Below, piece after piece: positions 1 through 64,000 of a DNA stretch of 64,000 bases. A model generated the notes under the pieces. The model was given only the letters and a program-made list of their open reading frames with translations. It did not search any database and was not told the origin of the DNA. How positions within the stretch are numbered: the stretch's first letter is position 1; every line of letters begins with the position of its first letter. A program made the translations under genes and the position numbers. The stretch spans positions 1 through 64,000 of the forward strand of contig JARLHL010000006.1 in the NCBI GenBank assembly GCA_031292275.1. Reading direction: 5' to 3'. Origin of the DNA: Desulfocapsaceae bacterium (GTDB taxonomy: Bacteria > Desulfobacterota > Desulfobulbia > Desulfobulbales > Desulfocapsaceae).

Positions 1-37
1 AGAGGGTGCGGGTGCACATTGAGACAGGAGACTCTCT

Positions 38-817
38 ATGGACATTTCAGGATTCAAATTCATTTGTGTTGATAATCAGAAAGACCTGCTGCAGGAGACC
101 TACAGGCTTCGCTACAAGGTATATTGCCATGAAGCAGAGTTCCTTGACGAAAGCGAATATCCTGATGAGATTGAACGCGACATATACGACGACCATTCAG
201 TCCATTTTGCCGCCCTGGATCATGAAAATAATACCGTCGGGACATTACGGCTCATTTTACATTCCCACCTCGGGTTCCCTCTGGAAAAGCACTGCCCCAA
301 CTATGACAAATCCCAAGTCACCGCCCCCCCCTCCCAGATCGGAGAGATATCGCGTCTCGCTGTCAGCAAGGACTGGAGAAGACGAAAAAGTGACGGCGTA
401 TACGGCATAACATCCTACCACCAGACAAGTTCGGATGACAAGGTTTCGCAGCAGATCATCCGAAAGCGAAAAAGACCCGTTATCGTTTTTGGGCTCTATA
501 AGCTTCTCTATCTTGAAAGCAAAAGGAGAGGCATAACACATTGGTATGCGGCCATGGAGCAGAAACTCAATGTGGCATTAAAAAGATTTTCTTTTAATTT
601 CAAACAGATCGGCCCTGTACATGACTATTACGGACCGGTCATCCCCTTCCTGGCGACAATTGAAGAAATTGAAAAACACATATACACCGAAAAATCGGAA
701 GTCTTTCATTTGATGCTCCATGGCCTTGAGTCACACCTGATGCCCAAATTTGGCCTTGCCCTGCCACTGAGAAATTATATCTTCGTCAAGATAGCGAAAT
801 TAATGGGCAAAATATAG
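38..817 (+). CDS. PEP-CTERM/exosortase-system-associated acyltransferase
   Basis: A 259-residue soluble protein that looks like the GNAT-fold N-acyl amino acid synthase type found with PEP-CTERM/exosortase systems. Visible family traits are the early segment LRYKVYCHEAEFLDE (about residues 23-38), the central strand VGTLRLILHS, and IGEISRLAVSKDWRRR, which resembles the acyl-donor binding core. The length matches the family. A good ribosome binding site (caggag) lies 9 nt before the ATG. The family is presumed to transfer an acyl group from acyl-ACP to an amino group, but the substrate is unknown. No exosortase or PEP-CTERM protein is visible in this window, so the rest of the system, if present, lies upstream. 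The family call is firm; the chemistry is inferred. Confidence 0.8.
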   Translation: MDISGFKFICVDNQKDLLQETYRLRYKVYCHEAEFLDESEYPDEIERDIYDDHSVHFAALDHENNTVGTLRLILHSHLGFPLEKHCPNYDKSQVTAPPSQIGEISRLAVSKDWRRRKSDGVYGITSYHQTSSDDKVSQQIIRKRKRPVIVFGLYKLLYLESKRRGITHWYAAMEQKLNVALKRFSFNFKQIGPVHDYYGPVIPFLATIEEIEKHIYTEKSEVFHLMLHGLESHLMPKFGLALPLRNYIFVKIAKLMGKI

Positions 818-1340
818 ACCCGCAAAATGCTCAAGCCATAAGGCTTGCTTCTCTCTCAAAAATTCCCGAGATACGCTTGGTTCAAACAACCTCGACTTCA
901 CCACTCCCATGGTCTGCTCTCCGCAGGAGGCACCAGTTGCCCCATCCCTTATCAGGGCGGGACGTTCAGAAGCCGGCCAACCCCGCTCCGCCGACGCGTG
1001 CAATGAAACTCTTCGGCAGTACGCCTATCCGGATGCGCCCGGTCCTCCCTGCAATCACGCCGGCAGGTCTCAATGTCTCAGCTTATTAATAACACCCTTC
1101 CACCTTTCCGTAAATTTGATGAATTCCACCTCTTAGACATAAAAGTATATCAATTGCTGATATTCTTTTACAATATAGACAACCTCAATGAGGCCTCGTT
1201 TTCACCGGAAAAAATTCAAGAAATATAAAAACGTACAGGAACGAATTATTTTTTCCGCATTACCGCATGTTCTTTCCGTAATTATGTACTATACTACAAT
1301 AGAGATTTTTCAAGAACGTGAGTGTCAATCATTGTTGAGT
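818..1340. other. Intergenic stretch without recognised gene
   Basis: No convincing coding region is seen: the short open frames lack a ribosome binding site and family resemblance. A small hairpin (AAGCC-ata-GGCTT, near 832-846) just after the acyltransferase could end its transcript, but it has no T-run. The second half becomes AT-rich (from about 1090) and probably carries the promoter of the cNMP/PilZ gene. Confidence 0.5.
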
Positions 1341-2369
1341 ATGCTTATGGAAGTCACAGACCTTCAGACGGAACAGCAGATACATGAACTTATAATAAAA
1401 GGAGAGAGCGAAAAGGGAAAACAATTTCTCGTTGAAATAATTACACAAATGGCAAGAAAGAGGAATTTTATTGAAGCAGACAAGTTCCATCGGCTTCTTA
1501 TAGAAGCTTTCCCTCTGGCGCTCAATGAGATTATCCGCGCCACCGAGATACTTGAACAGGAAAAGACTGCAGCCATCGATAAAAACCAGCTGGCCGTCTG
1601 GTCTGCCCTGCTGAGGGTCCTTGACTTTGGAGAGTTTGTGGTCCTCTACCATTCCATGGAACGTCGTCGATGCGCTCAAGGCGAAATGCTCGTCAGGCAG
1701 GGAGCCCAGAATTCCGATCTCTATTTCGTCAATAATGGCAGGATCGAACTCTATTTCCAGGAAACGGGAAAAAAAATTCCCCTCAAGGTGATCGGAGCAG
1801 GGGAGATTCTTGGAGCAGGCAGCTTTTTCGAGGCCTCCGTCTGGACAATTAACGCCCGCAGCCTGGGAGCTGAAGTATCCACATTGAAATTCGATACTCT
1901 TCAGCAATTGGAGAGGGATTTTCCCGGCATTGACTCGAAACTGAACGATTTCTGCAGCAGGTTCAAAATCTCGTCTGAATCCTTCGGCAAGACGGGAAGC
2001 GACCGCCGGATGTACACCCGCTACCGGCTTTCCGGAATCACCCAGATGATCCTCTTCGACAGGGACGGAAACAACACGGGGATTGTGGCCAAAGGCGATC
2101 TCTTCGATATTTCTGCCGGCGGAATTTCTTTTTTTGTGCGCATTTCCAAAAAGAAAAACGCCAGACTGCTTCTGGGAAGACATGTAGGCCTGACCATAAC
2201 ATCGGAGCCAGGCTCACGATTCAACATAGGGGGTGTGGTCAGGGCAGTTCGCAGCCAGCCCATCGTCGGCAACGAATATGCGGTAAGCATACAGTTCGAA
2301 CGAGTCCTGGCCCAGAAGGAGCTCAAAAATCTCATCAACGCGGCACAAGACAACGGAGCGCGACGATAA
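1341..2369 (+). CDS. Cyclic nucleotide-binding domain / PilZ domain fusion
   Basis: The protein has about 342 residues from the chosen ATG. A helical N-terminal segment (1-95) is followed by a Crp-type cyclic nucleotide-binding fold (about 100-210) with RCAQGEMLVRQG and the glycine-rich turn VIGAGEILGAGSFFE. A PilZ domain (about 222-330) follows, with the c-di-GMP RxxxR signature (RRMYTR) and DISAGGISF. There is no helix-turn-helix, so it is probably a cytoplasmic adaptor rather than a transcription factor. It would join a cyclic nucleotide (or a degenerate pocket) to c-di-GMP. The start is uncertain: the frame is open further upstream (ATG at 1188 and 1284) and no candidate has a strong ribosome binding site; 1341 opens the part that looks protein-like. 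It stands alone, convergent with the large regulator at 2544-5840. Confidence 0.8.
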   Translation: MLMEVTDLQTEQQIHELIIKGESEKGKQFLVEIITQMARKRNFIEADKFHRLLIEAFPLALNEIIRATEILEQEKTAAIDKNQLAVWSALLRVLDFGEFVVLYHSMERRRCAQGEMLVRQGAQNSDLYFVNNGRIELYFQETGKKIPLKVIGAGEILGAGSFFEASVWTINARSLGAEVSTLKFDTLQQLERDFPGIDSKLNDFCSRFKISSESFGKTGSDRRMYTRYRLSGITQMILFDRDGNNTGIVAKGDLFDISAGGISFFVRISKKKNARLLLGRHVGLTITSEPGSRFNIGGVVRAVRSQPIVGNEYAVSIQFERVLAQKELKNLINAAQDNGARR

Positions 2370-2543
2370 GAGTCATCTTCAATACGGCAGGACCACGTCC
2401 ATGTTCCCGCTTTCAAACGGTCCGGCGAACCCAAGACAGCGGGTAAACTCAACAATCTTATAATGGATAGGGTCGGAGTCATGCGGATCAAGGCATATTG
2501 AGGACTCCAGCTCCAGCGCGGATACGGCCATCATACCGGTCCA

Positions 2544-5500
2544 TCACGCCATTCCGGAATCTGATCCGTTTCTGGCGTTGGGAAGCATTTCGACAATGAT
2601 CTTCTCTATTTCTTCTTCGGAATAATCGATCTGCGCCAGCGCCACTTTGTAACGTTTGAGGATATCCCTTATCCTGAACGGCATATTATTCTGGATATAG
2701 AGGCTGCACAGCAGGCTCACCGCCCTCTCCTCAAACACTTGCGACATGAGCAGGTTTTCAAGTATCAGCACCGCCTCATCCAGTCCTCCCGATTCCGCCA
2801 GATGACGGGACCAGACCAGACAGATCTCGGTAAAGGCAGCCTGCAGGATTCTCTCCCAGGAGGCCGCGTATTCATTGGTAAATATATCAGACGGCAGACT
2901 TCCTTTCCAAAGAGAATATGCCTGATGAAATGCGTTTCCGGCCTGCCACCATTCATTTTTTCTGCTATGCGCCAGAAAGGCATTACTGGCGTCCATAAAC
3001 TGCAGTAAATCGATATGGGTATTATGGAGAACAAGGAAACCTTTGCGTAATATCAAATAGTTATGAACATGACCAACGATATGTTTTGAAATGTTTTTTC
3101 GCAGACGTCCCAAAAGGACATCAAATTTCGCCTTTGCCTTTGGCGGAGGACTGTCTGGCCAGAAGTACAGCTGAGCCTTTTCCTGATCAAGGATCTGGCC
3201 CTTTACGGTCAGCAACAGGCCCAGGATTTGCCGCTGGGAGGCCGTAAAATCATCAATCGTGAATATCTGCTTCCCCTCCTGCACAATACTGAATTTATCC
3301 AGAAGAGTAATCTGCAGCAGGGGAATGCGCTCACCATCGTCAGCGAAGGCAAGCTGCAACCGCCTGCGGGCCAGATCTGCGGCAAACTTTTTTTCGATGC
3401 CCGCAGCAACAGCCTCGCCGAGCAGTCGGGTCATCATCACAGGCTCCCAGCTCCAGAAAAAGCTGTAATCATGCGTCTTCATCAGAGACAGGCCCTGGTG
3501 CAGATCCTGCAGGGCCTCTTCTCTGCAGCCTCGGAGCAGATGCAGATAGCTCCTCTGCAGCAAACCGCATACCAGCAGATAGGGAGAGGCGATGGACTGG
3601 ACCAGACTGAAGCCCTCTTCCAGGCGGGCGGACGCCAGTTCCAGGTCACCGGTTCTGGCATAAACGGCACCGGCAAGAATGAGCTGAAAGGCATGATAGA
3701 AGGGCCCGCCGGCTATGGCCCGCAAACGCATGGATTCTTCCATGGCTGAGCGGGCACTCCCAGCATCCCCCTTGAGTGCCAGAACGTAGGCCTGCCACTG
3801 CAGGAGCTGACTGTGCATGTGCTCTGTCCTGGCAGTGGCCGAGACTTCAAAACCTAAATTGAGCACCTCCAGGCTTTTCTCAATCTCTCCTCTGGCAACG
3901 AGGCCGCTGCACATCCAGACATAGACGTAGGGGGCGGCAATCGTCTGGGTGATCACCTTCTGATCAATGCTGTCCTGCAGCATCTGCTGCTGCTGAAGGA
4001 AGTTCTGAAAATCGCCGGTTAACGAGAGATAGCAGATATGCATCACCCGTAACGTTAATTTGTTGGACATCCCGATCAGCGGGTCATTGAGCAGGGATGA
4101 GCAAATTTCTCCCTCTTGACGCAAGAGGGCAAAATTGCCGCTGAGCAGTTCAATATAGCCTTGAATAAACCGGGCGGAGGCCATGAAATTCCGAATCCCA
4201 TTCCTGGTGGCCAAATTATTGGCCAATGAGGCGTATTTTCTGGCCTTTTCCATATCGAATACGAAAAAGCCGAAGCCGGACGCCAGGTTCCGGGCAGCCA
4301 TAATGCGGACATGGACCGGCAGCTTCATCTCATTTTTTTCAAACAGGGTCTCCAGCCTCTCCAGGATCTGGCTCCCCAGGTTATAAAGCCCCGAGATCAC
4401 AAAATGGAAATAAATGGTCTGCGACAGTGCAATGATCTCGCCGGTCTCTTCACCGTCCGCAATGAACCTGGCCCTGGCCGCATCAAAGAAGGGGAGGGTT
4501 GTCTGCGGGACGAAGTCGACCCGCAGAAGGCCGTTATAGAGGGTCAGCCAACTGTACTGGAAGAGGGTGTCGTGGGGAATGGACTGCAGCAGGGACAAGA
4601 TCGTCAGGGTCCGGTTCTTTTCAATCAACTGCATGCCCTGGTGCTGCAGGATCCTGTCCATGGTCTCATAATCACCGGCACTTGCATAGCTGGCCAGGGC
4701 CTTTTCCAGCATGTTTTTCTGCAGATAATACTCCGCCTCCTGGGTATGGATGGCGTTTATCTCGGCAGGGCTAAAGGCATGATGGGCACGTAACTGAAGA
4801 AATTCCTGAAAAAAATGACGAAATCGAAAGACTCGCTGGATGTCGTCCAACCTGTAGACGAAGAAATTCTCATGGGCCATTCCGGCCAGGATGGTCTCCA
4901 TATCCCGGATACCGGTTATCAGGCTTGCCAGATCCACGGGGATCTCATTAATCATCGACAGTTGGAGAAAAGGGGTATGCAGAAAGCCCGGGATCTGAGC
5001 AAAGATCTCATCTTGAAAATATTCCAGCATATGCCCGTGCTCCACCGGACCGGCGGATGAAAGCTGACTCTTCTTCCAGAATTGTTCGCCCCCGGAGACA
5101 GGATGGCTGGCCAGGACAATGCCCATGACCCAGCCGCCGGTGACCTTCTCTATCTCCATGGCCTCCTGTCTATTAATGGTTCTGTTTAGGATATTATTAA
5201 ACAGATCCTCAATCTCCGTACTGTTCAGGGCCAGGTCCCTGGTATTCAGATAACAGACGCCGCTGCCGTTTCGCAGGGCCTTACTCTTCAAATTTACAGG
5301 ATGCCGGCTGATGAGAATAAAGTGAAGTTTCGGTGGAGAGGCATCGAGGAGATATTCAAGAAGGCTAGCGGTCATGGCCCCGGCCGGCAGCAGATGCAGG
5401 TCATCAAAGGCAATATAGATATCATGGGCCAGATACATATCCAGATCCCGCAAGAGGAGCGTGGCGCACCGCTGGAGATCAAGCGGACCAACCGCCCCCT

Positions 5501-5840
5501 GGGCAAAGATATAGCTGAGTTGGGGAGAGCTGAAATCGGGGAATTTATTGCTCAAATCTGCAAGCAGGGCGGTTAGGAGAAAAACAGGATCGGAGTCCTC
5601 GCGACCAAGCTGGTACCAGATATAGTCGTAGTTGGAGTGATTGAGAAACTGGCAGACAAGGGTTGTTTTTCCCTGGCCGGCCTGAGCCTCGATCAGGATG
5701 ATTTTTTTGGCCGTAATATCCTGGGGTAGTTTTGTGGCCAGGAGGGTCGTACGCAACAGTGACAGTGATTCGTCAATCCGGGGGGGATAAAATTTATTGG
5801 AAGGGATGATACTGTTCAGGGGATGCTCTGCTCCGATCAT
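2544..5840 (-). CDS. MalT-like ATPase regulator with SARP-type (wHTH-BTAD) C-terminus
   Basis: A 1098-residue cytoplasmic signal-transduction protein. The N-terminus resembles the STAND/MalT NTPase: Walker A-like AQAGQGKTT (about 52-60, Ala in place of the first Gly, as in MalT relatives) and Walker B YIAFDDLHLL (about 141-150). A long helical TPR-like superhelix fills about 360-840. The C-terminus lacks the LuxR helix-turn-helix of MalT. It instead has an OmpR-like winged helix (about 845-940, with LLLTVKGQILDQEKAQLYFW) followed by a bacterial transcriptional activation domain (about 950-1090), as in SARP regulators. It likely binds DNA when a ligand is sensed by the TPR region; ligand and targets are unknown. 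The start is supported by aagga 8-9 nt upstream. It is monocistronic. Confidence 0.85.
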   Translation of the reverse strand: MIGAEHPLNSIIPSNKFYPPRIDESLSLLRTTLLATKLPQDITAKKIILIEAQAGQGKTTLVCQFLNHSNYDYIWYQLGREDSDPVFLLTALLADLSNKFPDFSSPQLSYIFAQGAVGPLDLQRCATLLLRDLDMYLAHDIYIAFDDLHLLPAGAMTASLLEYLLDASPPKLHFILISRHPVNLKSKALRNGSGVCYLNTRDLALNSTEIEDLFNNILNRTINRQEAMEIEKVTGGWVMGIVLASHPVSGGEQFWKKSQLSSAGPVEHGHMLEYFQDEIFAQIPGFLHTPFLQLSMINEIPVDLASLITGIRDMETILAGMAHENFFVYRLDDIQRVFRFRHFFQEFLQLRAHHAFSPAEINAIHTQEAEYYLQKNMLEKALASYASAGDYETMDRILQHQGMQLIEKNRTLTILSLLQSIPHDTLFQYSWLTLYNGLLRVDFVPQTTLPFFDAARARFIADGEETGEIIALSQTIYFHFVISGLYNLGSQILERLETLFEKNEMKLPVHVRIMAARNLASGFGFFVFDMEKARKYASLANNLATRNGIRNFMASARFIQGYIELLSGNFALLRQEGEICSSLLNDPLIGMSNKLTLRVMHICYLSLTGDFQNFLQQQQMLQDSIDQKVITQTIAAPYVYVWMCSGLVARGEIEKSLEVLNLGFEVSATARTEHMHSQLLQWQAYVLALKGDAGSARSAMEESMRLRAIAGGPFYHAFQLILAGAVYARTGDLELASARLEEGFSLVQSIASPYLLVCGLLQRSYLHLLRGCREEALQDLHQGLSLMKTHDYSFFWSWEPVMMTRLLGEAVAAGIEKKFAADLARRRLQLAFADDGERIPLLQITLLDKFSIVQEGKQIFTIDDFTASQRQILGLLLTVKGQILDQEKAQLYFWPDSPPPKAKAKFDVLLGRLRKNISKHIVGHVHNYLILRKGFLVLHNTHIDLLQFMDASNAFLAHSRKNEWWQAGNAFHQAYSLWKGSLPSDIFTNEYAASWERILQAAFTEICLVWSRHLAESGGLDEAVLILENLLMSQVFEERAVSLLCSLYIQNNMPFRIRDILKRYKVALAQIDYSEEEIEKIIVEMLPNARNGSDSGMA

Positions 5841-6324
5841 GTCTTGGATCCTTCGACTCCGGCTGGTGGTCTCGACGAATCATGATACCGTAGGAATTGC
5901 CGCAGCCACTCTCCGGGTTGGTATCCGCGAGCGGAAGGCATCTCAGATACCGGGCACGCAGCCATCCCATACGATTATATTTGTCTGTGCAATACCTGGA
6001 AACGATGCCCCTCAAGGATTGCACGCCCCCCGAACCTCAAGAGCGGATATATATCATATCCCTTAATGTACGATCTTTTTCAAGTATATACGTTTATCTC
6101 CCCCTCCTCCGACCTACGGCAGCGACCAGGGAGAGAGTGTTCAATAAACCAAAAACATGACATTTTTCTGCTGCACGACGAACAGAAGGACACGCTCTGC
6201 CCTTCGTCATAGGACCAAAGCCAGTATTTTCTCTAAAATTTATATTCTATTTTTCTCTGCATTTTCAACAACAAATATCGGGAATATCAATTATTACCTA
6301 TTGCAGCCAACAAATGACAGAGAA
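5841..6324. other. Divergent intergenic region between regulator and zinc-ribbon gene
   Basis: No gene is supported here. The segment separates the minus-strand MalT/SARP-like gene from the plus-strand zinc-ribbon gene and must hold both promoters. The part from 6060 to 6324 is AT-rich. No operator could be assigned with confidence. Confidence 0.5.
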
Positions 6325-6633
6325 ATGTTAGAAGGCAAAGATAGAATTGATAGAATTGAGAACAGTAATGCGGTTCCGGAAACCAGAAAGAATATCACCA
6401 TGGATAAATATATGCAACAGGATCAGGCTTTGGAGGATTTTCAACTTATCTGCATGTATTGTGGCGGGAGCCGCAATGAGGCTGGATTCTGGGGACAGGA
6501 CCATCGTCCGTCCTTGCCGACAAAAAACATAAGCCATGGTATATGTCCGAAATGTCTAAAAATATATTTCCCAAAGGTCTATATTTCCCTGTGCGAGGAG
6601 GGAAAGATAAACCTTAATGACGCTCAGTGCTGA
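6325..6633 (+). CDS. Small zinc-ribbon protein, function unknown
   Basis: A 102-residue protein from the ATG at 6325. Its core has two Cys pairs: LICMYCGGSRNEAGFW and, about 20 residues later, HGICPKCLKIYFPK. This layout (CxxC, GxW, then a serine/histidine turn before ICPxC and Y[FP]) resembles the small zinc-binding tail often attached to PAS and receiver proteins in Desulfobacterota, here standing alone. The frame is open upstream to 6157, but that part is low-complexity and AT-rich, so the shorter start is preferred. The ribosome binding site is weak (gacagag). Function unknown. Confidence 0.6.
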   Translation: MLEGKDRIDRIENSNAVPETRKNITMDKYMQQDQALEDFQLICMYCGGSRNEAGFWGQDHRPSLPTKNISHGICPKCLKIYFPKVYISLCEEGKINLNDAQC

Positions 6634-6770
6634 TCACAAGGATTCTCCCTTCTGGAGGATTCAGGTGCCGGTTCCATGTTTAACCGTTGCCGCTGAGATG
6701 ACCAGCCGGTATTATTACACCCCAGGTATTCCCAAAGCAGATCTTCATCTACCTCCTGCAACAAGACGAT

Positions 6771-7433
6771 ATGATCTACAGAGTGAAACGGTTCGTAAAT
6801 ACGGACCAGAACGCCCCTGTCTGGGATCTCCCTCCCTGGCAGGATGTCCCGGCGGCCCGGCTCTGCCACGCCATGGGGACCAGACCTGCCCATTTCCCCA
6901 GTACCGACGTGAAGATGGCCTATGACCGGAAGGCGGTTTCTCTGCTGTTTAGGGTGGAGGACAGGTACGTCCGGGCCGTGGCCACCAGCCATCAGCAGAG
7001 CGTCTGCCGAGACAGCTGCGTCGAATTCTTTTTCTCCCCCGGGCCAGACAGCCAGTCGGGGTATTTCAACCTGGAAATAAACTGCGGCGGGACCCTTCTC
7101 TTTCATTTTCACCCTCATTCCCGCAGAGACGAGCATATCGAACTCCCGACTGCTTTGTGCAATCGGATACAATGCCATCCCTCCCTGCCGCGGATCGTCG
7201 AGCCGGAGATCACCGAACCCGTCACCTGGACCATAGGCTGCCGCATCCCCCTGGCTCCTCTGGCGGAATGGCTGCAGACCATGCCTGCGCCCGGCGAAAC
7301 CTGGCGAGGGAATTTCTACAAATGCGCCGACGCCACCTCGCACCCGCACTGGCTGAGTTGGGCACCGGTGGAGGCACCGAGACCTGATTTTCATCTCCCC
7401 CGGTTTTTCGGCACCCTCCTCTTTATGCCTTGA
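6771..7433 (+). CDS. Carbohydrate-binding family 9-like protein
   Basis: A 220-residue protein without a signal peptide that looks like the CBM9-like domain found as a stand-alone protein: VKMAYDRKAVSLLFRVEDRYVRA, then CVEFFFSPGPDSQSGYFNLEINCGG, then WRGNFYKCADATSHPHWLSWAPV near the C-terminus. Members of this group bind sugars or act as heme-associated DOMON-like sandwiches, but this subfamily has no assigned role. No enzyme or transporter gene lies nearby to suggest a substrate. The ATG follows a weak ribosome binding site (caagac). Confidence 0.7.
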   Translation: MIYRVKRFVNTDQNAPVWDLPPWQDVPAARLCHAMGTRPAHFPSTDVKMAYDRKAVSLLFRVEDRYVRAVATSHQQSVCRDSCVEFFFSPGPDSQSGYFNLEINCGGTLLFHFHPHSRRDEHIELPTALCNRIQCHPSLPRIVEPEITEPVTWTIGCRIPLAPLAEWLQTMPAPGETWRGNFYKCADATSHPHWLSWAPVEAPRPDFHLPRFFGTLLFMP

Positions 7434-7496
7434 TGAGAATCCCTCTCATCTTTCGATTTGCCGAAACGGACAATCAATGGTATTGTCTCTTTTACC

Positions 7497-7554
7497 AGCA
7501 TGACCGGATCAGACCGGCTGACCACAACAAATCACGAAAGTGCATCATTTCGGC
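7497..7554 (+). repeat. 58-bp intergenic repeat, copy C
   Basis: One of three ungapped 58-bp copies (others at 44134-44191 minus and 63671-63728 plus), about three-quarters identical by eye and all outside genes. All share a GCATG start, the core CCACAACA and a TC-rich end closing in GC. A hairpin near the 5' end (CCGG-atcaga-CCGG here) is kept in each copy with compensating bases. This copy lies about 120 nt upstream of the membrane protein gene that begins near 7674. Confidence 0.65.
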
Positions 7555-7673
7555 GAGGCGAGGCCGCCTCCTCTTCAAAGCTTGAATATTATCAACTAAA
7601 TTCCAATATCGCCAACATCATCACGAGAACATCCACATCCCTTCTCCAATTCCTAAAAGGCCATTACACGCCA

Positions 7674-8588
7674 ATGTATTTTCTGTACGAAAAAATTACT
7701 TATATATTTGATCCCCTGCATTTCCTCTGGGAGCATGAGAGGATGCATCGCAAAATCTCCATCGGCCTGGTCCTTTTTTTTCTCGCTGGCCTAGTGGCCA
7801 TTGAGCTGAAACGACAGGCTTACATCCCCGCCGCTCTCGGAGGACTGATCCCCAACAATCATTTTTATGCAGTCCAGGCGGCCTTTACCGTGGTGCTGAT
7901 CCTGGAGGTCATCAGTCTTGTCTTTACCCTGCCCTGTTCCTTTTCCCGGTCCGTCGGCAAGCAATTCGAGATCCTTTCCCTGATCCTGATGCGAAATGCT
8001 TTCAAGTCGCTGGCCCAGTTTCCGGAGCCTGTAACCTTCACCGGCAATGAGCAGGCAATCCTCCACATTGTCTCCGACGGCTTCGGGGCACTGCTGATCT
8101 TTGCCCTGCTCGGCTATTATTATATGATCCAGGGACGGACCTCAGATGAGGCGATGAAGCAGACAGATCTCTTCAGCTTTGTCTCAGCCAAAAAGGGAAT
8201 CGCGCTGGTCCTTCTGGCGATCTTCATCTATCTCGGCCTGCACAGCGCCTGGATGTTGGCAATGCGTAAGGAACACACGGATTTTCTCTATGATTTCTAC
8301 ACGATCCTGATCCTTACAGACATCCTGGTCGTGCTAATCTCCGAGTGTTTTCACCCGTCCTTTTACACGGTTTTCAGAAATTCAGGCTTTGCCCTCTCCA
8401 CCATGCTGATCCGGATGGCACTGGCTGCACCGCCCTTCTTCAATGTCCTGCTTGGCGTCGCTGCCGCCCTCTTTGCCATCCTTCTCTCCAAGATCAGCGG
8501 CCGGATTTTCAAGGATCGACACGCGGCACGCAAGGAGGAAGGCCCGCCGGGAAAAGACCATAAAGGCTGTGGAATTTTCAGCAGATAA
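7674..8588 (+). CDS. Multi-pass inner membrane protein, function unknown
   Basis: About 304 residues from the ATG at 7674 (open further upstream, but that part overlaps the intergenic repeat and is not protein-like). Six or so hydrophobic segments are visible, for example ISIGLVLFFLAGLVAIE, AAFTVVLILEVISLVFTL, GALLIFALLGYYYMI, IALVLLAIFIYLGLHSAW and FFNVLLGVAAALFAILL. The tail is basic and cytoplasmic-looking. No catalytic motif was recognised. An alternative start at 7743 would begin at MHRKIS. Confidence 0.6.
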   Translation: MYFLYEKITYIFDPLHFLWEHERMHRKISIGLVLFFLAGLVAIELKRQAYIPAALGGLIPNNHFYAVQAAFTVVLILEVISLVFTLPCSFSRSVGKQFEILSLILMRNAFKSLAQFPEPVTFTGNEQAILHIVSDGFGALLIFALLGYYYMIQGRTSDEAMKQTDLFSFVSAKKGIALVLLAIFIYLGLHSAWMLAMRKEHTDFLYDFYTILILTDILVVLISECFHPSFYTVFRNSGFALSTMLIRMALAAPPFFNVLLGVAAALFAILLSKISGRIFKDRHAARKEEGPPGKDHKGCGIFSR

Positions 8589-8600
8589 GGGAGAGCCCCC

Positions 8601-9638
8601 TTATTTGCGGGAACCGGCAGGCGGAACCTCCCATAAGCCTGGGATCTCCGCGGCGCAGGCAGGACAGCAGGAGTGCCGTATCCGGTTGGATTGCACCCTG
8701 AAGCCGGAACGCCTGATCATGTCCTCACCGCAGGAGGGACAGCGGGTGTTTTCTCCGCCTTCGCCGGGAACATTGCCCATATAGACAAAGTGAAGTCCGC
8801 TGTCGACACCTATCTGCTGGGCCTTGCGAAGGGAAGACACAGGGGTAGCAGGCCGGTCGGTCATCTTATAGGTGGGATAAAACCCGCTGACATGCCAGGG
8901 AATGGATCGGTCAATGCCGGCTATGAAGGCCGCGATCCGTCGGAGTTCATCCCCGGAGTCATTCAGGCCGGGGATCACCAGGGTGGTGATCTCCACCCAT
9001 ATCCCCAGCTCTTTCAACAGCCGTACAGTATCGAGGATGGGCCCCAGCCTCGCGCCACAGACCTTTTTATAAAAATCATCATTAAACCCTTTGATATCAA
9101 TATTAATGGCGTCCAATACCGGTGCCAGCATCCTGGCTGCCTTCTCCGACATGTATCCATTGGAAACAAAGATGTTGGCAAGCCCCTTCTCCCGGGCCAG
9201 GAGACAGCAGTCATAGGCAAACTCAAAAAAAACCGTTGGTTCCACATAGGTGTAGCTTACAGACTGGCAGCCTCCGCCCAGGGCTGCGGCGACGACCTGT
9301 TCCGGCAGGCGCGGCACTCCAGACGTCCCGGCTGCGGACTGTCCTGCCTGGGAGATGGAATAATTCTGACAGTGCAGACAGCTGAAATTACAGCCGACCG
9401 TCGAAATCGAATAGGTGAGACTCCCCGGCAGGACGTGAAACAGCGGCTTTTTTTCAATGGGATCGATATGCTCGGCCACCAGTTCGCCATAAACGAGGGA
9501 GAAGAGTTCGCCTCCCCGGTTTTGCCGGACCCCGCAGATGCCGCGCCGCCCCTCCCTGATAGTGCATCCGTGGGCGCAGAGCTCACAGACCACCGCGTTT
9601 TCTTCAGCCCTGTACAACCATGCCTTATGGAGTATCAT
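8601..9638 (-). CDS. amrS: AmmeMemoRadiSam-system radical SAM enzyme
   Basis: A 345-residue radical SAM protein of the AmrS type. It opens with a cysteine-rich segment (VCELCAHGCTIREGRRGICGVR) typical of the family, followed by the cluster motif CNFSCLHCQNY (CxxxCxxC) that ligates the 4Fe-4S cluster cleaving S-adenosylmethionine. A second Cys set near the C-terminus (RCPSCGED and CCPACAAE) looks like a zinc ribbon. The partners MEMO1 (AmrB) and AMMECR1 (AmrA) are not in the window. The start at 9638 has ggagggg just ahead of it; a GTG one codon earlier is possible. It overlaps the end of the upstream bpt by 14 nt, so the two are probably co-translated. The substrate of the family is not established. 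Confidence 0.9.
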   Translation of the reverse strand: MILHKAWLYRAEENAVVCELCAHGCTIREGRRGICGVRQNRGGELFSLVYGELVAEHIDPIEKKPLFHVLPGSLTYSISTVGCNFSCLHCQNYSISQAGQSAAGTSGVPRLPEQVVAAALGGGCQSVSYTYVEPTVFFEFAYDCCLLAREKGLANIFVSNGYMSEKAARMLAPVLDAINIDIKGFNDDFYKKVCGARLGPILDTVRLLKELGIWVEITTLVIPGLNDSGDELRRIAAFIAGIDRSIPWHVSGFYPTYKMTDRPATPVSSLRKAQQIGVDSGLHFVYMGNVPGEGGENTRCPSCGEDMIRRSGFRVQSNRIRHSCCPACAAEIPGLWEVPPAGSRK

Positions 9639-10374
9639 CACCCCTCCGCCATTGGGAATCCACGAGGAGATAATGCGGTCTGAACCGCAGCTTGTAGTTC
9701 ATCTCCGCCACATTGGGGATGGAGTAGCCCAGGTAGAGAGTTGGGATACCCTTCTGCCGGCAGAAATCAACCATGGTCAAGATGTTAAAGGTACCCAGGC
9801 TTCTCCTCCCTTCATCGGGATCAAAAAAGTAATAGACGGCGTTCAGGAAGTTATCACCGATATCGACAATGCCGTTGCCGATCAGACGCCCTTGAAGCCT
9901 GTACCGGAACTCATAGGTCGCTGTGATGACATTGAGGAAAAAACCAGAATAATATCCTTGTGCGGTATTATTTTTGTGCGGAAAACGCCGCTGCAGGAAT
10001 TTTTCACAGAGGTCCAGATTTTCACGGGTCGGCTGGATACGGCCAACTCCAATCTCCACGTCCTCATTGCGTTTCAATACCCGATTCTGGTTCCTGTTCG
10101 GTACAAACGCCTCCGGATGCAGCCGGATGGGGATACAGCCGGCACAGTCGGCGCAGTGCATGGCATAAAGAAAATTCCCGTTCCGCCTAAATCCTGCCGC
10201 CAGAAACACCTCCATCGCCCGAGACGACAAAGGCCCCGAGGCCGCCTGATGGAAGGTCGCCGGATAAGGCTGGTGATAAGGGCAGTCCACTGTCACATCA
10301 TAAAAACTCTGTTCCATCCGGGCATGCAGGAAAGCAAATTCCTGCATGCACTCCTGATCGTAAACGAATCTCAC
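9625..10374 (-). CDS. bpt: Aminoacyl-tRNA-protein transferase, Bpt/Ate1 family
   Basis: A 249-residue cytoplasmic enzyme of the arginyl/leucyl-transferase family, which adds an N-degron amino acid (in the bacterial Bpt group leucine, onto N-terminal Asp or Glu) so the substrate is degraded by ClpAP. Signs are MHCADCAGCIPIRL, YSGFFLNVITATYEFRYR, FNILTMVDFCRQKG and LYLGYSIPNVAEMNYKLRFRP, all conserved family blocks in the expected order. The likely start is a GTG. It is upstream of amrS with overlapping ends. The choice between leucyl and arginyl donor cannot be made from sequence alone. Confidence 0.9.
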   Translation of the reverse strand: MRFVYDQECMQEFAFLHARMEQSFYDVTVDCPYHQPYPATFHQAASGPLSSRAMEVFLAAGFRRNGNFLYAMHCADCAGCIPIRLHPEAFVPNRNQNRVLKRNEDVEIGVGRIQPTRENLDLCEKFLQRRFPHKNNTAQGYYSGFFLNVITATYEFRYRLQGRLIGNGIVDIGDNFLNAVYYFFDPDEGRRSLGTFNILTMVDFCRQKGIPTLYLGYSIPNVAEMNYKLRFRPHYLLVDSQWRRGDDTP

Positions 10375-10448
10375 CTGTTCAACACCTGTTATAAGGGCGT
10401 CCCTTCCATATCGGGACGGTTAACGTAACTATAAGCGCTGGCAGGCCC

Positions 10449-11798
10449 TTACACCAGCCCCTGATCCAGCATCGCATTCACAACCTTGACAAAACCGGCG
10501 ATATTGGCACCGGCCACATAGTTGCCGCGGACCCCATAGTCCTCGGCGGCATCAAGACAGGTCTTATGGATGGATTTCATGATCTGTTTGAGCCGATTAT
10601 CAACCTCCTGCCGCGGCCAGGAGAGACGCATCGAGTTCTGCGCCATCTCCAGGCCGGAGACGGCCACGCCGCCGGCATTAGCAGCCTTGCCGGGGGCATA
10701 AAGCAATTTATGATCAAGAAAGATATCAATAGCCTCGGGGGTTGAAGGCATATTAGCCCCCTCGCAGACCAGCTGAACGCCGTTTTTGATCAGATTGGCG
10801 GCATCCTGACTGTTGATCTCGTTTTCGGTTGCGCACGGCATCGCGCAATCTGCCTTATGATCCCAGAGCGGATTATGTTTAAGCCCGGGATCCACGGGGG
10901 TATAGACCGCATCCCTGTACTGCCGGGCATACTCCAGGATCCGACCGCGCCGGACATTCTTCAGATGTTTGACAAAGGCCAGCTTATCGGCATCGAGTCC
11001 CTGCTCATCCAGGATATAACCGGAAGAATCGGACATGGTTATCACCTTACCTCCCAATTCCAGGATCTTCTCCACGGTAAACTGGGCGACATTGCCAGAA
11101 CCGGAGACCAGGCAGGTCTTTCCCTCCAGGGTGGCGCTGCGCGTCGCCAGCATTTCCGCCGCAAAATAGACGGCTCCGTAGCCGGTAGCCTCGGGCCGAA
11201 TCAGGCTGCCGCCCCAGTTCAGGCTCTTGCCGGTGAGGACGCCGGTGAACTCATTTTTCAACCTCTTGTACATCCCGAAAAGGAACCCGATCTCTCTGGC
11301 CCCGACCCCGATATCACCTGCGGGGACATCGGTATCCGGGCCGATATGCCGGTACAGTTCGGTCATGAAGGACTGGCAGAAGTGCATGACCTCTGTGTCC
11401 GACTTTCCTTTGGGATCGAAATCGGAGCCTCCCTTGCCGCCGCCCATGGCCAGGGTGGTCAGCGAGTTCTTGAAGACCTGCTCGAAGGCCAGAAATTTCA
11501 TAATCCCCAGGTTCACCGACGGATGAAACCGCAGGCCGCCCTTATAGGGTCCGAGAGCGCTGTTCATCTCCACCCTGAATCCGCGGTTCACATGCACCTG
11601 TCCCTCGTCGTCCATCCACGGCACCCGGAATATAATGACCCGTTCCGGCTCGGTGATGCGTTCCAGTATCGCCTGTTTCCGATATTCCAGGTTACGGTCC
11701 AGAACCGGCTCGACAGTGGCCATGACCTCCTGGACAGCCTGATGGAATGCACGTTGTTCGGGGTCTTTTTCGATGATGTGCTTGACAATCTGATCCAT
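10449..11798 (-). CDS. gdhA: Glutamate dehydrogenase, NADP-type
   Basis: A 449-residue hexameric-type glutamate dehydrogenase that aminates 2-oxoglutarate with ammonia and a reduced nicotinamide. Hallmarks are KGGLRFHPSVNLGIMKFLAFEQ, the catalytic-lysine region MGGGKGGSDFDPKGKSD, and the Rossmann stretch CLVSGSGNVAQFTVEKILELG. Length and sequence fit the NADP-dependent (GdhA) class. The ATG at 11798 is chosen because aaaggag lies 8 nt before it; an in-frame ATG two codons earlier is too close to that site. It begins 2 nt after the stop of the receiver/ATP-grasp gene, so the two form an operon with translational coupling. Confidence 0.93.
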   Translation of the reverse strand: MDQIVKHIIEKDPEQRAFHQAVQEVMATVEPVLDRNLEYRKQAILERITEPERVIIFRVPWMDDEGQVHVNRGFRVEMNSALGPYKGGLRFHPSVNLGIMKFLAFEQVFKNSLTTLAMGGGKGGSDFDPKGKSDTEVMHFCQSFMTELYRHIGPDTDVPAGDIGVGAREIGFLFGMYKRLKNEFTGVLTGKSLNWGGSLIRPEATGYGAVYFAAEMLATRSATLEGKTCLVSGSGNVAQFTVEKILELGGKVITMSDSSGYILDEQGLDADKLAFVKHLKNVRRGRILEYARQYRDAVYTPVDPGLKHNPLWDHKADCAMPCATENEINSQDAANLIKNGVQLVCEGANMPSTPEAIDIFLDHKLLYAPGKAANAGGVAVSGLEMAQNSMRLSWPRQEVDNRLKQIMKSIHKTCLDAAEDYGVRGNYVAGANIAGFVKVVNAMLDQGLV

Positions 11799-11800
11799 TA

Positions 11801-14800
11801 TCATTTCTCCTTTACCGGTGAGGAAGAGAGCATCTGCCCGAAAGGCTGGGCATAGAGAACGCTCTCCGAAGTTTTACTGTTGCAGATCATCACGAAGGGC
11901 AGGGAAAAACGGACATGCCGGATATATCTGCCGTCATATTCCGGCTCCTGGGAGAGCAGCCATTGCCAGTCCAGACGGTCGTGCCCCTCCTCCCGGCTGT
12001 CGGCAGGGAGGTCATCCACCCTCTGCGGATTGACAGTGAGATACGGAATCCCCAGTGAGGTGATATTCTGAAAAAAATGCGACCCTTGGGACGGATCGGC
12101 CCGGATCCCCTCGCTGCACACCTCAATGATGGCCCCGACCCCGGAGATATCTCCCCACTGTACCGGTATCCCGAGCCAAGGGTCGGCCGACCCCCAGCGG
12201 CCCGGCCCGATAAGCAGGTAGGGCCTGCGGGCGCCTGCCAGTCCGCGGTTGACGGCCCCCACCTCCGAGGCAATATTTTTGGTCACTGCCGGATCAAAAC
12301 TCTCCGGTTTGACAAAGACTATATCAGACATGCCGGTAAACCGTCCATGCCCGAGACAGGTGGTTGCATAACAGAAGGCCTGACTCTTTTCCTGCGCGTC
12401 GATCCGAACATCCTCCTGCTCCCCTCCTCTGACCATGGGCCGCAGCTGAAGGAGATAGAATACGGATTCAGCAGGATTCTTTGTCAAGTTCACCGCAAAT
12501 TCAATCTCCACCTCGCAGCCCATGCCCTCGGCACCGACCCGCAGAATCTCGGTCAGAATGGCCGGCAGGGGGTAGAGATTATACTTCAGCAGCCGGGCGA
12601 AGGTCATAACCTTGAGGCCGGGCAGAAAGGTGTCCCTGATCCGGTGCTCATCAGCGATAAAGGTGGAGCAGAGGGTCTGGACCGGAAATTCCTTTTCCGC
12701 CTCCTGCACCGCCCTTTGTGCGAGGTTGGAGTTTTCCCGCGTAAAAGATGCGGCCCCGGAGACGTCCAGGGCGTAAAATTTTCTCTGACAGTTGAAAAGG
12801 ATATCATCCACCGTCGAAAACTGGACCAGGCTGGCCGGATGGGCCGGTGAAAAACGCAGGGATTTTCCTCCCTCGACCACGGTCTTGCCGATGCCGATGG
12901 CTATATGGGCAATCCCCTCTTCAGCCCGCATCTTCAAAACGGGATAATAATTATGAGACTGGGCCACCCCGGAGACGGCCGGGTACCAATGGTCGCCATA
13001 ACGCTCACCGGCCACCTGCTGGATAATAATGGCCATGGAGTCATCGTGGCCCTCCGCCGAGTTCCTGGCAAAGGCCTGCGGGCCCTCGAACCAGGTGGAG
13101 GCGTATACCAGTTTGACCGCGTCTTCCAGTTGTCGGAGTCTCTCCCCGGGATCCCGGTGGTTGTTGGCAAGAAAGTAGGTGGAATAGAGCCCGGCAAAGG
13201 GTTTGAAGAGCCCATCCTCCAACAGGCTGGAGGAGCGCACGGAGAGCGGAAATCTGCAGTGATCAAGATAGATCCGCAGGTTTGCGGACAGCCACCGGGG
13301 CATCTTGGCCCGCAGGAACAGGTCTTCGATCGCCCTATCATCCAGCCCCTCGGTGAGATGCAGATGATTCTCACGGACAAAGGAATCAAAGCCGTCGGCT
13401 GATATCACGCAGGTCTTCGGGATAGTCACCCGCAACTGGGCCAGAATTGAATCATGGACATTCTGCAGCCGGGCCCACATAAAAGCCAACCCTCTCGCTT
13501 TTCCGCCCACAGACCCGTCGCCGATCTTGACGAAATCCATGATCTCGGGATCATAGCGTCCTGCTGCAAACCTGGCCACAACCCCCTGCTGCCTGAGCTT
13601 GCGCAGGGCGTGGACCTTGAAGACCAGGTCGGCCCTCATGTCTTCGACCTTTTCGATGCGGGTGATGTACTCCCTGTGCAGGCGGCGGGAAAGGGCGATC
13701 TCGGCTCTGGCCATGATCCAGTTGGAGAAGTGGTTCCTGTCCGCGTGATAGCGCAGGGACGCTGCAGGGATTACCTTCAGCCTTTCCTCAAATTCTCCGA
13801 TACTGCGCGCCCTGCAGATCTCGGTCTGATCGGGCATACGGAAGACGAAATCTCCAAAACCCAGATGATCCATGAAGAAACGGTGCAGCTCTTCCCGGAC
13901 CAGCGGTGAACTCTTGTTGATATAGACAGCGGGGATAGCCTCGGCCCTGGCCTGATTGCTCGGCTCCGAAGACAGCAGCAGCAGCGGCAGGTCATGGATC
14001 TCTTCCCGGACATGGGAAAGAAACCGGAGGCCGGCCTCGCGGTCCATGCGGCAGTCCCGTGAAAATCTGGCATCGGAGATGATCCCGAAGACATTGGGTT
14101 TGTACGCCTCATAGAGGGCCAGGGCCTGCTCGTAATCGGCAGCCATCAGGACCTTCGGCCGGGCCCGCATCCTCAGCAAGCGATGTTTTTCATTCAGGCT
14201 CTCGTCAAGCACGGCCTGGGTCTGACGGACCACCTCCGTATAGATCAGCGGCAGGAAAAAGGAACGGTCGACCGGTGAATCCTCGATATAGATAATGACC
14301 CTGACCATGGCCCGTCTGGTATCCGCCACCACATTGACATGATCCTCAACATTCTTGACCAGGGCAACCAGCAGGTCAGCACCGCAGCACCAGAGAAAGA
14401 TGTTGTCGATCCCGGAGGCATCGCATTTGGCTGAAAGCGGTGAGACGGCCCGAATGGTATGGGCAAGCAGGATGACCGGCAGGCCGGGTTTGATCTTCTT
14501 GACGGCCAGCCCCAGGTCAAAGGCGTTCATGCCGCTCATATAGGGCATGGTGATGACCAGATCGAAGGCCTCATCCCTGATCCGTTCAAGGGCCTCCGCC
14601 CCCGAGGAGACCCTGGTCACCCAGGGGGCGCCGCTCAGATTCAGGCCCTGGTATTCTTTGACGACCTGGGCGGCAATGGACCCGTCCTCTTCCATGATGA
14701 AGGCATCGTAGGGGCTGGAGACAAGCAGAATATTCATGACCTTAAAGGCCATCAGCTCATGATAGATCGTAAAATGCGGATCAAAATCCGCCTTTTCTTC

Positions 14801-14812
14801 GAATTCTGACAC
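11801..14812 (-). CDS. Receiver domains fused to a PEP-synthase/PPDK-type ATP-grasp domain
   Basis: A 1003-residue protein. Residues about 25-150 form a receiver-like fold whose phospho-acceptor position is not Asp (FDLVITMPYMSGM). Residues about 170-320 form a second receiver-like region that keeps an Asp (VFGIISDARFS). From about 430 to 790 comes the nucleotide-binding domain of pyruvate phosphate dikinase/PEP synthase: GGKARGLAFMWARL, FPLSVRSSSLLEDG and FAGLYSTYFLAN, ending in EIEFAVN and YLLQLRPM. The swivelling phosphohistidine domain and PEP-binding barrel are absent; a C-terminal extension of about 200 residues follows instead (with LLIGPGRWGSADPWLGIP). It is therefore unlikely to make PEP by itself. 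Its coupling to gdhA hints at control of carbon/nitrogen metabolism. Family resemblance is clear; activity is unknown. Confidence 0.8.
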   Translation of the reverse strand: MSEFEEKADFDPHFTIYHELMAFKVMNILLVSSPYDAFIMEEDGSIAAQVVKEYQGLNLSGAPWVTRVSSGAEALERIRDEAFDLVITMPYMSGMNAFDLGLAVKKIKPGLPVILLAHTIRAVSPLSAKCDASGIDNIFLWCCGADLLVALVKNVEDHVNVVADTRRAMVRVIIYIEDSPVDRSFFLPLIYTEVVRQTQAVLDESLNEKHRLLRMRARPKVLMAADYEQALALYEAYKPNVFGIISDARFSRDCRMDREAGLRFLSHVREEIHDLPLLLLSSEPSNQARAEAIPAVYINKSSPLVREELHRFFMDHLGFGDFVFRMPDQTEICRARSIGEFEERLKVIPAASLRYHADRNHFSNWIMARAEIALSRRLHREYITRIEKVEDMRADLVFKVHALRKLRQQGVVARFAAGRYDPEIMDFVKIGDGSVGGKARGLAFMWARLQNVHDSILAQLRVTIPKTCVISADGFDSFVRENHLHLTEGLDDRAIEDLFLRAKMPRWLSANLRIYLDHCRFPLSVRSSSLLEDGLFKPFAGLYSTYFLANNHRDPGERLRQLEDAVKLVYASTWFEGPQAFARNSAEGHDDSMAIIIQQVAGERYGDHWYPAVSGVAQSHNYYPVLKMRAEEGIAHIAIGIGKTVVEGGKSLRFSPAHPASLVQFSTVDDILFNCQRKFYALDVSGAASFTRENSNLAQRAVQEAEKEFPVQTLCSTFIADEHRIRDTFLPGLKVMTFARLLKYNLYPLPAILTEILRVGAEGMGCEVEIEFAVNLTKNPAESVFYLLQLRPMVRGGEQEDVRIDAQEKSQAFCYATTCLGHGRFTGMSDIVFVKPESFDPAVTKNIASEVGAVNRGLAGARRPYLLIGPGRWGSADPWLGIPVQWGDISGVGAIIEVCSEGIRADPSQGSHFFQNITSLGIPYLTVNPQRVDDLPADSREEGHDRLDWQWLLSQEPEYDGRYIRHVRFSLPFVMICNSKTSESVLYAQPFGQMLSSSPVKEK

Positions 14813-14974
14813 GGCTCGCCTCCCTGGAGAATACGCTAAGCAGTCCGGCTGAAACCGGTATGATAAAGTGTATCTTGATTGAGCGGAAAAGAAAAATTTT
14901 TCTCACGCCCCTGCGCCTGGCGGGGGTGCAGCGATGAGGACAAACGGCCAGCAATTGTACCGGGTGCGGAGCGG

Positions 14975-15970
14975 CTAAACGGTCCCGGCTGGTCCTTTTT
15001 CTTCCAGCCCCTCGACAGTATTGACATTGCGCCAGGACAGCCTGAGTTCTACCGGCACCAGAGGAGTTGCAATCTGCCGATTTTCGGCCACCATGACGAT
15101 CCTGAGCTCCCCTGTATGCAGGAGCTGCTCAAAGAGCGGGGCACACCGGAAATCATAGTGGGCAAGGAGGGGCTCCAGATATCCCTCCTCCTGCAGACGA
15201 GGCAGAGTCCCCCATATCCCCGGGCGCCGCGTCGACAGGAGCCAGCGCAGGGCATCCTCGGTAATATCGGGCATATCGCAGGCAACCACCAGCCAGGAGA
15301 CCGCGGGGAACCAGCGCAGGGCCGCAAGGATCCCGGCCAGGGGTCCGGCAGCACCGGGAACATCGGCCAGGCGGATCATCTCTCCTGCGTCCTCCGGTAT
15401 CTCTCCCCGACCGGCGACCACAACTCCATGCACCAGGGGCCGCAGGAGCTCCACGGTGCGCGCAAGCCAGGTCCTGCCCAGACCATCCTTCAGCAGGTGT
15501 TTGGCACGCCCCATCCGAGAACTGCGGCCGCCGATCAGCACGCAGGCCCAGACCGGCGTCTGCAGCCAGATCCGGCTCAGCCAGGCCAGCACGCCGTCCC
15601 TGACCTCGTCTCCATCCGACCCTGCACTCAATGTCCCCAGATCTCCCGCTGCCTGCGCCGGCTCACGATCCAGCCTGATAGTCGCTGTGGGCTGCAGGCC
15701 CGCGCCGCCTTCGGTGAGAATAAGATCGCAGGGCAGGACGGAGGCATGGGGGCCACCCAGAATCCGGTATCGACTCCCCCATAACCGGCCGCCATCCTCC
15801 GCCCTCTCATCCTGCCGGGTCTGGCATATGGCCGTCACCTGCAGGCCGCAGGCCCCCAGATCCCGACCTAAAGAGACAATGCGCTCACGCCTTGCGGCCC
15901 GGGTCGCACCGCAGATCTCCAGAACCGGTATGGAGGCGGATTGCAGCAAAGAAAAGGGAGCCTCTGCCAT
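14975..15970 (-). CDS. mobA: Molybdenum cofactor guanylyltransferase MobA with N-terminal MobB-like remnant
   Basis: A 331-residue protein. The C-terminal two-thirds (from about residue 140) is MobA, which joins GMP from GTP to molybdopterin: the nucleotide signature VLIGGRSSRMGRAKHLL, then DVPGAAGPLAGILAAL and WLVVACDMPDIT are all present. The N-terminal part resembles MobB in its strand order and in CDLILTEGG, but has lost the P-loop (ICGATRAARRE in place of GxxxxGKT). It overlaps mqnD by 1 nt in an ATGA junction, so it is translated with the menaquinone genes. An intact MobB lies at 58914-59588. It probably serves the formate dehydrogenase cofactor. Confidence 0.85.
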   Translation of the reverse strand: MAEAPFSLLQSASIPVLEICGATRAARRERIVSLGRDLGACGLQVTAICQTRQDERAEDGGRLWGSRYRILGGPHASVLPCDLILTEGGAGLQPTATIRLDREPAQAAGDLGTLSAGSDGDEVRDGVLAWLSRIWLQTPVWACVLIGGRSSRMGRAKHLLKDGLGRTWLARTVELLRPLVHGVVVAGRGEIPEDAGEMIRLADVPGAAGPLAGILAALRWFPAVSWLVVACDMPDITEDALRWLLSTRRPGIWGTLPRLQEEGYLEPLLAHYDFRCAPLFEQLLHTGELRIVMVAENRQIATPLVPVELRLSWRNVNTVEGLEEKGPAGTV

Positions 15971-16806
15971 CAGGGGGCCATCAACGGCCAGTCGCCCACA
16001 GGCAGGATGCCCGCATCGCGGCCTCGCCGCAAGAACTCTGCCACCGCAGCCTGGCCCGCGGCCCCAAGGCGGAGGGAATAGGAATTGACGTAGAGATCAA
16101 TATGGCTCTTTACCACCGTCTCCGCCAACTCCTGGGAATGGGCCCTGATATAGGGCAGGCACTGTTCCGGCCGGGCCATCGCAAATTCGATGCTGTTTTT
16201 GATGGCGGCATCGATCCGGCTGATGCAGTCCGCCCCCAGGTCCCTTCTGGCGGCGATACAGCCCAGCGGAATCGGGTGACCGGTGGTCTCCTCCCACCAC
16301 TGCCCCAAGTCCTGCAGGCAGCTGAGTCCCATCTGCCCGTAGGTAAAACGGCCTTCATGGATAATTACGCCGCCGTCCACACTGCCGCTGCGGACGGCCT
16401 CCATGATCGAATCAAAGCGCATGGCCACAAGATCTGTACATCGGGGGGCATACATCCGAAAAAGGAGGGCTGCAGTGGTAAACCGTCCCGGGATGGCGAT
16501 CCGGGCATTCTCCAGGCGGGTCAGCTTCCGGTCAGCTCTGGTGACCAGCAGCGGACCGCAGCCCCGCCCCAGAGCGCTGCCGGCATGCAGGACGCAATAG
16601 CGGTCCAGCACATGGCCGAGGGCATGAAAGGAGATCTTGGTCACATCGAGACGGTGCCCCAGGGCCCAGTCGTTGAGAGTCTCCACATCCTCAAGCAGCG
16701 GCAAAGCGAATTGCAGGCCCGCCAGGTCGCAACACCCATGCGCCAGGGCGTAGAATATATAGGTGTCGTTGGGGCAGGGCGAATAGCCGATGGTAAGAGG
16801 ATTCAT
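15970..16806 (-). CDS. mqnD: 1,4-dihydroxy-6-naphthoate synthase
   Basis: A 278-residue enzyme of the futalosine route to menaquinone, converting cyclic dehypoxanthinyl futalosine to 1,4-dihydroxy-6-naphthoate. It begins at the ATG giving MNPLTIGYSPCPNDTYIFY, the conserved MqnD N-terminus, so the longer open frame upstream is not used. Other family segments are DVETLNDWAL, KISFHALGHVLDRYCVL, GRFTTAALLFRM and GGVIIHEGRFTYG. It overlaps mqnB by 4 nt upstream and mobA by 1 nt downstream, forming a tight three-gene operon. MqnA and MqnC are not in the window. Confidence 0.93.
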   Translation of the reverse strand: MNPLTIGYSPCPNDTYIFYALAHGCCDLAGLQFALPLLEDVETLNDWALGHRLDVTKISFHALGHVLDRYCVLHAGSALGRGCGPLLVTRADRKLTRLENARIAIPGRFTTAALLFRMYAPRCTDLVAMRFDSIMEAVRSGSVDGGVIIHEGRFTYGQMGLSCLQDLGQWWEETTGHPIPLGCIAARRDLGADCISRIDAAIKNSIEFAMARPEQCLPYIRAHSQELAETVVKSHIDLYVNSYSLRLGAAGQAAVAEFLRRGRDAGILPVGDWPLMAP

Positions 16807-17471
16807 GACGGTTCCACGCAGTTTTTTATAATTTCCGACGCCGCCCATGCCGATTTCACACAAGCCTCCTGCAGACGCCAGCCTGCCGGGTCACGGTCTT
16901 CCACCAGGTTGGAGATACAGCGGATCTCAAGCAGGGGCAGGCCGTACTCGGTGCATACCCGGGCAATGGCCGCCCCCTCCATATTCTCGCAGTGGGCCGT
17001 AAACCTGCGTTTGAGCATCTCCCCGCGCTTGCGGGTAGCGGAGACGCCGGAAACGGTGACAAAATTCCCTGTTTTCACAACGATATTAATGGCTTCAAAA
17101 ATACGATGGGCCTGTCCCAGCAGACCCGTGTCCAGCGAAAAGCGGAGCCTTCCGGCCAGATCCCCGGCAAAAGGCTCGATCCGGTCGGGAAAACAGATGC
17201 CGAGATCACCAAAGGCCTCAGTCTCTGCCAGATAGAGATCGAGCAACTCCGGTCCCTCGCCATCGAGGGTGGAGACATAGCCTCCGGCCACGCCAAAGTT
17301 CACCACCATTCCGATCTTCCGGGGCGGGGCGGCCAGAAACCCGCTCAGGCACACGGCGGTCTCCACCGGGCCGACGCCGGTCACCAGGGTGAGACAGGGG
17401 AGATCGCGATCCCGCAGCAGTGCCTGCAGGGGCGACATTTCAATTTCAGTTGCAGCGAGGGCAAGGATCAT
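16803..17471 (-). CDS. mqnB: Futalosine hydrolase
   Basis: A 222-residue member of the nucleoside phosphorylase-like superfamily that removes hypoxanthine from futalosine in menaquinone synthesis. It shows VTGVGPVETAVCLSGFLA and VNFGVAGGY (base and ribose binding), the C-terminal ENMEGAAIARVCTEYGLP, and LEIRCISNLVEDRDPAGW, typical of MqnB. First gene of the mqnB-mqnD-mobA operon, divergent from queA with 127 nt between them for both promoters. Confidence 0.92.
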   Translation of the reverse strand: MILALAATEIEMSPLQALLRDRDLPCLTLVTGVGPVETAVCLSGFLAAPPRKIGMVVNFGVAGGYVSTLDGEGPELLDLYLAETEAFGDLGICFPDRIEPFAGDLAGRLRFSLDTGLLGQAHRIFEAINIVVKTGNFVTVSGVSATRKRGEMLKRRFTAHCENMEGAAIARVCTEYGLPLLEIRCISNLVEDRDPAGWRLQEACVKSAWAASEIIKNCVEPS

Positions 17472-17598
17472 GGTAGACAGTTCGGCTCTTTCGGAGGTGT
17501 TTCAGAAATCGTCGTCACGGACAATCCACCGCCTAAGACCAGGCGTTTGAACCAACAGTGGAAGCCACTTCCCTTACTTACCGCAAAACAGAATCAGC

Positions 17599-18702
17599 AT
17601 GCAACAGGATTTCGACCTGCAGTCATATGACTATGACCTGCCTGAAAAAAACATCGCCCAGCACCCTGCCCGGCGACGGGACGATTCGCGTCTTCTCGTC
17701 CTCCATCACCCGGCAGGCCGGATGGAGCATCGCCGCTTTGCCGACATAGTCGACCTTGTCGAGCCAGGGGACCTGCTGGTGATCAACGACACGAAAGTCT
17801 TTCCGGCCCGTCTGATCGGCACCAAGCAGACTGGAGGCAGGATTGAGGTCTTCCTTACAGGATTTCCGGAGGGACATGAGAATACAGGCGGGCTGTCGAC
17901 TGCACCGACGACCGCGCTCCTGAAGGCCTCAAAGAGGCCGAAACCGGATTCGATAATCACCATCGGGCCCGATCTCTGCTGCCGGGTGGTGGAGCTGCTG
18001 GAAGACGGCAAGGCCATACTTGAGCTGCGCTACCGGAAGGGCGCAGACCTCGCGGCAATCCTGGCCGAATACGGTCAGGTCCCCCTGCCTCCCTACATCG
18101 AACGGCATCAGGGCACCACCGCTGAGGATAAAGAGCGGTATCAGACAGTCTATGCCGATGTGCCCGGCGCTGTGGCAGCGCCCACAGCCGGACTGCATTT
18201 CACTGCCCCCCTGCTGCGGACCCTGTCGGACAGAGGGATAGGTATCGGCAGAGTTACGCTGCACGTGGGATACGGGACCTTCGCTCCTGTCCGCACGGAA
18301 CGGATTGAAGACCACAGCATCCACAGCGAGTATGTAATCATCCCGCCGGAGACCGCCGAAATGATCAACACGACCAAGAAAAAAGGCGGCAGGATATGGG
18401 CCGTCGGCACCACAACAGTCCGGGCAGTGGAATTCTCTGCGGATGAAAGCGGCCAGGTCAGGCCCATTGCGGATTGGTGCAGCCTCTATATCCTGCCCGG
18501 ATACCGCTTCAGGGCGATCGACAACCTGATCACCAACTTTCATCTCCCCCGCTCATCTCTGATGTTTCTGGTCTCGGCACTCTGCGGCAGGGAGATATTG
18601 CTTGCCTGCTACAAAGCGGCCATCGCCGGAGACTACAGGTTTTATTCATACGGAGACGCCATGGCAATCATCAACGAGGGCCGGCCGGGCACTGGCCCCT
18701 GA
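17599..18702 (+). CDS. queA: S-adenosylmethionine:tRNA ribosyltransferase-isomerase
   Basis: A 367-residue cytoplasmic enzyme that transfers and rearranges the ribosyl group of SAM onto 7-aminomethyl-7-deazaguanine in tRNA, making epoxyqueuosine. Conserved blocks are YDLPEKNIAQHPARRRDDSR near the start, GDLLVINDTKVFPARLIG, PGAVAAPTAGLHFT, TLHVGYGTFAPVR and NLITNFHLPRSSLMFLVSA. Full length. The start at 17599 places the family N-terminus correctly. It is monocistronic as far as seen. Confidence 0.95.
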   Translation: MQQDFDLQSYDYDLPEKNIAQHPARRRDDSRLLVLHHPAGRMEHRRFADIVDLVEPGDLLVINDTKVFPARLIGTKQTGGRIEVFLTGFPEGHENTGGLSTAPTTALLKASKRPKPDSIITIGPDLCCRVVELLEDGKAILELRYRKGADLAAILAEYGQVPLPPYIERHQGTTAEDKERYQTVYADVPGAVAAPTAGLHFTAPLLRTLSDRGIGIGRVTLHVGYGTFAPVRTERIEDHSIHSEYVIIPPETAEMINTTKKKGGRIWAVGTTTVRAVEFSADESGQVRPIADWCSLYILPGYRFRAIDNLITNFHLPRSSLMFLVSALCGREILLACYKAAIAGDYRFYSYGDAMAIINEGRPGTGP

Positions 18703-18751
18703 CCGGCTTTCCGGACTTCTTTCCAGGCCTTATGGTAGCCTAATGAACAGC

Positions 18752-19021
18752 TCAGGACGAGGAGGAGCAGCCGGCACAGCATCCGCCGGCGCTGCAGGGG
18801 GCAGCTGCCGGGGCAGCTGTCTTTCTCTCTTTACAGGAGGAGGCAGAGGAATACCCGTCGGCATACCAACCGCCACCCTTCAACTGAAAGGAACTCATGG
18901 ACATCAGCTTCTTAACCTCTCCCTTGCATTCAGGGCAATGGGTTAACGGTTGGTCTGCAATCCGCTGCTGCACCTCAAAGACCTTCTCGCAGGCGCTGCA
19001 TTCATACTCATAAACTGGCAT
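18752..19021 (-). CDS. FmdB-type zinc ribbon protein
   Basis: An 89-residue protein starting MPVYEYECSACEKVFEV, the signature of the small FmdB-type regulatory/zinc ribbon family, with a second pair in THCPECKG, so four Cys can bind one zinc. The middle (FQLKGGGWYADGYSS) is also family-typical. The tail is rich in Ala, Cys and Ser (CSAGGCCAGCSSSS), which is unusual but seen in anaerobe members. Role unknown; the name comes from a gene near formamidase operons. The ATG at 19021 is chosen by family N-terminus; upstream codons in frame are not protein-like. Confidence 0.85.
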   Translation of the reverse strand: MPVYEYECSACEKVFEVQQRIADQPLTHCPECKGEVKKLMSMSSFQLKGGGWYADGYSSASSCKERKTAAPAAAPCSAGGCCAGCSSSS

Positions 19022-19507
19022 TTTCGTACTCCGTAACAAAGAACGTATATTCAAAGAATCCATCACTGATGTCAGGAGGATTATCCGCTCTGATCTCACA
19101 AGAAAATTTTCCATCCCCGGACCTGCGCTTACCTTAATTCGCCTGACTGTCCATGTCAATATTCCGATGCATGGAGGCCCCATTCTTTTTGATCCCCGAG
19201 TCCCTCAACAGATGATCCGGGACAAAGGGCTGGCAGTGTCCTTTCGCCTCCTGATCCGGCAAGGAAGGCACGTCGCCTCCCTTGCGTTTTCTCCTGTGCA
19301 TGAATACTCTGCTAGAGAATGATCTTTGTCTTTCGGGCTGCCGATCTCTCTCATCCGGCTTTACCGGACTGATGCCCGGTTATCTCCTGGTGAAAACGTG
19401 TTCTCGCTTGTTGTTCCGACGACTTTCTGTTATAGAGACGGCTTCAGTCACTTTTCCGGAAGGACCTAGTTCTCCGAGGTTGATTTTTTGATTTTTCAGT
19501 ATGTCAC
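19022..19507. other. Divergent intergenic region upstream of FmdB-type gene and murI
   Basis: No gene is supported. An imperfect hairpin with a 10-bp stem (arms near 19259-19268 and 19274-19284, one mismatch) is followed by gttttc on the plus strand. It has no obvious gene ahead of it on that strand. The remainder probably holds the murI-lolA promoter. Confidence 0.45.
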
Positions 19508-20290
19508 ATGATAGGGATTTTTGATTCAGGCATTGGCGGAATGACGGTGGCACGGGCTGTGGAACAGCTCCTTCCAGGCTATCCGCTTCTCTACTTCGGT
19601 GATATCGCCCGTACCCCGTACGGCACCAAGAGCCCTGAGACCATAATCGATTATTCATTGCGCAATACCGAGTTCCTGCTGCAAAAAGGGGCAAGCCTCA
19701 TCATTATTGCCTGCAATACGGCCTCAAGCGTCGCCACCGACAGGCTGCGCCAGGAATTTCACGTACCGATCATTGAGGTCGTGACCCCGGCAGCGGTGGA
19801 GGCTATTGCCTGCACCAAAAACGGCAGGATAGGGATTATCGGCACCAAGGCCACCGTCAAGAGCGATATCTATCGCCGGATCATCACCGGCCTGCATCCC
19901 GAGTTCAAGGTCTTTTCCCAGGAGTGCCCGCTGCTGGTGCCGCTGGTTGAGGAGGACTGGACCAACAAACGGGAGACGAAGATGATTATCCGCAGGTACC
20001 TTCATCCGCTGCAGAACAGCCAGATCGACACCCTGGTCCTGGGCTGCACCCATTATCCGCTTTTAAAAGACCTGATCCAGGCCCGGATAGGCAGGCACGT
20101 GCGGCTCATTGATTCTTCCGTGGAGGCCGCCCGGCACCTGCAGAAAATGCTGTGCACGCAACCCGATCTTGTGAAACCAACCGGCGCGCACCTGGCGGAC
20201 CATATATACTATGTCTCCGACCTGACGGATGCCGTCCAACACGTTGCGGCCAGAATCTTTGGCCGTCCCATGGAGTTACACCACGTATGA
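19508..20290 (+). CDS. murI: Glutamate racemase
   Basis: A 260-residue cytoplasmic enzyme that makes D-glutamate for peptidoglycan by a two-cysteine acid-base mechanism. Seen are the N-terminal MIGIFDSGIGGMTVARAV, IARTPYGTKSPETI, the first catalytic Cys in IIACNTASSVATDRLR, and the second in LVLGCTHYPLLKDLI. Full length. Its stop overlaps the start of lolA in an ATGA junction, so the two are coupled. Confidence 0.95.
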   Translation: MIGIFDSGIGGMTVARAVEQLLPGYPLLYFGDIARTPYGTKSPETIIDYSLRNTEFLLQKGASLIIIACNTASSVATDRLRQEFHVPIIEVVTPAAVEAIACTKNGRIGIIGTKATVKSDIYRRIITGLHPEFKVFSQECPLLVPLVEEDWTNKRETKMIIRRYLHPLQNSQIDTLVLGCTHYPLLKDLIQARIGRHVRLIDSSVEAARHLQKMLCTQPDLVKPTGAHLADHIYYVSDLTDAVQHVAARIFGRPMELHHV

Positions 20291-21012
20291 TCTCCCTGCA
20301 TCTCCCCCAAAGGCCCCGCATCCTGTTTTTTTTCCCTGTCTGCGTACTGATAATTTTGGCCGCCTTCTCTTCAATTGCGAGGAGCGCCGAAGAGACCCCC
20401 GACGCCATCGGTGCCAGGCTGCAGGCCAAATACAACCTGATTAAGAGCCTCACCTTCGATTTTACCCAGCAGAGCAGCGGCCAGCTCACCGGCCGGGGTG
20501 GCAGCGGCAGCGGCAACGCCTTCTTCCTGAAGACCAAGGACGGCTCCAAAATGCTGTGGAATTACAGCAGCCCGGATAAACAGGTCATCCTCAGCGACGG
20601 CACCACCCTGTCCATGTACTTTGCCAAACTCAAACAGATGATCATAACCCCCGCCGACTCTCTGCAGCAGGACATCACCTATTCGTTCTTTTCCGGGGCC
20701 GGGAACCTGGAGAAGGATTTCCAGGTCCTGCCATCCGATCCGGAAGTCGGCATGACGGACACCGACCGTGAATCGTTCAAGATCATCAAGCTCGTCCCCA
20801 GGCGGCAACAGTCGCAGGTCAGCAGCATCCACCTCTGGGTAACTGCGGATTCGCTGATCCAGCGAATGGAGATCCGAGATAATTTTGACACGGTCACTAT
20901 CCTGAATTTCAGCAATATCAAGGTAGACGGCCTTTCCGATCACAGTCACGAATCACTGGCGTCCCTGTTCTCGTTCACCCCGCCCGAAGGAACCGAAATC
21001 ATCCGTCAGTGA
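20287..21012 (+). CDS. lolA: Outer-membrane lipoprotein carrier protein
   Basis: About 241 residues. An N-terminal signal peptide (hydrophobic ILFFFPVCVLIILAAF, likely cleaved after ARSA) is followed by a LolA fold: the conserved LTFDFTQQSSG, then GNAFFLKTKDGSKMLWNYSSPDKQ, and downstream strand-rich sequence. LolA carries lipoproteins across the periplasm from LolCDE to the outer membrane, which supports a double-membrane cell. The ATG at 20287 overlaps the murI stop; the longer open frame starting inside murI is rejected because the signal peptide begins at 20287. Confidence 0.88.
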   Translation: MISLHLPQRPRILFFFPVCVLIILAAFSSIARSAEETPDAIGARLQAKYNLIKSLTFDFTQQSSGQLTGRGGSGSGNAFFLKTKDGSKMLWNYSSPDKQVILSDGTTLSMYFAKLKQMIITPADSLQQDITYSFFSGAGNLEKDFQVLPSDPEVGMTDTDRESFKIIKLVPRRQQSQVSSIHLWVTADSLIQRMEIRDNFDTVTILNFSNIKVDGLSDHSHESLASLFSFTPPEGTEIIRQ

Positions 21013-21072
21013 GCGCCGATTCAGAGGCGCAGGCCAGCAGTTGCATTCTTACGAACCATTGAAGGAACGACC

Positions 21073-22278
21073 ATGGAAAAAAATAGCGAGAGTTTCGCAG
21101 ATCTTTTCAACGAAGACCAGAAAAAGACCGTCCGCCGCCTGATCCGCGGCCAGAGGATAACCGCAACCGTTGCCGGCTTCAGCGGAGAATCGATCTTCCT
21201 GGATACCGGGGCTAAAAGCGAGGGAATCCTCAATGCCTCGGAACTCGCCGACAGCGACGGGAATATCACCGTCGCTGTCGGCGATACCCTTGAGGTCTAC
21301 TTCATCCAGGCCAAGGCCGCCGAACAGATTTTCACCACCAAGATTGGTGCAGGCTCCAACAATGCCCACATTGAAGAGGCCTGGCGGAGCGGGATCCCGG
21401 TGGATGGTCTGGTCAAGGCGGAGATAAAAGGTGGCTTCGAGATCACCCTTGGCGGCAACACCAGGGCCTTCTGTCCCTATTCCCAGATGGGCCTGCGGCG
21501 GGTCGAGGATGCCGGCAGCGAATATCTGGGCACCCGTATGGCCTTTAAGATAACCCGTTTTGAGGAGGGAGGGCGCAACATTGTCGTCTCGGCCAGGGCC
21601 ATTCTTGAAGAGGAGCGGGAGAGACTGAAAGAAAGCCTGCAGCAGAGTCTCCGCGAAGGGATGGCGATCAGCGGAACGGTGACCTCCATTCGTGATTTCG
21701 GTGCCTTCGTCGATATCGGCGGCATGGAGGGACTGATCCCCATCTCCGAGATCGGCTGGAGCAGAGTGGAGGACATCAAGGAACATTTCACTGTGGGCCA
21801 AGCAGTGACGGCAATAATCAAAAGCCTGGACTGGACCAAGGGCCGTATCGCCCTCAGCCTGAAGGACACTCTTGAGGATCCATGGGAAAAGGTTCGGAAA
21901 GAGTTTCTGCCAGGCACAAGCCTTCAGGGAAAGGTCGCCCGGCTGACCCCCTTCGGCGCCTTCATCACCCTGGCCCCGGGGATCGACGGTCTGATCCATA
22001 TCTCGAAGCTGGGCGGCGGCAGGCGGATCAACCACCCCCGCGAGGTCATGGAGGCGGGTCAGGATGTAGAGGTGACCATTGAGGCCGTCGATAATGACAA
22101 ACGGAAGATCAGTCTGACCCCTGCCGATTACGAGGCACCTGAGGTGCAGGAAGAGATCGAACGCAAGGAACTGAAAGAATTTCAGGCCAGTCGGCGCCGA
22201 GAATCACAGCAAACAAAGGAGATCGGCAGTCTGGGAGAGCTCCTGAAGGCTAAACTCGCCCAAAAGGGACGGGGCTGA
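21073..22278 (+). CDS. Four-domain S1 RNA-binding protein (RpsA-like)
   Basis: A 401-residue protein with four S1 OB-fold repeats at about 26-98, 110-175, 193-262 and 280-350. The third and fourth show the clearest motifs: SGTVTSIRDFGAFVDIGGMEGLIP and KVARLTPFGAFITLAPGIDGLIH. A basic, charged tail follows. It is shorter than the usual six-domain ribosomal protein S1, so it may be an S1 paralogue rather than the main rpsA. Such proteins bind mRNA and can act on the 30S subunit. It begins 60 nt after lolA and may share its transcript. A strong hairpin follows at 22286-22336. Confidence 0.8.
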   Translation: MEKNSESFADLFNEDQKKTVRRLIRGQRITATVAGFSGESIFLDTGAKSEGILNASELADSDGNITVAVGDTLEVYFIQAKAAEQIFTTKIGAGSNNAHIEEAWRSGIPVDGLVKAEIKGGFEITLGGNTRAFCPYSQMGLRRVEDAGSEYLGTRMAFKITRFEEGGRNIVVSARAILEEERERLKESLQQSLREGMAISGTVTSIRDFGAFVDIGGMEGLIPISEIGWSRVEDIKEHFTVGQAVTAIIKSLDWTKGRIALSLKDTLEDPWEKVRKEFLPGTSLQGKVARLTPFGAFITLAPGIDGLIHISKLGGGRRINHPREVMEAGQDVEVTIEAVDNDKRKISLTPADYEAPEVQEEIERKELKEFQASRRRESQQTKEIGSLGELLKAKLAQKGRG

Positions 22279-22285
22279 ACCCAAT

Positions 22286-22336
22286 GCAAGGTCTCCCGGC
22301 AGTGCACAAGCGCAGGCTTTGCGCCGGAGACCTTGC
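22286..22336. terminator. Bidirectional hairpin between convergent genes
   Basis: Arms 22286-22300 and 22323-22336 pair over 14 bp with one bulged C. The hairpin sits exactly between the plus-strand S1 gene and the minus-strand rlmB. A T-run is lacking, so it may act as a transcript end by processing or with Rho. Confidence 0.6.
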
Positions 22337-22338
22337 AA

Positions 22339-23157
22339 TCACTGTTTCTGATACATTGTCTGCCGCAGAATTTCAAACATGATCACCGCAGCGGCGACCG
22401 AGCTGTTGAGGGAGTCCAGGGTTCCGACCATCGGGATCGAGACCAGGATGTCGCACTGTTTGCGGACTAGAGGCCGTATCCCCTGTCCTTCTCCTCCAAC
22501 CACAATGCAGGCCGGCAGAGCAAAATCTGTGGTGAATACCGATTGAGCTGACGAATCCTTGACTGCACCAAACACCCAGGCACCGGCCTCTTTCAGCTGC
22601 TTCAGCGATTCGGCCAGATTGGTCACCTGACTGATATCTATGTGCGAAATTGCACCGGCAGAGGCCTTGGCCGCAGTCCCGCCCAGGGGGGCGGAACGTT
22701 CGCGGGTCAGGACAACGCCGCTGCACCCCGAGGCATGGGCGGAGCGGATCACGGCGCCCAGATTATGGGGATCCTGCAGGGAATCACAAACAACCAGGCG
22801 AGGATGCTCTCCTTTCCTCACCCGGGCCGCGAATTTTTCCACTAGCTCAGCGAAGGGCATCAGCACGGTGCTGCTGGTCCGGGCAACGATGCCCTGATGC
22901 CGGACCTGGGCGCTCTCCGGCCCCGTCAGACGCAACGAAGAGACAAAGGAGAGTTTGACGCCCCTGGCCCGGCCAAGCTCAATGAGCTTCTCCCACTTGC
23001 CGCCTTTTTTGTCCTTCTGCAGGATAATTTCAGTGATTCTGGAAGCCTCTTCCTCGAGGGCCGCAGTCACCGGATGGATCCCCCAGAGCAGATCGTCCGT
23101 CAATTTGATCCGGCGCTCCCCTCCCGCCCTTCCTTCAGTCTTTTCCATCTGCATCAT
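22339..23157 (-). CDS. rlmB: 23S rRNA 2'-O-methyltransferase, SpoU/TrmH family
   Basis: About 272 residues. An N-terminal substrate-binding domain (LLWGIHPVTAALEEEASRI) precedes the SPOUT catalytic domain with the knot motifs VVCDSLQDPHNLGAVIRSAHA (motif 1), IVVGGEGQGIRPLV (motif 2) and IPMVGTLDSLNSSVAAAVIMFE (motif 3). RlmB methylates the 2'-OH of G2251 in 23S rRNA; other RlmB/TrmH relatives have different targets, so the target is inferred. The ATG at 23157 has an aggga site and overlaps the end of gmk by 23 nt. A start at 23148 is possible. It lies in the yicC-remA-gmk-rlmB run. Confidence 0.88.
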   Translation of the reverse strand: MMQMEKTEGRAGGERRIKLTDDLLWGIHPVTAALEEEASRITEIILQKDKKGGKWEKLIELGRARGVKLSFVSSLRLTGPESAQVRHQGIVARTSSTVLMPFAELVEKFAARVRKGEHPRLVVCDSLQDPHNLGAVIRSAHASGCSGVVLTRERSAPLGGTAAKASAGAISHIDISQVTNLAESLKQLKEAGAWVFGAVKDSSAQSVFTTDFALPACIVVGGEGQGIRPLVRKQCDILVSIPMVGTLDSLNSSVAAAVIMFEILRQTMYQKQ

Positions 23158-23767
23158 GCGAATCCCTAAACCGAGCAGGCAAACCTGGAGACAACCAGCG
23201 CTGCCGGGCCCTTTCCGCAAGAATGATGGCAGTCAGGACCTGCGCCGCCTCATCCAGACGCTCATTGATAATCAGATAATCATAGGAGTCCATTGCAAGC
23301 ATCTCCTTCTCCGCGTTCTTCATCCTCAGCTGGATCGTCTCTTCAGAATCCTGAGCCCGCTGGCGTAGACGTCTCTCGAGTTCAGAGAGATCAGGCGGGG
23401 CGATAAAAATGGAGACGGTGTCAACAAGCCCCGCTTTCCGAATAATCGCAGCTCCCTGGACATCAATATCGAGGATCACATCGACGCCGGCGTCCAACTG
23501 GGCCAGGACCTCCCGCTTGCTGGTCCCATAAAACTTCCCATGGACCTCGGCCCATTCGAGAAAATCGGCACGATCACGCATCTCCTCGAAATCGTTCCGG
23601 CTGACAAAAAAATAGTCGACACCGTTCCGTTCGCCACCCCGAGGCGGCCTGGTCGTATGGGAAACGGAAAAAACCAGCCTCTCCACCTGCGGCATAACCT
23701 TCTGCAAGAGGGTCGTCTTTCCTGCCCCCGACGGGGCAGAAATAATAAAGAGTCGCCCTTTATTCAC
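23135..23767 (-). CDS. gmk: Guanylate kinase
   Basis: A 210-residue enzyme phosphorylating GMP to GDP. P-loop [15 protein letters not shown] at residues 7-21, then [23 protein letters not shown] (GMP binding) and [15 protein letters not shown]. The length is normal for the family. It begins in a 4-nt ATGA overlap with the stop of remA and overlaps the rlmB start downstream. The order yicC-remA-gmk is widespread in bacteria. Confidence 0.95.
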
Positions 23768-24063
23768 AGTTCATCCTCTCTGCCCTTTTTCAATTGTGCT
23801 GCGTAATCGGCAAGATGGTAATCTGTCTGCAGGGCCAGCATACGCTGGCTAATGGTATCGGGCTGGATCGATGAGAGAATAACGTGATCAGAATCCATCA
23901 CCAGGATAGAGCGTGTACGCCTCCCTTCGGTGACGTCGATGAGTTTGCCATTGGTCTTCGCCAATTCTTTCAGCTTTCGGGCCGGAGACGAACCTGTATT
24001 GATTACGGCCACAACCCGATTAACGCTCACTGTATTTCCAAATCCGACATTGAGGAGTTGCAT
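23764..24063 (-). CDS. remA: RemA/DUF370 family DNA-binding protein
   Basis: A 99-residue protein matching the RemA (YlzA) family: [41 protein letters not shown], the block [19 protein letters not shown] and QPDTISQR. In Bacillus RemA activates biofilm matrix genes; in other phyla it sits beside gmk and its targets are unknown. Here it has the standard neighbours, yicC upstream and gmk downstream with a 4-nt overlap. The C-terminal extension is charged. Confidence 0.88.
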
Positions 24064-24111
24064 ATTGCTGTACCCACGGATTCCATCGTCTTGCTGATGA
24101 TTTTTTTGAGA

Positions 24112-24993
24112 TTATTCAATATTCTGGATCTGTTCCCGCATTTTTTCAAGCTCCGATTTCAGTTCCACCGTCAGATGGGCAATATGGGCATCGTTAATCT
24201 TCGATGCCAGGGTATTGACCTCCCGAAGAAACTCCTGGATCAAAAAATCCAGTTTCCTTCCCACAACCCCATTTTCCGCAAGGGAAGACCGAAACTGCTG
24301 CATATGACTACGCAGGCGGACAATCTCCTCCGTCACGTCAGTCTTATCTGCAAGAACAACCACCTCCTGCGACAGACGCTGGGGATCGATCTGTACAGTC
24401 CCCAGCAACTTCTCCAGACGCTCCTGCAGCAGGGCCTTCCTCTGCACAAGAAGCTCAGGAATTGCCGCGGCAACCTGATCAATGACAGATGAAAACGAGG
24501 CCAGTCTCTCCAGCAGGTCGGTCAACAGGGCCAGCCCCTCCTGCTGGCGCATCTTCTCACACTGCACCAGAGACTCCTCAATGGCCTGAGAAAGGACAGA
24601 CCAAACGCTATCCAGATCTTCATTTTCCTGTTCTCTGACCAGGACATCCGGAAGCGATGCCAGATAGGAAAGATCGACAGCGTCACTGATGGACAACTCG
24701 TGGCCGAGTTGGACCAGGGCGTTTTTATAGCTTTTCGCCAATTCGATATTGATGTTAACCTTCACGAGATCGGAAAAATCGCCGCTGACATTGACTGCAA
24801 GGTCAATTCTCCCACGCTGAAGATACCGCGATACCAGCTTGCGGATATTATCCTCCAGAGCAGAGTAACCTTTAGGGAGCTTGATTTTCAATTCAAGGAA
24901 TCGGTTATTGACGCAGCGTAATTCCGCCGTCCAGACCCTGTTTCCTCTCTGGACCTCGCCCCTTCCGAAACCAGTCATACTCTTAATGGGCAT
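24112..24993 (-). CDS. YicC-family endoribonuclease
   Basis: A 293-residue cytoplasmic protein of the YicC/YloC family. It begins with MPIKSMTGFGRGEVQRG, the family hallmark, followed by ELRCVNNRFLELKIKLPKGYSALEDNIR. The C-terminal block has RLRSHMQQFRSSLAENGVVGRKLDFLIQEFLREVNTLASK, also strongly conserved. E. coli YicC was shown to be an endoribonuclease; the role here is by family. It heads the run yicC-remA-gmk-rlmB. Confidence 0.92.
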   Translation of the reverse strand: MPIKSMTGFGRGEVQRGNRVWTAELRCVNNRFLELKIKLPKGYSALEDNIRKLVSRYLQRGRIDLAVNVSGDFSDLVKVNINIELAKSYKNALVQLGHELSISDAVDLSYLASLPDVLVREQENEDLDSVWSVLSQAIEESLVQCEKMRQQEGLALLTDLLERLASFSSVIDQVAAAIPELLVQRKALLQERLEKLLGTVQIDPQRLSQEVVVLADKTDVTEEIVRLRSHMQQFRSSLAENGVVGRKLDFLIQEFLREVNTLASKINDAHIAHLTVELKSELEKMREQIQNIE

Positions 24994-25089
24994 TTTTCCC
25001 TCGTCACAAAAATAACGCGATCAGACCCGGCCCGTTACAAACAGAATGCCGTAAAAAAGAGGCTGGATAAAGGGATGCGTATTCTGAAA

Positions 25090-25140
25090 AAAGAAAAACG
25101 ATGCAGAAGGCTTTTTCTGCCCTCTGCATCGTTTTTCTTT
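25090..25140. terminator. Rho-independent terminator downstream of skp
   Basis: Perfect 18-bp inverted repeat (25090-25107 with 25123-25140), loop of 15 nt. The A- and T-rich ends supply a T-run on both strands. On the minus strand it lies about 46 nt past the stop of the Skp/OmpH gene. Confidence 0.9.
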
Positions 25141-25186
25141 GTGTAACATTAACAGTCGGTCATTTTGTACAACAAAATGAAGACGT

Positions 25187-25729
25187 TTACTTGGCGGCCA
25201 TACTCTGATTAATTTCTTTAACAAGGGTATCGCTTATCTCAACAGAATCACCGTTGAAATAAGGAACTGCACCACTATTGGAATCAAGAATGACAGTATA
25301 GCCATGCTCTTTGCCGAATGTTTCCAACTCAGCTTGAATAGCATTGATAATAGGCTGAAGCTCAGTTTCCTTCAGTTTGTTCATTTCCGCACGGGCATCT
25401 TCTTCTTTGGCCTGCAAATCACGCCGCTTGGTGTTAAACTCTGTCATCTTTTCATTTTTCTTTGTTTCCGTCCAAGCTGAGCTCTTCTTCTGAATCTCAT
25501 TCTGGAGATCAACCAAGGCCTGCTCATCTGCCTTGAACCTTTCCTGCAGCTCTTTCATCTTTGCTTCAAGTTTTGCTTTGGCTTTTACACCGGCAGCACA
25601 AGTCCAGATGACTTTTTGGCCGTTCATAACACCGATCTTGACATCTGCAGCATTACCGGTCTTTGACATCATCAGACTGGCACATAAGCAGATTACACCA
25701 AGCAGCATTATTTTCTTACCAACCATCAT
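25187..25729 (-). CDS. skp: Skp/OmpH-family periplasmic chaperone
   Basis: A 180-residue exported protein: signal peptide KKIMLLGVICLCASLMMSKTGNAA cut after about residue 28, then VKIGVMNGQKVIWTCAAGVKA and a long charged coiled coil (about 55-130) of the tentacle type, then a return to the beta body with YTVILDSNSGAVPYF. Skp holds unfolded outer-membrane proteins in the periplasm. An unusual Cys sits in the segment where homologues usually have Ser or Ala (TCAAG). Two ATGs lie in a row at 25729 and 25726, both served by gggag. Confidence 0.85.
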   Translation of the reverse strand: MMVGKKIMLLGVICLCASLMMSKTGNAADVKIGVMNGQKVIWTCAAGVKAKAKLEAKMKELQERFKADEQALVDLQNEIQKKSSAWTETKKNEKMTEFNTKRRDLQAKEEDARAEMNKLKETELQPIINAIQAELETFGKEHGYTVILDSNSGAVPYFNGDSVEISDTLVKEINQSMAAK

Positions 25730-25789
25730 GTTCTCCCACTAAGTAGAAACATTTCGAAGATACCCGTTCGTTCGGCTCACCATCGAAAG

Positions 25790-26296
25790 TTATTTTACGA
25801 TAACAAAGTCATCGCGTCTGTTCTGGGCGTATGCGGCCTCATCATCACCTTCAACCAGAATGCGCTCTTTGCCATAACTGATGGTCGTGAGGTTAGCCTT
25901 GGGGATACCGAGGTTGACCAGATATTTTTTGGCACCGATGGCACGACGCTCACCAAGAGCCATGTTGTACTCGGCTGTACCCCGATTATCACAGTTTCCT
26001 TCGACGCGGATCTCCATTTTACCATTTTTCTTCATGAAATCTGCATTGGTCTGCATACGGGCGACCTGATCTTGCCGGATGGTTGATTTATCGAAATCAA
26101 AATAAACCGGAACCATACCGGGAGAAGTACGGCCTTCCATAACACCCCGTGCATTAGAATCCAACGACTCTTCCTGACCGATCCCAGTCTTATCGCTCTT
26201 CATAGCGGTGTCATCCTTGTCGGAAGCACAACCGGAAAATGCGAGAAGGGAAAGACCCATCAGGGCCACCAAAAGTGCCTGTTTGTTGATAACCAT
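25790..26296 (-). CDS. pal: Peptidoglycan-associated lipoprotein (OmpA family)
   Basis: A 168-residue lipoprotein. Signal peptide with lipobox LLAFSGC (Cys about 22), a linker, then an OmpA-like peptidoglycan-binding domain: PVYFDFDKSTIRQDQVARMQ, the motif IRVEGNCDNRGTAEYNMALGERRA, and AKKYLVNLGIPKANLTTISYGKE. The residues that hold diaminopimelate (Asp and Arg in this block) are present. Pal anchors the outer membrane with the Tol system; tolQRAB are not in the window. The gene is followed by skp on the same strand with a 60-nt gap. Confidence 0.9.
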   Translation of the reverse strand: MVINKQALLVALMGLSLLAFSGCASDKDDTAMKSDKTGIGQEESLDSNARGVMEGRTSPGMVPVYFDFDKSTIRQDQVARMQTNADFMKKNGKMEIRVEGNCDNRGTAEYNMALGERRAIGAKKYLVNLGIPKANLTTISYGKERILVEGDDEAAYAQNRRDDFVIVK

Positions 26297-26614
26297 TGCT
26301 AAAACCTCCTATTCTTCATTATATGTACAATTAAAAAGGTCGGAATGATACCCATCATTCCTATACGCTTCCACCATGAGTACGTATCCCTCTCTCTCAG
26401 GTTATACTATATAACCAAATAAACTCAAAAAAAAAAAGGAAAATTGTTAAAAACCACCTGTTATTTTTCTCAGGAGAAAAACCTAGTACTGAAATAAAGA
26501 AATCTGATCGGACAAAATTGACATATTGTATTATAATTGGCAAGAAAAAGAACGAGCGCTTTGAATAAATGACGCTTCATTTCAGTAATCACTCATACGC
26601 ACGAAACTCCTTTT
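26297..26614. other. Divergent promoter region between pal and glgP
   Basis: No gene is seen. The region is AT-rich, with a good -10-like hexamer (TATAAT, 26532-26537) on the plus strand but only a weak -35 at the right distance. Promoters for pal (minus) and glgP (plus) must lie here. Confidence 0.5.
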
Positions 26615-28819
26615 ATGCAGACACAGAACAACACCTCCGTCGCCGAGTCGTCCCTTCTCGCTATGCTCTGCGAAAATGAATTAGGGCGATTTTTTGGTAT
26701 CAAACAGGAAGTCTTTAATACTGTTTGGAAAAATCTTACTGCTGAGGATGGAAATTCCGTGGCCTATATCTCCATGGAAATCGGTGCAGATCCGGATGTT
26801 TACAACCCGCTCAAAAAAAAGCTGCAAGAACTTTCAGCCTCCAGGCCGTCTCATCCGGCAATCCAGCCCTTTGTCGACGCGATCTTTCACGGTCCGCAGA
26901 AAATCCCCAATTATAGCGGCGGCCTCGGAATCCTGGCCGGCGATACACTCAAAAGTTTTGCAGATTGTCATCTGCCAGTGGTTGCAATCAGCCTTCTCTA
27001 TAGGTATGGATATTTTTCCCAGATTGTCGATTCCCGTCTGGGGCAGCTTTCTCAGCGGGTTGACTGGAGCCCCGAAGATACGCCTGGTCTCTACCTGCTG
27101 CGTGATCCGCAGCAGCCGGACACCCCTCTCTATATTGAAATCCCCTTTCTTAATGAATACGACCAGGAGACAATAGCCACGGCCAAGGTCTGGATGAAGA
27201 TCGAAATCAGCGAAGGGCTCGATTTCTTTATTCCCGAGCTCCTCCTTGATTTTTTCCTGCCCGAGACTCCCGCGTTGATCAAGAATGCGGCTAGACAGCT
27301 CTACGACTCGGAGTCATCAATGGTCAAAGCAATGCAGCGCCGAATGCTGGGAACCGGCATCATTCCCGTCCTGCAGGCGCTGGGTATCACCTCCAGGACC
27401 TTCCACCTCAATGAGCAGCACGGCGTCGTCGTAGCCATGCAGCTCATTGCGGAAGAGCTCTACAAGACCCTCAAGTCAGCCGACCTGACCCACGCCACCG
27501 ACGAGCAGATTCTGGCGGCGGCAGGCACAGTAGCCCAACGGATCGTTTACACTATCCACACACCGGTCAAGGCCGGCCATGACCGGTTTGACAAGTCCCT
27601 GTACGCTGGTATAAGCCACAAATCCTGTCAGCACGTGCTCGACCTTCTCGCCAGGGATGACGACAACCCCCACACCTACAATTTCACCAATTTCGCCATG
27701 CGGGTCAACCGTTCAGCCAACAGCGTCAGCCGCTTGCACCGGGATGTCACCCACAAGCAGTTTCCACAATTTGCAAATAAAATCACGGCAATAACAAATG
27801 GGGTGCACCACCTCACCTGGATCAGTGATGCCAGAGCAAACGTCTTTGACAGATGTGAACAGCTCAACGGCTGGCGACAGGATCCGGGAGTTTTTCGCAA
27901 TGCAGCCCAGCTGATGCACAACCAGGATTTCCGGTCATCGCTGCAGCAGGCCTGGAAGGAGGATACCCGCATCCTCTTCGATTTTGTGAATGACATGCTC
28001 AGGGAACACAGAGCCCAGATGGTTGAGACCTGGATAGACCCGCCCAATTATTACTCCTCTCTTATCGATCATATCACCAAACTCAATCCCGATGTTTTCA
28101 CAATCGGCTTCGCCAGGCGCTTCTCAACGTACAAACGCGCAGATTTGATATTCAACGATATTGATGTCTTAACAAATATATGCGTAACCAATAACTGGCC
28201 TGTCAACTTCCTTTTTGCCGGTAAGGCGCACCCCGCAGACGAACCGGGGAAAACAGTGATCAAGCACATTCTCGGCTATCAGGAAGAGCTCTACAGAAAG
28301 AGCAAGGGGCTGGTCAACCTCATCTTCATCCCAAATTATGATATGTCGCTGGCAAAAATGCTGGTTGCAGGCGTCCATGCATGGCTCAATAATCCTAAAC
28401 GACCGCTGGAGGCCTCAGGGACCAGTGGTATGAAGGCGGCCATGAACGGTGTCCCGAATATTTCAATCATGGACGGATGGTGGGTTGAAGGATATCATTA
28501 CGGACAGACTGGCTGGAAATTCGGCCATGAGGGTCCGATTGATGATGCGAATTTGAGTGAGTCTCGGGAGGAGATGTTTTATAAAGAAGACTCGGATTCC
28601 TTTTACAGACTGCTGCCCCTTATCCTCAGAGATTACTATCATGACAAGACTTTTTCGGCCTTTTTGGACAAAGGTATCATGAATCTCTGCAAGAACGTCC
28701 CTATCTTCAACACCCATAGAATGGCAGCGGAATACTTAAATAAATATGATCTTGTGCTCCCTGATGAGACAAAAATAAAAATGCGGTCCTTCGCCCAACT
28801 TTACAGTAGTGATTCTTGA
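26615..28819 (+). CDS. glgP: Alpha-glucan (glycogen) phosphorylase, short type
   Basis: A 734-residue enzyme that releases glucose-1-phosphate from glycogen or maltodextrin using PLP. The N-terminal region has VAYISMEIGADP and NYSGGLGILAGDTLKSFADC. The active-site region has FHLNEQH, ITNGVHHLTWI, IGFARRFSTYKRADLI and the PLP-lysine block ASGTSGMKAAMNGVPNISI. It belongs to the shorter alpha-glucan phosphorylases common in anaerobes and archaea. No Shine-Dalgarno is obvious. No other glycogen gene lies near. Confidence 0.92.
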   Translation: MQTQNNTSVAESSLLAMLCENELGRFFGIKQEVFNTVWKNLTAEDGNSVAYISMEIGADPDVYNPLKKKLQELSASRPSHPAIQPFVDAIFHGPQKIPNYSGGLGILAGDTLKSFADCHLPVVAISLLYRYGYFSQIVDSRLGQLSQRVDWSPEDTPGLYLLRDPQQPDTPLYIEIPFLNEYDQETIATAKVWMKIEISEGLDFFIPELLLDFFLPETPALIKNAARQLYDSESSMVKAMQRRMLGTGIIPVLQALGITSRTFHLNEQHGVVVAMQLIAEELYKTLKSADLTHATDEQILAAAGTVAQRIVYTIHTPVKAGHDRFDKSLYAGISHKSCQHVLDLLARDDDNPHTYNFTNFAMRVNRSANSVSRLHRDVTHKQFPQFANKITAITNGVHHLTWISDARANVFDRCEQLNGWRQDPGVFRNAAQLMHNQDFRSSLQQAWKEDTRILFDFVNDMLREHRAQMVETWIDPPNYYSSLIDHITKLNPDVFTIGFARRFSTYKRADLIFNDIDVLTNICVTNNWPVNFLFAGKAHPADEPGKTVIKHILGYQEELYRKSKGLVNLIFIPNYDMSLAKMLVAGVHAWLNNPKRPLEASGTSGMKAAMNGVPNISIMDGWWVEGYHYGQTGWKFGHEGPIDDANLSESREEMFYKEDSDSFYRLLPLILRDYYHDKTFSAFLDKGIMNLCKNVPIFNTHRMAAEYLNKYDLVLPDETKIKMRSFAQLYSSDS

Positions 28820-28927
28820 TTTTTCAGGATAAGATACCAGATGTCACGGGACATCAGCACTTCGCAAGCGAGATATTTCAGCCCATTTTTCCGCCCATTG
28901 AAAAATGGAAACCATATGGAGATTTTC

Positions 28928-29350
28928 ATGGCCAAACTACACATCAGCCCCAACCGCGCTACCGATAAAACCATTCGCGCCATTGACCGTAAACGTGAAC
29001 AGGAACGAAAAAAGATGTTCACACAGGCAAAGGAAAGCGCTGAGGCCTTGGCCATAAAACTTGTGCAACGTCTCCTCGACCGGGAAATACTTGAAACCAC
29101 TTCCATCAAAAACATTCAGGAAACGTTTGAAAATCAACTCAAAAGGCTGAGTTCCCTTGAAGAATTCGAACTACAAATGAAGATTGCCCCCCTCCGGACC
29201 CTGGTGCCAGACCCCAATGTCATCAGTCTCTACATGACTCAGTTCATCGTTGAAGATCTGATCAACCACATGGATATTCAGGATATTTTCGGTGAAGACC
29301 TGGATATTTACCGCGCTATTGACTCGGTCCTGAAAGTACTGCGTCCGTAG
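28928..29350 (+). CDS. Conserved-looking small protein coupled to a radical SAM gene, function unknown
   Basis: A 140-residue soluble, mainly helical protein (MAKLHISPNRATDKTIRAID at the start). The first half is charged and may form a coiled coil (KREQERKKMFTQAKESAEAL); the second half ends LVPDPNVISLYMTQFIVEDLINHMDIQDIFGED. No known motif or Cys. The ATG at 28928 is chosen for ggag 7 nt upstream; the frame is open to 28841. Its stop codon overlaps the GTG start of the radical SAM gene by 1 nt, so the two are co-translated and probably work together. Confidence 0.65.
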   Translation: MAKLHISPNRATDKTIRAIDRKREQERKKMFTQAKESAEALAIKLVQRLLDREILETTSIKNIQETFENQLKRLSSLEEFELQMKIAPLRTLVPDPNVISLYMTQFIVEDLINHMDIQDIFGEDLDIYRAIDSVLKVLRP

Positions 29351-30657
29351 TGATCCATCCTGAGACGATCCCATCACTTGTCGTGGCCGACAAGGATGGG
29401 ACAATTTCCGACATCCCCTCTCTGAGCATGGCCGGCATGAGTAATGGCCAGTATATTCAACCGGATCTGGCCGACCTCATTCCACTGCCGGAAGGAAGCG
29501 AACTCTTTGTTCTGCCGGGTCGGATTCCGGTCGGCTACGATCAGGGGAGCAGGAAACTGCAGATGCTTGATGTACATCCCTACGCCCGGGGTAGGCAAAT
29601 CCAGGCTGTTGCAGCCTTCATGGCCCCGGCCCACACGGCAATACTCACCAGTGCCTATAAGACCGTCGATGTCGACGCCCCTGTCCTCCCCCTTTTCGCC
29701 TATGCCGCCGTCGGCTGGCACAAGGGTCGCTTCTGGGCGACGGCCTTCCGCAGCGATCCCGACATCAGGCAGGATTCCCGTCAGTTCAAACAGTCTCTCA
29801 TTACTCGCGAAACCAAAAAGAAAATGGCCAGTTTAAAAGGTAACCGACTGGTGCAGCACCTGGGGAAATGCTGTCTGACCTATGGATGCCCAGCCGCCAG
29901 GAATTATTTCCTGGGACGCTGGGAAGCTCCACTGCCGACCTCCCCTGTCTGCAATGCCCGCTGCGTCGGCTGCATCTCACTGCAGGCCTCGGGATGCTGC
30001 AGGTCAACGCAGGATCGCATCGGTTTCATTCCCAGCCCCGCCGAAATCGCAGAGATAGCCGTACCGCATCTGCAAAAGGCCTCAAAGGCCATTGTCAGCT
30101 TCGGTCAGGGCTGTGAAGGAGAGCCTCTCCTCCAATGCTCAACCATTGAAAAAGCCATACAAAAGATCCGTCGGCATACGTCCGGAGGGACTATCAACCT
30201 GAACTCCAACTCCAGTCTTCCCGATGCAGTGTCCAGGCTTGCGCATGCGGGCCTGGACAGCCTTCGCGTGAGCCTCAACTCAGCCCAGACGCACTATTAC
30301 AATGCCTATTACCGCCCCGTAAACTACTGTTTTGAAGATGTCCGGGAGTCCATCAGGGTTATGAAGAACAATGGCCGGTTTGTTTCTCTGAATTATTTTA
30401 TTTTCCCGGGGCTTACCGACTCTGAAGACGAGACTGCGGCCCTCTTCGATCTTCTTGGGTCCTGCAGGCCCGATCTGATCCAGTTACGGAATCTGAATAT
30501 GGATCCCGAGTGGTATAGCAAGGCACTTGGCCTTCCTCCGAACGAAAAGCGACTGGGGATACGCGCATGGCTGCAGAAGGTCAAGGATGCCTTTCCCTGT
30601 CTGCGTCTGGGATATTACAATCCTCCCCTTAACAGCCGCAGGCAAATGAAACACTAA
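29350..30657 (+). CDS. Radical SAM protein of unknown function
   Basis: 435 residues from a GTG start. The first 180 residues form an extra domain without a known motif (PEGSELFVLPGRIPVGYD near 49-66). The radical SAM motif appears late, as PVCNARCVGCISLQ (CxxxCxxC, about 203-210), followed by SFGQGCEGEPLLQ and INLNSNSSLPDAVSRLAHAGLDSLRVSLNSA, typical of the SAM-binding barrel. Extra Cys at CCLTYGCP before the motif and SGCC after it could bind a further cluster. Similar proteins are annotated only as radical SAM in Desulfobacterota. The overlap with the small upstream gene suggests a two-gene unit; the substrate is unknown. Confidence 0.8.
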   Translation: MIHPETIPSLVVADKDGTISDIPSLSMAGMSNGQYIQPDLADLIPLPEGSELFVLPGRIPVGYDQGSRKLQMLDVHPYARGRQIQAVAAFMAPAHTAILTSAYKTVDVDAPVLPLFAYAAVGWHKGRFWATAFRSDPDIRQDSRQFKQSLITRETKKKMASLKGNRLVQHLGKCCLTYGCPAARNYFLGRWEAPLPTSPVCNARCVGCISLQASGCCRSTQDRIGFIPSPAEIAEIAVPHLQKASKAIVSFGQGCEGEPLLQCSTIEKAIQKIRRHTSGGTINLNSNSSLPDAVSRLAHAGLDSLRVSLNSAQTHYYNAYYRPVNYCFEDVRESIRVMKNNGRFVSLNYFIFPGLTDSEDETAALFDLLGSCRPDLIQLRNLNMDPEWYSKALGLPPNEKRLGIRAWLQKVKDAFPCLRLGYYNPPLNSRRQMKH

Positions 30658-30664
30658 AGGCCAC

Positions 30665-30775
30665 GAACAATATCTTTTCTTCCGACCCCAAACGCGGCTT
30701 GCAGCTGTCCTGTCCGATCCCCGAAGCTGCGCAGCAAGCCCTTCGCTCCTTGCATGCTGATATTGTTATATTTTT
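30665..30775 (+). terminator. Long structured 3' region ending in a T-run
   Basis: A 9-bp outer stem (30666-30674 with 30759-30767) encloses a second stem of GGCTTGC with GCAAGCC (30696-30702 with 30734-30740) and an inner AGCT pair, and is followed by atatttttg. It starts 8 nt past the radical SAM stop. It may be an unusually long terminator or a small RNA derived from the 3' end. Confidence 0.5.
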
Positions 30776-30910
30776 GCTCTTTCTTGATTCTTGTATTGTA
30801 TTTTTGTACGGATCAGGCTAATTTCCCGTTGTTTTATTCTTCAAACCATATATGATTATCAGATAAGAAAATTTATTATTCCTGTTCTAAGAACACATGG
30901 GGAAAGAGAT

Positions 30911-31318
30911 ATGCACGAGCCACCCAACATGAGGTTTACCACCCAACGACAGATTATCCTTGAAGAACTGGCAAAGGTGACCTCACACCCTACGGCCAAC
31001 GAGGTCTATGATATGGTTCGCAGGCGTCTGCCCCGTATAGGCCTGGGCACTGTTTACAGAAACCTTGAGCTTATGGCCGAGAGCGGCATAATCCTTAAGC
31101 TGGAAGTCGGCGGGACACAAAAACGCTTTGATGCTACCGTCAGCCCGCACTATCATGTGCGCTGCACCCGGTGCAACAAGGTCGACGACATCGATATCCC
31201 TGTCCAGCAGCATATCAATGTAATGGCAACCGCCGCATGTGATTATCAGATCCTCGGTCATCATATTGAATTTTCCGGAATCTGCGATGCCTGCGCCCAA
31301 AGGCAGCAGGAACATTAG
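30911..31318 (+). CDS. Fur-family (PerR-like) transcriptional repressor
   Basis: A 135-residue metal-dependent regulator. Winged helix with MRFTTQRQIILEELAK and HPTANEVYDMVRRRLPRIGLGTVYRNLELM (recognition helix), metal-site segment PHYHVRCTRCNKVDD with the structural Cys pair, and CDACAQ near the end as the second pair. The sequence could fit PerR, Fur or Zur; PerR is favoured because anaerobes often have PerR alone and the length is short, but this is uncertain. The start at 30911 has ggggaaagag in front. A half-site ATTATCA lies at 30855-30861, so autoregulation is possible. Confidence 0.85.
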   Translation: MHEPPNMRFTTQRQIILEELAKVTSHPTANEVYDMVRRRLPRIGLGTVYRNLELMAESGIILKLEVGGTQKRFDATVSPHYHVRCTRCNKVDDIDIPVQQHINVMATAACDYQILGHHIEFSGICDACAQRQQEH

Positions 31319-31322
31319 AAGA

Positions 31323-31363
31323 GCAAAGGGCGTACCATCACAAGTGGTGCGTGCGCCCTTTGC
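31323..31363. terminator. Hairpin downstream of the Fur-family gene
   Basis: A perfect 10-bp stem (31323-31332 with 31354-31363) begins 4 nt past the stop codon. It lacks a long T-run of its own and is followed at once by a second terminator. Confidence 0.6.
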
Positions 31364-31373
31364 CAGAAAAGAC

Positions 31374-31412
31374 AAAAAGGCCGACAGCCGAACGGGACTG
31401 CCGGCCTTTTTT
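31374..31412. terminator. Bidirectional rho-independent terminator
   Basis: Arms AAAAAGGCCG (31374-31383) and CGGCCTTTTT (31402-31411) give a stem with A/T runs on both ends, between the convergent Fur-family gene and tyrS. Confidence 0.88.
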
Positions 31413-31438
31413 ACGGCCTGGCGAAAGAGTACCAGAGA

Positions 31439-32650
31439 TTAAACGAACTTCACCTTGCAGAACCGTCTCTTTCCAACCTTCAGGAGCACCTCTCCACGAG
31501 GAGGCAGGGTGCACCCTTCATCTGCGATCTTTTCCCCATCAACACTCACTGCATTCTGCCTGATCATTCTGCGTCCATCGGAGGTCGAGTTGACCAAGCC
31601 TGCATCAACCAGCAGTTGCGGGAGCCAGACATTATCAGGGGCCGAAACACTCACCTCGGGAATTTCATCGGGCAATCCCTTCTTCTGAAAGACCTTCTCA
31701 AAATTTTCCTCTGCGGCCAGCGCCTCCTCCCGGCTGTGAAAACGGGCGGTAAGCTCTCGGGCCAGTTGTTTTTTTACCTCTTTGGGGTGAATCTCCCCCG
31801 CCTCCATCTTCGCTTTCAAGACGGCGATTTCATCAGTGGACAGATCGCTGAGAAGTTCGTAATATCGAAACATAAGGGTATCGGAAAGAGACAGGACCTT
31901 GCCGTAAATGTCACCGGCCGGTTCAGTAATTCCGATATAATTTCCCAATGATTTGCTCATCTTGTTAACCCCGTCCAGACCTTCCAGCAACGGCAGGGTC
32001 AGCACGATCTGCGGCTCCTGCCCCCGGGATCGCTGCAGATCGCGCCCCATGAGCAGATTGAAAAGCTGATCGGTACCGCCCAACTCCACATCCGCCTCTA
32101 AGGCCACGGAATCATACCCCTGGATCAGCGGGTAGAGAAATTCATGAATGGAAATCGGCTTTCCGCCCTCAAAGCGGGTCTTGAAATCTTCCCGTTCCAG
32201 CATCCTGGCCACAGTCAGCTGCGAGGCCAGCTTGATCATGTCAAAGGAATCAAGCTTCCCCAGCCAGGTACTGTTGAAGACAACCTCTGTCTTCTGCGGA
32301 TCCAGAATCTTGAAAACCTGTTCCTTATAGCTCTCGGCATTCCTCTGGACGTCCTCACGCGTCAAGGCCTTTCGGGTCTCGGATTTCCCTGTCGGATCGC
32401 CGATCATACCGGTAAAGTCACCGATCAGAAAATAAACCTGATGGCCGAGTTCCTGGAAATGTTTCAGTTTCTGCAAGAGGACGGTGTGGCCGAGATGAAG
32501 ATCCGGCGCAGTTGGATCAAAACCGGCCTTCACCTTGAGGGGCACACCGGTAGCCACAGATTTTTTCAGTTTTTTAATAAGCTCTTCACGGGAAATACAC
32601 TCAACGGTTCCCCGCTCAATCAGGGCTATCTGTTCATCAACGGAAGTCAT
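31439..32650 (-). CDS. tyrS: Tyrosyl-tRNA synthetase
   Basis: A 403-residue class I aminoacyl-tRNA synthetase. HIGH-type motif [10 protein letters not shown], the KMSKS signature in [12 protein letters not shown], and an S4 RNA-binding domain at the C-terminus ([22 protein letters not shown]). Tyr-binding residues lie in [10 protein letters not shown]. The start at 32650 gives the family N-terminus [14 protein letters not shown]; the open frame upstream is not family-like. This is the longer TyrS (TyrZ-like) type. It lies downstream of rny with a 157-nt gap. Confidence 0.94.
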
Positions 32651-32807
32651 AGGACTAGCAACTCTTAAGGCTTTGCAAACGTTATTTTTAAACTGCAGGT
32701 ATCTCAAGAAACACCAGGACCCTGATTTCCCTTGCGAACTCCGCAGCAGATTATAAAATCCAAATCCTGCCCGGCCCCTCTTTCAGCCAGATCCCCCGCC
32801 GATGATG

Positions 32808-34373
32808 TTACCGGGCAAATTCAACGGCCCGGGTCTCCCGGATCACAGTCACCCGGATCTGGCCGGGATAGGTCAGCTGCTTTTCAATGGCCTTGGCAAT
32901 ATCCTGACTGAGCAGCACCGCTTCGCTGTCCTTCACCTTCTTGGAGTCAACGATGATACGCAGATCGCGACCCGCTTGAATTGCATAGGACTTTTCGACA
33001 CCCTTGAAGGAGGAGGCGATTTTTTCAAGATCTTCCAGACGCTTCACATAGCTCTGCAACATCTCCTTACGAGCGCCGGGACGTGCCCCGGACAGTGCAT
33101 CCGCAGACTGGACCAGGATATCCAGGACGCTCTGGGGAGGCTGATCCTCATGATGGGCCCCTATTGCATAGACGACCTCCGGCGGCTCACCGTATTTCTT
33201 GGCCAGATCGCGGCCGATGATTGCATGCGACCCTTCGACCTCATGATCCACCGCCTTGCCGATGTCGTGCAGCAGACCTGCCCGTTTAGCCATTTTGATA
33301 TCGATGCCGATCTCGGCGGCCATGATCCCGCAGAGGAAGGCCACCTCCAGAGAATGCTGAAGCACATTCTGACCGTAGCTCGTCCGGTATTTCAGCCTGC
33401 CCAGGATATTTATCAGCTCAACATGGACACCATGGGCGCCGACGTCAAAGGTAGCCTGCTCACCGGCTTCCCTGATGGTGACCTCCAGTTCCTTGGTCAC
33501 CTTCTCAACCACCTCTTCAATGCGACCGGGATGTATCCGTCCATCTCCGATGAGTTGGAGCAGCGCCAGCCTGGCAACCTCGCGCCTGACCGGGTTGAAT
33601 CCCGACAGGATAACCGCCTCAGGCGTGTCATCGATAATGATATCGATACCGGTTGCCGCTTCGATAGCCCTGATATTCCTCCCCTCGCGGCCGATTATTC
33701 TGCCCTTCATCTCATCATTGGGCAGAGGCACCATGGATACCGTCTTGTCTGCCACATAATCGCCTGCATACCGGGAGATCGCCAGGGCAAGGATATTTTT
33801 CCCCTTACGATCGGCCTCCATTTTCATCTCGTTTTCAATCTTGGCCAAACGCTTACCGGCATCCATCCTCGCTTCGCTCTCCAGGGATTCCATAAGCATT
33901 CGCTTGGCATCTTCCTGGCTTATACCGGCAATCCGCGCCATCTCAAACCGCTGCTTATTGACCAACTGCTCGACCTCCCCAAGTTTTTCCTGGATGGCAA
34001 GCTCCTCTTGCTGGAGGCTTTTCTCAATCTTCAGCTGTTCAAGACGTTTCCGGTCATAATTATCCCATTCCCGCTTCAACTGATCTCTCTTCTTGTTCAA
34101 TTGCCGGGTTTCGTCCTTTAATTCCTCTCGTTCAGTTTTGAGTTCCTTTTCAGCATCCTGTTTGACGCGATAGGCCTCCTCCTTACTCTGCAGCAACGCT
34201 TCTTTCTTGAGCTGCTCGGCCTCAATAATTGCATTTTCAACGATCAGTTTTCCCTGAGCGGCAACGCTTTTTTGATGATTTTCGACAAACCGCTTCCGCA
34301 GAAAAAATCCCAGCACGGCGCCGAGAAATATGCCAAAGGGTACCAGAAGAATTTGTAAACTCAGATGATCCAT
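32808..34373 (-). CDS. rny: Ribonuclease Y
   Basis: A 521-residue membrane-bound endoribonuclease that starts mRNA decay. N-terminal membrane anchor [18 protein letters not shown], a long charged coiled coil (about 30-200), the KH RNA-binding domain with [19 protein letters not shown], and an HD domain with [17 protein letters not shown] and SHAIIG. Full length. The start at 34373 gives MDHLSLQ followed by the anchor; the open frame upstream is rejected as it lacks family features. In this order (zapA, 6S RNA, rny) the region resembles Geobacter and other Desulfobacterota. Confidence 0.94.
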
Positions 34374-35100
34374 GGACTTGCATCCTATCAGGTAACGACC
34401 GAAGGACAGCAAGGAGGGAAAGCGGCGAGGAGCGATACCGCATCTGCAAAACAAAGAGGGGAAGGAGAGGAAGCAGATATTATTTACATTATCCGGAACA
34501 ATGCGTGGCCTCGATCCATTCAAGCCCCCAGTCACCTGGCCACGTACCTATATCCGACAATATCAAATGCAATACCTTCATAACAGGCCCATCATTCCAG
34601 ACCGCAAGAGAGGAACCCATACTGAACCAGCGAGACTTCAACGGGAATATTCACAAACCGGTTTGATATCCTCAAAACCTTGGCAACAAGCAGCACTGCC
34701 CTGGCATAAATTCACCGAATGTACAATAATACCCGAAAAAACCACCAGATATCTCCTTTACGCTTTTTATCAGAACTGAAAAATATCTCTTAGGATTTGA
34801 TAATGTCTATCCTCAATACCAGCCTCCCTTCTTCCGGGGCACACCATCAGATATCTGCACGTCCTGCATTTTTTTTGCCGATGGGAGTACAACCCGTGCT
34901 CAGAACTGCTGACCAATCAGACTACACATCCAGACCTCAAGAAAGGATAAAAAGCGAATGTTGCTTCCCTAATTTACCACCTTGTCTAAACAGCACCCCA
35001 GCTGTATTCGATCTTCTTTATGATTCATGCCCGGCAACCTCTCCAACCTCTCTTTAGGCATTGAATGGCGGGCAGAAAAAGATATGCCGGATATAATAAA
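34374..35100. other. Intergenic region upstream of rny
   Basis: About 0.7 kb with no supported gene. The open frames are short, lack ribosome binding sites and show no family resemblance. The rny promoter should lie in the part nearest 34374. Confidence 0.5.
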
Positions 35101-35136
35101 ACACGGCAACGTTTCGTGTCACCGTGTGAAAAAAAG
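35101..35136 (-). terminator. Tandem terminators after the probable 6S RNA
   Basis: On the minus strand GGGGAGC is followed by TTTTTTT (about 35129-35135). Then a 6-bp hairpin (ACACGG with CCGTGT, 35122-35127 and 35101-35106) runs into a second T-rich tract. Confidence 0.65.
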
Positions 35137-35310
35137 CTCCCCGCCCTGCCGTGTCAACAGGTACGTTAAACCTATGAATATAGGTGGGATCCCCATACAG
35201 TCATCAGGAAATTCGCGTACGATTTTCCATCCAACGGTAGCGAGGGCTCCCTTTTAATGAGAGTTGGCTCAACAACACTGGAGATCACCAACAGCGCAGG
35301 GAAATATTGT
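35136..35310 (-). ncRNA. ssrS: Probable 6S RNA
   Basis: A roughly 175-nt minus-strand segment between zapA and rny with 6S-like architecture. A closing stem CCCTGC with GCAGGG (35296-35301 with 35144-35149) is extended after a 2x2 internal loop by TGT/ACA. A large central open region follows, with TTGAGCCAAC facing GTTGGATGG, and then a terminal hairpin-rich arm. It ends in a T-run. 6S RNA mimics an open promoter and sequesters sigma-70 RNA polymerase. In many proteobacteria it lies beside zapA. Ends are approximate. Confidence 0.6.
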
Positions 35311-35610
35311 TCCAGCAGCCCTCATGCGCGGTCTTCCGAACCAACGCAACAACTAAGGGCAATTACTCAACAAATAAACAACTAATCTTCCATTTTCGAC
35401 TCACCGACGCTCAAAAACAATCCTTAAGAAACTATAGCAGAATTATAACCAAACAGGAAGAATTTATACGGCGCAGTAGTAAAAACCCCCTTGTTCCCGA
35501 CCATGGCCTCCTTTGTATAAGTTCGACCTTCCAAATACATCGTCCCACCGGCTTAGAGTAAAGAAGACGCCCCCAACCCCTCCTCATCCGATGGATATTT
35601 TCATGCCGGC

Positions 35611-35922
35611 CTACGACTTATCCTTCGACAACAAAAAAAGCGTTTCCAACTGCATATTCAGGCCTTTGATCCGGACCTCCGTTTCCAGCCTGTAGTCCTC
35701 AAAATCATGTTTCATCCTCATGAACTTCGAGGCCATATTCAGACACGCCATCACCGCAACCCGACTGGCGGGAAGAGTCCCGGACACACCGGAAACGTCA
35801 TTCTCACTCATCTCCTTGACCAGATCAAGGATTTCCTTCATCTCTTCTTCGGACGAACCGGTATAGAAGGTAAAATCCTGTCCAAGAAGTGTAAACCGGA
35901 CTAATCGTTCCTGATCAGACAT
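35611..35922 (-). CDS. zapA: Cell division protein ZapA
   Basis: A 103-residue cytoplasmic protein that bundles FtsZ filaments at midcell. The beta-rich N-terminus (LVRFTLLGQDFTFYTGSSEEEMKEILDLV) is followed by an amphipathic helix (VAVMACLNMASKFMRMKHDFEDYRLE) that forms the tetramer coiled coil. Length and layout fit ZapA. Upstream lies a ZapB-like coiled-coil gene; downstream the probable 6S RNA. Confidence 0.88.
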   Translation of the reverse strand: MSDQERLVRFTLLGQDFTFYTGSSEEEMKEILDLVKEMSENDVSGVSGTLPASRVAVMACLNMASKFMRMKHDFEDYRLETEVRIKGLNMQLETLFLLSKDKS

Positions 35923-36070
35923 ATTCAGCCAGAATGTTCTATTGAGGATATGATGCGCAACCGAATAGTCTCCCGTCCATTACCTCTCTTTGGGATCCCG
36001 ATCAGGCTGTGCATTGCTCTGCGAACCGGCCGCGGCAGAATCCCGGCATCACGAAACCCCTTACAAAAAG

Positions 36071-36394
36071 CTATTCGGCGTCATCCTGCTGCCCGACAGA
36101 AAAAAGGTTTCTCTGCATCCTTGATTCCGACAATGTCTGCGATGGCTTCTCCTCTCCATCCTCCAGGGACGACTCCCAGTCTTCAATCTGCTGGATCAGC
36201 CCTTTCACCCTGCTTCCCACATCATTCCGTTCGGACTTCGCCGAGGCAAGTTCGCCTTCAAGGGCAGAAATTCTTTCATCTCGCTCACGCAAATCTTCGA
36301 GAAGTTCCTCTTTTTCACCTCTCAACCCATTGAATTCAGCCAAGAGCTTTGCAACAAAACCTTCAAGGCGCTCCAATTCATTCCCCTGAGCCAT
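36071..36394 (-). CDS. ZapB-like coiled-coil protein
   Basis: About 107 residues, mostly one long coiled coil (LERLEGFVAKLLAEFNGLRGEKEELLEDLRERDERISALEG in parts) with no enzyme motif. By size, composition and position just upstream of zapA it fits the cell division factor ZapB, which links the Z ring to MatP, but coiled coils are poor evidence of homology. The start at 36394 (MAQGNELER) is chosen; an earlier ATG at 36421 is also possible. The C-terminal third is acidic and probably unstructured. Confidence 0.65.
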   Translation of the reverse strand: MAQGNELERLEGFVAKLLAEFNGLRGEKEELLEDLRERDERISALEGELASAKSERNDVGSRVKGLIQQIEDWESSLEDGEEKPSQTLSESRMQRNLFSVGQQDDAE

Positions 36395-36571
36395 ACCAAT
36401 TCCCCTTATCTCTATTTTCACATTATCAATTTATTGTGCTCTGCGGCCAACGGCCAAAATATCGCAATTTTCGAGTATACCATGCGCTCTGTTCTCCGCA
36501 ACAATAACCAGAATGGAGCAGGACGGCGACTGTTTATTTTCCCGGCAACAGCCAGGGGAAGCCTCGGGATA

Positions 36572-37057
36572 CTAGACCCGCGAAAAGGTCCAACCGACAG
36601 GCCGGCCGCTCTTATAGGGCATGCAGCCGTGGAATATCCTTGGATCATCGTCAAAAACCAGGGGAAGGAAATACCTGTCCCCCTCCCACATGGGCAGACT
36701 CTCCAGTTCGTGAATATATCTCCATTCGAGGTCACCTTCCTCGTTGGCCTTTTGAGGCTGTCCGCTGAAACCGGGCACCAGAAAAATGAAACCGAACCAG
36801 TTTTCCTTCTTCTTGCCGAAGCCCGGCCAGTTGATGGTTCCCCTCAAAACGGCCCCCCTGGATTCTATTCCAGCCTCCTCATGAATTTCTCTCTGCAGAC
36901 ATTGATAAATATCTTCTCCGGGTTTTAATTTTCCTCCCAGGCCGTTATACTTCCCATAATGGTGATCGTCCCTGCGGCCATTGCGATGGACAAGCAGGAC
37001 CTGGTCCCGTTCAGGAGACAAAATAAAACCAAGGGTTGCTAATATTGGGGTGTACAT
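36572..37057 (-). CDS. Nudix hydrolase (MutT/8-oxo-dGTPase-like)
   Basis: A 161-residue enzyme with a complete Nudix box, GGKLKPGEDIYQCLQREIHEEAGI (fits Gx5Ex7REUxEExGU), which binds the catalytic metal. Preceding YGKYNGLGG and following WFGFIFLV and LPLVFDDDPRIFHG are typical of MTH1/MutT-like 8-oxo-dGTP diphosphatases. The ATG at 37057 has a strong aaggaggg directly upstream, so the longer open frame to 37138 is rejected. Substrate inferred. Confidence 0.9.
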   Translation of the reverse strand: MYTPILATLGFILSPERDQVLLVHRNGRRDDHHYGKYNGLGGKLKPGEDIYQCLQREIHEEAGIESRGAVLRGTINWPGFGKKKENWFGFIFLVPGFSGQPQKANEEGDLEWRYIHELESLPMWEGDRYFLPLVFDDDPRIFHGCMPYKSGRPVGWTFSRV

Positions 37058-37164
37058 CCCTCCCTCCTTATGATTAAATGAGAATCTGTCATTTGTTGGT
37101 TCGTTCGGTATTACGATAATAAACTGCTCGATATTCATATTACTTCCAACACCTCGTTTACCCC

Positions 37165-38169
37165 ATGCTTTTTAATCAGACACATATTTTCCGCACTGTA
37201 TTCACCGCCTGCTGCATCGTCCTGCTGTTCAGCCTGCTCCCGGCCTGTGCCAGAGTCCAGCCCGAGTCGACAGAGAACGATCTGGTCGCAGCCGCCCCTC
37301 GCCGGCCAGTAAAAGTCCAGCCAGAGAACGTGGACTACGACTTCCCCGAATACCCGAGCATAAGAAATAATGTCGCATTTTGGGAAAAGATCTATTCAGT
37401 CTACTCAATTAACAGCGCCGTCATCCATGACCAGTACGACATGACCAAGATCTATGGTGTCATTTCCCTTATAAGCGAGGATCTGCCTGATGCCCGGCAG
37501 ATCAACAACAGTCGGATGAAGGCTGCAAAGGAACGGTATGCGCAGATTCTCCGTCGCCTGGCCTCGGGGCAATCGCCTGAGACCGACGAGGAAGCCAAGA
37601 TTACCAATATGTTCCGAGGTCCCAATGCCCGCAAGGCAATGCAATTCGCTTCGGACAATATCCGGGCCCAGACCGGCCAGAAGGAGCGTTTTCTTGAGGG
37701 AGTGCAGCGATCAATCAAATATATGCCGAAAATAAAAAAGATCTTCCGCGAGTATGGTCTGCCGGCCGATCTGGCCTATCTCCCCCACGTGGAATCCTCG
37801 TTCAATATTGAAGCCTACAGCAAATGCGGAGCGGCCGGCATGTGGCAATTTACCCGGGGTACGGGGAAGCAGTACATGAAGATCAATGATGATGTCGACG
37901 AGCGGCGGGACCCCTTAAAATCCACCCACGCCGCAGCCCAGCTCCTGCAAAAGAACTACGACACCCTCGGGGCCTGGCCGCTGGCCCTTACTGCCTACAA
38001 TTACGGAACGGCCGGGATGGTGCGCGCCAAGGACGCCCATGGGTCCTATGAAAATATCTTCAGACACTATGAAGAAGGATACTTCAAGTTTGCCTCCAGA
38101 AATTTTTACTCTGAATTCCTGGCGGCAAGAAAGGTGGCCAAACGCTATGAAGGCAGCTTTGCACGGTAA
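37165..38169 (+). CDS. Membrane-bound lytic murein transglycosylase (SLT, MltD-like)
   Basis: A 334-residue lipoprotein. Lipobox LLPAC (Cys about 28) is followed by a linker and an SLT lysozyme-like domain from about residue 195: LPADLAYLPHVESSFN carries the catalytic Glu, then GAAGMWQFTRGTGKQYM and ALTAYNYGTAGMVRA. It cleaves peptidoglycan glycan strands giving 1,6-anhydro-MurNAc ends, acting at the inner face of the outer membrane. LysM repeats common in MltD are absent, so it is a shorter relative. Monocistronic. Confidence 0.88.
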   Translation: MLFNQTHIFRTVFTACCIVLLFSLLPACARVQPESTENDLVAAAPRRPVKVQPENVDYDFPEYPSIRNNVAFWEKIYSVYSINSAVIHDQYDMTKIYGVISLISEDLPDARQINNSRMKAAKERYAQILRRLASGQSPETDEEAKITNMFRGPNARKAMQFASDNIRAQTGQKERFLEGVQRSIKYMPKIKKIFREYGLPADLAYLPHVESSFNIEAYSKCGAAGMWQFTRGTGKQYMKINDDVDERRDPLKSTHAAAQLLQKNYDTLGAWPLALTAYNYGTAGMVRAKDAHGSYENIFRHYEEGYFKFASRNFYSEFLAARKVAKRYEGSFAR

Positions 38170-38474
38170 AGGGACACCCCGGATCTGTGGCCGCGTCACC
38201 TGGACGACCTCAAGCCGCTGACATCAGATCCTCCTTTCAATGCAGCCTCAAATGAGTTTGAAGGTGTGCCCCTTCTCTCTTCTCAGATGGCTGCGATTTC
38301 TCTTCTTTGAGAGGAGCACCTGCAAGACACACTAATATTGAAATACAATCACCCCGATTCACCGCAAATTATTTTCCACTACCTTCAGGGTGTCCTCCAT
38401 TCCAACAGGCCGGAGCAATCCTTTAGGATTCAAGACCTTAGAATAAGAAGATATTTTAAATTCCGGTGAAACCC
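38170..38474. other. Intergenic region between lytic transglycosylase and HDOD genes
   Basis: No gene is seen. An imperfect hairpin (AGGTG at 38262 with CACCT at 38317, and a partly paired CT-rich/GA-rich interior) may end the transglycosylase transcript. The AT-rich 38330-38470 part should hold the promoter of the HDOD gene. Confidence 0.45.
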
Positions 38475-39314
38475 ATGTCCCACCCCCAACAGCTCATCAA
38501 GAAATACACCGCGATCAAAACGTTGCCGCACGTGGTCACCAGGCTTTCGAAGCTGATCAACAACGAAAATTCGACCATGAAGGACTTCGAGGATGTGATC
38601 AAAACGGATCCGACCCTGGTCGTCCGTCTTCTGCGCATGGTGAACAGCCCCTTTTTCGGCATCCGCCAGCCGGTTGATTCGATTAGCCGGGCCGTTGCAT
38701 ATATCGGCATGAAAAATTTACAGAACATTGCGGTCACCGATGCCTTGAAAAACATTTTCAAGGAAGAGAGGAAATCTGACGTTTTCTCGAGGAAAAGACT
38801 CTGGCTGCACTGCGCGGCTGTGAGCATCTGCAGCCTGATGGTAGCGGAGAGGATCTTCGGCATTGACGGAGATGATGCCTATCTATGCGGTATTCTCCAT
38901 GATTTCGGGCTAATCGTTGAAGAACAGGTCGCCGAAAAACCTTTTCTGGAGGCCTGCAGGGCCTGTGGAGCGACGGGCTCTCTTCCCGCATATGAACGGC
39001 AATTTCTTGATACAGATCACTGCGAGGTCGGGTATCTTCTGACCCAAGATTGGGGGATGCCTTCGGCCATCCAGGAGGCCATTCGCGATCATCATACTGC
39101 AGCCGAGGATACGGACCCGACAAGCCTGACGGGAATACTCCAGATCTCGGAATACATTGTCGGACAATTTGATTATACGCCCATTTCCGGCGCAAAACCC
39201 CAGCTGTCGCCTTCACTGACCGCCCACCTCCAGGACAATATCGATGAATTCGCAGTATTGATTGATGATTTTCCCGATGAGATGCGCAAGACCATGGAAA
39301 TCTACGGGTCATAG
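38475..39314 (+). CDS. HDOD domain signalling protein
   Basis: A 279-residue cytoplasmic protein. HDOD family segments: [59 protein letters not shown] and [16 protein letters not shown], where the HD pair is present. It is a regulatory domain often paired with kinases or c-di-GMP enzymes. The ATG at 38475 has ggtga before it; a GTG at 38466 is possible. Ten nt separate its stop from the hybrid kinase, so they are one operon and likely one pathway. Confidence 0.88.
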
Positions 39315-39324
39315 GAGAGAGATC

Positions 39325-41475
39325 ATGCCTGAGAATTTTTCCCTCTTTCATCCACCGGAGGCAATGGAAGCTGATATAAAAGCCCTTCTCTCCCATCTCT
39401 CGGCATCCTGCAGATCCATGGAATTCGCCTGTCTTGATGCGGCCGGCAAACTCCACCAGAACCAGCAGGTTCCGCTACTGCCTGTGGAATGTGTCGGCGA
39501 GATCAAGGACAAAATTGCATCAGCCGAAGAATCAGCGATGGACCTTCCAATGAATGGCCGAATCTGCCATATTGCTCCGATTCCCCAGCTCAACGCGCAC
39601 CTCATCAGCGCCCATGCTCTACAAAAATCTCCGTGTCCAGATCCCTCCGCCCAGGTCAACCTGGAGGTCGCCCTCTTTTTTGCCAGACAGGAGAATGCAG
39701 GTCTGCGCAAGAAACTCACCATCCAGAAAAAACAGTTCGACAGAAAATTCCAGGTATTAGACAAAAAGTATCAGGAGGTCATGGAGGAGACCCAGCACAG
39801 CTACACAATAATCCAGGAACAGCAGGAGAAATACTCCAAAACCCTGCAATCGGAGATCGAGGCCCAGACACGACAGCTGCTGGAGGCGAAGATGGAGGCT
39901 GAAGCCGCAAGTGTTGCCAAAAGCCAGTTCCTGGCCTCAATGAGCCATGAGATCAGGACCCCCATGAACGGGGTCATAGGTTTCACCGAAATGCTGCTGG
40001 CAACCGATCTGGACGAAGAGCAGAAGGATAGCGCGCTCACCATCAAGAGAAGCGGCGAGGCCCTCCTCAGCCTGATCAACGATATCCTGGATTTTTCCAA
40101 GGTTGAGGCTGGTCAGATGACCCTGGAATGGATTGATTTTGATCCCGAGATCACCTCCCATGATGTCTGCGAGTTGATCAGACCCAGGGTCATGGGAAAA
40201 CCCATTGAGGTCCTCTGCAGAATCGACGACCACCTCCCCGCCAATGTCATGGGCGATCCGGGGCGGTTCCGTCAGGTTCTGGTCAACCTGCTAGGCAATT
40301 CGGCAAAATTCACAGAACGCGGAGAGCTGGAACTCTCAATCAACGTCGAAGACGAGCGGACGGACACCCTGGTCCTGCACAGCAGGATTCGTGACACGGG
40401 CATCGGAATTCCGAAAGATAAATTTAAATCCATCTTTGAGGTCTTTAAGCAGGCCGATGGTTCAACCACGAGAAAATATGGAGGAACCGGCCTGGGACTC
40501 TCCATCAGCAAAAAACTGGCCAGACTGATGGGCGGAGATATATGGGTGGAAAGCACCATCGGCAAGGGGACGACCTTCCATTTCACCGCGGTGATGAAAA
40601 AATCATCCCGCGTAGCCGAAACGATTCAGGATATCAAAGATTTTCATGGTCTTAAAGCGCTGGTGGTGGACGACAACAGGACAAACATCGAGATTCTCCA
40701 GAGCATCCTGAAGAAATCCGGTTTTACTGTGGTCTCGACGCTCAACGGGGGGGAGGCAATTGACATCATCCGGTCGGCTGAACTGGAAGGGGCGCCCTTT
40801 GATTGCGGCATTCTGGACCTGCAGATGCCCCGGATTTCAGGGTTTGATCTGGCAGTCAGCATCAGGAAGTCAGAGCTTAAAAGCCGCTCCATCCCCCTGC
40901 TTGCCTACACATCCTCGACGGAAAGGATAGCAAATCAGTGCCGTGACGCCGGCTTCAATGCTTTTCTGACAAAACCGACCCGAAGGCCCATCCTGATAAA
41001 GACCCTGACTAAAATTCTGGAAAGGTCCGAAAGCCCTTCCGCCGCCGCAGCCACCCCCGCCATCGTCACCCAATATTCAATCCGCGAGGACATGAAGCAC
41101 TCCATCAAGATCCTGCTGGCCGAAGACAATATGGTCAATCAGAAACTGGCGACGATCATGCTGACCAAGGCCGGATACACCGTCGAGGTCGTCGACAACG
41201 GCCTGTTAGCGCTGGAAAGACTCAGCAACAATCCCAACACCTTTGATCTGGTCCTGATGGATATCCAGATGCCGGAAATGGACGGTCTGGAAGCGACACG
41301 GCAGATTCGCAAGAAGGGATTCACTACCGTGCCGATCATTGCCATGACAGCCAACGCCATGGTCGGAGACAGGGATAAGTGTATCGACGCGGGGATGGAC
41401 GACTATATCACCAAGCCCATCAAGCGTGAGGTGGTCTTCAAGATCCTGGAAAAATGGCTTTATGCCCGCCAGTAA
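39325..41475 (+). CDS. Soluble hybrid histidine kinase with two receiver domains
   Basis: A 716-residue cytoplasmic kinase. An N-terminal unrecognised sensory region (1-115), a coiled coil (about 120-200), HisKA with the phospho-His 208 in [15 protein letters not shown], and HATPase with N-box [15 protein letters not shown] and G-box [19 protein letters not shown]. Then come two receivers (about 450-570, Asp in CGILDLQMP; about 600-716, Asp in [13 protein letters not shown]). No Hpt domain follows, so a separate phosphotransfer protein or direct output is expected. No transmembrane segment is seen. Start supported by ggagagag. Paired with the HDOD protein. Confidence 0.9.
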
Positions 41476-41506
41476 CCGGACCTGAAAAAGATTTCCCGCG
41501 CATCCC

Positions 41507-43333
41507 TCATGACTCTTCCCGCACCGTCCCGGCTATGCCTATGGTAAAGGTCGTCCCCTGCCCTTCCCTGCTCTGCACCTCGACAGTCCCGCAATGGGCC
41601 TGGACAATGTGCTTGACGATGGCCAGCCCCAGTCCGGTGCCGCCCAGATTGCGGCTGCGTGCCTTGTCACTGCGATAGAACCGCTCAAACAGCCTGGGCA
41701 GATGCTCCTTGCCTATGCCTATACCCGTGTCCCTGACCTGGATCAACACCCGGTCCCGGTCTCTTCCCGAGATCCCGGCATGGACCATGACCATTGAGCC
41801 CCTTTCGCTGTACTTTATCCCGTTCACCAAAAGATTCACCACCGCCTGCTCGATCAGGGTGTCATTCATGACGCCCCAGAGATTCTCAGGGCAGTCCAGA
41901 CTTATACGGACATCCTGCTGGTCTGCCTTGATCTGACAGGTCTGAATCGCCGTCTCGAGGACAGGCCGGAGACGGCCCTCGGCCAGGGCGATCTCCCCGC
42001 TCTCCGCCTCCTGCTCAATCCGTGAAAGCGAGAGCAGGTCCTCGATAATGGCGTTGAGCCGGTCGGACTGGCGCAGCACGATTTCCAGGAATTTTATACC
42101 GTTATCCCGATCTTCCAGCCTCTCGTCAAGCAGCGTCTCCACATAGCCCCTGATGGAGGTAATGGGGGTCCGCAGCTCATGCGAGACATTGGCAACGAAA
42201 TCACGACGCATATTTTCAAGACGTCTCAGCTTCGTCACATCGTTCATGACCACCAGGACGCCATCCCGCTCGGAACTGCCGTCGCGCAGTGAGACCAGGT
42301 GGGTCTGCAGAAACCGTTCCCCGTCTTCATCGGGCAGCACGATCTCATCCTCCAGAGGGCTGCCGTTATCAAGGATCATCGCAATCTGCCGCTGCAGGGG
42401 GACATTCCTGACAATTTCCTGCAGCAGTCTCCCCTTGGCCCTTTCCTTGTCTATTCCGAACAGTTGCGCAGCAGCGGCGTTCAGATTGATGATGTGCTCC
42501 TGACTGTCGACCGCCAGAACCGACTCCACCATGCAGGAAAAAACCGTCTCCAGTTCGTTTCTCTGGTTGATGATGGTCCGGAATCGCTCGTCCAGCTGCG
42601 CCGCCATCTTATCCATGGAGGCCGCCAGTGTCGCCACCTCAAGCGACGCGGCCTTCCCCTGCAAGCCCAGCATACGATGGCTGAAATCCCCGCTGGAAAG
42701 GCGCTCGGCATTGGCCTTCATGATCTCCAGAGGCCGGCTGATATGCCGGGAAACCAGAAGGGCAACCAGGGCCGCCAGCAGGATGATGCCGGCAGAACCC
42801 GCAAGCATCCGCCCCCGGATGGACTGCAGGATTCTGTTTATGGCCGTTGCCGGCACGGAAACGCGGAGAACGCCGGCAATTGCACCCGGTCCCTGCTTGC
42901 CCCCGACCCCGGACAGGGGGATGGCCACATAGAGCATCCGGGTCTGCAGGGTCCTGCTGAAGCGTAATGATTTCCCCTTGTTGCCGCTCATGGCTTCGAC
43001 AATCTCAGGTCTGTTCTGATGATTTTCCATGACATCGGGATCTTCATCAGAATCGGCCAAGACCTTTCCCTGAGGATCGATAATCGTGATCCTGGTGGCT
43101 GACTCATTGCCTGAAACCGTACAGAATTTTTTCAGACTGGCAGCGTCTTTCTGACCGACGAATGCATCAACATAAGGTCTGAGCATATACGCCCTGTCGG
43201 AAAGATCCGTATCCAGCTCCTGAAGATAAAAATCCTTCAAAGCAATTGAGCCATACCAGGCAAGACCGGCCATGGTAATCAGGATGATCAGCAAATGGGC
43301 GGGGAAGATCAGCCATATTAGTTTCCGCATCAT
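41507..43333 (-). CDS. phoR: Phosphate-type sensor histidine kinase PhoR
   Basis: A 608-residue inner-membrane kinase. Two transmembrane segments (about 6-25 and 176-195) flank a periplasmic domain, then come HAMP (RPLEIMKANAERLSSGDF), PAS (AVDSQEHIINLNAAAAQLFG), HisKA with FVANVSHELRTPITSIRGYVE, and HATPase with VNLLVNGIKYS and GGTGLGLAIVKHIV. The architecture and next-door PhoB and PhoU point to phosphate control. The N-terminal periplasmic domain is larger than in E. coli PhoR. It follows phoB by 6 nt. Confidence 0.88.
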   Translation of the reverse strand: MMRKLIWLIFPAHLLIILITMAGLAWYGSIALKDFYLQELDTDLSDRAYMLRPYVDAFVGQKDAASLKKFCTVSGNESATRITIIDPQGKVLADSDEDPDVMENHQNRPEIVEAMSGNKGKSLRFSRTLQTRMLYVAIPLSGVGGKQGPGAIAGVLRVSVPATAINRILQSIRGRMLAGSAGIILLAALVALLVSRHISRPLEIMKANAERLSSGDFSHRMLGLQGKAASLEVATLAASMDKMAAQLDERFRTIINQRNELETVFSCMVESVLAVDSQEHIINLNAAAAQLFGIDKERAKGRLLQEIVRNVPLQRQIAMILDNGSPLEDEIVLPDEDGERFLQTHLVSLRDGSSERDGVLVVMNDVTKLRRLENMRRDFVANVSHELRTPITSIRGYVETLLDERLEDRDNGIKFLEIVLRQSDRLNAIIEDLLSLSRIEQEAESGEIALAEGRLRPVLETAIQTCQIKADQQDVRISLDCPENLWGVMNDTLIEQAVVNLLVNGIKYSERGSMVMVHAGISGRDRDRVLIQVRDTGIGIGKEHLPRLFERFYRSDKARSRNLGGTGLGLAIVKHIVQAHCGTVEVQSREGQGTTFTIGIAGTVREES

Positions 43334-43339
43334 GTTCTC

Positions 43340-44062
43340 CTACTTCTCATTATTCCAGTCCGACTTGAATCGATAACCGATCCCCCTGACCGTTTCAATC
43401 ATCCCGCCGGCCTTCCCCATCTTTTTACGCAGGCCGAAGATCTGGACATCGATTGCCCGGGGGGTGACGAGAAAGTCGTAGCCTCTAACCGAGTCGATGA
43501 TCTGCTGCCGGGTAAAAACCCAGCCCGGTTTCTCGGCCAGCAGGTTCAGGATCCCGAATTCAGTCATTGTAAGCTGCAGAAGGGTCCCCTCCAGCCGGAC
43601 TTCATGGCGTCCTAAATCGATTTCCAGGCCATTGATGACGACACGGCCCTTTTCAGTCTGCTCCGAACCATCCTTGTTTTCCTCCAGGCGCCTGAGGACG
43701 GACCTGATTCGGGCCACCAGGACTTTGGGGCTGAAGGGCTTGGTTATATAGTCGTCTGCGCCGCATTCAAGCCCGGCAACGATATCCTCCTCCTCGCCCT
43801 TGGCCGTCAGCATGATAATCGGGGGCAGCGTCTCAACTTTCACCTTTCCCTTCTTCATGGCCGAACAGACCTCCAGCCCGCTCATTCCCGGCAGCATCAG
43901 ATCGAGGAGGACACAGTCGATTTTTTCCCGGTGCAGACACTCAAGGGCCTCCTCTCCGGAATCGGCGCAGGTCACGTTAAATCCGGCCCTGATGAGATTA
44001 TAACTGACGAGCTGCTGAATATCGGCCTCGTCCTCAACGATAAGAATATGTGTTTTCGACAT
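43340..44062 (-). CDS. phoB: Phosphate regulon response regulator PhoB
   Basis: A 240-residue OmpR-family regulator. Receiver with HILIVEDEADIQQLVSYNL and the phospho-Asp in CVLLDLMLPGMSGLEV, Thr and Lys switch residues in MLTAKGEEED and DDYITKPFSP, and a winged helix ending VTPRAIDVQIFGLRKKMG and ETVRGIGYRF. Start chosen at MSKTHILIVEDE; upstream frame is intergenic and contains a repeat copy. It lies upstream of phoR in the same direction, with phoU divergent. Confidence 0.9.
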   Translation of the reverse strand: MSKTHILIVEDEADIQQLVSYNLIRAGFNVTCADSGEEALECLHREKIDCVLLDLMLPGMSGLEVCSAMKKGKVKVETLPPIIMLTAKGEEEDIVAGLECGADDYITKPFSPKVLVARIRSVLRRLEENKDGSEQTEKGRVVINGLEIDLGRHEVRLEGTLLQLTMTEFGILNLLAEKPGWVFTRQQIIDSVRGYDFLVTPRAIDVQIFGLRKKMGKAGGMIETVRGIGYRFKSDWNNEK

Positions 44063-44133
44063 CAGGAATTTCTCGCAGTATGGACTTTTTTCATGTTTAT
44101 ATGAAGGTCTCGTTTGAGTGGCAGCCAAGGCAG

Positions 44134-44191
44134 GCTGAAATGACAATTTTCCATAATGTGTTGTGGCCGACTGGTCCGGTCCAGCCATGCC
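44134..44191 (-). repeat. 58-bp intergenic repeat, copy B
   Basis: Minus-strand copy of the 58-bp repeat found also at 7497-7554 and 63671-63728, aligned without gaps. The hairpin here is CTGG-accgga-CCAG, where the second pair is T-A; it is C-G in copy C and T-G in copy A. It points toward phoB, about 70 nt upstream of its start. Confidence 0.65.
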
Positions 44192-44397
44192 GGTATAAGC
44201 GTAATCTGAAATACGTTATTTTGAGGGCCCCGTTCAGGGGAGTATATTTTCAAGGTACTCCGCCCGCCTCCAGGGGAGCGCAGCGAAGTCCATGGCACCC
44301 GAGGAGACACCTTCACTGGAGCAAACCGTCGATTGTGAGATAAAATACCGGCTTAAACGTGCAGTATTTTCTTTCCGCGCGCAAGCCATTTTCCACG

Positions 44398-44438
44398 GTT
44401 AACATGATCCTAACGGAGTCTTAACCCTTTGTAAATGT
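44398..44438 (+). promoter_or_regulatory. Pho box: four 8-bp repeats at 11-bp spacing
   Basis: GTTAACAT, CCTAACGG, CTTAACCC and GTAAATGT follow one another with exactly 3 nt between them (starts 44398, 44409, 44420, 44431). This is the direct-repeat arrangement of PhoB/PhoP-type boxes (TTAAC-like units, 11-bp period). A -10-like TATGAT begins 8 nt downstream (44447). phoU starts at 44534. Confidence 0.7.
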
Positions 44439-44533
44439 TCGCCCCGTATGATAAACAGTATACTATCGAAATATTTTTCCCGGTCGAGCTGCCCCACGGA
44501 AAAATCCAATCACTATCAAGGACATGAGCGAGA

Positions 44534-45190
44534 ATGCAACCCCATTTCACCTTCCATCTTGAACTCCAGAAACTGAATAAAAAGCTCCTCCTCCTGAGCT
44601 CCATGGTCGAGGATCGGGTACGTAAGGCCGTCAAGGTCATCGAAACCCATGATGAGGAACTGATTCAGTCGATCATCATGTCCGATTATGAAATCGATGA
44701 GATGGAAATTGAGATTGAAGAAGATTGCTTGAAGATCCTGGCCCTGCATCAGCCCGTGGCCAGCGACCTGCGATTTTTGATCGCGGTAATCAAAATAAAT
44801 ACCGAGATTGAGAGAATAGCCGATATGGCTGTCAGCATCGCCATCCGGGTACAGACCATCGGCAACAGCAATATCATCAACACCAGCTTCGACTTCAGCA
44901 CCATGTCCGAAAAGGTTATCCAGATGCTGAAGATGAGTCTCGATGCGCTGGTCAACCGCGATGCCCAGAAGGCCCGGGAGATCTTTCATATCGACGACGA
45001 GGTCGATACCCTCCGCAACCAGGCCTATGATGCGGTCAAGGAGATGATCCGGAAAAATCCCGATCATCCCGGCCGGCAGATCAACACCTACCTGCTCGCC
45101 AGGCATCTGGAACGTATCGCCGATCGGGCCACCAACATCGCCGAAGAGGTCATCTACCTGGTAGACGGGGCCATCGTCCGCTGTCCCTGA
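44534..45190 (+). CDS. phoU: Phosphate signalling regulator PhoU
   Basis: A 218-residue cytoplasmic protein made of two three-helix PhoU repeats. Seen: LELQKLNKKLLLLSSMVEDRVRKAV, ELIQSIIMSDYEIDEMEIEIEE (metal-binding acidic patch), ASDLRFLIAVIKINTEIERIADMAV and the second-repeat equivalent NTYLLARHLERIADRATNIAEEV. PhoU represses PhoR-PhoB signalling through the Pst transporter. pstSCAB are absent here, so PhoU is separate from the transporter genes. It sits behind a four-repeat Pho box. Confidence 0.92.
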   Translation: MQPHFTFHLELQKLNKKLLLLSSMVEDRVRKAVKVIETHDEELIQSIIMSDYEIDEMEIEIEEDCLKILALHQPVASDLRFLIAVIKINTEIERIADMAVSIAIRVQTIGNSNIINTSFDFSTMSEKVIQMLKMSLDALVNRDAQKAREIFHIDDEVDTLRNQAYDAVKEMIRKNPDHPGRQINTYLLARHLERIADRATNIAEEVIYLVDGAIVRCP

Positions 45191-45439
45191 TCCTCCGGCC
45201 GCCCTCATGGGCCCAGCGTCCGCGCCGGCCGGTTCTCTCAGCAGCCATGCAACAGGAAATACCGGCTGCCGGCATCCCTTCCAACAGCATATCCCTTCGA
45301 AGGAAAACAGATATCCATTGACATGAGCGTCTGAACCATATATCCATTTGTCGCTCCTTTCGATCGGCGGAGGAAAAGGCCGCCGCTCTTCCCGCCCGCT
45401 GTCAGACCGGGGGAAAGGTGCCATCAAGAGGCTAATGAC

Positions 45440-46276
45440 GTGATTGAAGTTACAGACCTGAGCAAGCAATTCGGAGACCGGGCCGCCCTGGCCGGGGTCT
45501 CTTTTACGGTGGGACCCGGCACGATCTTCGGCTACCTGGGACCAAACGGCGCGGGCAAGACCACCACCATCCGGATTCTGACCGGCCTGACCCGCCGGGA
45601 CGGAGGCTTGGTACGGTTGAACGGCTTTGATATCGAGCAAGAGCCTCTCCGATGCAAGGCCCAGTTCGGACTGGTGCCGCAGCATACCAACCTGGACGCC
45701 GAGCTGACGGTGGAGGAAAATCTGTTGATCCACGGCCTTCTCCACCATATGGCCAGACCCGATATCGCCCGGCGGACCGAGGAACTCTTGGAGTACATCG
45801 AAATGAACGACCGGCGCAAGGTCCTGGTCAAAACCCTGTCCGGCGGTATGAAGCGCAGGCTGCTCATCGGCCGGGCCCTGATGCATACCCCGGGCATCCT
45901 CTTTTTGGATGAACCCACAGTGGGCCTCGACCCGGCCATACGCAGGCGCATATGGGGGCTGGTCAGAAAGATCCAGAGCGACGGCACCACCATCTTTCTG
46001 ACAACCCATTATATCGAAGAGGCCGAATTTCTGGCTGACCGGGTGGCCTTTCTGGATGCAGGCAGGATCGTGGCCGAAGACAGCCCGGCAGCCTTGATGG
46101 CAGGGATCGGCGAATGGGCAGTGGATTATCTCGGCGACAACCGGCTGCAGACCGTCTATTTCGGCTCCCGGGACGAGGCAAGGGAATATCTGGTCAACCG
46201 GATGGACGGCCTCACGGTCCGACGGGTGAACCTGGAAGACGCCTTCATTTCCATGACCGGGAGGAAGATCCTATGA
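45440..46276 (+). CDS. ABC-2 exporter ATP-binding protein (DrrA/NodI type)
   Basis: A 278-residue cytoplasmic ATPase from a GTG start (MIEVTDLSKQFGDRAALAG). Walker A GYLGPNGAGKTTTIRIL, Q-loop, signature LSGGMKRRLLIGRAL, Walker B ILFLDEPTVGLDPAIR and the switch His in FLTTHYIEEAE. The C-terminal extra domain is the DrrA type. It overlaps the permease start by 4 nt. Substrate unknown: antibiotic, lipid or polysaccharide precursors are all possible for this class. Confidence 0.9.
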   Translation: MIEVTDLSKQFGDRAALAGVSFTVGPGTIFGYLGPNGAGKTTTIRILTGLTRRDGGLVRLNGFDIEQEPLRCKAQFGLVPQHTNLDAELTVEENLLIHGLLHHMARPDIARRTEELLEYIEMNDRRKVLVKTLSGGMKRRLLIGRALMHTPGILFLDEPTVGLDPAIRRRIWGLVRKIQSDGTTIFLTTHYIEEAEFLADRVAFLDAGRIVAEDSPAALMAGIGEWAVDYLGDNRLQTVYFGSRDEAREYLVNRMDGLTVRRVNLEDAFISMTGRKIL

Positions 46277-47010
46277 TCAGGGGCTGGACGGCAGTCTACC
46301 TGCGTGAACTCATCATCCTCAGACGCCGCCTGGCCAAGCTGATCCCGGCCTGGTCGGTATCACCGCTGCTCTATTTGATCGCCTTCGGCTATGCGGTGGG
46401 CCGCCATGTCAATGTGGGGAGCCACACCTACCTGGAGTTCCTGCTGCCGGGCCTTGTAGCCATGGCCAGCATGACCCAGGCCTTCGCCATCGCAGGAGAG
46501 ATCAACATAGCCAGATTTTACTGGCATATCTTCGACGAGTTCCAGGCGGCCCCCATCAGCAACCTGGCCTATGTCCTGGGCGAGGTGCTGGCCGGGATGA
46601 CCCGGGCGCTGCTGGGCGGCGGCGTCATCATCATACTCGGCACCCTCTTTGGCGTGGTTCTCTCCTACAATTTTCTGTTCTGGATCGCCTTCCTGCTCAA
46701 CAGCTTCGTCTTCGCCTCGCTCGCCGTCGGCCTGGCCATGCATGTCAAATCCCATGCCGACCAGACCCTGCTCAACAATTTCATCATCACCCCCATGGCC
46801 TTTCTGGGGGGGACCTTTTTCCCGCTCAGCCAGCTCCCTGTCTGGGGCCAGCGTGTGCTTGAGCTCCTCCCGCTGACCCACGCCACCAAGGCCATCAGGG
46901 CCTCGGCCTTTGCCGAGGCCGCGCACGGGGGCGACTATCTGGTGCTGGCCGGGGTGGGCTGCGCCTGTTTTATCTTTGCCGTAGTCTCCGTCAATCAGGC
47001 CAAGTCATAG
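46273..47010 (+). CDS. ABC-2 type transporter permease (DrrB/NodJ type)
   Basis: A 245-residue inner membrane protein with six hydrophobic segments (for example LIPAWSVSPLLYLIAFGYAVG, FLLPGLVAMASMTQAFAIAG, LLGGGVIIILGTLFGVVLS, FVFASLAVGLAMH and YLVLAGVGCACFIFAVVSV). The family stretch NNFIITPMAFLGGTFFPLSQLP is clear. It pairs with the ATPase just upstream (ATGA overlap) to form an exporter with two copies of each subunit. Confidence 0.9.
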   Translation: MIRGWTAVYLRELIILRRRLAKLIPAWSVSPLLYLIAFGYAVGRHVNVGSHTYLEFLLPGLVAMASMTQAFAIAGEINIARFYWHIFDEFQAAPISNLAYVLGEVLAGMTRALLGGGVIIILGTLFGVVLSYNFLFWIAFLLNSFVFASLAVGLAMHVKSHADQTLLNNFIITPMAFLGGTFFPLSQLPVWGQRVLELLPLTHATKAIRASAFAEAAHGGDYLVLAGVGCACFIFAVVSVNQAKS

Positions 47011-47057
47011 GGAGAGGCGGCTATGGCCGTTGCTCTTTTCAGGCCGCGTGGTAAGAT

Positions 47058-48488
47058 ATGGCCATGCATATACGAAATTTACGATATCCAGGCCTTGAGC
47101 TTGACGAATTCATCACCCGTCCGCGGGAGGCCTGGTGCATCTATGGTGAAAACCGCTCCGGCATTGACCTCTTCATCGACCTCCTGTCCGGAAATCTGCA
47201 CGATTTCTCCTGCGATATTCTGGACATCCCGAAGCAACCGGGAATGCTGTCTTTCCAGATCCAGCAGGAAATCTTTGAAGAAGAGCTGCGCCGAGACAAC
47301 ACCGATTTCATAGGGAAAATCGATCCTGGCACCCGGGTCTGCGACTTCATTCCCAACGCCCATGCCTGTCTGCCCCTGCTCCGGGCTTTCGGCATGGACC
47401 GCTGTCTTGATGTGGGCTACCGGCAGCTGAGCTCCGGGCAGTGCAGAAAGCTCATCCTCCTGCGGGAGCTGAGCCGGGGGACAAGGATGCTGATTGTTCA
47501 GAACCCGTACGAGGGACTGGATCAGCAAAGCTGCGTCGAACTGGACCAGGCCCTTTGTCACCTGCCCGACCAGGAAATAGAGCTGATCCTGACCGTCAAC
47601 AGCACAGGCGATATCCCGGCCTGGTGCACCCACCTGGCAGTGATCAGCAAAGGATTGCTTGAACACGCAGGTCCACGGGATCACGTGTTCTCCCTGCTGC
47701 TGGACGCACAGCAAAAGACTCTGCCCACGCAGCAGACCGCGCCGGATGTCTATCAGGCCGCCGGCCAAGCCCCTGTCGAGGAGCTGGTCTTCATGAAGGA
47801 CGGCCATGCCGCCTATGGCGAAAAGCTGTTGTTCTCAGGTCTTAACCTGACCGTCAGGACCGGAGACCATACCCTGATAACCGGCTCGAACGGGTGCGGG
47901 AAATCCACCCTTCTGGACATCATCACCGGCGACAGCCCCAAATGCTACACCAACGAGCTGCGGATCTTCGGCAGGAAACGGGGCAGCGGCGAATCCATCT
48001 GGGACATAAAGCGGCATATGGGGATCGTCTCCCCAGTCCTGCACCGGGAACACCGGGTACCGGGAAGCGCGCTGCAGATCATTCTTTCGGGACTCTATGA
48101 CACCATCGGTCTCTACCGGCAGGTACACGAGGCCGAAAAAAGGACCGGTATGCACTGGCTGGCCTGGCTCGGTCTTCAGGACAGAGCCGGGACCCCCTTC
48201 AGGAAACTGCCCTTTGCCGAACAGCGGCTGGTGCTCATCGCCAGGGCCCTCATCAAGCGCCCCAGGCTCCTTATCTTCGACGAGGCAACCCATGGCCTCG
48301 ACGACGTGCACCGGCACGCCCTGCTTGACCTGCTGGAAAAAATTGCCGACCAAAGGCTTTCCACCATCCTCTTCGTCAGCCACCGGAAGGATGAACAGCG
48401 CCCCTTCTTCCACCAGGTCATCCCGCTTGAAGACTATGCGCCACGAGGCCTGCAATGCCTGTCATCGCCCACGGCAGCAAAAAACTGA
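47058..48488 (+). CDS. ModF-like tandem ABC ATPase with degenerate first half
   Basis: A 476-residue soluble protein with two ABC domains, resembling ModF. Domain 1 has lost its Walker A (GENRSGID at about 30-37; Lys and Ser/Thr absent) and Walker B acidic pair (MLIVQNP, 144-150) but keeps the signature LSSGQ (124-128). Domain 2 keeps Walker A GSNGCGKST (about 277-285) and Walker B LLIFDEA (404-410), but its signature has drifted to LPFAEQ. One composite site (Walker A of domain 2 with LSSGQ of domain 1) is thus intact. There is no membrane domain. Similar asymmetric tandem ABCs occur as ModF/PhrA. It follows the exporter by 47 nt; a second ATG lies at 47064. Confidence 0.8.
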   Translation: MAMHIRNLRYPGLELDEFITRPREAWCIYGENRSGIDLFIDLLSGNLHDFSCDILDIPKQPGMLSFQIQQEIFEEELRRDNTDFIGKIDPGTRVCDFIPNAHACLPLLRAFGMDRCLDVGYRQLSSGQCRKLILLRELSRGTRMLIVQNPYEGLDQQSCVELDQALCHLPDQEIELILTVNSTGDIPAWCTHLAVISKGLLEHAGPRDHVFSLLLDAQQKTLPTQQTAPDVYQAAGQAPVEELVFMKDGHAAYGEKLLFSGLNLTVRTGDHTLITGSNGCGKSTLLDIITGDSPKCYTNELRIFGRKRGSGESIWDIKRHMGIVSPVLHREHRVPGSALQIILSGLYDTIGLYRQVHEAEKRTGMHWLAWLGLQDRAGTPFRKLPFAEQRLVLIARALIKRPRLLIFDEATHGLDDVHRHALLDLLEKIADQRLSTILFVSHRKDEQRPFFHQVIPLEDYAPRGLQCLSSPTAAKN

Positions 48489-49456
48489 GCATCCGGCTGC
48501 TCTTGGGGGCCGCCCTCGCCCTGCTGCTGGCGGGCTGCGCCGGACATTCCTCACTTCCGCCGGAGCCCGCCCATTGGGTCTACGAAACCGCTCGCTCAGA
48601 TGGAGCGATCGCCCAGCGCTGGGCCCCGGCCTTTGTCGCCTATGATCACGACCGGATCTACAACCGTATCGGCCGGCCCGTAGTTGACCAGCAGAGCGGT
48701 CAGGACATCATTATTGATACCCGGCAGCCGACGGTCTATTTCATACAGAGGACATTTGCCACCGACAGGGGCGTCTATACCAACCTGATTTATCGGGTCC
48801 ACTTCCCCGAGGTGCCCTACAGCCTCATTCCCTTTAACCTGACCGCAGGAAAGAACGGGGGGCTGCTGGTGGTGGTGACCCTCAACGCCGACGAGTTGCC
48901 GGTCCTGGTGACCACCGTCCATACCTGTGGCTGCTACCTGGCCATCATCCCCACCCGCGCCCTCCCGCACGAGGCACTGCCCGCCGGCTGGACGGGCGAC
49001 ACCCTAGATGTGTACGGTGAGCGTCTGCCTGCCTTCATCGACTTCGGGCAGCATCATGCCCCGCGCCTCCTGATACATCTCCGGCCTGCAACCCATCGGG
49101 TCATGGATCTCACCGTGGTGGAGGAGGCAAGCCTGGCCAATCCGCCGTTTCAGACCATCCCCATGGAGATCGAGGCCATGGACCAGCTGCAGCACCTGCC
49201 CGCCGGAGAGGGCGACACCAGCTTCTACTTCTCCGAGGGGGTCATGCAGGGGCATGTCAAAGGCTCAATCAAGCCCTGGGAAACCCTCCTGCTTAGCCTG
49301 GTGAGCATGGATCTCTTCGTCGGCTCGGACAAGGCCTATGAGGACACATCCCAGCGTGGGACCCCCTTTTATACCAGCCTGAAATTCTGGCGCCGTGACG
49401 ACTCGAACATGTGGAATTTCCCCCGTTTTCTGCAATACTGGGGCTGGCGGCTTTAA
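48455..49456 (+). CDS. Exported lipoprotein of unknown function
   Basis: A 333-residue lipoprotein (lipobox LLLAGCAG, Cys about residue 28) that overlaps the end of the ModF-like gene by 34 nt, so it is co-translated with the ABC cluster. The rest looks beta-rich, with HWVYETARSDGAIAQRWAPA near the start, HTCGCYLAIIP in the centre, and a conserved-looking end WRRDDSNMWNFPRFLQYWGWRL, in which the aromatic and basic residues cluster. Cys of HTCGCYL could bind metal. No family was recognised. Confidence 0.65.
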   Translation: MPVIAHGSKKLSIRLLLGAALALLLAGCAGHSSLPPEPAHWVYETARSDGAIAQRWAPAFVAYDHDRIYNRIGRPVVDQQSGQDIIIDTRQPTVYFIQRTFATDRGVYTNLIYRVHFPEVPYSLIPFNLTAGKNGGLLVVVTLNADELPVLVTTVHTCGCYLAIIPTRALPHEALPAGWTGDTLDVYGERLPAFIDFGQHHAPRLLIHLRPATHRVMDLTVVEEASLANPPFQTIPMEIEAMDQLQHLPAGEGDTSFYFSEGVMQGHVKGSIKPWETLLLSLVSMDLFVGSDKAYEDTSQRGTPFYTSLKFWRRDDSNMWNFPRFLQYWGWRL

Positions 49457-49573
49457 GAGATTGAAAGCCCGGGCAGCAGCGGCGGCCCGGCAAGGGCCTG
49501 GCATCCTGCACGTCTGAAGGAGGCCATGTATCTTCTGCAGATACATCCCCCCCAGGTCCGGCAAAACCGCCTT

Positions 49574-50722
49574 TCACTGGTCAGTGCCAAAAAGCGGCAG
49601 GTACTTCCCGTAGCCCTTCTTTACCAGATCCTTTTTGGGGATAAACCTCAGTGAGGCCGAGTTCAGACAATACCGCAGCCCTGTCGGCGGAGGCCCATCA
49701 TCGAAGACGTGGCCCAGATGGGAATCGGCGAGCCTGCTGCGCACCTCGGTACGGACGGTGAAAAAAGTCCTGTCGCTTTTTTCCACAATACTGCCCGGCT
49801 CAAGGGGCTTGGTAAAGCTGGGCCAGCCGGTGCCGGAGTCGTATTTATCGGTGGAGCTGAACAGCGGCTCACCGGACACGACGTCAACGTAGATGCCTTC
49901 CGCATGGTTATCCCAGTAGGCATTGTTAAAGGCCGGTTCGGTGGCACTTTCCCGGACCACCTGGTATTGCATAGGAGTAAGCCGCTGCCGCAGGGTCTCC
50001 TCGTCGGGCATGACAAAAGTATCCCCCGTTCGCGGGGGAGCCGTCTCCTTCTGGTCTTTCATGGTTTCAACCCCTCTCTCCTCCAGAGGATGGCCGGCCC
50101 AGGTCTTCTCCAGGAAGGCATCACGCCCAGAACCTGAACGGTACCAATGATAGCGTATCGGGTTCTTTTGAGAATAGCGCTGATGATACTCCTCGGCCGG
50201 GTAGAAGTCGCCCAAAGGCAGGATCTCAGTGACCACAGGCAGGCTGAAGATGCCGGAGGCTGCCAGCCATTTTTTGGAATCTTCCGCCAGCTGATGCTGA
50301 CGCTCATCGGCGTAAAAAATCACACTGCGGTACTGCCCCCCCCTGTCCACGAACTGGCCGCCGGCGTCCGTCGGGTCCACATGGCGCCAGAAGACGTCCA
50401 GCAGGCCCTGGTAGGAGATCTTCCCGGGATCGTAGATAACCTTGACAGCCTCGACATGGCCCGTGCCTCCCCCGGAGACCTGTTCGTAGGTGGGATTGGC
50501 CACATGACCGCCGGTATAACCCGAAATCACCTGCACGACACCGTCCACCTTCTCAAAATCCGATTCCATACACCAAAAGCAACCGCCGGCGAAAACGGCT
50601 GTCTCAAGTCCGACGGAGTCCCCTGCACTCGCCGCGTCCACCAGTTTATCAGCACTGCCCGCCTGTCGGTAACCGACCAGCAGCACAACCAGCGCCAGCA
50701 GTATCAGTGTTGAAAATTTCAT
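49574..50722 (-). CDS. msrAB: Bifunctional peptide-methionine sulfoxide reductase MsrA/MsrB
   Basis: A 382-residue exported fusion that reduces both S- and R-methionine sulfoxide in proteins. The N-terminal signal segment ([13 protein letters not shown]) suggests periplasmic location. MsrA (about 40-195): catalytic Cys in [12 protein letters not shown], then [22 protein letters not shown] and [17 protein letters not shown]. MsrB (about 255-375): [33 protein letters not shown], and the catalytic Cys in [14 protein letters not shown]. Start supported by ggaggg. The usual zinc Cys pairs of MsrB are missing, as in the zinc-free class. Confidence 0.93.
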
Positions 50723-51030
50723 TATTTCCCTCCTTATCGCGTTTCCGTGAGAATATCCAGCTGTCCATCAGCTCTCTCTCAACTCTAAGACAGAGGAGTA
50801 AAAATAGCTTAAGGGTTTTGTCATAATTGAGCAAAGTCTCCGCCTCGCGGCACCAGGAGGAAGAAGGTGCAACCAAAGAGGCGGGAACGAAGAAGAAGGA
50901 CAGGTCCGCCCCTGGCAGATTGCCCTGCCTTTCTGCAGAAACCTCGATATTGACATCCGACTCAACATCGGCAGGGTAATCGCGGCAGACCATGATTTTT
51001 CCCGGAGAAGGGGGATCCCGCCGGATTTAT
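50723..51030. other. Intergenic region upstream of msrAB
   Basis: No gene and no clear regulatory element are seen. It separates the hybrid kinase (ending at 51031 on the same strand) from msrAB. Confidence 0.45.
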
Positions 51031-52926
51031 TCAAGTCACAGGGAGGCAGGCTGCTTCCTCGCCTGATGAGGTGCCGCGGGCCGCCGCCTGATCCAACAGA
51101 TCGCGGAGAGATGAGGCCAGTTCCTGCATAACGAAGGGCTTTGCCATTATTTTTTTAATCCCGATGGCCCGGGCCGCCTCGCCGATCTTCTGGTCCAAAT
51201 AGCCGGTGCAGAGGATGATCGGGATATCCGGCCTGATCTTCAGCAACTCTGCAGCCAGCTCCATTCCGGTCATGCAGGGCATGGTCTGATCACTGATGAT
51301 CAGCTGAAACCGATCGGATTGAGCACGGAAAACCTTCAGGGCCTCCGGACTCTCGTGCACGGCGACAACTTCATATCCTAGGACTTTGAGCATGTCGGCG
51401 GCCACTGCGACCACCAGTTCCTCATCATCCACCAGGAGGATCAGCTCATGTCCCGAGGGCAGCGAGAAGGGTGATTCTTCCTGATCGTCCTCCACGCCAT
51501 CGATTTTCGGGAAGAAGAGCTGAAAGCTGCTGCCCTTTCCCGGCTCACTCCGAACGCTGATTTTCCCCCCATGTCCCTTGACGATTCCATGAACCACCGA
51601 CAGGCCGACTCCCGCCCCTTCCCCCGGTCCCTTGGTCGTATAGAAGGGTTCGAATATCCGCTCGCGCACCTGCTGGTTCATCCCCTCGCCGGTATCGCTC
51701 ACCTCAAGGCGCAGATAGGATCCGGATTGCAGCTCAGGGCCGGCAAAGACGTCGGAGTCCCGGACCTCAACCTCCTGCAAGACTATCCCCAGAACGCCGC
51801 CCGTTTTCCGCATGGCATGGGCGGCATTGGTGCAGAGGTTGATGAGGACCTGATGGATCTGGGAAGAATCACCCAGAATCAGAGCCGCCCCGGCCGCAAG
51901 GTCGGAGCGGATGGTGATTGTGGCAGGCAGGGTCGCCCGCATCATCTGCAGGGCTTCTTCCACCACCGGCCCGATGCACAGGGACTGCCGCCGCTCGCCG
52001 CCCTGGCTGCTGAAGGCCAGAATCTGCTTAACCAGATCCCTGGCCCTGTTGCAGGCGGTCAGGGCCTGCTCCATCCGATTGCGGGTCCTGCTCCCGGCCG
52101 AGGAACCCAGATATTCCATTTCGACGAGCCCCATGACGGCAGCCAAAACGTTATTGAAATCGTGGGCAATCCCACCGGCCAGGGTCCCAAGGGCATCCAT
52201 TTTCTGCACCCGTTGCAGTTCCCTCTCTAATTTACGAAAATGACTCATATTTCGCCCAACTGCCACCCAATGACTGATTGCACCGGCGTTATCCTTGATG
52301 GGCGATATCGATCCCTCAATCTCAAAATCAGCGCCGTCCTTGCCCCGGTTGACAATGGCTCCGATCCAGACCTCACCCCTGTTGAGGGCATCCTTCATCG
52401 TCTGGAAAAAGGCCTTATCATGCTGATCACTTCTGAGATACCGGAGAGACTTGCCCTTCAGCTCCGCACAGGCATAGCCGCAGGACCGTTCGAAGGCCGG
52501 ATTGATATAGAGGATGGTGCGACGGTGGTCGGCTATCAGGATATTGTCTTCGGTTTTCTCGATGACAGTGCTGAGCAGGACCTTCTCTTCAGGTCTGTGC
52601 CCAAGGCCATCCTCAATCAGTTTGAGTTCCTCTTCTCCCCCCTGGCCGGCAGCCTTCTCGGACACCACCAGTTCCAGCGGAATCCCATCCTTCTGCAGTA
52701 GAATTTTCCTGTTTTTCAAAGGTATGAGAAGAAAAACCATCAGGCAGGCCAGGCTGATCATAATCACCGCCAGACCCATCAGAAACCTGGGGACAGCCGA
52801 CTGCGAGAAGAGAGGAATGGAACTGGAACTGGCAAGCAGAAAGGCGGCGTCCATTGTCAGTATCACCGATACAAGCCCCACCAGCGACCACATCCGTTTC
52901 CCGACTCTGCAGTTCCCTGTCGACAT
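51031..52926 (-). CDS. Membrane hybrid histidine kinase (PAS, NtrB-type HisKA, receiver)
   Basis: A 631-residue kinase. Two transmembrane helices near the N-terminus (SLVGLVSVILTMDAAFLLA and FLMGLAVIMISLACLMVFLL), PAS (VIEKTEDNILIADHRRTILYINPAFERSCG in parts, about 145-260), HisKA of the NtrB kind with TLAGGIAHDFNNVLAAVMG, HATPase (HQVLINLCTNAAHAM, then VSDTGEGMNQ and GAGVGLSVVHGIV), and a C-terminal receiver (LIISDQTMPCMTG). No periplasmic loop of note, so the sensor is cytoplasmic or in the membrane. The start at 52926 gives MSTGNCRVGKRMWS; upstream codons are less protein-like. Confidence 0.88.
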   Translation of the reverse strand: MSTGNCRVGKRMWSLVGLVSVILTMDAAFLLASSSSIPLFSQSAVPRFLMGLAVIMISLACLMVFLLIPLKNRKILLQKDGIPLELVVSEKAAGQGGEEELKLIEDGLGHRPEEKVLLSTVIEKTEDNILIADHRRTILYINPAFERSCGYACAELKGKSLRYLRSDQHDKAFFQTMKDALNRGEVWIGAIVNRGKDGADFEIEGSISPIKDNAGAISHWVAVGRNMSHFRKLERELQRVQKMDALGTLAGGIAHDFNNVLAAVMGLVEMEYLGSSAGSRTRNRMEQALTACNRARDLVKQILAFSSQGGERRQSLCIGPVVEEALQMMRATLPATITIRSDLAAGAALILGDSSQIHQVLINLCTNAAHAMRKTGGVLGIVLQEVEVRDSDVFAGPELQSGSYLRLEVSDTGEGMNQQVRERIFEPFYTTKGPGEGAGVGLSVVHGIVKGHGGKISVRSEPGKGSSFQLFFPKIDGVEDDQEESPFSLPSGHELILLVDDEELVVAVAADMLKVLGYEVVAVHESPEALKVFRAQSDRFQLIISDQTMPCMTGMELAAELLKIRPDIPIILCTGYLDQKIGEAARAIGIKKIMAKPFVMQELASSLRDLLDQAAARGTSSGEEAACLPVT

Positions 52927-53077
52927 TCCATGCTCCCCGTCTATCTCTTCTCTCCGGCATTCAAGCCAGAACCCTTTCTTCAAGAATACACATATGCAGC
53001 AGAAGTGCAAATGATATGCATTACCCGCTGCATTTCACGCCCAAACCACGCGGAGAGGGAAGAAGGCGGGCAATTAC

Positions 53078-53116
53078 AAAAAAAGGTGTCCCGGGCGCTT
53101 GTCAGCCCGGGACACC
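53078..53116 (-). terminator. Rho-independent terminator of the formate dehydrogenase operon
   Basis: A perfect 12-bp GC-rich stem (53085-53096 with 53105-53116, 8-nt loop) followed on the minus strand by seven T. It lies 43 nt past the fdhA stop. Confidence 0.93.
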
Positions 53117-53159
53117 CTCAACATCCGTGGGCATGTCTTCAGACAGGCCCTCCCTCTTT

Positions 53160-55856
53160 TCAGCTCATATTTTTTTCAATACGGACTGCGCAGACCTTCG
53201 CCTCCATGATTCTGCAAACCGGATCCATGGCATCATTGGTCAGCAGATTGGCCGCTGCCTCCCTGTAATGGAACGGGATGAAGACGACCTGCGGCGGGAC
53301 AATACCGGAGACCCGCGCCTTCAGATCGATCATTCCCCGGCGGGAGGTAACCCTCAGACTCTCTCCGCTGTGGACCCCCAAACCGTCGGCGTCAACAGGA
53401 TTGATCTCAACAAAGGCCTCGGGGGCCACGGCATTCAGTCCCGCCGAGCGCCTGGTCATGGTGCCGGTATGATAATGGAACAATTCCCTGCCGGTGGTCA
53501 GGACAAAGGGATATTGCTCATCCGGAAGCTCATCGGAAAGGACCTGCGGGACCGCGGTAAAGAGGGCCCTGCCCCCTTCTCTGCTGAACATCGCCTTAAA
53601 GAGAAAGGGAGTTCCGGGATGATCGGGCGCCGGGCAGGGCCAGCAGATGCTGTCCTTATCCAGACGCTGGTAGTTCACGCCGGCAATTTCCGGCCAGAGA
53701 GAGGCAGCCTCCTCGAATACCGCGGCGGCATCGGGCAGCCTGTACTCGGCAACGCTGCCTGCCGCAAAACTCCGGTATATCTGATCGATGATGGCAAGAT
53801 CATTCCTGGCCTCACCCGGTGAGGCGATGGCCTGCCGGACCCGCTGGATCCGCCGTTCGCTGCTGGTGAAAGTGCCGTTTTTCTCCGCAAAAGAGGATCC
53901 TGGCAGCACCACATCGGCAAGCTCGGCGGTCTCAGTGAGGAAGATATCCTGGACAACCAGAAATTCCAGATTCTTGAAGGCCTTCAGGGAATGGCTGGTG
54001 TTGGGATCGGACAGGGCCGGATTCTCGCCGAAGACATACATTCCCTTCAGGCTCCCTGCAAGCATCGCCCCGGTCATCTCGGTGGCGGGCAGGCCCGGCT
54101 TGCCGGAAAGCGTCCCTCCCCAGGCAGCCTCGAATTTCTGCTGCATCCCGGGGATCGCCACACTCTGATAACCCGGATAGACATTGGGCAGACAGCCCAT
54201 ATCGCAGGCGCCCTGGACGTTGTTCTGGCCCCGCAGCGGATTGACGCCGGCAGCCCTCTTGCCGACATTGCCGGTGAGCATCGCCAGATTACCGACAGCA
54301 TGGACGTTGTTGGTCCCCATGGAATGCTGGGTGATCCCCATGGCATAGTAAATCCCTGCATTGACCGCCGAGCCGAAGATCCGGGCCGCCTTGCGGATAT
54401 CCTCCGCAGGCACACCCGTAGCCTCCGCCCCGAATTCGGCGGTAAAGGGCGCCAGGGATGCCTCAAATTCCTCGAAGGCCTCGGTGCGCCGGGTAATGAA
54501 GTCTCTGTCCTCAAGCCCCTCTTCCAGGATAACGTGCATAATGGCGTTCAAGAGGACAGCGTCGGTACCCGGTTTCTGCCTGAGCCAGAGGGTTGCAAAC
54601 TTGACCAGCGGAATCCGGCGGGGATCGGCGACAATCAGCCTGGCGCCCTTGGCCACCGCTTCCTTCATCCGCAGGCCGATAATGGGGTGATTCTCCGTGG
54701 TGTTGGAGCCAATGACCAGGAGGGCATCATTCTCCGCTATTTCAGCAACTGAATTCGTCATTGCACCGGAACCGAATTTGGCGGCCAGACCGGCCACCGT
54801 CGCACTATGTCAATATCTGGCGCAATGATCAATATTATTGGTGCCGATCACTGAGCGGAAGAACTTCTGAAACAGGTAGTTCTCCTCATTGGTGCATCGG
54901 GCCGAGGCCAGACCGGCCAGCGCGTCCGGACCATGCTTCTCCTTGATCCCGGCCATCCTGGTGACGACGAATTGCACGGCTTCGTCCCAGGAGGCGGGCT
55001 CCAGCGCCCCCCCCTTCTCCCTTCTGATCAGGGGAGTGGTGAGCCTGTCACCCCGGTTGACGAAGTCATAGCCGAAACGGCCCTTGACGCAGAGCCAGCC
55101 GCGGTTGTGAGAGGTTTTTTTGGAGGAGACCCGGATCAGCCTGTCGCCATGGGAATGCAGGGTGATATTGCAGCCGCAGCCGCAGTAGGTGCAGGTCGAA
55201 TCGGTCAGTTTCACCCCCTCCTGCCGGGGCTGCCCCGCCCACATCTTGCCTGAGAGGGCCCCGGTCGGGCAGACGGAGACACACTGGCCGCAGAACTCGC
55301 AGTTCAGATCCTTCTCGAAAGGAGGACAGACTTTGGCCTCAAAGCCGCGGTTTGAATAGCCTATGGCGCCGACCCCCTGGACCTCCTCGCAGACCCGGAC
55401 ACAGAGGCCGCACATGACGCATTTGTTCTGATCCCGCTGGATGAAAGGATTGGCGTCAGGGCGGTTATGGTCGCGCATGCCGCCCGAAAACCGGTTTTCC
55501 CGGACATCGTACAGATACGCCAGCTCCTGCAGGGTACAGTCACCCGATCTGACGCAGACCATGCAGTCATTGGGATGATCGGAAAGGAGCAGTTCGATGG
55601 TGGTCTTCCGCAGCCTGTGGAGCAGGGCGCTGTTGGTCCTGACCACCATATTGTCGGCAGCCGGGGTGGTGCAGGAGGTCACCGGTTTGGGGAATCCGGC
55701 AATCTCGACGATGCAGAGCCGGCAGGCTCCGTAGGGTTTCAGCCGGGAATCGTAACAGAGCGTCGGAATATCGATATCAAGCTGCCGGGCGGCCTCGAGG
55801 ACCGTCGTGCCAGCCGGGACTTCAATGCTTTTGTCATCTATTGTCAGGTGGATCAT
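53160..55856 (-). CDS. fdhA: Formate dehydrogenase alpha subunit, selenocysteine-containing
   Basis: An 898-residue protein if UGA at 54810-54812 is read as selenocysteine (residue 349). Frames before and after this UGA are continuous and in the same phase: NIDHCARY, Sec, HSATVAGLAAKFGSG, the usual sequence at the metal-binding residue. Domains: NuoG-like 2Fe-2S ferredoxin (CYDSRLKPYGACRLC), His-Cys3 cluster (HPNDCMVCVRSGDC), two 4Fe-4S clusters (CVMCGLCVRVC and CEFCGQCVSVCPTG), then the molybdopterin domain with its 4Fe-4S cluster (CTYCGCGCN) and GHS-type cofactor binding. It oxidises formate to CO2 (or the reverse), passing electrons to the NuoF-like subunit. ATG at 55856. Third gene of the operon, 5 nt after the NuoF-like gene. 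Confidence 0.95.
54780..54798 (-). promoter_or_regulatory. Bacterial SECIS element in fdhA
   Basis: Eleven nt after the UGA, GGTGGCC pairs with GGCCGCC (7 bp, one G-T pair) around the loop GGTCT. Stem position and the GGUCU loop match the SelB-binding hairpin of E. coli fdhF. The element directs insertion of selenocysteine. Confidence 0.92.
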
Positions 55857-55861
55857 GATCC

Positions 55862-57643
55862 TTACTCCTTCAAGACTGCGCTGAATTTGCAGGCATCGAA
55901 ACAGGAACCGCATTTGATGCACAGAGACGAGTCGATATGATGGGGTTTCTTCTTCTCACCGGTTATCGCAGCGACGGAGCAGGCCTTGGCACACATGCCG
56001 CACCCCACGCACATATCCTCCCTGATGAAGAAGGTCAGCAGCTTGTTGCAGACCTTGGCCGGACATTTCTTCTGGTTGATATGGGCCTCGTACTCATGAC
56101 GGAAATATTTCAGCGTGCTGAGAACGGGGTTGGGGGCGGACATGCCGAGGCCGCAGAGACTGGAATCCCGGACATCCTCGGCCAGCTCCTGGAGCAGCTC
56201 GATATCCCCCTTGCGGCCATTTCCCTCGGTGATCCGGGTCAGGATCTCCAGGAGCCGCTTGGTGCCGATCCGGCAGGGAACGCACTTGCCGCAGGACTCG
56301 GCCTGGGTGAACTCAAGAAAGAACTTGGAGATGTTGACCATACAGTCGGTCTCGTCCAGGACCACCATACCGCCGGAGCCCATCATCGAGCCGACCGATT
56401 TCAGTCCTTCATAATCGACGGGCAGGTCGATATGCTGCTGCGGGATACAGCCGCCCGAGGGACCGCCGGTCTGGACGGCCTTGAACAATTTATCGCCCTC
56501 GATGCCGCCGCCGATATTGAAGATGATGTCCTTCAACGGCGTCCCCATCGGAATCTCGATCAGCCCGGTGTTCCTGATCTTGCCGGTCAGGGCAATGACC
56601 TTGGTGCCTTTACTCTTCTCCGAGCCGATGGAGGCAAACCATTCAGCGCCCCTGTTGATGATGGCGGGAATATTGGCCAGGGTCTCCACATTGTTGATGA
56701 TGGTCGGCTTTCCCCAGAGCCCCTTGTTGGCCGGGAAGGGCGGTTTGGCCCGAGGCATGCCCCGCTCGCCCTCGATGGAGGCGATCAGCGCAGTCTCCTC
56801 GCCGCAGACAAAGGCGCCTGCGCCGAGCTTGACTTTAATATCGAAATCAAAGGAGGTCCCGAAGAGTTTTTTGCCCAGGAAGCCCTTCTCCTTGGCCTGC
56901 TCAAGGGCCATATTGAGCCGGTTCACCGCCAGCGGATATTCGGCCCTGATGTAGACATAACCGTGGGTTGCCCCGATGGCGTAGGCACCGATGATCATCC
57001 CTTCGAGAACGGCATGGGGGTTCCCCTCCACCACCGAACGGTCCATGAAGGCACCGGGATCGCCCTCGTCGGCGTTGCAGATGATGTAGCGGTCGTCGGA
57101 CTCGTTGGCCGCGCAGAAACTCCACTTGAGACCGGTGGGGAAACCTGCGCCGCCACGCCCGCGCAGGCCTGACTTCTTCATGGTCTCGATAATTTCAGCA
57201 GGCGTCATCTGGGTCAGGGCCTTTCTCGCAGCCGTATACCCCGCCACCGCCACATACTCCTCGATACTCTCCGGGTCGATCTTGCCCAGATCGCCCAGAA
57301 TAACCTTCTTCTGGTTGTCATGGAAGGTATGGTAGTCATCCCCCACCAGCCATTCCGTGATGGGCTGTCGTCCCAGCACATGGTCCTTGACGATTCTCTT
57401 GACCATCTCCGGCTGGATATACTGATAGGTCCAGGTCTTGTCGCCCACAGAGACGTCCACCAGCACGTCCCGGGCGCAGAAGCCCCGGCAACCGACCTTA
57501 TGGATCTTGCACCGGTCCCCGAACTTTGCATTTTTAACGCCCGCCGTCTCGAATTCCTTCCGGAATTCCTCCATCACCATCTCGCTCCCGGCCGCGATTC
57601 CGCCGGTGCCCAAACACACATTCACGGTTATTTCGCTGTTCAC
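55862..57643 (-). CDS. NuoF/HydB-like NADH-binding flavoprotein subunit of formate dehydrogenase
   Basis: A 593-residue cytoplasmic flavoprotein. The N-terminus is thioredoxin-like with a 2Fe-2S Cys set (VNVCLGTGG and HKVGCRGFCARD). It is followed by the NADH/FMN domain: GLRGRGGAGFPTGLKWSF and GAGAFVCGEETALIASIEG. The 4Fe-4S site is SCGKCVPCRIGTKRLLE. The C-terminus adds two ferredoxin-type clusters (CVGCGMCAKACSVAAI and CIKCGSCFDACKFSAV). This domain order matches the B subunit of electron-bifurcating hydrogenases and formate dehydrogenases. It would exchange electrons between NAD and the fdhA clusters. The extra clusters suggest a ferredoxin link. Between nuoE-like and fdhA, with a 5-nt gap before fdhA. 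Confidence 0.9.
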   Translation of the reverse strand: MNSEITVNVCLGTGGIAAGSEMVMEEFRKEFETAGVKNAKFGDRCKIHKVGCRGFCARDVLVDVSVGDKTWTYQYIQPEMVKRIVKDHVLGRQPITEWLVGDDYHTFHDNQKKVILGDLGKIDPESIEEYVAVAGYTAARKALTQMTPAEIIETMKKSGLRGRGGAGFPTGLKWSFCAANESDDRYIICNADEGDPGAFMDRSVVEGNPHAVLEGMIIGAYAIGATHGYVYIRAEYPLAVNRLNMALEQAKEKGFLGKKLFGTSFDFDIKVKLGAGAFVCGEETALIASIEGERGMPRAKPPFPANKGLWGKPTIINNVETLANIPAIINRGAEWFASIGSEKSKGTKVIALTGKIRNTGLIEIPMGTPLKDIIFNIGGGIEGDKLFKAVQTGGPSGGCIPQQHIDLPVDYEGLKSVGSMMGSGGMVVLDETDCMVNISKFFLEFTQAESCGKCVPCRIGTKRLLEILTRITEGNGRKGDIELLQELAEDVRDSSLCGLGMSAPNPVLSTLKYFRHEYEAHINQKKCPAKVCNKLLTFFIREDMCVGCGMCAKACSVAAITGEKKKPHHIDSSLCIKCGSCFDACKFSAVLKE

Positions 57644-57647
57644 GGTT

Positions 57648-58115
57648 CTATTCCTTATATGCTTTGAGGTTCTGGGTTATCTTGGCCGGGGCCTGTTTGC
57701 CGAAGACCTTGTCGTTTACGATCACCACCGGAGCGATACTGCATGCCCCGACGCAGTTGACGGTTTCCAGGGTAAACTGCATGTCCTTGGTCGTGCTCTG
57801 GTCCTCTTTCAATTTAAGATCTTCGCGAATCTTGGAGATGATCCGGGACGCGCCTTTGACATGACAGACGGTTCCCTGGCATACGGTGATGATATTTTTG
57901 CCGCGCGGGTGCAGATGGAACTGGGCATAAAAGGTGATGACCCCGTAGAATCTCGAGGCCGGGATATTGGTTCTGTCTGCGTACCAATACACCGATTCTT
58001 CCGGCACATAGCCGAATTCATTCTGGATTTGCTGCAGGGCTGTGATGATGTTGTCGCCGTTGGCCGTACACTTCTGATAGATTCCTTCCAGTACCGCTTC
58101 CTGTGTTTTCTCCAT
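57648..58115 (-). CDS. NuoE/HydC-like 2Fe-2S subunit of formate dehydrogenase
   Basis: A 155-residue protein with an N-terminal helical bundle (LEGIYQKCTANGDNIITALQQIQNEFGYVPEESVYWYA in parts) and a thioredoxin-like 2Fe-2S domain with CQGTVCHVKGA and CVGACSIAPVVIVND (four Cys ligands). It is the small electron-transfer partner of the NuoF-like flavoprotein. The ATG at 58115 has aggag in front; the longer frame to 58160 is not used. First gene of the nuoE-nuoF-fdhA operon. Confidence 0.9.
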   Translation of the reverse strand: MEKTQEAVLEGIYQKCTANGDNIITALQQIQNEFGYVPEESVYWYADRTNIPASRFYGVITFYAQFHLHPRGKNIITVCQGTVCHVKGASRIISKIREDLKLKEDQSTTKDMQFTLETVNCVGACSIAPVVIVNDKVFGKQAPAKITQNLKAYKE

Positions 58116-58913
58116 TGAACAACTCCTGTTCTTGGTTAGCAAACATGCTGAAGGCGACAATAATCGTCGTAGAGCATAGCCTGGCCGCCTTCTGTCGAAA
58201 CGCTTAAGAGCTTACGTGGCTAAAAACCTTAAACTATTCCATCCCGGGACCTTTTGATCCCAGGAAAAATTCCCGACTTACTGCGTGCAACACCGACTTA
58301 ACATCGTTGAAAATGGAAGTTCTATTTTGGCAAACCGGGGCATTATAGTCCCGTCGATCTGATTTTACAACCACCTTACAGGCACAAAGTCAACACTAAA
58401 AAAAAAAGGACCTGGACAGGTTTACGGGCCATCGCTTCTCTTTCCGGGAAGATGCGCCCCGCAATTGAATCTTTTCCGGATTCTCTGTCTGCAGACCCAC
58501 TGCAGGCCGCCGCCGAACCGTCCCGGTCTTCCAGGAAGAAGACCTGTTTCCAGACCGGAAGGAAAGGGAGAGAGAAACTTCTTTTCCCCGGGCAGACCAA
58601 ATGGTATAAGGAAAGGTGAATTTTCCGCAGACAAGAGGGAGATGGCGACAGAGCAGGAAGGTTTATAAGTCTTTGACGGAGCAGAAGAATACAGGAAACA
58701 CCCTGCAGGCGGGTCCGTCTGATATGCCGCGGGTCCAGGGCAGCGCCAAGGGGACTGCGACTGCTCCGAGACATGAATGAGCTCAGGCCCCTGCCGTTCG
58801 ACGCAATATAATCGTTGGGCCTACGCCTTTCTGACTTTCAGGTATAGATCCGGAGATCTGTCTGTGAAAGAAGTTTTTGATAATGCGGTCGGCCCCTTTT
58901 ATAAAGGAGATAA
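58116..58913. other. Divergent region between formate dehydrogenase and Mo-cofactor operons
   Basis: About 0.8 kb without a supported gene. Two hairpins stand out: CCTGGGA with TCCCGGG on the minus strand (58242-58263) in the likely leader of the dehydrogenase operon, and a nested hairpin with arms CCGGTCT/AGACCGG (58524-58559) on the plus strand leader side. They may be regulatory leader structures. No Mo-cofactor riboswitch could be recognised by eye. Confidence 0.45.
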
Positions 58914-59588
58914 ATGACGGCAATTATTACGTTCATCGGCTGGCATGACAGCGGCAAGACCACGCTTGCCACCCAGGTTGTCGCCCACTTGAAGACCTTT
59001 GGCTATACCGTGGGGGTGATTAAGTCCAGCAACGATACAGGGGTCGTCTTCGACAGCCCGGGAACAGATACCGATAAACACCGGCAGGCCGGTGCCGACT
59101 CGATCCTCTTTGTCGCCCCGGATCAGATGGTCCTGCAGATGCCTCACAGCGAACTCTCCCTGACCGCCCTGGCCCACCGTTATTTTGCCGACGCCGACAT
59201 CGTTATCGGTGAGGGATTCAAAGGAGCGCGAAGGGTCCCGAAAATCGAGGTCGTGCGCAACGAAAGTCAGATGCTGCGCAACGAGGTCCACGGAGTCATT
59301 GCCGTGGCCACTGACCTTGATATCGCCGGAGACTCCGTCTTCCGCCTGGATGAAGCACAGGAGATCGCCGCCTTTATCCGCAAGAGGTTCCTGCGGGAGG
59401 GAAAAAAATCCGCAGAGCGGGTCTCTCTGCTGGTGAATGGCAACAAGATCCCCTTAAAGGACTTCGTCCAGGAGGCCCTGGGTGGTACCGTTGCCGGCTT
59501 TATCCGATCGTTAAAATGTACAGACGATGCCTCGGAAATTGAGCTCAGGATCAAGCTGTCCCCTCCCGCAGGACACCGGAGTCGCTAA
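58914..59588 (+). CDS. mobB: Molybdopterin-guanine dinucleotide biosynthesis GTPase MobB
   Basis: A 224-residue GTP-binding protein: P-loop FIGWHDSGKTTLATQVV, VGVIKSSNDTG, then TDKHRQAGADSILFV and ADIVIGEGFKGARRVPKIEVVR, all MobB family motifs. It assists MobA in attaching GMP to molybdopterin. The last 50 residues (SLLVNGNKIPLKDFVQEAL) form an extension seen in longer MobB proteins. Strong ribosome binding site (aaaggag). Overlaps moeA by 1 nt (TAATG). Confidence 0.93.
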   Translation: MTAIITFIGWHDSGKTTLATQVVAHLKTFGYTVGVIKSSNDTGVVFDSPGTDTDKHRQAGADSILFVAPDQMVLQMPHSELSLTALAHRYFADADIVIGEGFKGARRVPKIEVVRNESQMLRNEVHGVIAVATDLDIAGDSVFRLDEAQEIAAFIRKRFLREGKKSAERVSLLVNGNKIPLKDFVQEALGGTVAGFIRSLKCTDDASEIELRIKLSPPAGHRSR

Positions 59589-60847
59589 TGCCTCCGACTC
59601 CCCGCGACATGCTCGGACGCCAGGGTCTCACCCGGACGGATGAGGCCCTGGCCATCCTGCTCTCCCATCTGGGGGCATCGCGGCCTGCCGTTGAAACCGT
59701 GCCGCTGTCCCTGGCCCTGGACCGGATTACAGCCGGGGCAATCCGCGCCCCTGAAGATCTGCCCTCCCATTCCCGATCCACCATGGATGGCTTTGCCGTC
59801 CAGGCTGTCGACACCTTCGGCGCCACCGAATCAATGCCCGCTTACCTGAAAATTGCAGGCGAGGTCCTGATGGGGGAGCGGCCGGACCTTGAGATCACAC
59901 GCGGCAGCTGCGCCCGGATCGCCACGGGCGGCCTGCTGCCCGCGGGCACTGACGCGGTTATCATGCTGGAACACACCATTCCCGTCGACGCGACCATGAT
60001 TGAGCTTGTCAAGGCCGTCGGGGTCGGCAGCAATCGTATTGCTCCGGGAGAGGATATCGGCAAAGGCAGCCAGGCCCTGCCGGCCGGCCACCGGCTGAGA
60101 CCCCAGGATATGGGCCTGCTGGCGGGACTTGGCATCGACCAGGTCGATGTCTTCGGCAGAATATCAGTGGGCCTGCTCTCCACCGGAGACGAAATCGTTC
60201 CCCACACTGAGACGCCCCCTCCCGGGAAGATCCGCGACATCAACCAGATAACCCTTTCTGGCCTCGTCACCAGAGCAGGCGCCCGGCCCACCCTCTACGG
60301 GATCGTCTCCGACCGGAAGGAACAGTTTTTTGCAGCCGTGGAAAAGGCGGCGGCCGAGAACGACATCGTCCTCTTCTCCGGCGGCAGCTCCGTGGGCATG
60401 CGGGACCTGGGCGAACAGGCCATCGCCTCCCTGGGCAGGGTCCTGGTGCATGGCGTTGCACTGAAACCGGGAAAACCCATCATCATCGGACTCGCCGGCA
60501 CAACCCCCATCTTCGGCCTGCCCGGCCACCCGGTCTCGGCCATGGTCTGCTTCGATTTTTTTGTCGAGCCTGCCATCCGGCGTCTCGCGGGTCTCAATGA
60601 AACAGAAGGCCTGCCCCGGCCGGCGGTCACCGCCCGGCTGGCCAGAAACATCAACTCGGCGCCAGGCAGACTCGATCTGATCCGGGTGCAGTTGACCCCG
60701 GATGGCGTCGGCTGGACAGCCGAGCCAGTCCTGGGCAAATCAGGAATGATAACGACACTTTCTCGCGCTCACGGCTTTTTCCTGATCGATGAAGACAGCC
60801 AGGGCCTCACCAAGGATACAGAAGTCAAGGTCACCCTCTACCGATGA
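59588..60847 (+). CDS. moeA: Molybdopterin molybdenumtransferase MoeA
   Basis: A 419-residue enzyme that inserts molybdate (or tungstate) into adenylylated molybdopterin. Seen: SRSTMDGFAVQAVDT, RIATGGLLPAGTDAVIMLEH, VGLLSTGDEIV, LFSGGSSVGMRDLGEQAI and IIGLAGTTPIFGLPGHPVSAMVCF, all MoeA hallmarks. Full length. It overlaps mobB by 1 nt and the next moeA-like gene by 4 nt (ATGA). Confidence 0.94.
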   Translation: MPPTPRDMLGRQGLTRTDEALAILLSHLGASRPAVETVPLSLALDRITAGAIRAPEDLPSHSRSTMDGFAVQAVDTFGATESMPAYLKIAGEVLMGERPDLEITRGSCARIATGGLLPAGTDAVIMLEHTIPVDATMIELVKAVGVGSNRIAPGEDIGKGSQALPAGHRLRPQDMGLLAGLGIDQVDVFGRISVGLLSTGDEIVPHTETPPPGKIRDINQITLSGLVTRAGARPTLYGIVSDRKEQFFAAVEKAAAENDIVLFSGGSSVGMRDLGEQAIASLGRVLVHGVALKPGKPIIIGLAGTTPIFGLPGHPVSAMVCFDFFVEPAIRRLAGLNETEGLPRPAVTARLARNINSAPGRLDLIRVQLTPDGVGWTAEPVLGKSGMITTLSRAHGFFLIDEDSQGLTKDTEVKVTLYR

Positions 60848-62766
60848 AAAGAACCATCTACGTCTCGAACACACCCCTTGCCGAAGCCCGACAGACATGG
60901 CGACAGACCCTGGCGGATCATCACTTTCCGGACGGCGCCCCCATGGACTCGGTCCCGGTGGACGACTGCCTGGGCATGCTCACCGCCATGCCGGTCTTCG
61001 CCCACAGTTCATCGCCCTCCTACAATGCGGCGGCCATGGATGGCATCGCCGTCCGCTTCGAGGATCTGGCCGGGGCCAGCGAGAGTTCACCCGTCCGCCT
61101 GCAGCAGGGCCGTTATCAGCCGGTGAACACCGGCAATGCGCTGCCCTCCGGCTTCAATGCGGTCGTGATGATTGAGGATGTGCACCAGATAACGGATACC
61201 GATGTCGAGCTGGCTATGCCGGCAACCCCCTGGCAGCATGTGCGCACCATCGGCGAAGACATCGTCTCCACCGAGCTCATCCTGCCGGAAGGACACAGAG
61301 TCCGGCCCATCGATCAGGGCGCGATGCTGGCCGCCGGCGTCACCGAAATCAAGATCCGACGTCCGCCGAAGGCGATGGTGATCCCCACCGGCAGCGAGCT
61401 GATCCAGCCGGGTCTGCAGGCCCGACCGGGCCAGATCATTGAATTCAACTCACGGATCCTGGCAGGCTCTCTGCAGGAATGGGGCGCCTGCGTCAGACGG
61501 AGCGCCCCCGTTCCGGACAATCCCGGGAGTCTGAGGCTGGCCATTCTTCAGGCCGTCAAGGATAATGACATCGTTGTGCTCAACGCCGGCGCCTCGGCGG
61601 GAACCAGGGATTTTACCGCCCAGGTCCTGGCCGAACTGGGCGAGATCATTGTCCATGGCGTCGCGATAAAACCGGGCAAACCGGTGATTTTGGCCATGGT
61701 CGACGACACCCCGGTCATCGGGCTGCCGGGCTATCCGATCTCGGCCACACTGACCCTGCGCCTTTTCGTCCGCGAGATGATTACAGCTTTCCTGGGCCTG
61801 GAACCCTCGGAACCGGAAGTCATCGAGGCCATCATGTCCCGGCCCCTGCACTCGTCCATGGGCGTCGATCATTTTGTACGGGTGACCCTGGGTCATGTCG
61901 GCGACACCCTGATGGCCACCCCTTCAGGCAAAGGGGCGGGGGCTGTGATGTCCCTGGTCCGTGCCGATGGCATCCTCACTATCCCCGCCGGCAGCGAAGG
62001 TGTCGGCGCCGGCGAGAAAGTCCCCATCGAACTGATCAGACCCAGGGACCAGATCGACTCCACGCTGGTCATTATTGGCAGCCATGACAACATCCTGGAT
62101 CTGATGGCAAACCGGCTGCACAAGGAAAGGCCCATAATCCGCCTCTCCTCGGCCCATGTCGGCTCCATGGGCGGCATCATGGCCATCCGCCGCCGGGAGG
62201 CCCATCTGGCCGGCTGTCATCTGCTGGATGAGGCGACCGGGGAGTACAATATCTCGTTTCTCAAACGTTTTCTGCAAAATACCCCGCTGCGGCTTGTGAA
62301 CCTCTGCTACCGGCAGCAGGGACTGATCGTAAGCAGGAACAACCCAAAAAATATAAGGGGATTTCAGGATATTGCCACCAGGAGTCTGATCTTCATCAAC
62401 CGTCAGGGCGGTGCCGGCACCCGGCTTCTGACTGACAAGATCCTGCGGGAAGCGGGCATCAGCCCGACAGAGATCGCGGGCTACGGGCATGAAGAATACA
62501 CCCACATGAGCGTCGCGGCGGCAGTCGCTGCCGGTAGCGCCGATGCCGGTATGGGCATCCTGGCGGCGGCAAGGGCCCTGGACCTGGATTTCATCCCGAT
62601 TGCCGAGGAACGCTACGACCTGATCGTCCCCGAGTGCTTCATAGCCGACTCCAAGATACTGGCCGTTCTGACAATGATGGAATCCAGCCGGGATTTCCAT
62701 CTGGAGATCCTGGCGCTTGGCGGTTATGACCTCAGGGATTGCGGCAAGGTCATGTACCAACAATAG
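60844..62766 (+). CDS. MoeA fused to a periplasmic-binding-protein-like domain
   Basis: A 640-residue fusion. Residues 1-400 are MoeA-like: SSPSYNAAAMDGIAVRFED, NTGNALPSGFNAVVMIEDV, PTGSELIQ, LNAGASAGTRDF and VIGLPGYPISATLTLRLF. Residues about 410-640 resemble a substrate-binding (PBP-type) domain: STLVIIGSHDNILDLMANRL, LIFINRQGGAGTRLLTD and AAAVAAGSADAGMGILAAARAL. The fusion occurs in anaerobes; the PBP-like part may bind molybdate/tungstate or a cofactor form. Two MoeA-type genes side by side may serve Mo and W. It overlaps moeA by 4 nt. Confidence 0.88.
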   Translation: MKRTIYVSNTPLAEARQTWRQTLADHHFPDGAPMDSVPVDDCLGMLTAMPVFAHSSSPSYNAAAMDGIAVRFEDLAGASESSPVRLQQGRYQPVNTGNALPSGFNAVVMIEDVHQITDTDVELAMPATPWQHVRTIGEDIVSTELILPEGHRVRPIDQGAMLAAGVTEIKIRRPPKAMVIPTGSELIQPGLQARPGQIIEFNSRILAGSLQEWGACVRRSAPVPDNPGSLRLAILQAVKDNDIVVLNAGASAGTRDFTAQVLAELGEIIVHGVAIKPGKPVILAMVDDTPVIGLPGYPISATLTLRLFVREMITAFLGLEPSEPEVIEAIMSRPLHSSMGVDHFVRVTLGHVGDTLMATPSGKGAGAVMSLVRADGILTIPAGSEGVGAGEKVPIELIRPRDQIDSTLVIIGSHDNILDLMANRLHKERPIIRLSSAHVGSMGGIMAIRRREAHLAGCHLLDEATGEYNISFLKRFLQNTPLRLVNLCYRQQGLIVSRNNPKNIRGFQDIATRSLIFINRQGGAGTRLLTDKILREAGISPTEIAGYGHEEYTHMSVAAAVAAGSADAGMGILAAARALDLDFIPIAEERYDLIVPECFIADSKILAVLTMMESSRDFHLEILALGGYDLRDCGKVMYQQ

Positions 62767-62815
62767 CGCCTACATCCATATGCGCTGAAGAGAGTCGGAA
62801 AAGTCAGGCCCCTGG

Positions 62816-63649
62816 TCAGTGCAACAGGCGGTAGACAACCGCAACGACCGCTGTCCAGGCCAGGCAACCGACCGTTGCCACAGCGCAGATCAGGGCCAGG
62901 CCGCGGTGCAGATGCGATTCCTTTCTGACATCGGAGTACCCCAGCAGCATCCCCAGCACTATCCCGCTGAGAATCCCGCCTCCATGGCCCCAGTTGTTGA
63001 TGCCCGGGACTAAAAACCCGAACAGGAACAGGCCGACGACCCAGCCGCGGACCTCGCGGAAGACGGTGGAACCGTAGGTCCCGCCCCTGCTCTTGCCATA
63101 GTAGAGCAGGGAACCTATGAGGGCGCAGATGGCGGCAGAGGCGCCTACTGTCAAAGGTATGCCGACCAGATAGGAGAGGATGAAGCCGCCGATGCCGCCC
63201 AGGGTGTAGATAATAAACATCCGTGCGGCGCCATACTCCTGGATCACCAGCGGGGCGACCTGACGAAGGGCCATCATGTTGAAGACGATATGCAGTATCC
63301 CTGCGTGCAGATAGTTTGCAGTCAGAAACGACCAGAAATTCCCAAACCGGTCCACGGGCACTGTCCCCGTCGCCCCCAACAGCACCAGACTGTTGTCGCT
63401 GGGAGAAAGAAGGCTCAGCGGACTGGCGGCAATGTCCATATGCCGCGTCACCAGCAGCGAAAAGATATAGAACAATACCGTAACGATAATGATGTCCTGT
63501 ACCAGCCAGTCATCACCTAGAAGCCCCCTTGTCTGCCCTATGATCTTCCACCAGGGATTGGAGCGGGAGGCCCCGCACCATGAGCAGACCTTCTCGCTGC
63601 TGCCGATAAGCCGGTTGCAGCGGGGGCACATTATGGCCTTGTTCGCCAT
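62816..63649 (-). CDS. Rhomboid-family intramembrane serine protease with zinc ribbon
   Basis: A 277-residue membrane protein. N-terminal zinc ribbon (CPRCNRLIG and CSWCGAS), then six transmembrane helices with the rhomboid core: NYLHAGILHIVFNMMALRQV, the catalytic serine in VGASAAICALIG, and the catalytic His in NNWGHGGGILSGIVLG. It cleaves membrane-protein helices; the substrate is unknown. Start at 63649 (MANKAIMCPRC) fixed by the zinc ribbon. It stands alone, convergent with the moeA/PBP gene. Confidence 0.9.
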   Translation of the reverse strand: MANKAIMCPRCNRLIGSSEKVCSWCGASRSNPWWKIIGQTRGLLGDDWLVQDIIIVTVLFYIFSLLVTRHMDIAASPLSLLSPSDNSLVLLGATGTVPVDRFGNFWSFLTANYLHAGILHIVFNMMALRQVAPLVIQEYGAARMFIIYTLGGIGGFILSYLVGIPLTVGASAAICALIGSLLYYGKSRGGTYGSTVFREVRGWVVGLFLFGFLVPGINNWGHGGGILSGIVLGMLLGYSDVRKESHLHRGLALICAVATVGCLAWTAVVAVVYRLLH

Positions 63650-64000
63650 GTATACTCCTTCATAAAAACCAGCATGGCTGGACCGTACCGGCCAGCCACA
63701 ACAAAGCATGAAAGCTCGTCACTCCGGCATAGAGAGCCCTTGCTTCAGGGAGAACTTTCATGGAATAGCATCGATTATGCGCAGGCCGCAGGCCTGAACC
63801 TTTTCCAGCGTCCTTTCCCCGCCACCCCAAAGACTGCTCATCCTACAGGAATTCCCTGCCGGGATCAAAGATATTAATGCTCTGATTCCAGTTTGTTATC
63901 CGCTAAATGTCCGAAGCCAACCGAGAGAAAAGAAAAAACAGAGGAATGTTGCAATGTTAGAGCCATAAACCAGGACCTCAATACCCTACGGAGAAGAAAT
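63650..64000. other. Window-end intergenic region
   Basis: No gene is seen. It holds a plus-strand copy of the 58-bp repeat (63671-63728) and an AT-rich end. A gene may begin past the window edge. Confidence 0.5.
63671..63728 (+). repeat. 58-bp intergenic repeat, copy A
   Basis: Third copy of the 58-bp repeat, ungapped against the copies at 7497 and 44134. The hairpin is CTGG-accgta-CCGG. It lies just upstream of the rhomboid gene on the opposite strand. Confidence 0.65.

Follow-up and report, generated by a model that had tools for sequence, protein, structure and literature searches.

Three kinds of described system are close to the repeat reported here. Palindrome-associated transposable elements (PATEs) of Haloquadratum carry palindromes that resemble those of the resident IS605-type transposons (PMC3119063). 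REP sequences, which are associated with TnpA-REP/RAYT proteins, include the GTAG REPs, reported to supply TAG stop codons (PMC3733652). The IS200/IS605 insertion sequences, such as IS608 and ISDra2, form the third (PMC6006769).

The repeat analyzed here is, judged from sequence comparison, best described as a PATE-like, non-autonomous family of mobile elements. It is probably a mini-transposon of about 98 nt that moves as a single strand, in the manner of IS200/IS605, PATE or REP elements. The kind is already known, and the family itself is apparently undescribed: a literature search, with most subscription papers and preprints outside its coverage, found no paper containing the terminal sequence CCAGCATGGCTGG and none on a palindromic transposable repeat of Desulfobulbaceae. 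The family would represent an abundant mobile element of Desulfobulbaceae-related genomes and, in the same phylum, of at least one genome from a different order.

The repeat unit in the window and in the host genome

The window, meaning the whole stretch of 64,000 nt that was analyzed, is contig C104 of the host genome, a 4.14-Mb draft in 114 contigs. A first-pass annotation had reported a 58-bp repeat here in three copies, at 7497-7554 (+), 44134-44191 (-) and 63671-63728 (+). These coordinates are correct. The three copies do align over the 58 bp without gaps, at about the identity estimated by eye, three-quarters (78% mean column identity across 95 columns), and they do share CCACAACA with ACC before each. 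The repeat itself is real, and only its extent has to be revised: on extending the three copies rightwards, the full unit is seen to be about 98 nt, of which the 58 bp are only the left 60% or so. The features are as follows.

7495-7592, + strand: copy 1, full element (model positions 5-102; covariance model match 7491-7593, 67.2 bits)
44096-44193, - strand: copy 2, full element (covariance model match 44197-44095, 82.7 bits)
63669-63766, + strand: copy 3, full element (covariance model match 63665-63767, 84.6 bits)
63675-63698, + strand: hairpin 1 of copy 3, TGGCTGG/CCAGCCA (from folding and pair counts)
63707-63762, + strand: hairpin 2 of copy 3, with the base ATGAAAG/CTTTCAT (from folding and pair counts)

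The covariance model (R2) spans 103 positions, including four of the left flank and one of the right flank; the three window copies, recovered at full length with 67-85 bits, are among its training sequences. With a slash for each boundary, the element reads ...TAA/CCAGCATGGCTGGACC...CAGCCACAACAAA.CATGAAAG...CTTTCATATAAA/, its left end CCAGCATGGCTGGACC being almost invariant and its right end CTTTCATATAAA fixed. It is free of genes and, at 98 nt, too short to code for a transposase. Terminal inverted repeats are absent, the ends CCAGCATGGCTGG... and ...CTTTCATATAAA not being inverted copies of each other.

Copy 1 is flanked by a CBM9 gene (end at 7433, +) and an open reading frame (start at 7743, +), and copy 2 by a phoB-like response-regulator gene (start at about 44062, -) and an open reading frame at 44516-46009 (-); copy 3 stands on the upstream side of a rhomboid-domain gene (62816-63649, -), which diverges from it. 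Their left-flank tetranucleotides are TTTA (7491-7494), TATA (44197-44194 on the - strand) and AAAA (63665-63668), respectively. The three are old, ordinary members of the family.

A blastn query with a 66-nt consensus of the three copies matched 41 places in the host genome (40 candidates scored), and the covariance model found at least 150 full-length copies. The earlier expectation that three copies in one window imply many in the genome, which was to be checked by just such a scan, is thereby borne out. The left-end 17-mer, with up to three mismatches, gave 948 matches versus 373 for a reversed control. Host copies are found in intergenic space of every kind, on the upstream and the downstream side of genes and in either orientation, and many lie directly behind a stop codon; the upstream or divergent position given for the three window copies is right for these and does not extend to the family. 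Only 1 of the 121 copies analyzed overlaps a gene as called by a simple codon-usage gene caller, with a non-coding share of only about 28% in the same sequence. Head-to-tail dimers are frequent. To the left of host copies stand TAAA (27), CTAA (22), CTGA (7) and other tetranucleotides, and the most conserved flank positions are -1 (A, 0.88) and -2 (A, 0.78).

Palindromes are present near both termini, hairpin 1 within nt 1-30 or so and hairpin 2 ending about 5 nt before the right end, and the two are unlike each other. Nearly invariant in sequence across the family, hairpin 1 pairs GGCTGG with CCAGCC or, in an alternative form flush with the left end, reads CCAGC-ATG-GCTGG. The first-pass annotation had described it as a 4-bp stem with a covarying C-G, T-A or T-G pair; the change is real, and the stem is longer, with 6 to 7 pairs (TGGCTGG/CCAGCCA). 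Covariation at this pair is not significant among 104 copies of the host's own (Fisher p = 0.12), and is found instead in the larger hairpin 2, which had gone unnoticed. Hairpin 2 has a conserved base and, across the family, compensatory changes in its upper stem; one of its pairs is GC in 63 and AU in 25 of 99 distinct sequences from other genomes, and all slid controls are far lower, in large alignments that were fitted to the structure and whose pair counts therefore lean towards hairpin 2. In a 39-copy alignment consensus folding gave hairpin 1 only, with pair counts that barely exceed those of shuffles; hairpin 2 came from folds of single sequences and from the larger alignments. The consensus folds well below shuffled sequences (z = -6.2), the individual window copies more weakly (-2.7, -1.4 and -0.6).

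This folding, the covariation of hairpin 2 and the position behind stop codons would all suit an RNA element with a function in 3' or 5' untranslated regions (a terminator, processing or regulatory element) selected at each locus. We consider this highly improbable, since copies 2 and 3 have no counterpart at the orthologous loci of other members of the genus: the congener G001 has no such element before phoB, and both G001 and a second congener, G002, lack it at the rhomboid-gene locus. Copies also stand in both orientations, upstream as well as downstream of genes, near-identical recent copies occur at unrelated places, the distribution is patchy, and the element has no Rfam match. A locus-specific regulatory site, RNA or DNA, which had been one of the earlier suggestions, is accordingly disfavored. 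A known RNA family was rejected as well, the only Rfam match in the window at gathering score being 6S RNA. That 6S RNA (RF00013) lies at 35134-35305 (-), with 76 bits and an E value of 2.8e-13.

Insertion sites, targets and distribution

The clearest record of movement comes from NCgw1637 (JACRCD01), a groundwater relative, in which empty and occupied versions of one site can be compared. The empty version reads GGATGGCTAA/GTAAC and the occupied version GGATGGCTAA/CCAGC...TATAAA/GTAAC. Three sites are empty (GGATGGCTAAGTAACAAAATTCG, more fully GGATGGCTAAGTAACAAAATTCGATATACAAGG, at L133, L172 and L177) and four are occupied (GGATGGCTAA/CCAGCATGGCTGG...CTTTCATATAAA/GTAACAAAATTCG at L131 and L180, and similarly at L123 and L177). 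The comparison shows no target duplication, and the junctions are ambiguous by at most 2 nt (AA). The insert thus lies immediately after CTAA. The four occupied sites may represent one insertion that was copied along with the repeat around it. The landing site is itself a second dispersed repeat of this genome (GTAAAAAGTCGGCGACAAAGCCCGGATGGCTAAGTAACAAAATTCGATATACAAGGCGTAGTG; L131, L133, L172, L177 and L180).

In a second relative, S015_9 (WFRY01), a search with no TAA requirement found 25 left ends. In two subfamilies the near-identical copies, 11 and 7 in number, all stand behind GTAA and end at CTTTCATATAAA (one at CTTTTATATAAA), and the flanks beyond are unrelated; other subfamilies there have TAAA, CAAA or ATAA on the left. 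A fixed left tetranucleotide, as in IS200/IS605-type elements, is thus seen in the two young S015_9 subfamilies (GTAA) and in NCgw1637 (CTAA), and the target is specific to the genome. Inside host copies no position correlates with the target convincingly enough to count as a guide (best p = 5e-4 over 99 positions).

The median identity to the nearest neighbor is 0.99 in S015_9 and 0.965 in NCgw1637 versus 0.78 in the host, and the family is therefore young in some relatives, where it has multiplied recently, and old in the host genome. An earlier proposal, a REP-like element or the remnant of a small mobile element, is upheld as to mobility by the empty and occupied sites and the recent near-identical copies in relatives, though not as to a strict REP; "remnant" fits the host genome, with its median identity of 0.78 and no Y1 or Y2 transposase found. 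Because ends and empty site are exact and targets are specific to the genome, mobility is directly testable.

Smaller hairpin sequences lie inside the element at fixed points, for example GTAAGCGGAGCGAAGCGCAGACTCC behind ACCAG and ATGACACCGCTTCGCTGTTAT behind CACAAC (L121, L128, L145, L183, L481 and L491); they recall the small repeats that invade Haloquadratum PATEs.

Stop codons are overrepresented at the left junction. Among host copies preceded by TAA, 10 of 28 abut the stop of a called gene (3.3% expected, p = 1e-8), as do 4 of the 8 preceded by TGA (2.5% expected, p = 2.5e-5); the expectation is the share of such trinucleotides at non-coding insertion points that are gene stops. In ERR2206774_bin.160, where the search required TAA, half of the copies (7 of 14) stand immediately downstream of an open frame longer than 100 codons. 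The simplest reading of this excess is that a target containing TAA allows harmless insertion behind a stop; it is possible, alternatively, that gene ends are targeted as such. Under the simplest reading selection would be the cause of the excess, and the TAA in the usual target would account for the tolerance of a compact genome to such a large number of insertions.

The distribution among sulfur-cycling relatives is patchy. A search of relatives gave matches at E <= 1e-4 in 16 of 58 genomes, with 1 to at least 69 copies per genome, and many genomes of the same family are without the element. Exact left ends, among the matches listed, come from Desulfobulbaceae, Desulfobulbus, Desulfobacterales, Desulfoarculaceae, unplaced Deltaproteobacteria and others. 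In an even sample of the phylum 3 of 395 genomes have an exact left end, and one of these, G254, lies outside the order; its copies keep the plan of the element, and two of them form a head-to-tail pair. In the closed genome G017, seven head-to-tail units are arrayed with an exact 93-bp period (C1:3638664-3639292).

Plasmid and phage records gave no match to the element. Two exact 18-mers in viral contigs were set aside, as the sequence does not continue as the element. A tandem pair close to the host's own subfamily was found on a contig labeled Puia sp. (JARLGZ010000070; L188, 2671-2868), assigned to Bacteroidota, which is possibly a mis-binned contig or a case of transfer.

The mechanism and the enzyme

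The target on the left only, the hairpins inside both ends, the lack of duplication and of inverted repeats, and the target-like right end lead us to infer a single-strand mechanism with an enzyme of the HUH type, in which tandems arise through re-insertion. An enzyme acting in trans would recognize the two hairpins in single-stranded DNA and would make its left cut just after the target and its right cut just after TATAAA; in the manner of IS200/IS605 and REP systems, it would then join the excised element to a new target, on the 3' side. The target would be short: CTAA in one genome, GTAA in another, and mainly TAAA or CTAA in the host. Because this target often ends in TAA, an insertion directly behind a stop codon would leave the gene intact and would survive. 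Use of the element's own right end (TAAA) as a target would give head-to-tail dimers and arrays.

IS200/IS605 and REP systems are served by Y1 HUH proteins. No Y1 gene (PF01797) was found in the host, with positive controls, and none in Desulfobulbus elongatus or in MAG 356-308. Y1 genes were present in all 11 repeat-bearing relatives of one search and in 11 of the 13 genomes of another, and several of the encoded proteins are RAYT-like in length. When the Y1 loci of repeat-bearing relatives were scanned with the covariance model, each with flanks of about 1.5 kb as far as the contig reached, copies lay beside the Y1 gene at 1 of 60. At this sole locus (G039:C71, L341, 197-2269) a RAYT-like gene (431-1414) stands between two copies. 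The idea of copies flanking RAYT genes was also followed at G051 (NCgw1637) and G034 and dropped: at 2-3 kb from the Y1 genes there is a single distant copy with ordinary genes around.

These Y1 genes raise the possibility of a strict REP/RAYT system, that is, of REP sequences spread by a domesticated Y1 transposase of these genomes. The high copy number, the intergenic position, the hairpin directly after a tag tetranucleotide, the tag that supplies stop codons, as for GTAG REPs (PMC3733652), the presence of Y1 genes, several RAYT-like in length, in most repeat-bearing relatives examined, and the G039 gene between two copies would all suit it. We nevertheless regard it as very unlikely, as the tag is neither GTAG nor CGTC, the unit is 98 nt rather than 20-40 nt with two unlike hairpins, no Y1 gene is present in the host, D. 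elongatus or MAG 356-308, and 59 of the 60 Y1 loci have no adjacent copy.

No full-length element with a transposase occurs among the 25 left ends of S015_9, and no transposon with the same ends or palindromes among these or the 60 Y1 loci, in drafts that may lack one; a multicopy transposase may have been lost in the contig gaps of the host draft. Y2 genes (PF04986) are present in 6 of the 10 genomes searched and absent from the host, G026 (ERR2206774_bin.160), G060 and D. elongatus, in a search that gave no match in any control genome and is thus less well anchored.

A lagging-strand mechanism predicts a difference in orientation between the replichores. In closed genome G017, with the origin at about 3.77 Mb and the terminus at about 1.61 Mb by GC skew, the two replichores hold 8+/11- and 7+/15- copies, so that there is no such bias (41 independent, old copies of one genome). 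This result, together with the lack of a Y1 or Y2 gene in the host and the copies at only 1 of 60 Y1 loci, speaks against the single-strand reading.

It also leaves room for mobility by an enzyme of another class, either a Y2 or Helitron-like rolling-circle HUH enzyme or a serine, tyrosine or IS110-type recombinase acting at an AA core. AA is common to target and right end, forms the 2-nt ambiguity of the junctions and occupies the most conserved host flank positions (-1 and -2; A, 0.88 and 0.78); exact tandem arrays would suit rolling-circle products, neither Y1 (in the host) nor strand bias (in G017) is seen, and Y2 occurs in 6 of 10 genomes. This alternative appears unlikely to us, for the genome-specific target of 4 nt (GTAA or CTAA) exceeds a dinucleotide core, Y2 is absent from four of the genomes, and no recombinase gene was found between such ends in a search of families other than IS110 and the serine recombinases. 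A further proposal has the element moved by an enzyme outside both the Y1 and the Y2 HUH transposases, or else by an enzyme of the host that works on single-stranded DNA in folded form, the target doubling as a stop codon. This is doubtful; if true, the family would form a new class of mobile elements in Desulfobacterota that spare genes.

Comparison with described elements

MITEs, for example Correia elements, are likewise short, dispersed, non-autonomous and foldable, and were rejected for the absence of terminal inverted repeats and of target-site duplication. The ends of integron attC sites, RYYYAAC and GTTRRRY, pair with each other. The left TCTAACC of the element does resemble R'', but attC was rejected, as the right end TATAAA does not pair with TCTAACC.

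The element, in the reading that we prefer a non-autonomous single-strand mini-transposon, resembles PATEs in having no terminal inverted repeats, palindromes near both ends and no target duplication, and also in being too short for a transposase, in its 5' target oligonucleotide and in the small repeats inserted inside it (PMC3119063). Unlike in PATEs, its two hairpins differ, no transposon with the same ends was found among the loci searched, and the host is a bacterium, PATEs belonging to another domain; no sequence relation is claimed.

Like IS200/IS605 elements such as IS608 and ISDra2, it inserts 3' to a tetranucleotide target, carries a hairpin near either end and makes no duplication (PMC6006769); the terminal bases of its right end (TAAA), too, resemble the target. 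It differs from them in having no transposase gene, a left hairpin almost flush with the end, hairpins unlike each other and, in the one closed genome G017, no replichore bias of orientation.

REPs with TnpA-REP/RAYT proteins are similar in their high copy number (here at least 150), intergenic position (here 1 of 121 copies overlapping a called gene), hairpin beside a tetranucleotide tag and patchy distribution (PMC3733652, PMC8266576, PMC6006769). Unlike REPs, the element has a CTAA, GTAA or TAAA tag rather than GTAG or CGTC, a unit of about 98 nt rather than a palindrome of 20-40 nt, two unlike hairpins, a fixed right end and head-to-tail tandems; a RAYT is missing from the host, and a REPtron arrangement is generally lacking. 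The REP tag often supplies a TAG stop and the tag of this element a TAA stop, which would make it a second case, beside the GTAG REPs, of a mobile tag that supplies stop codons.
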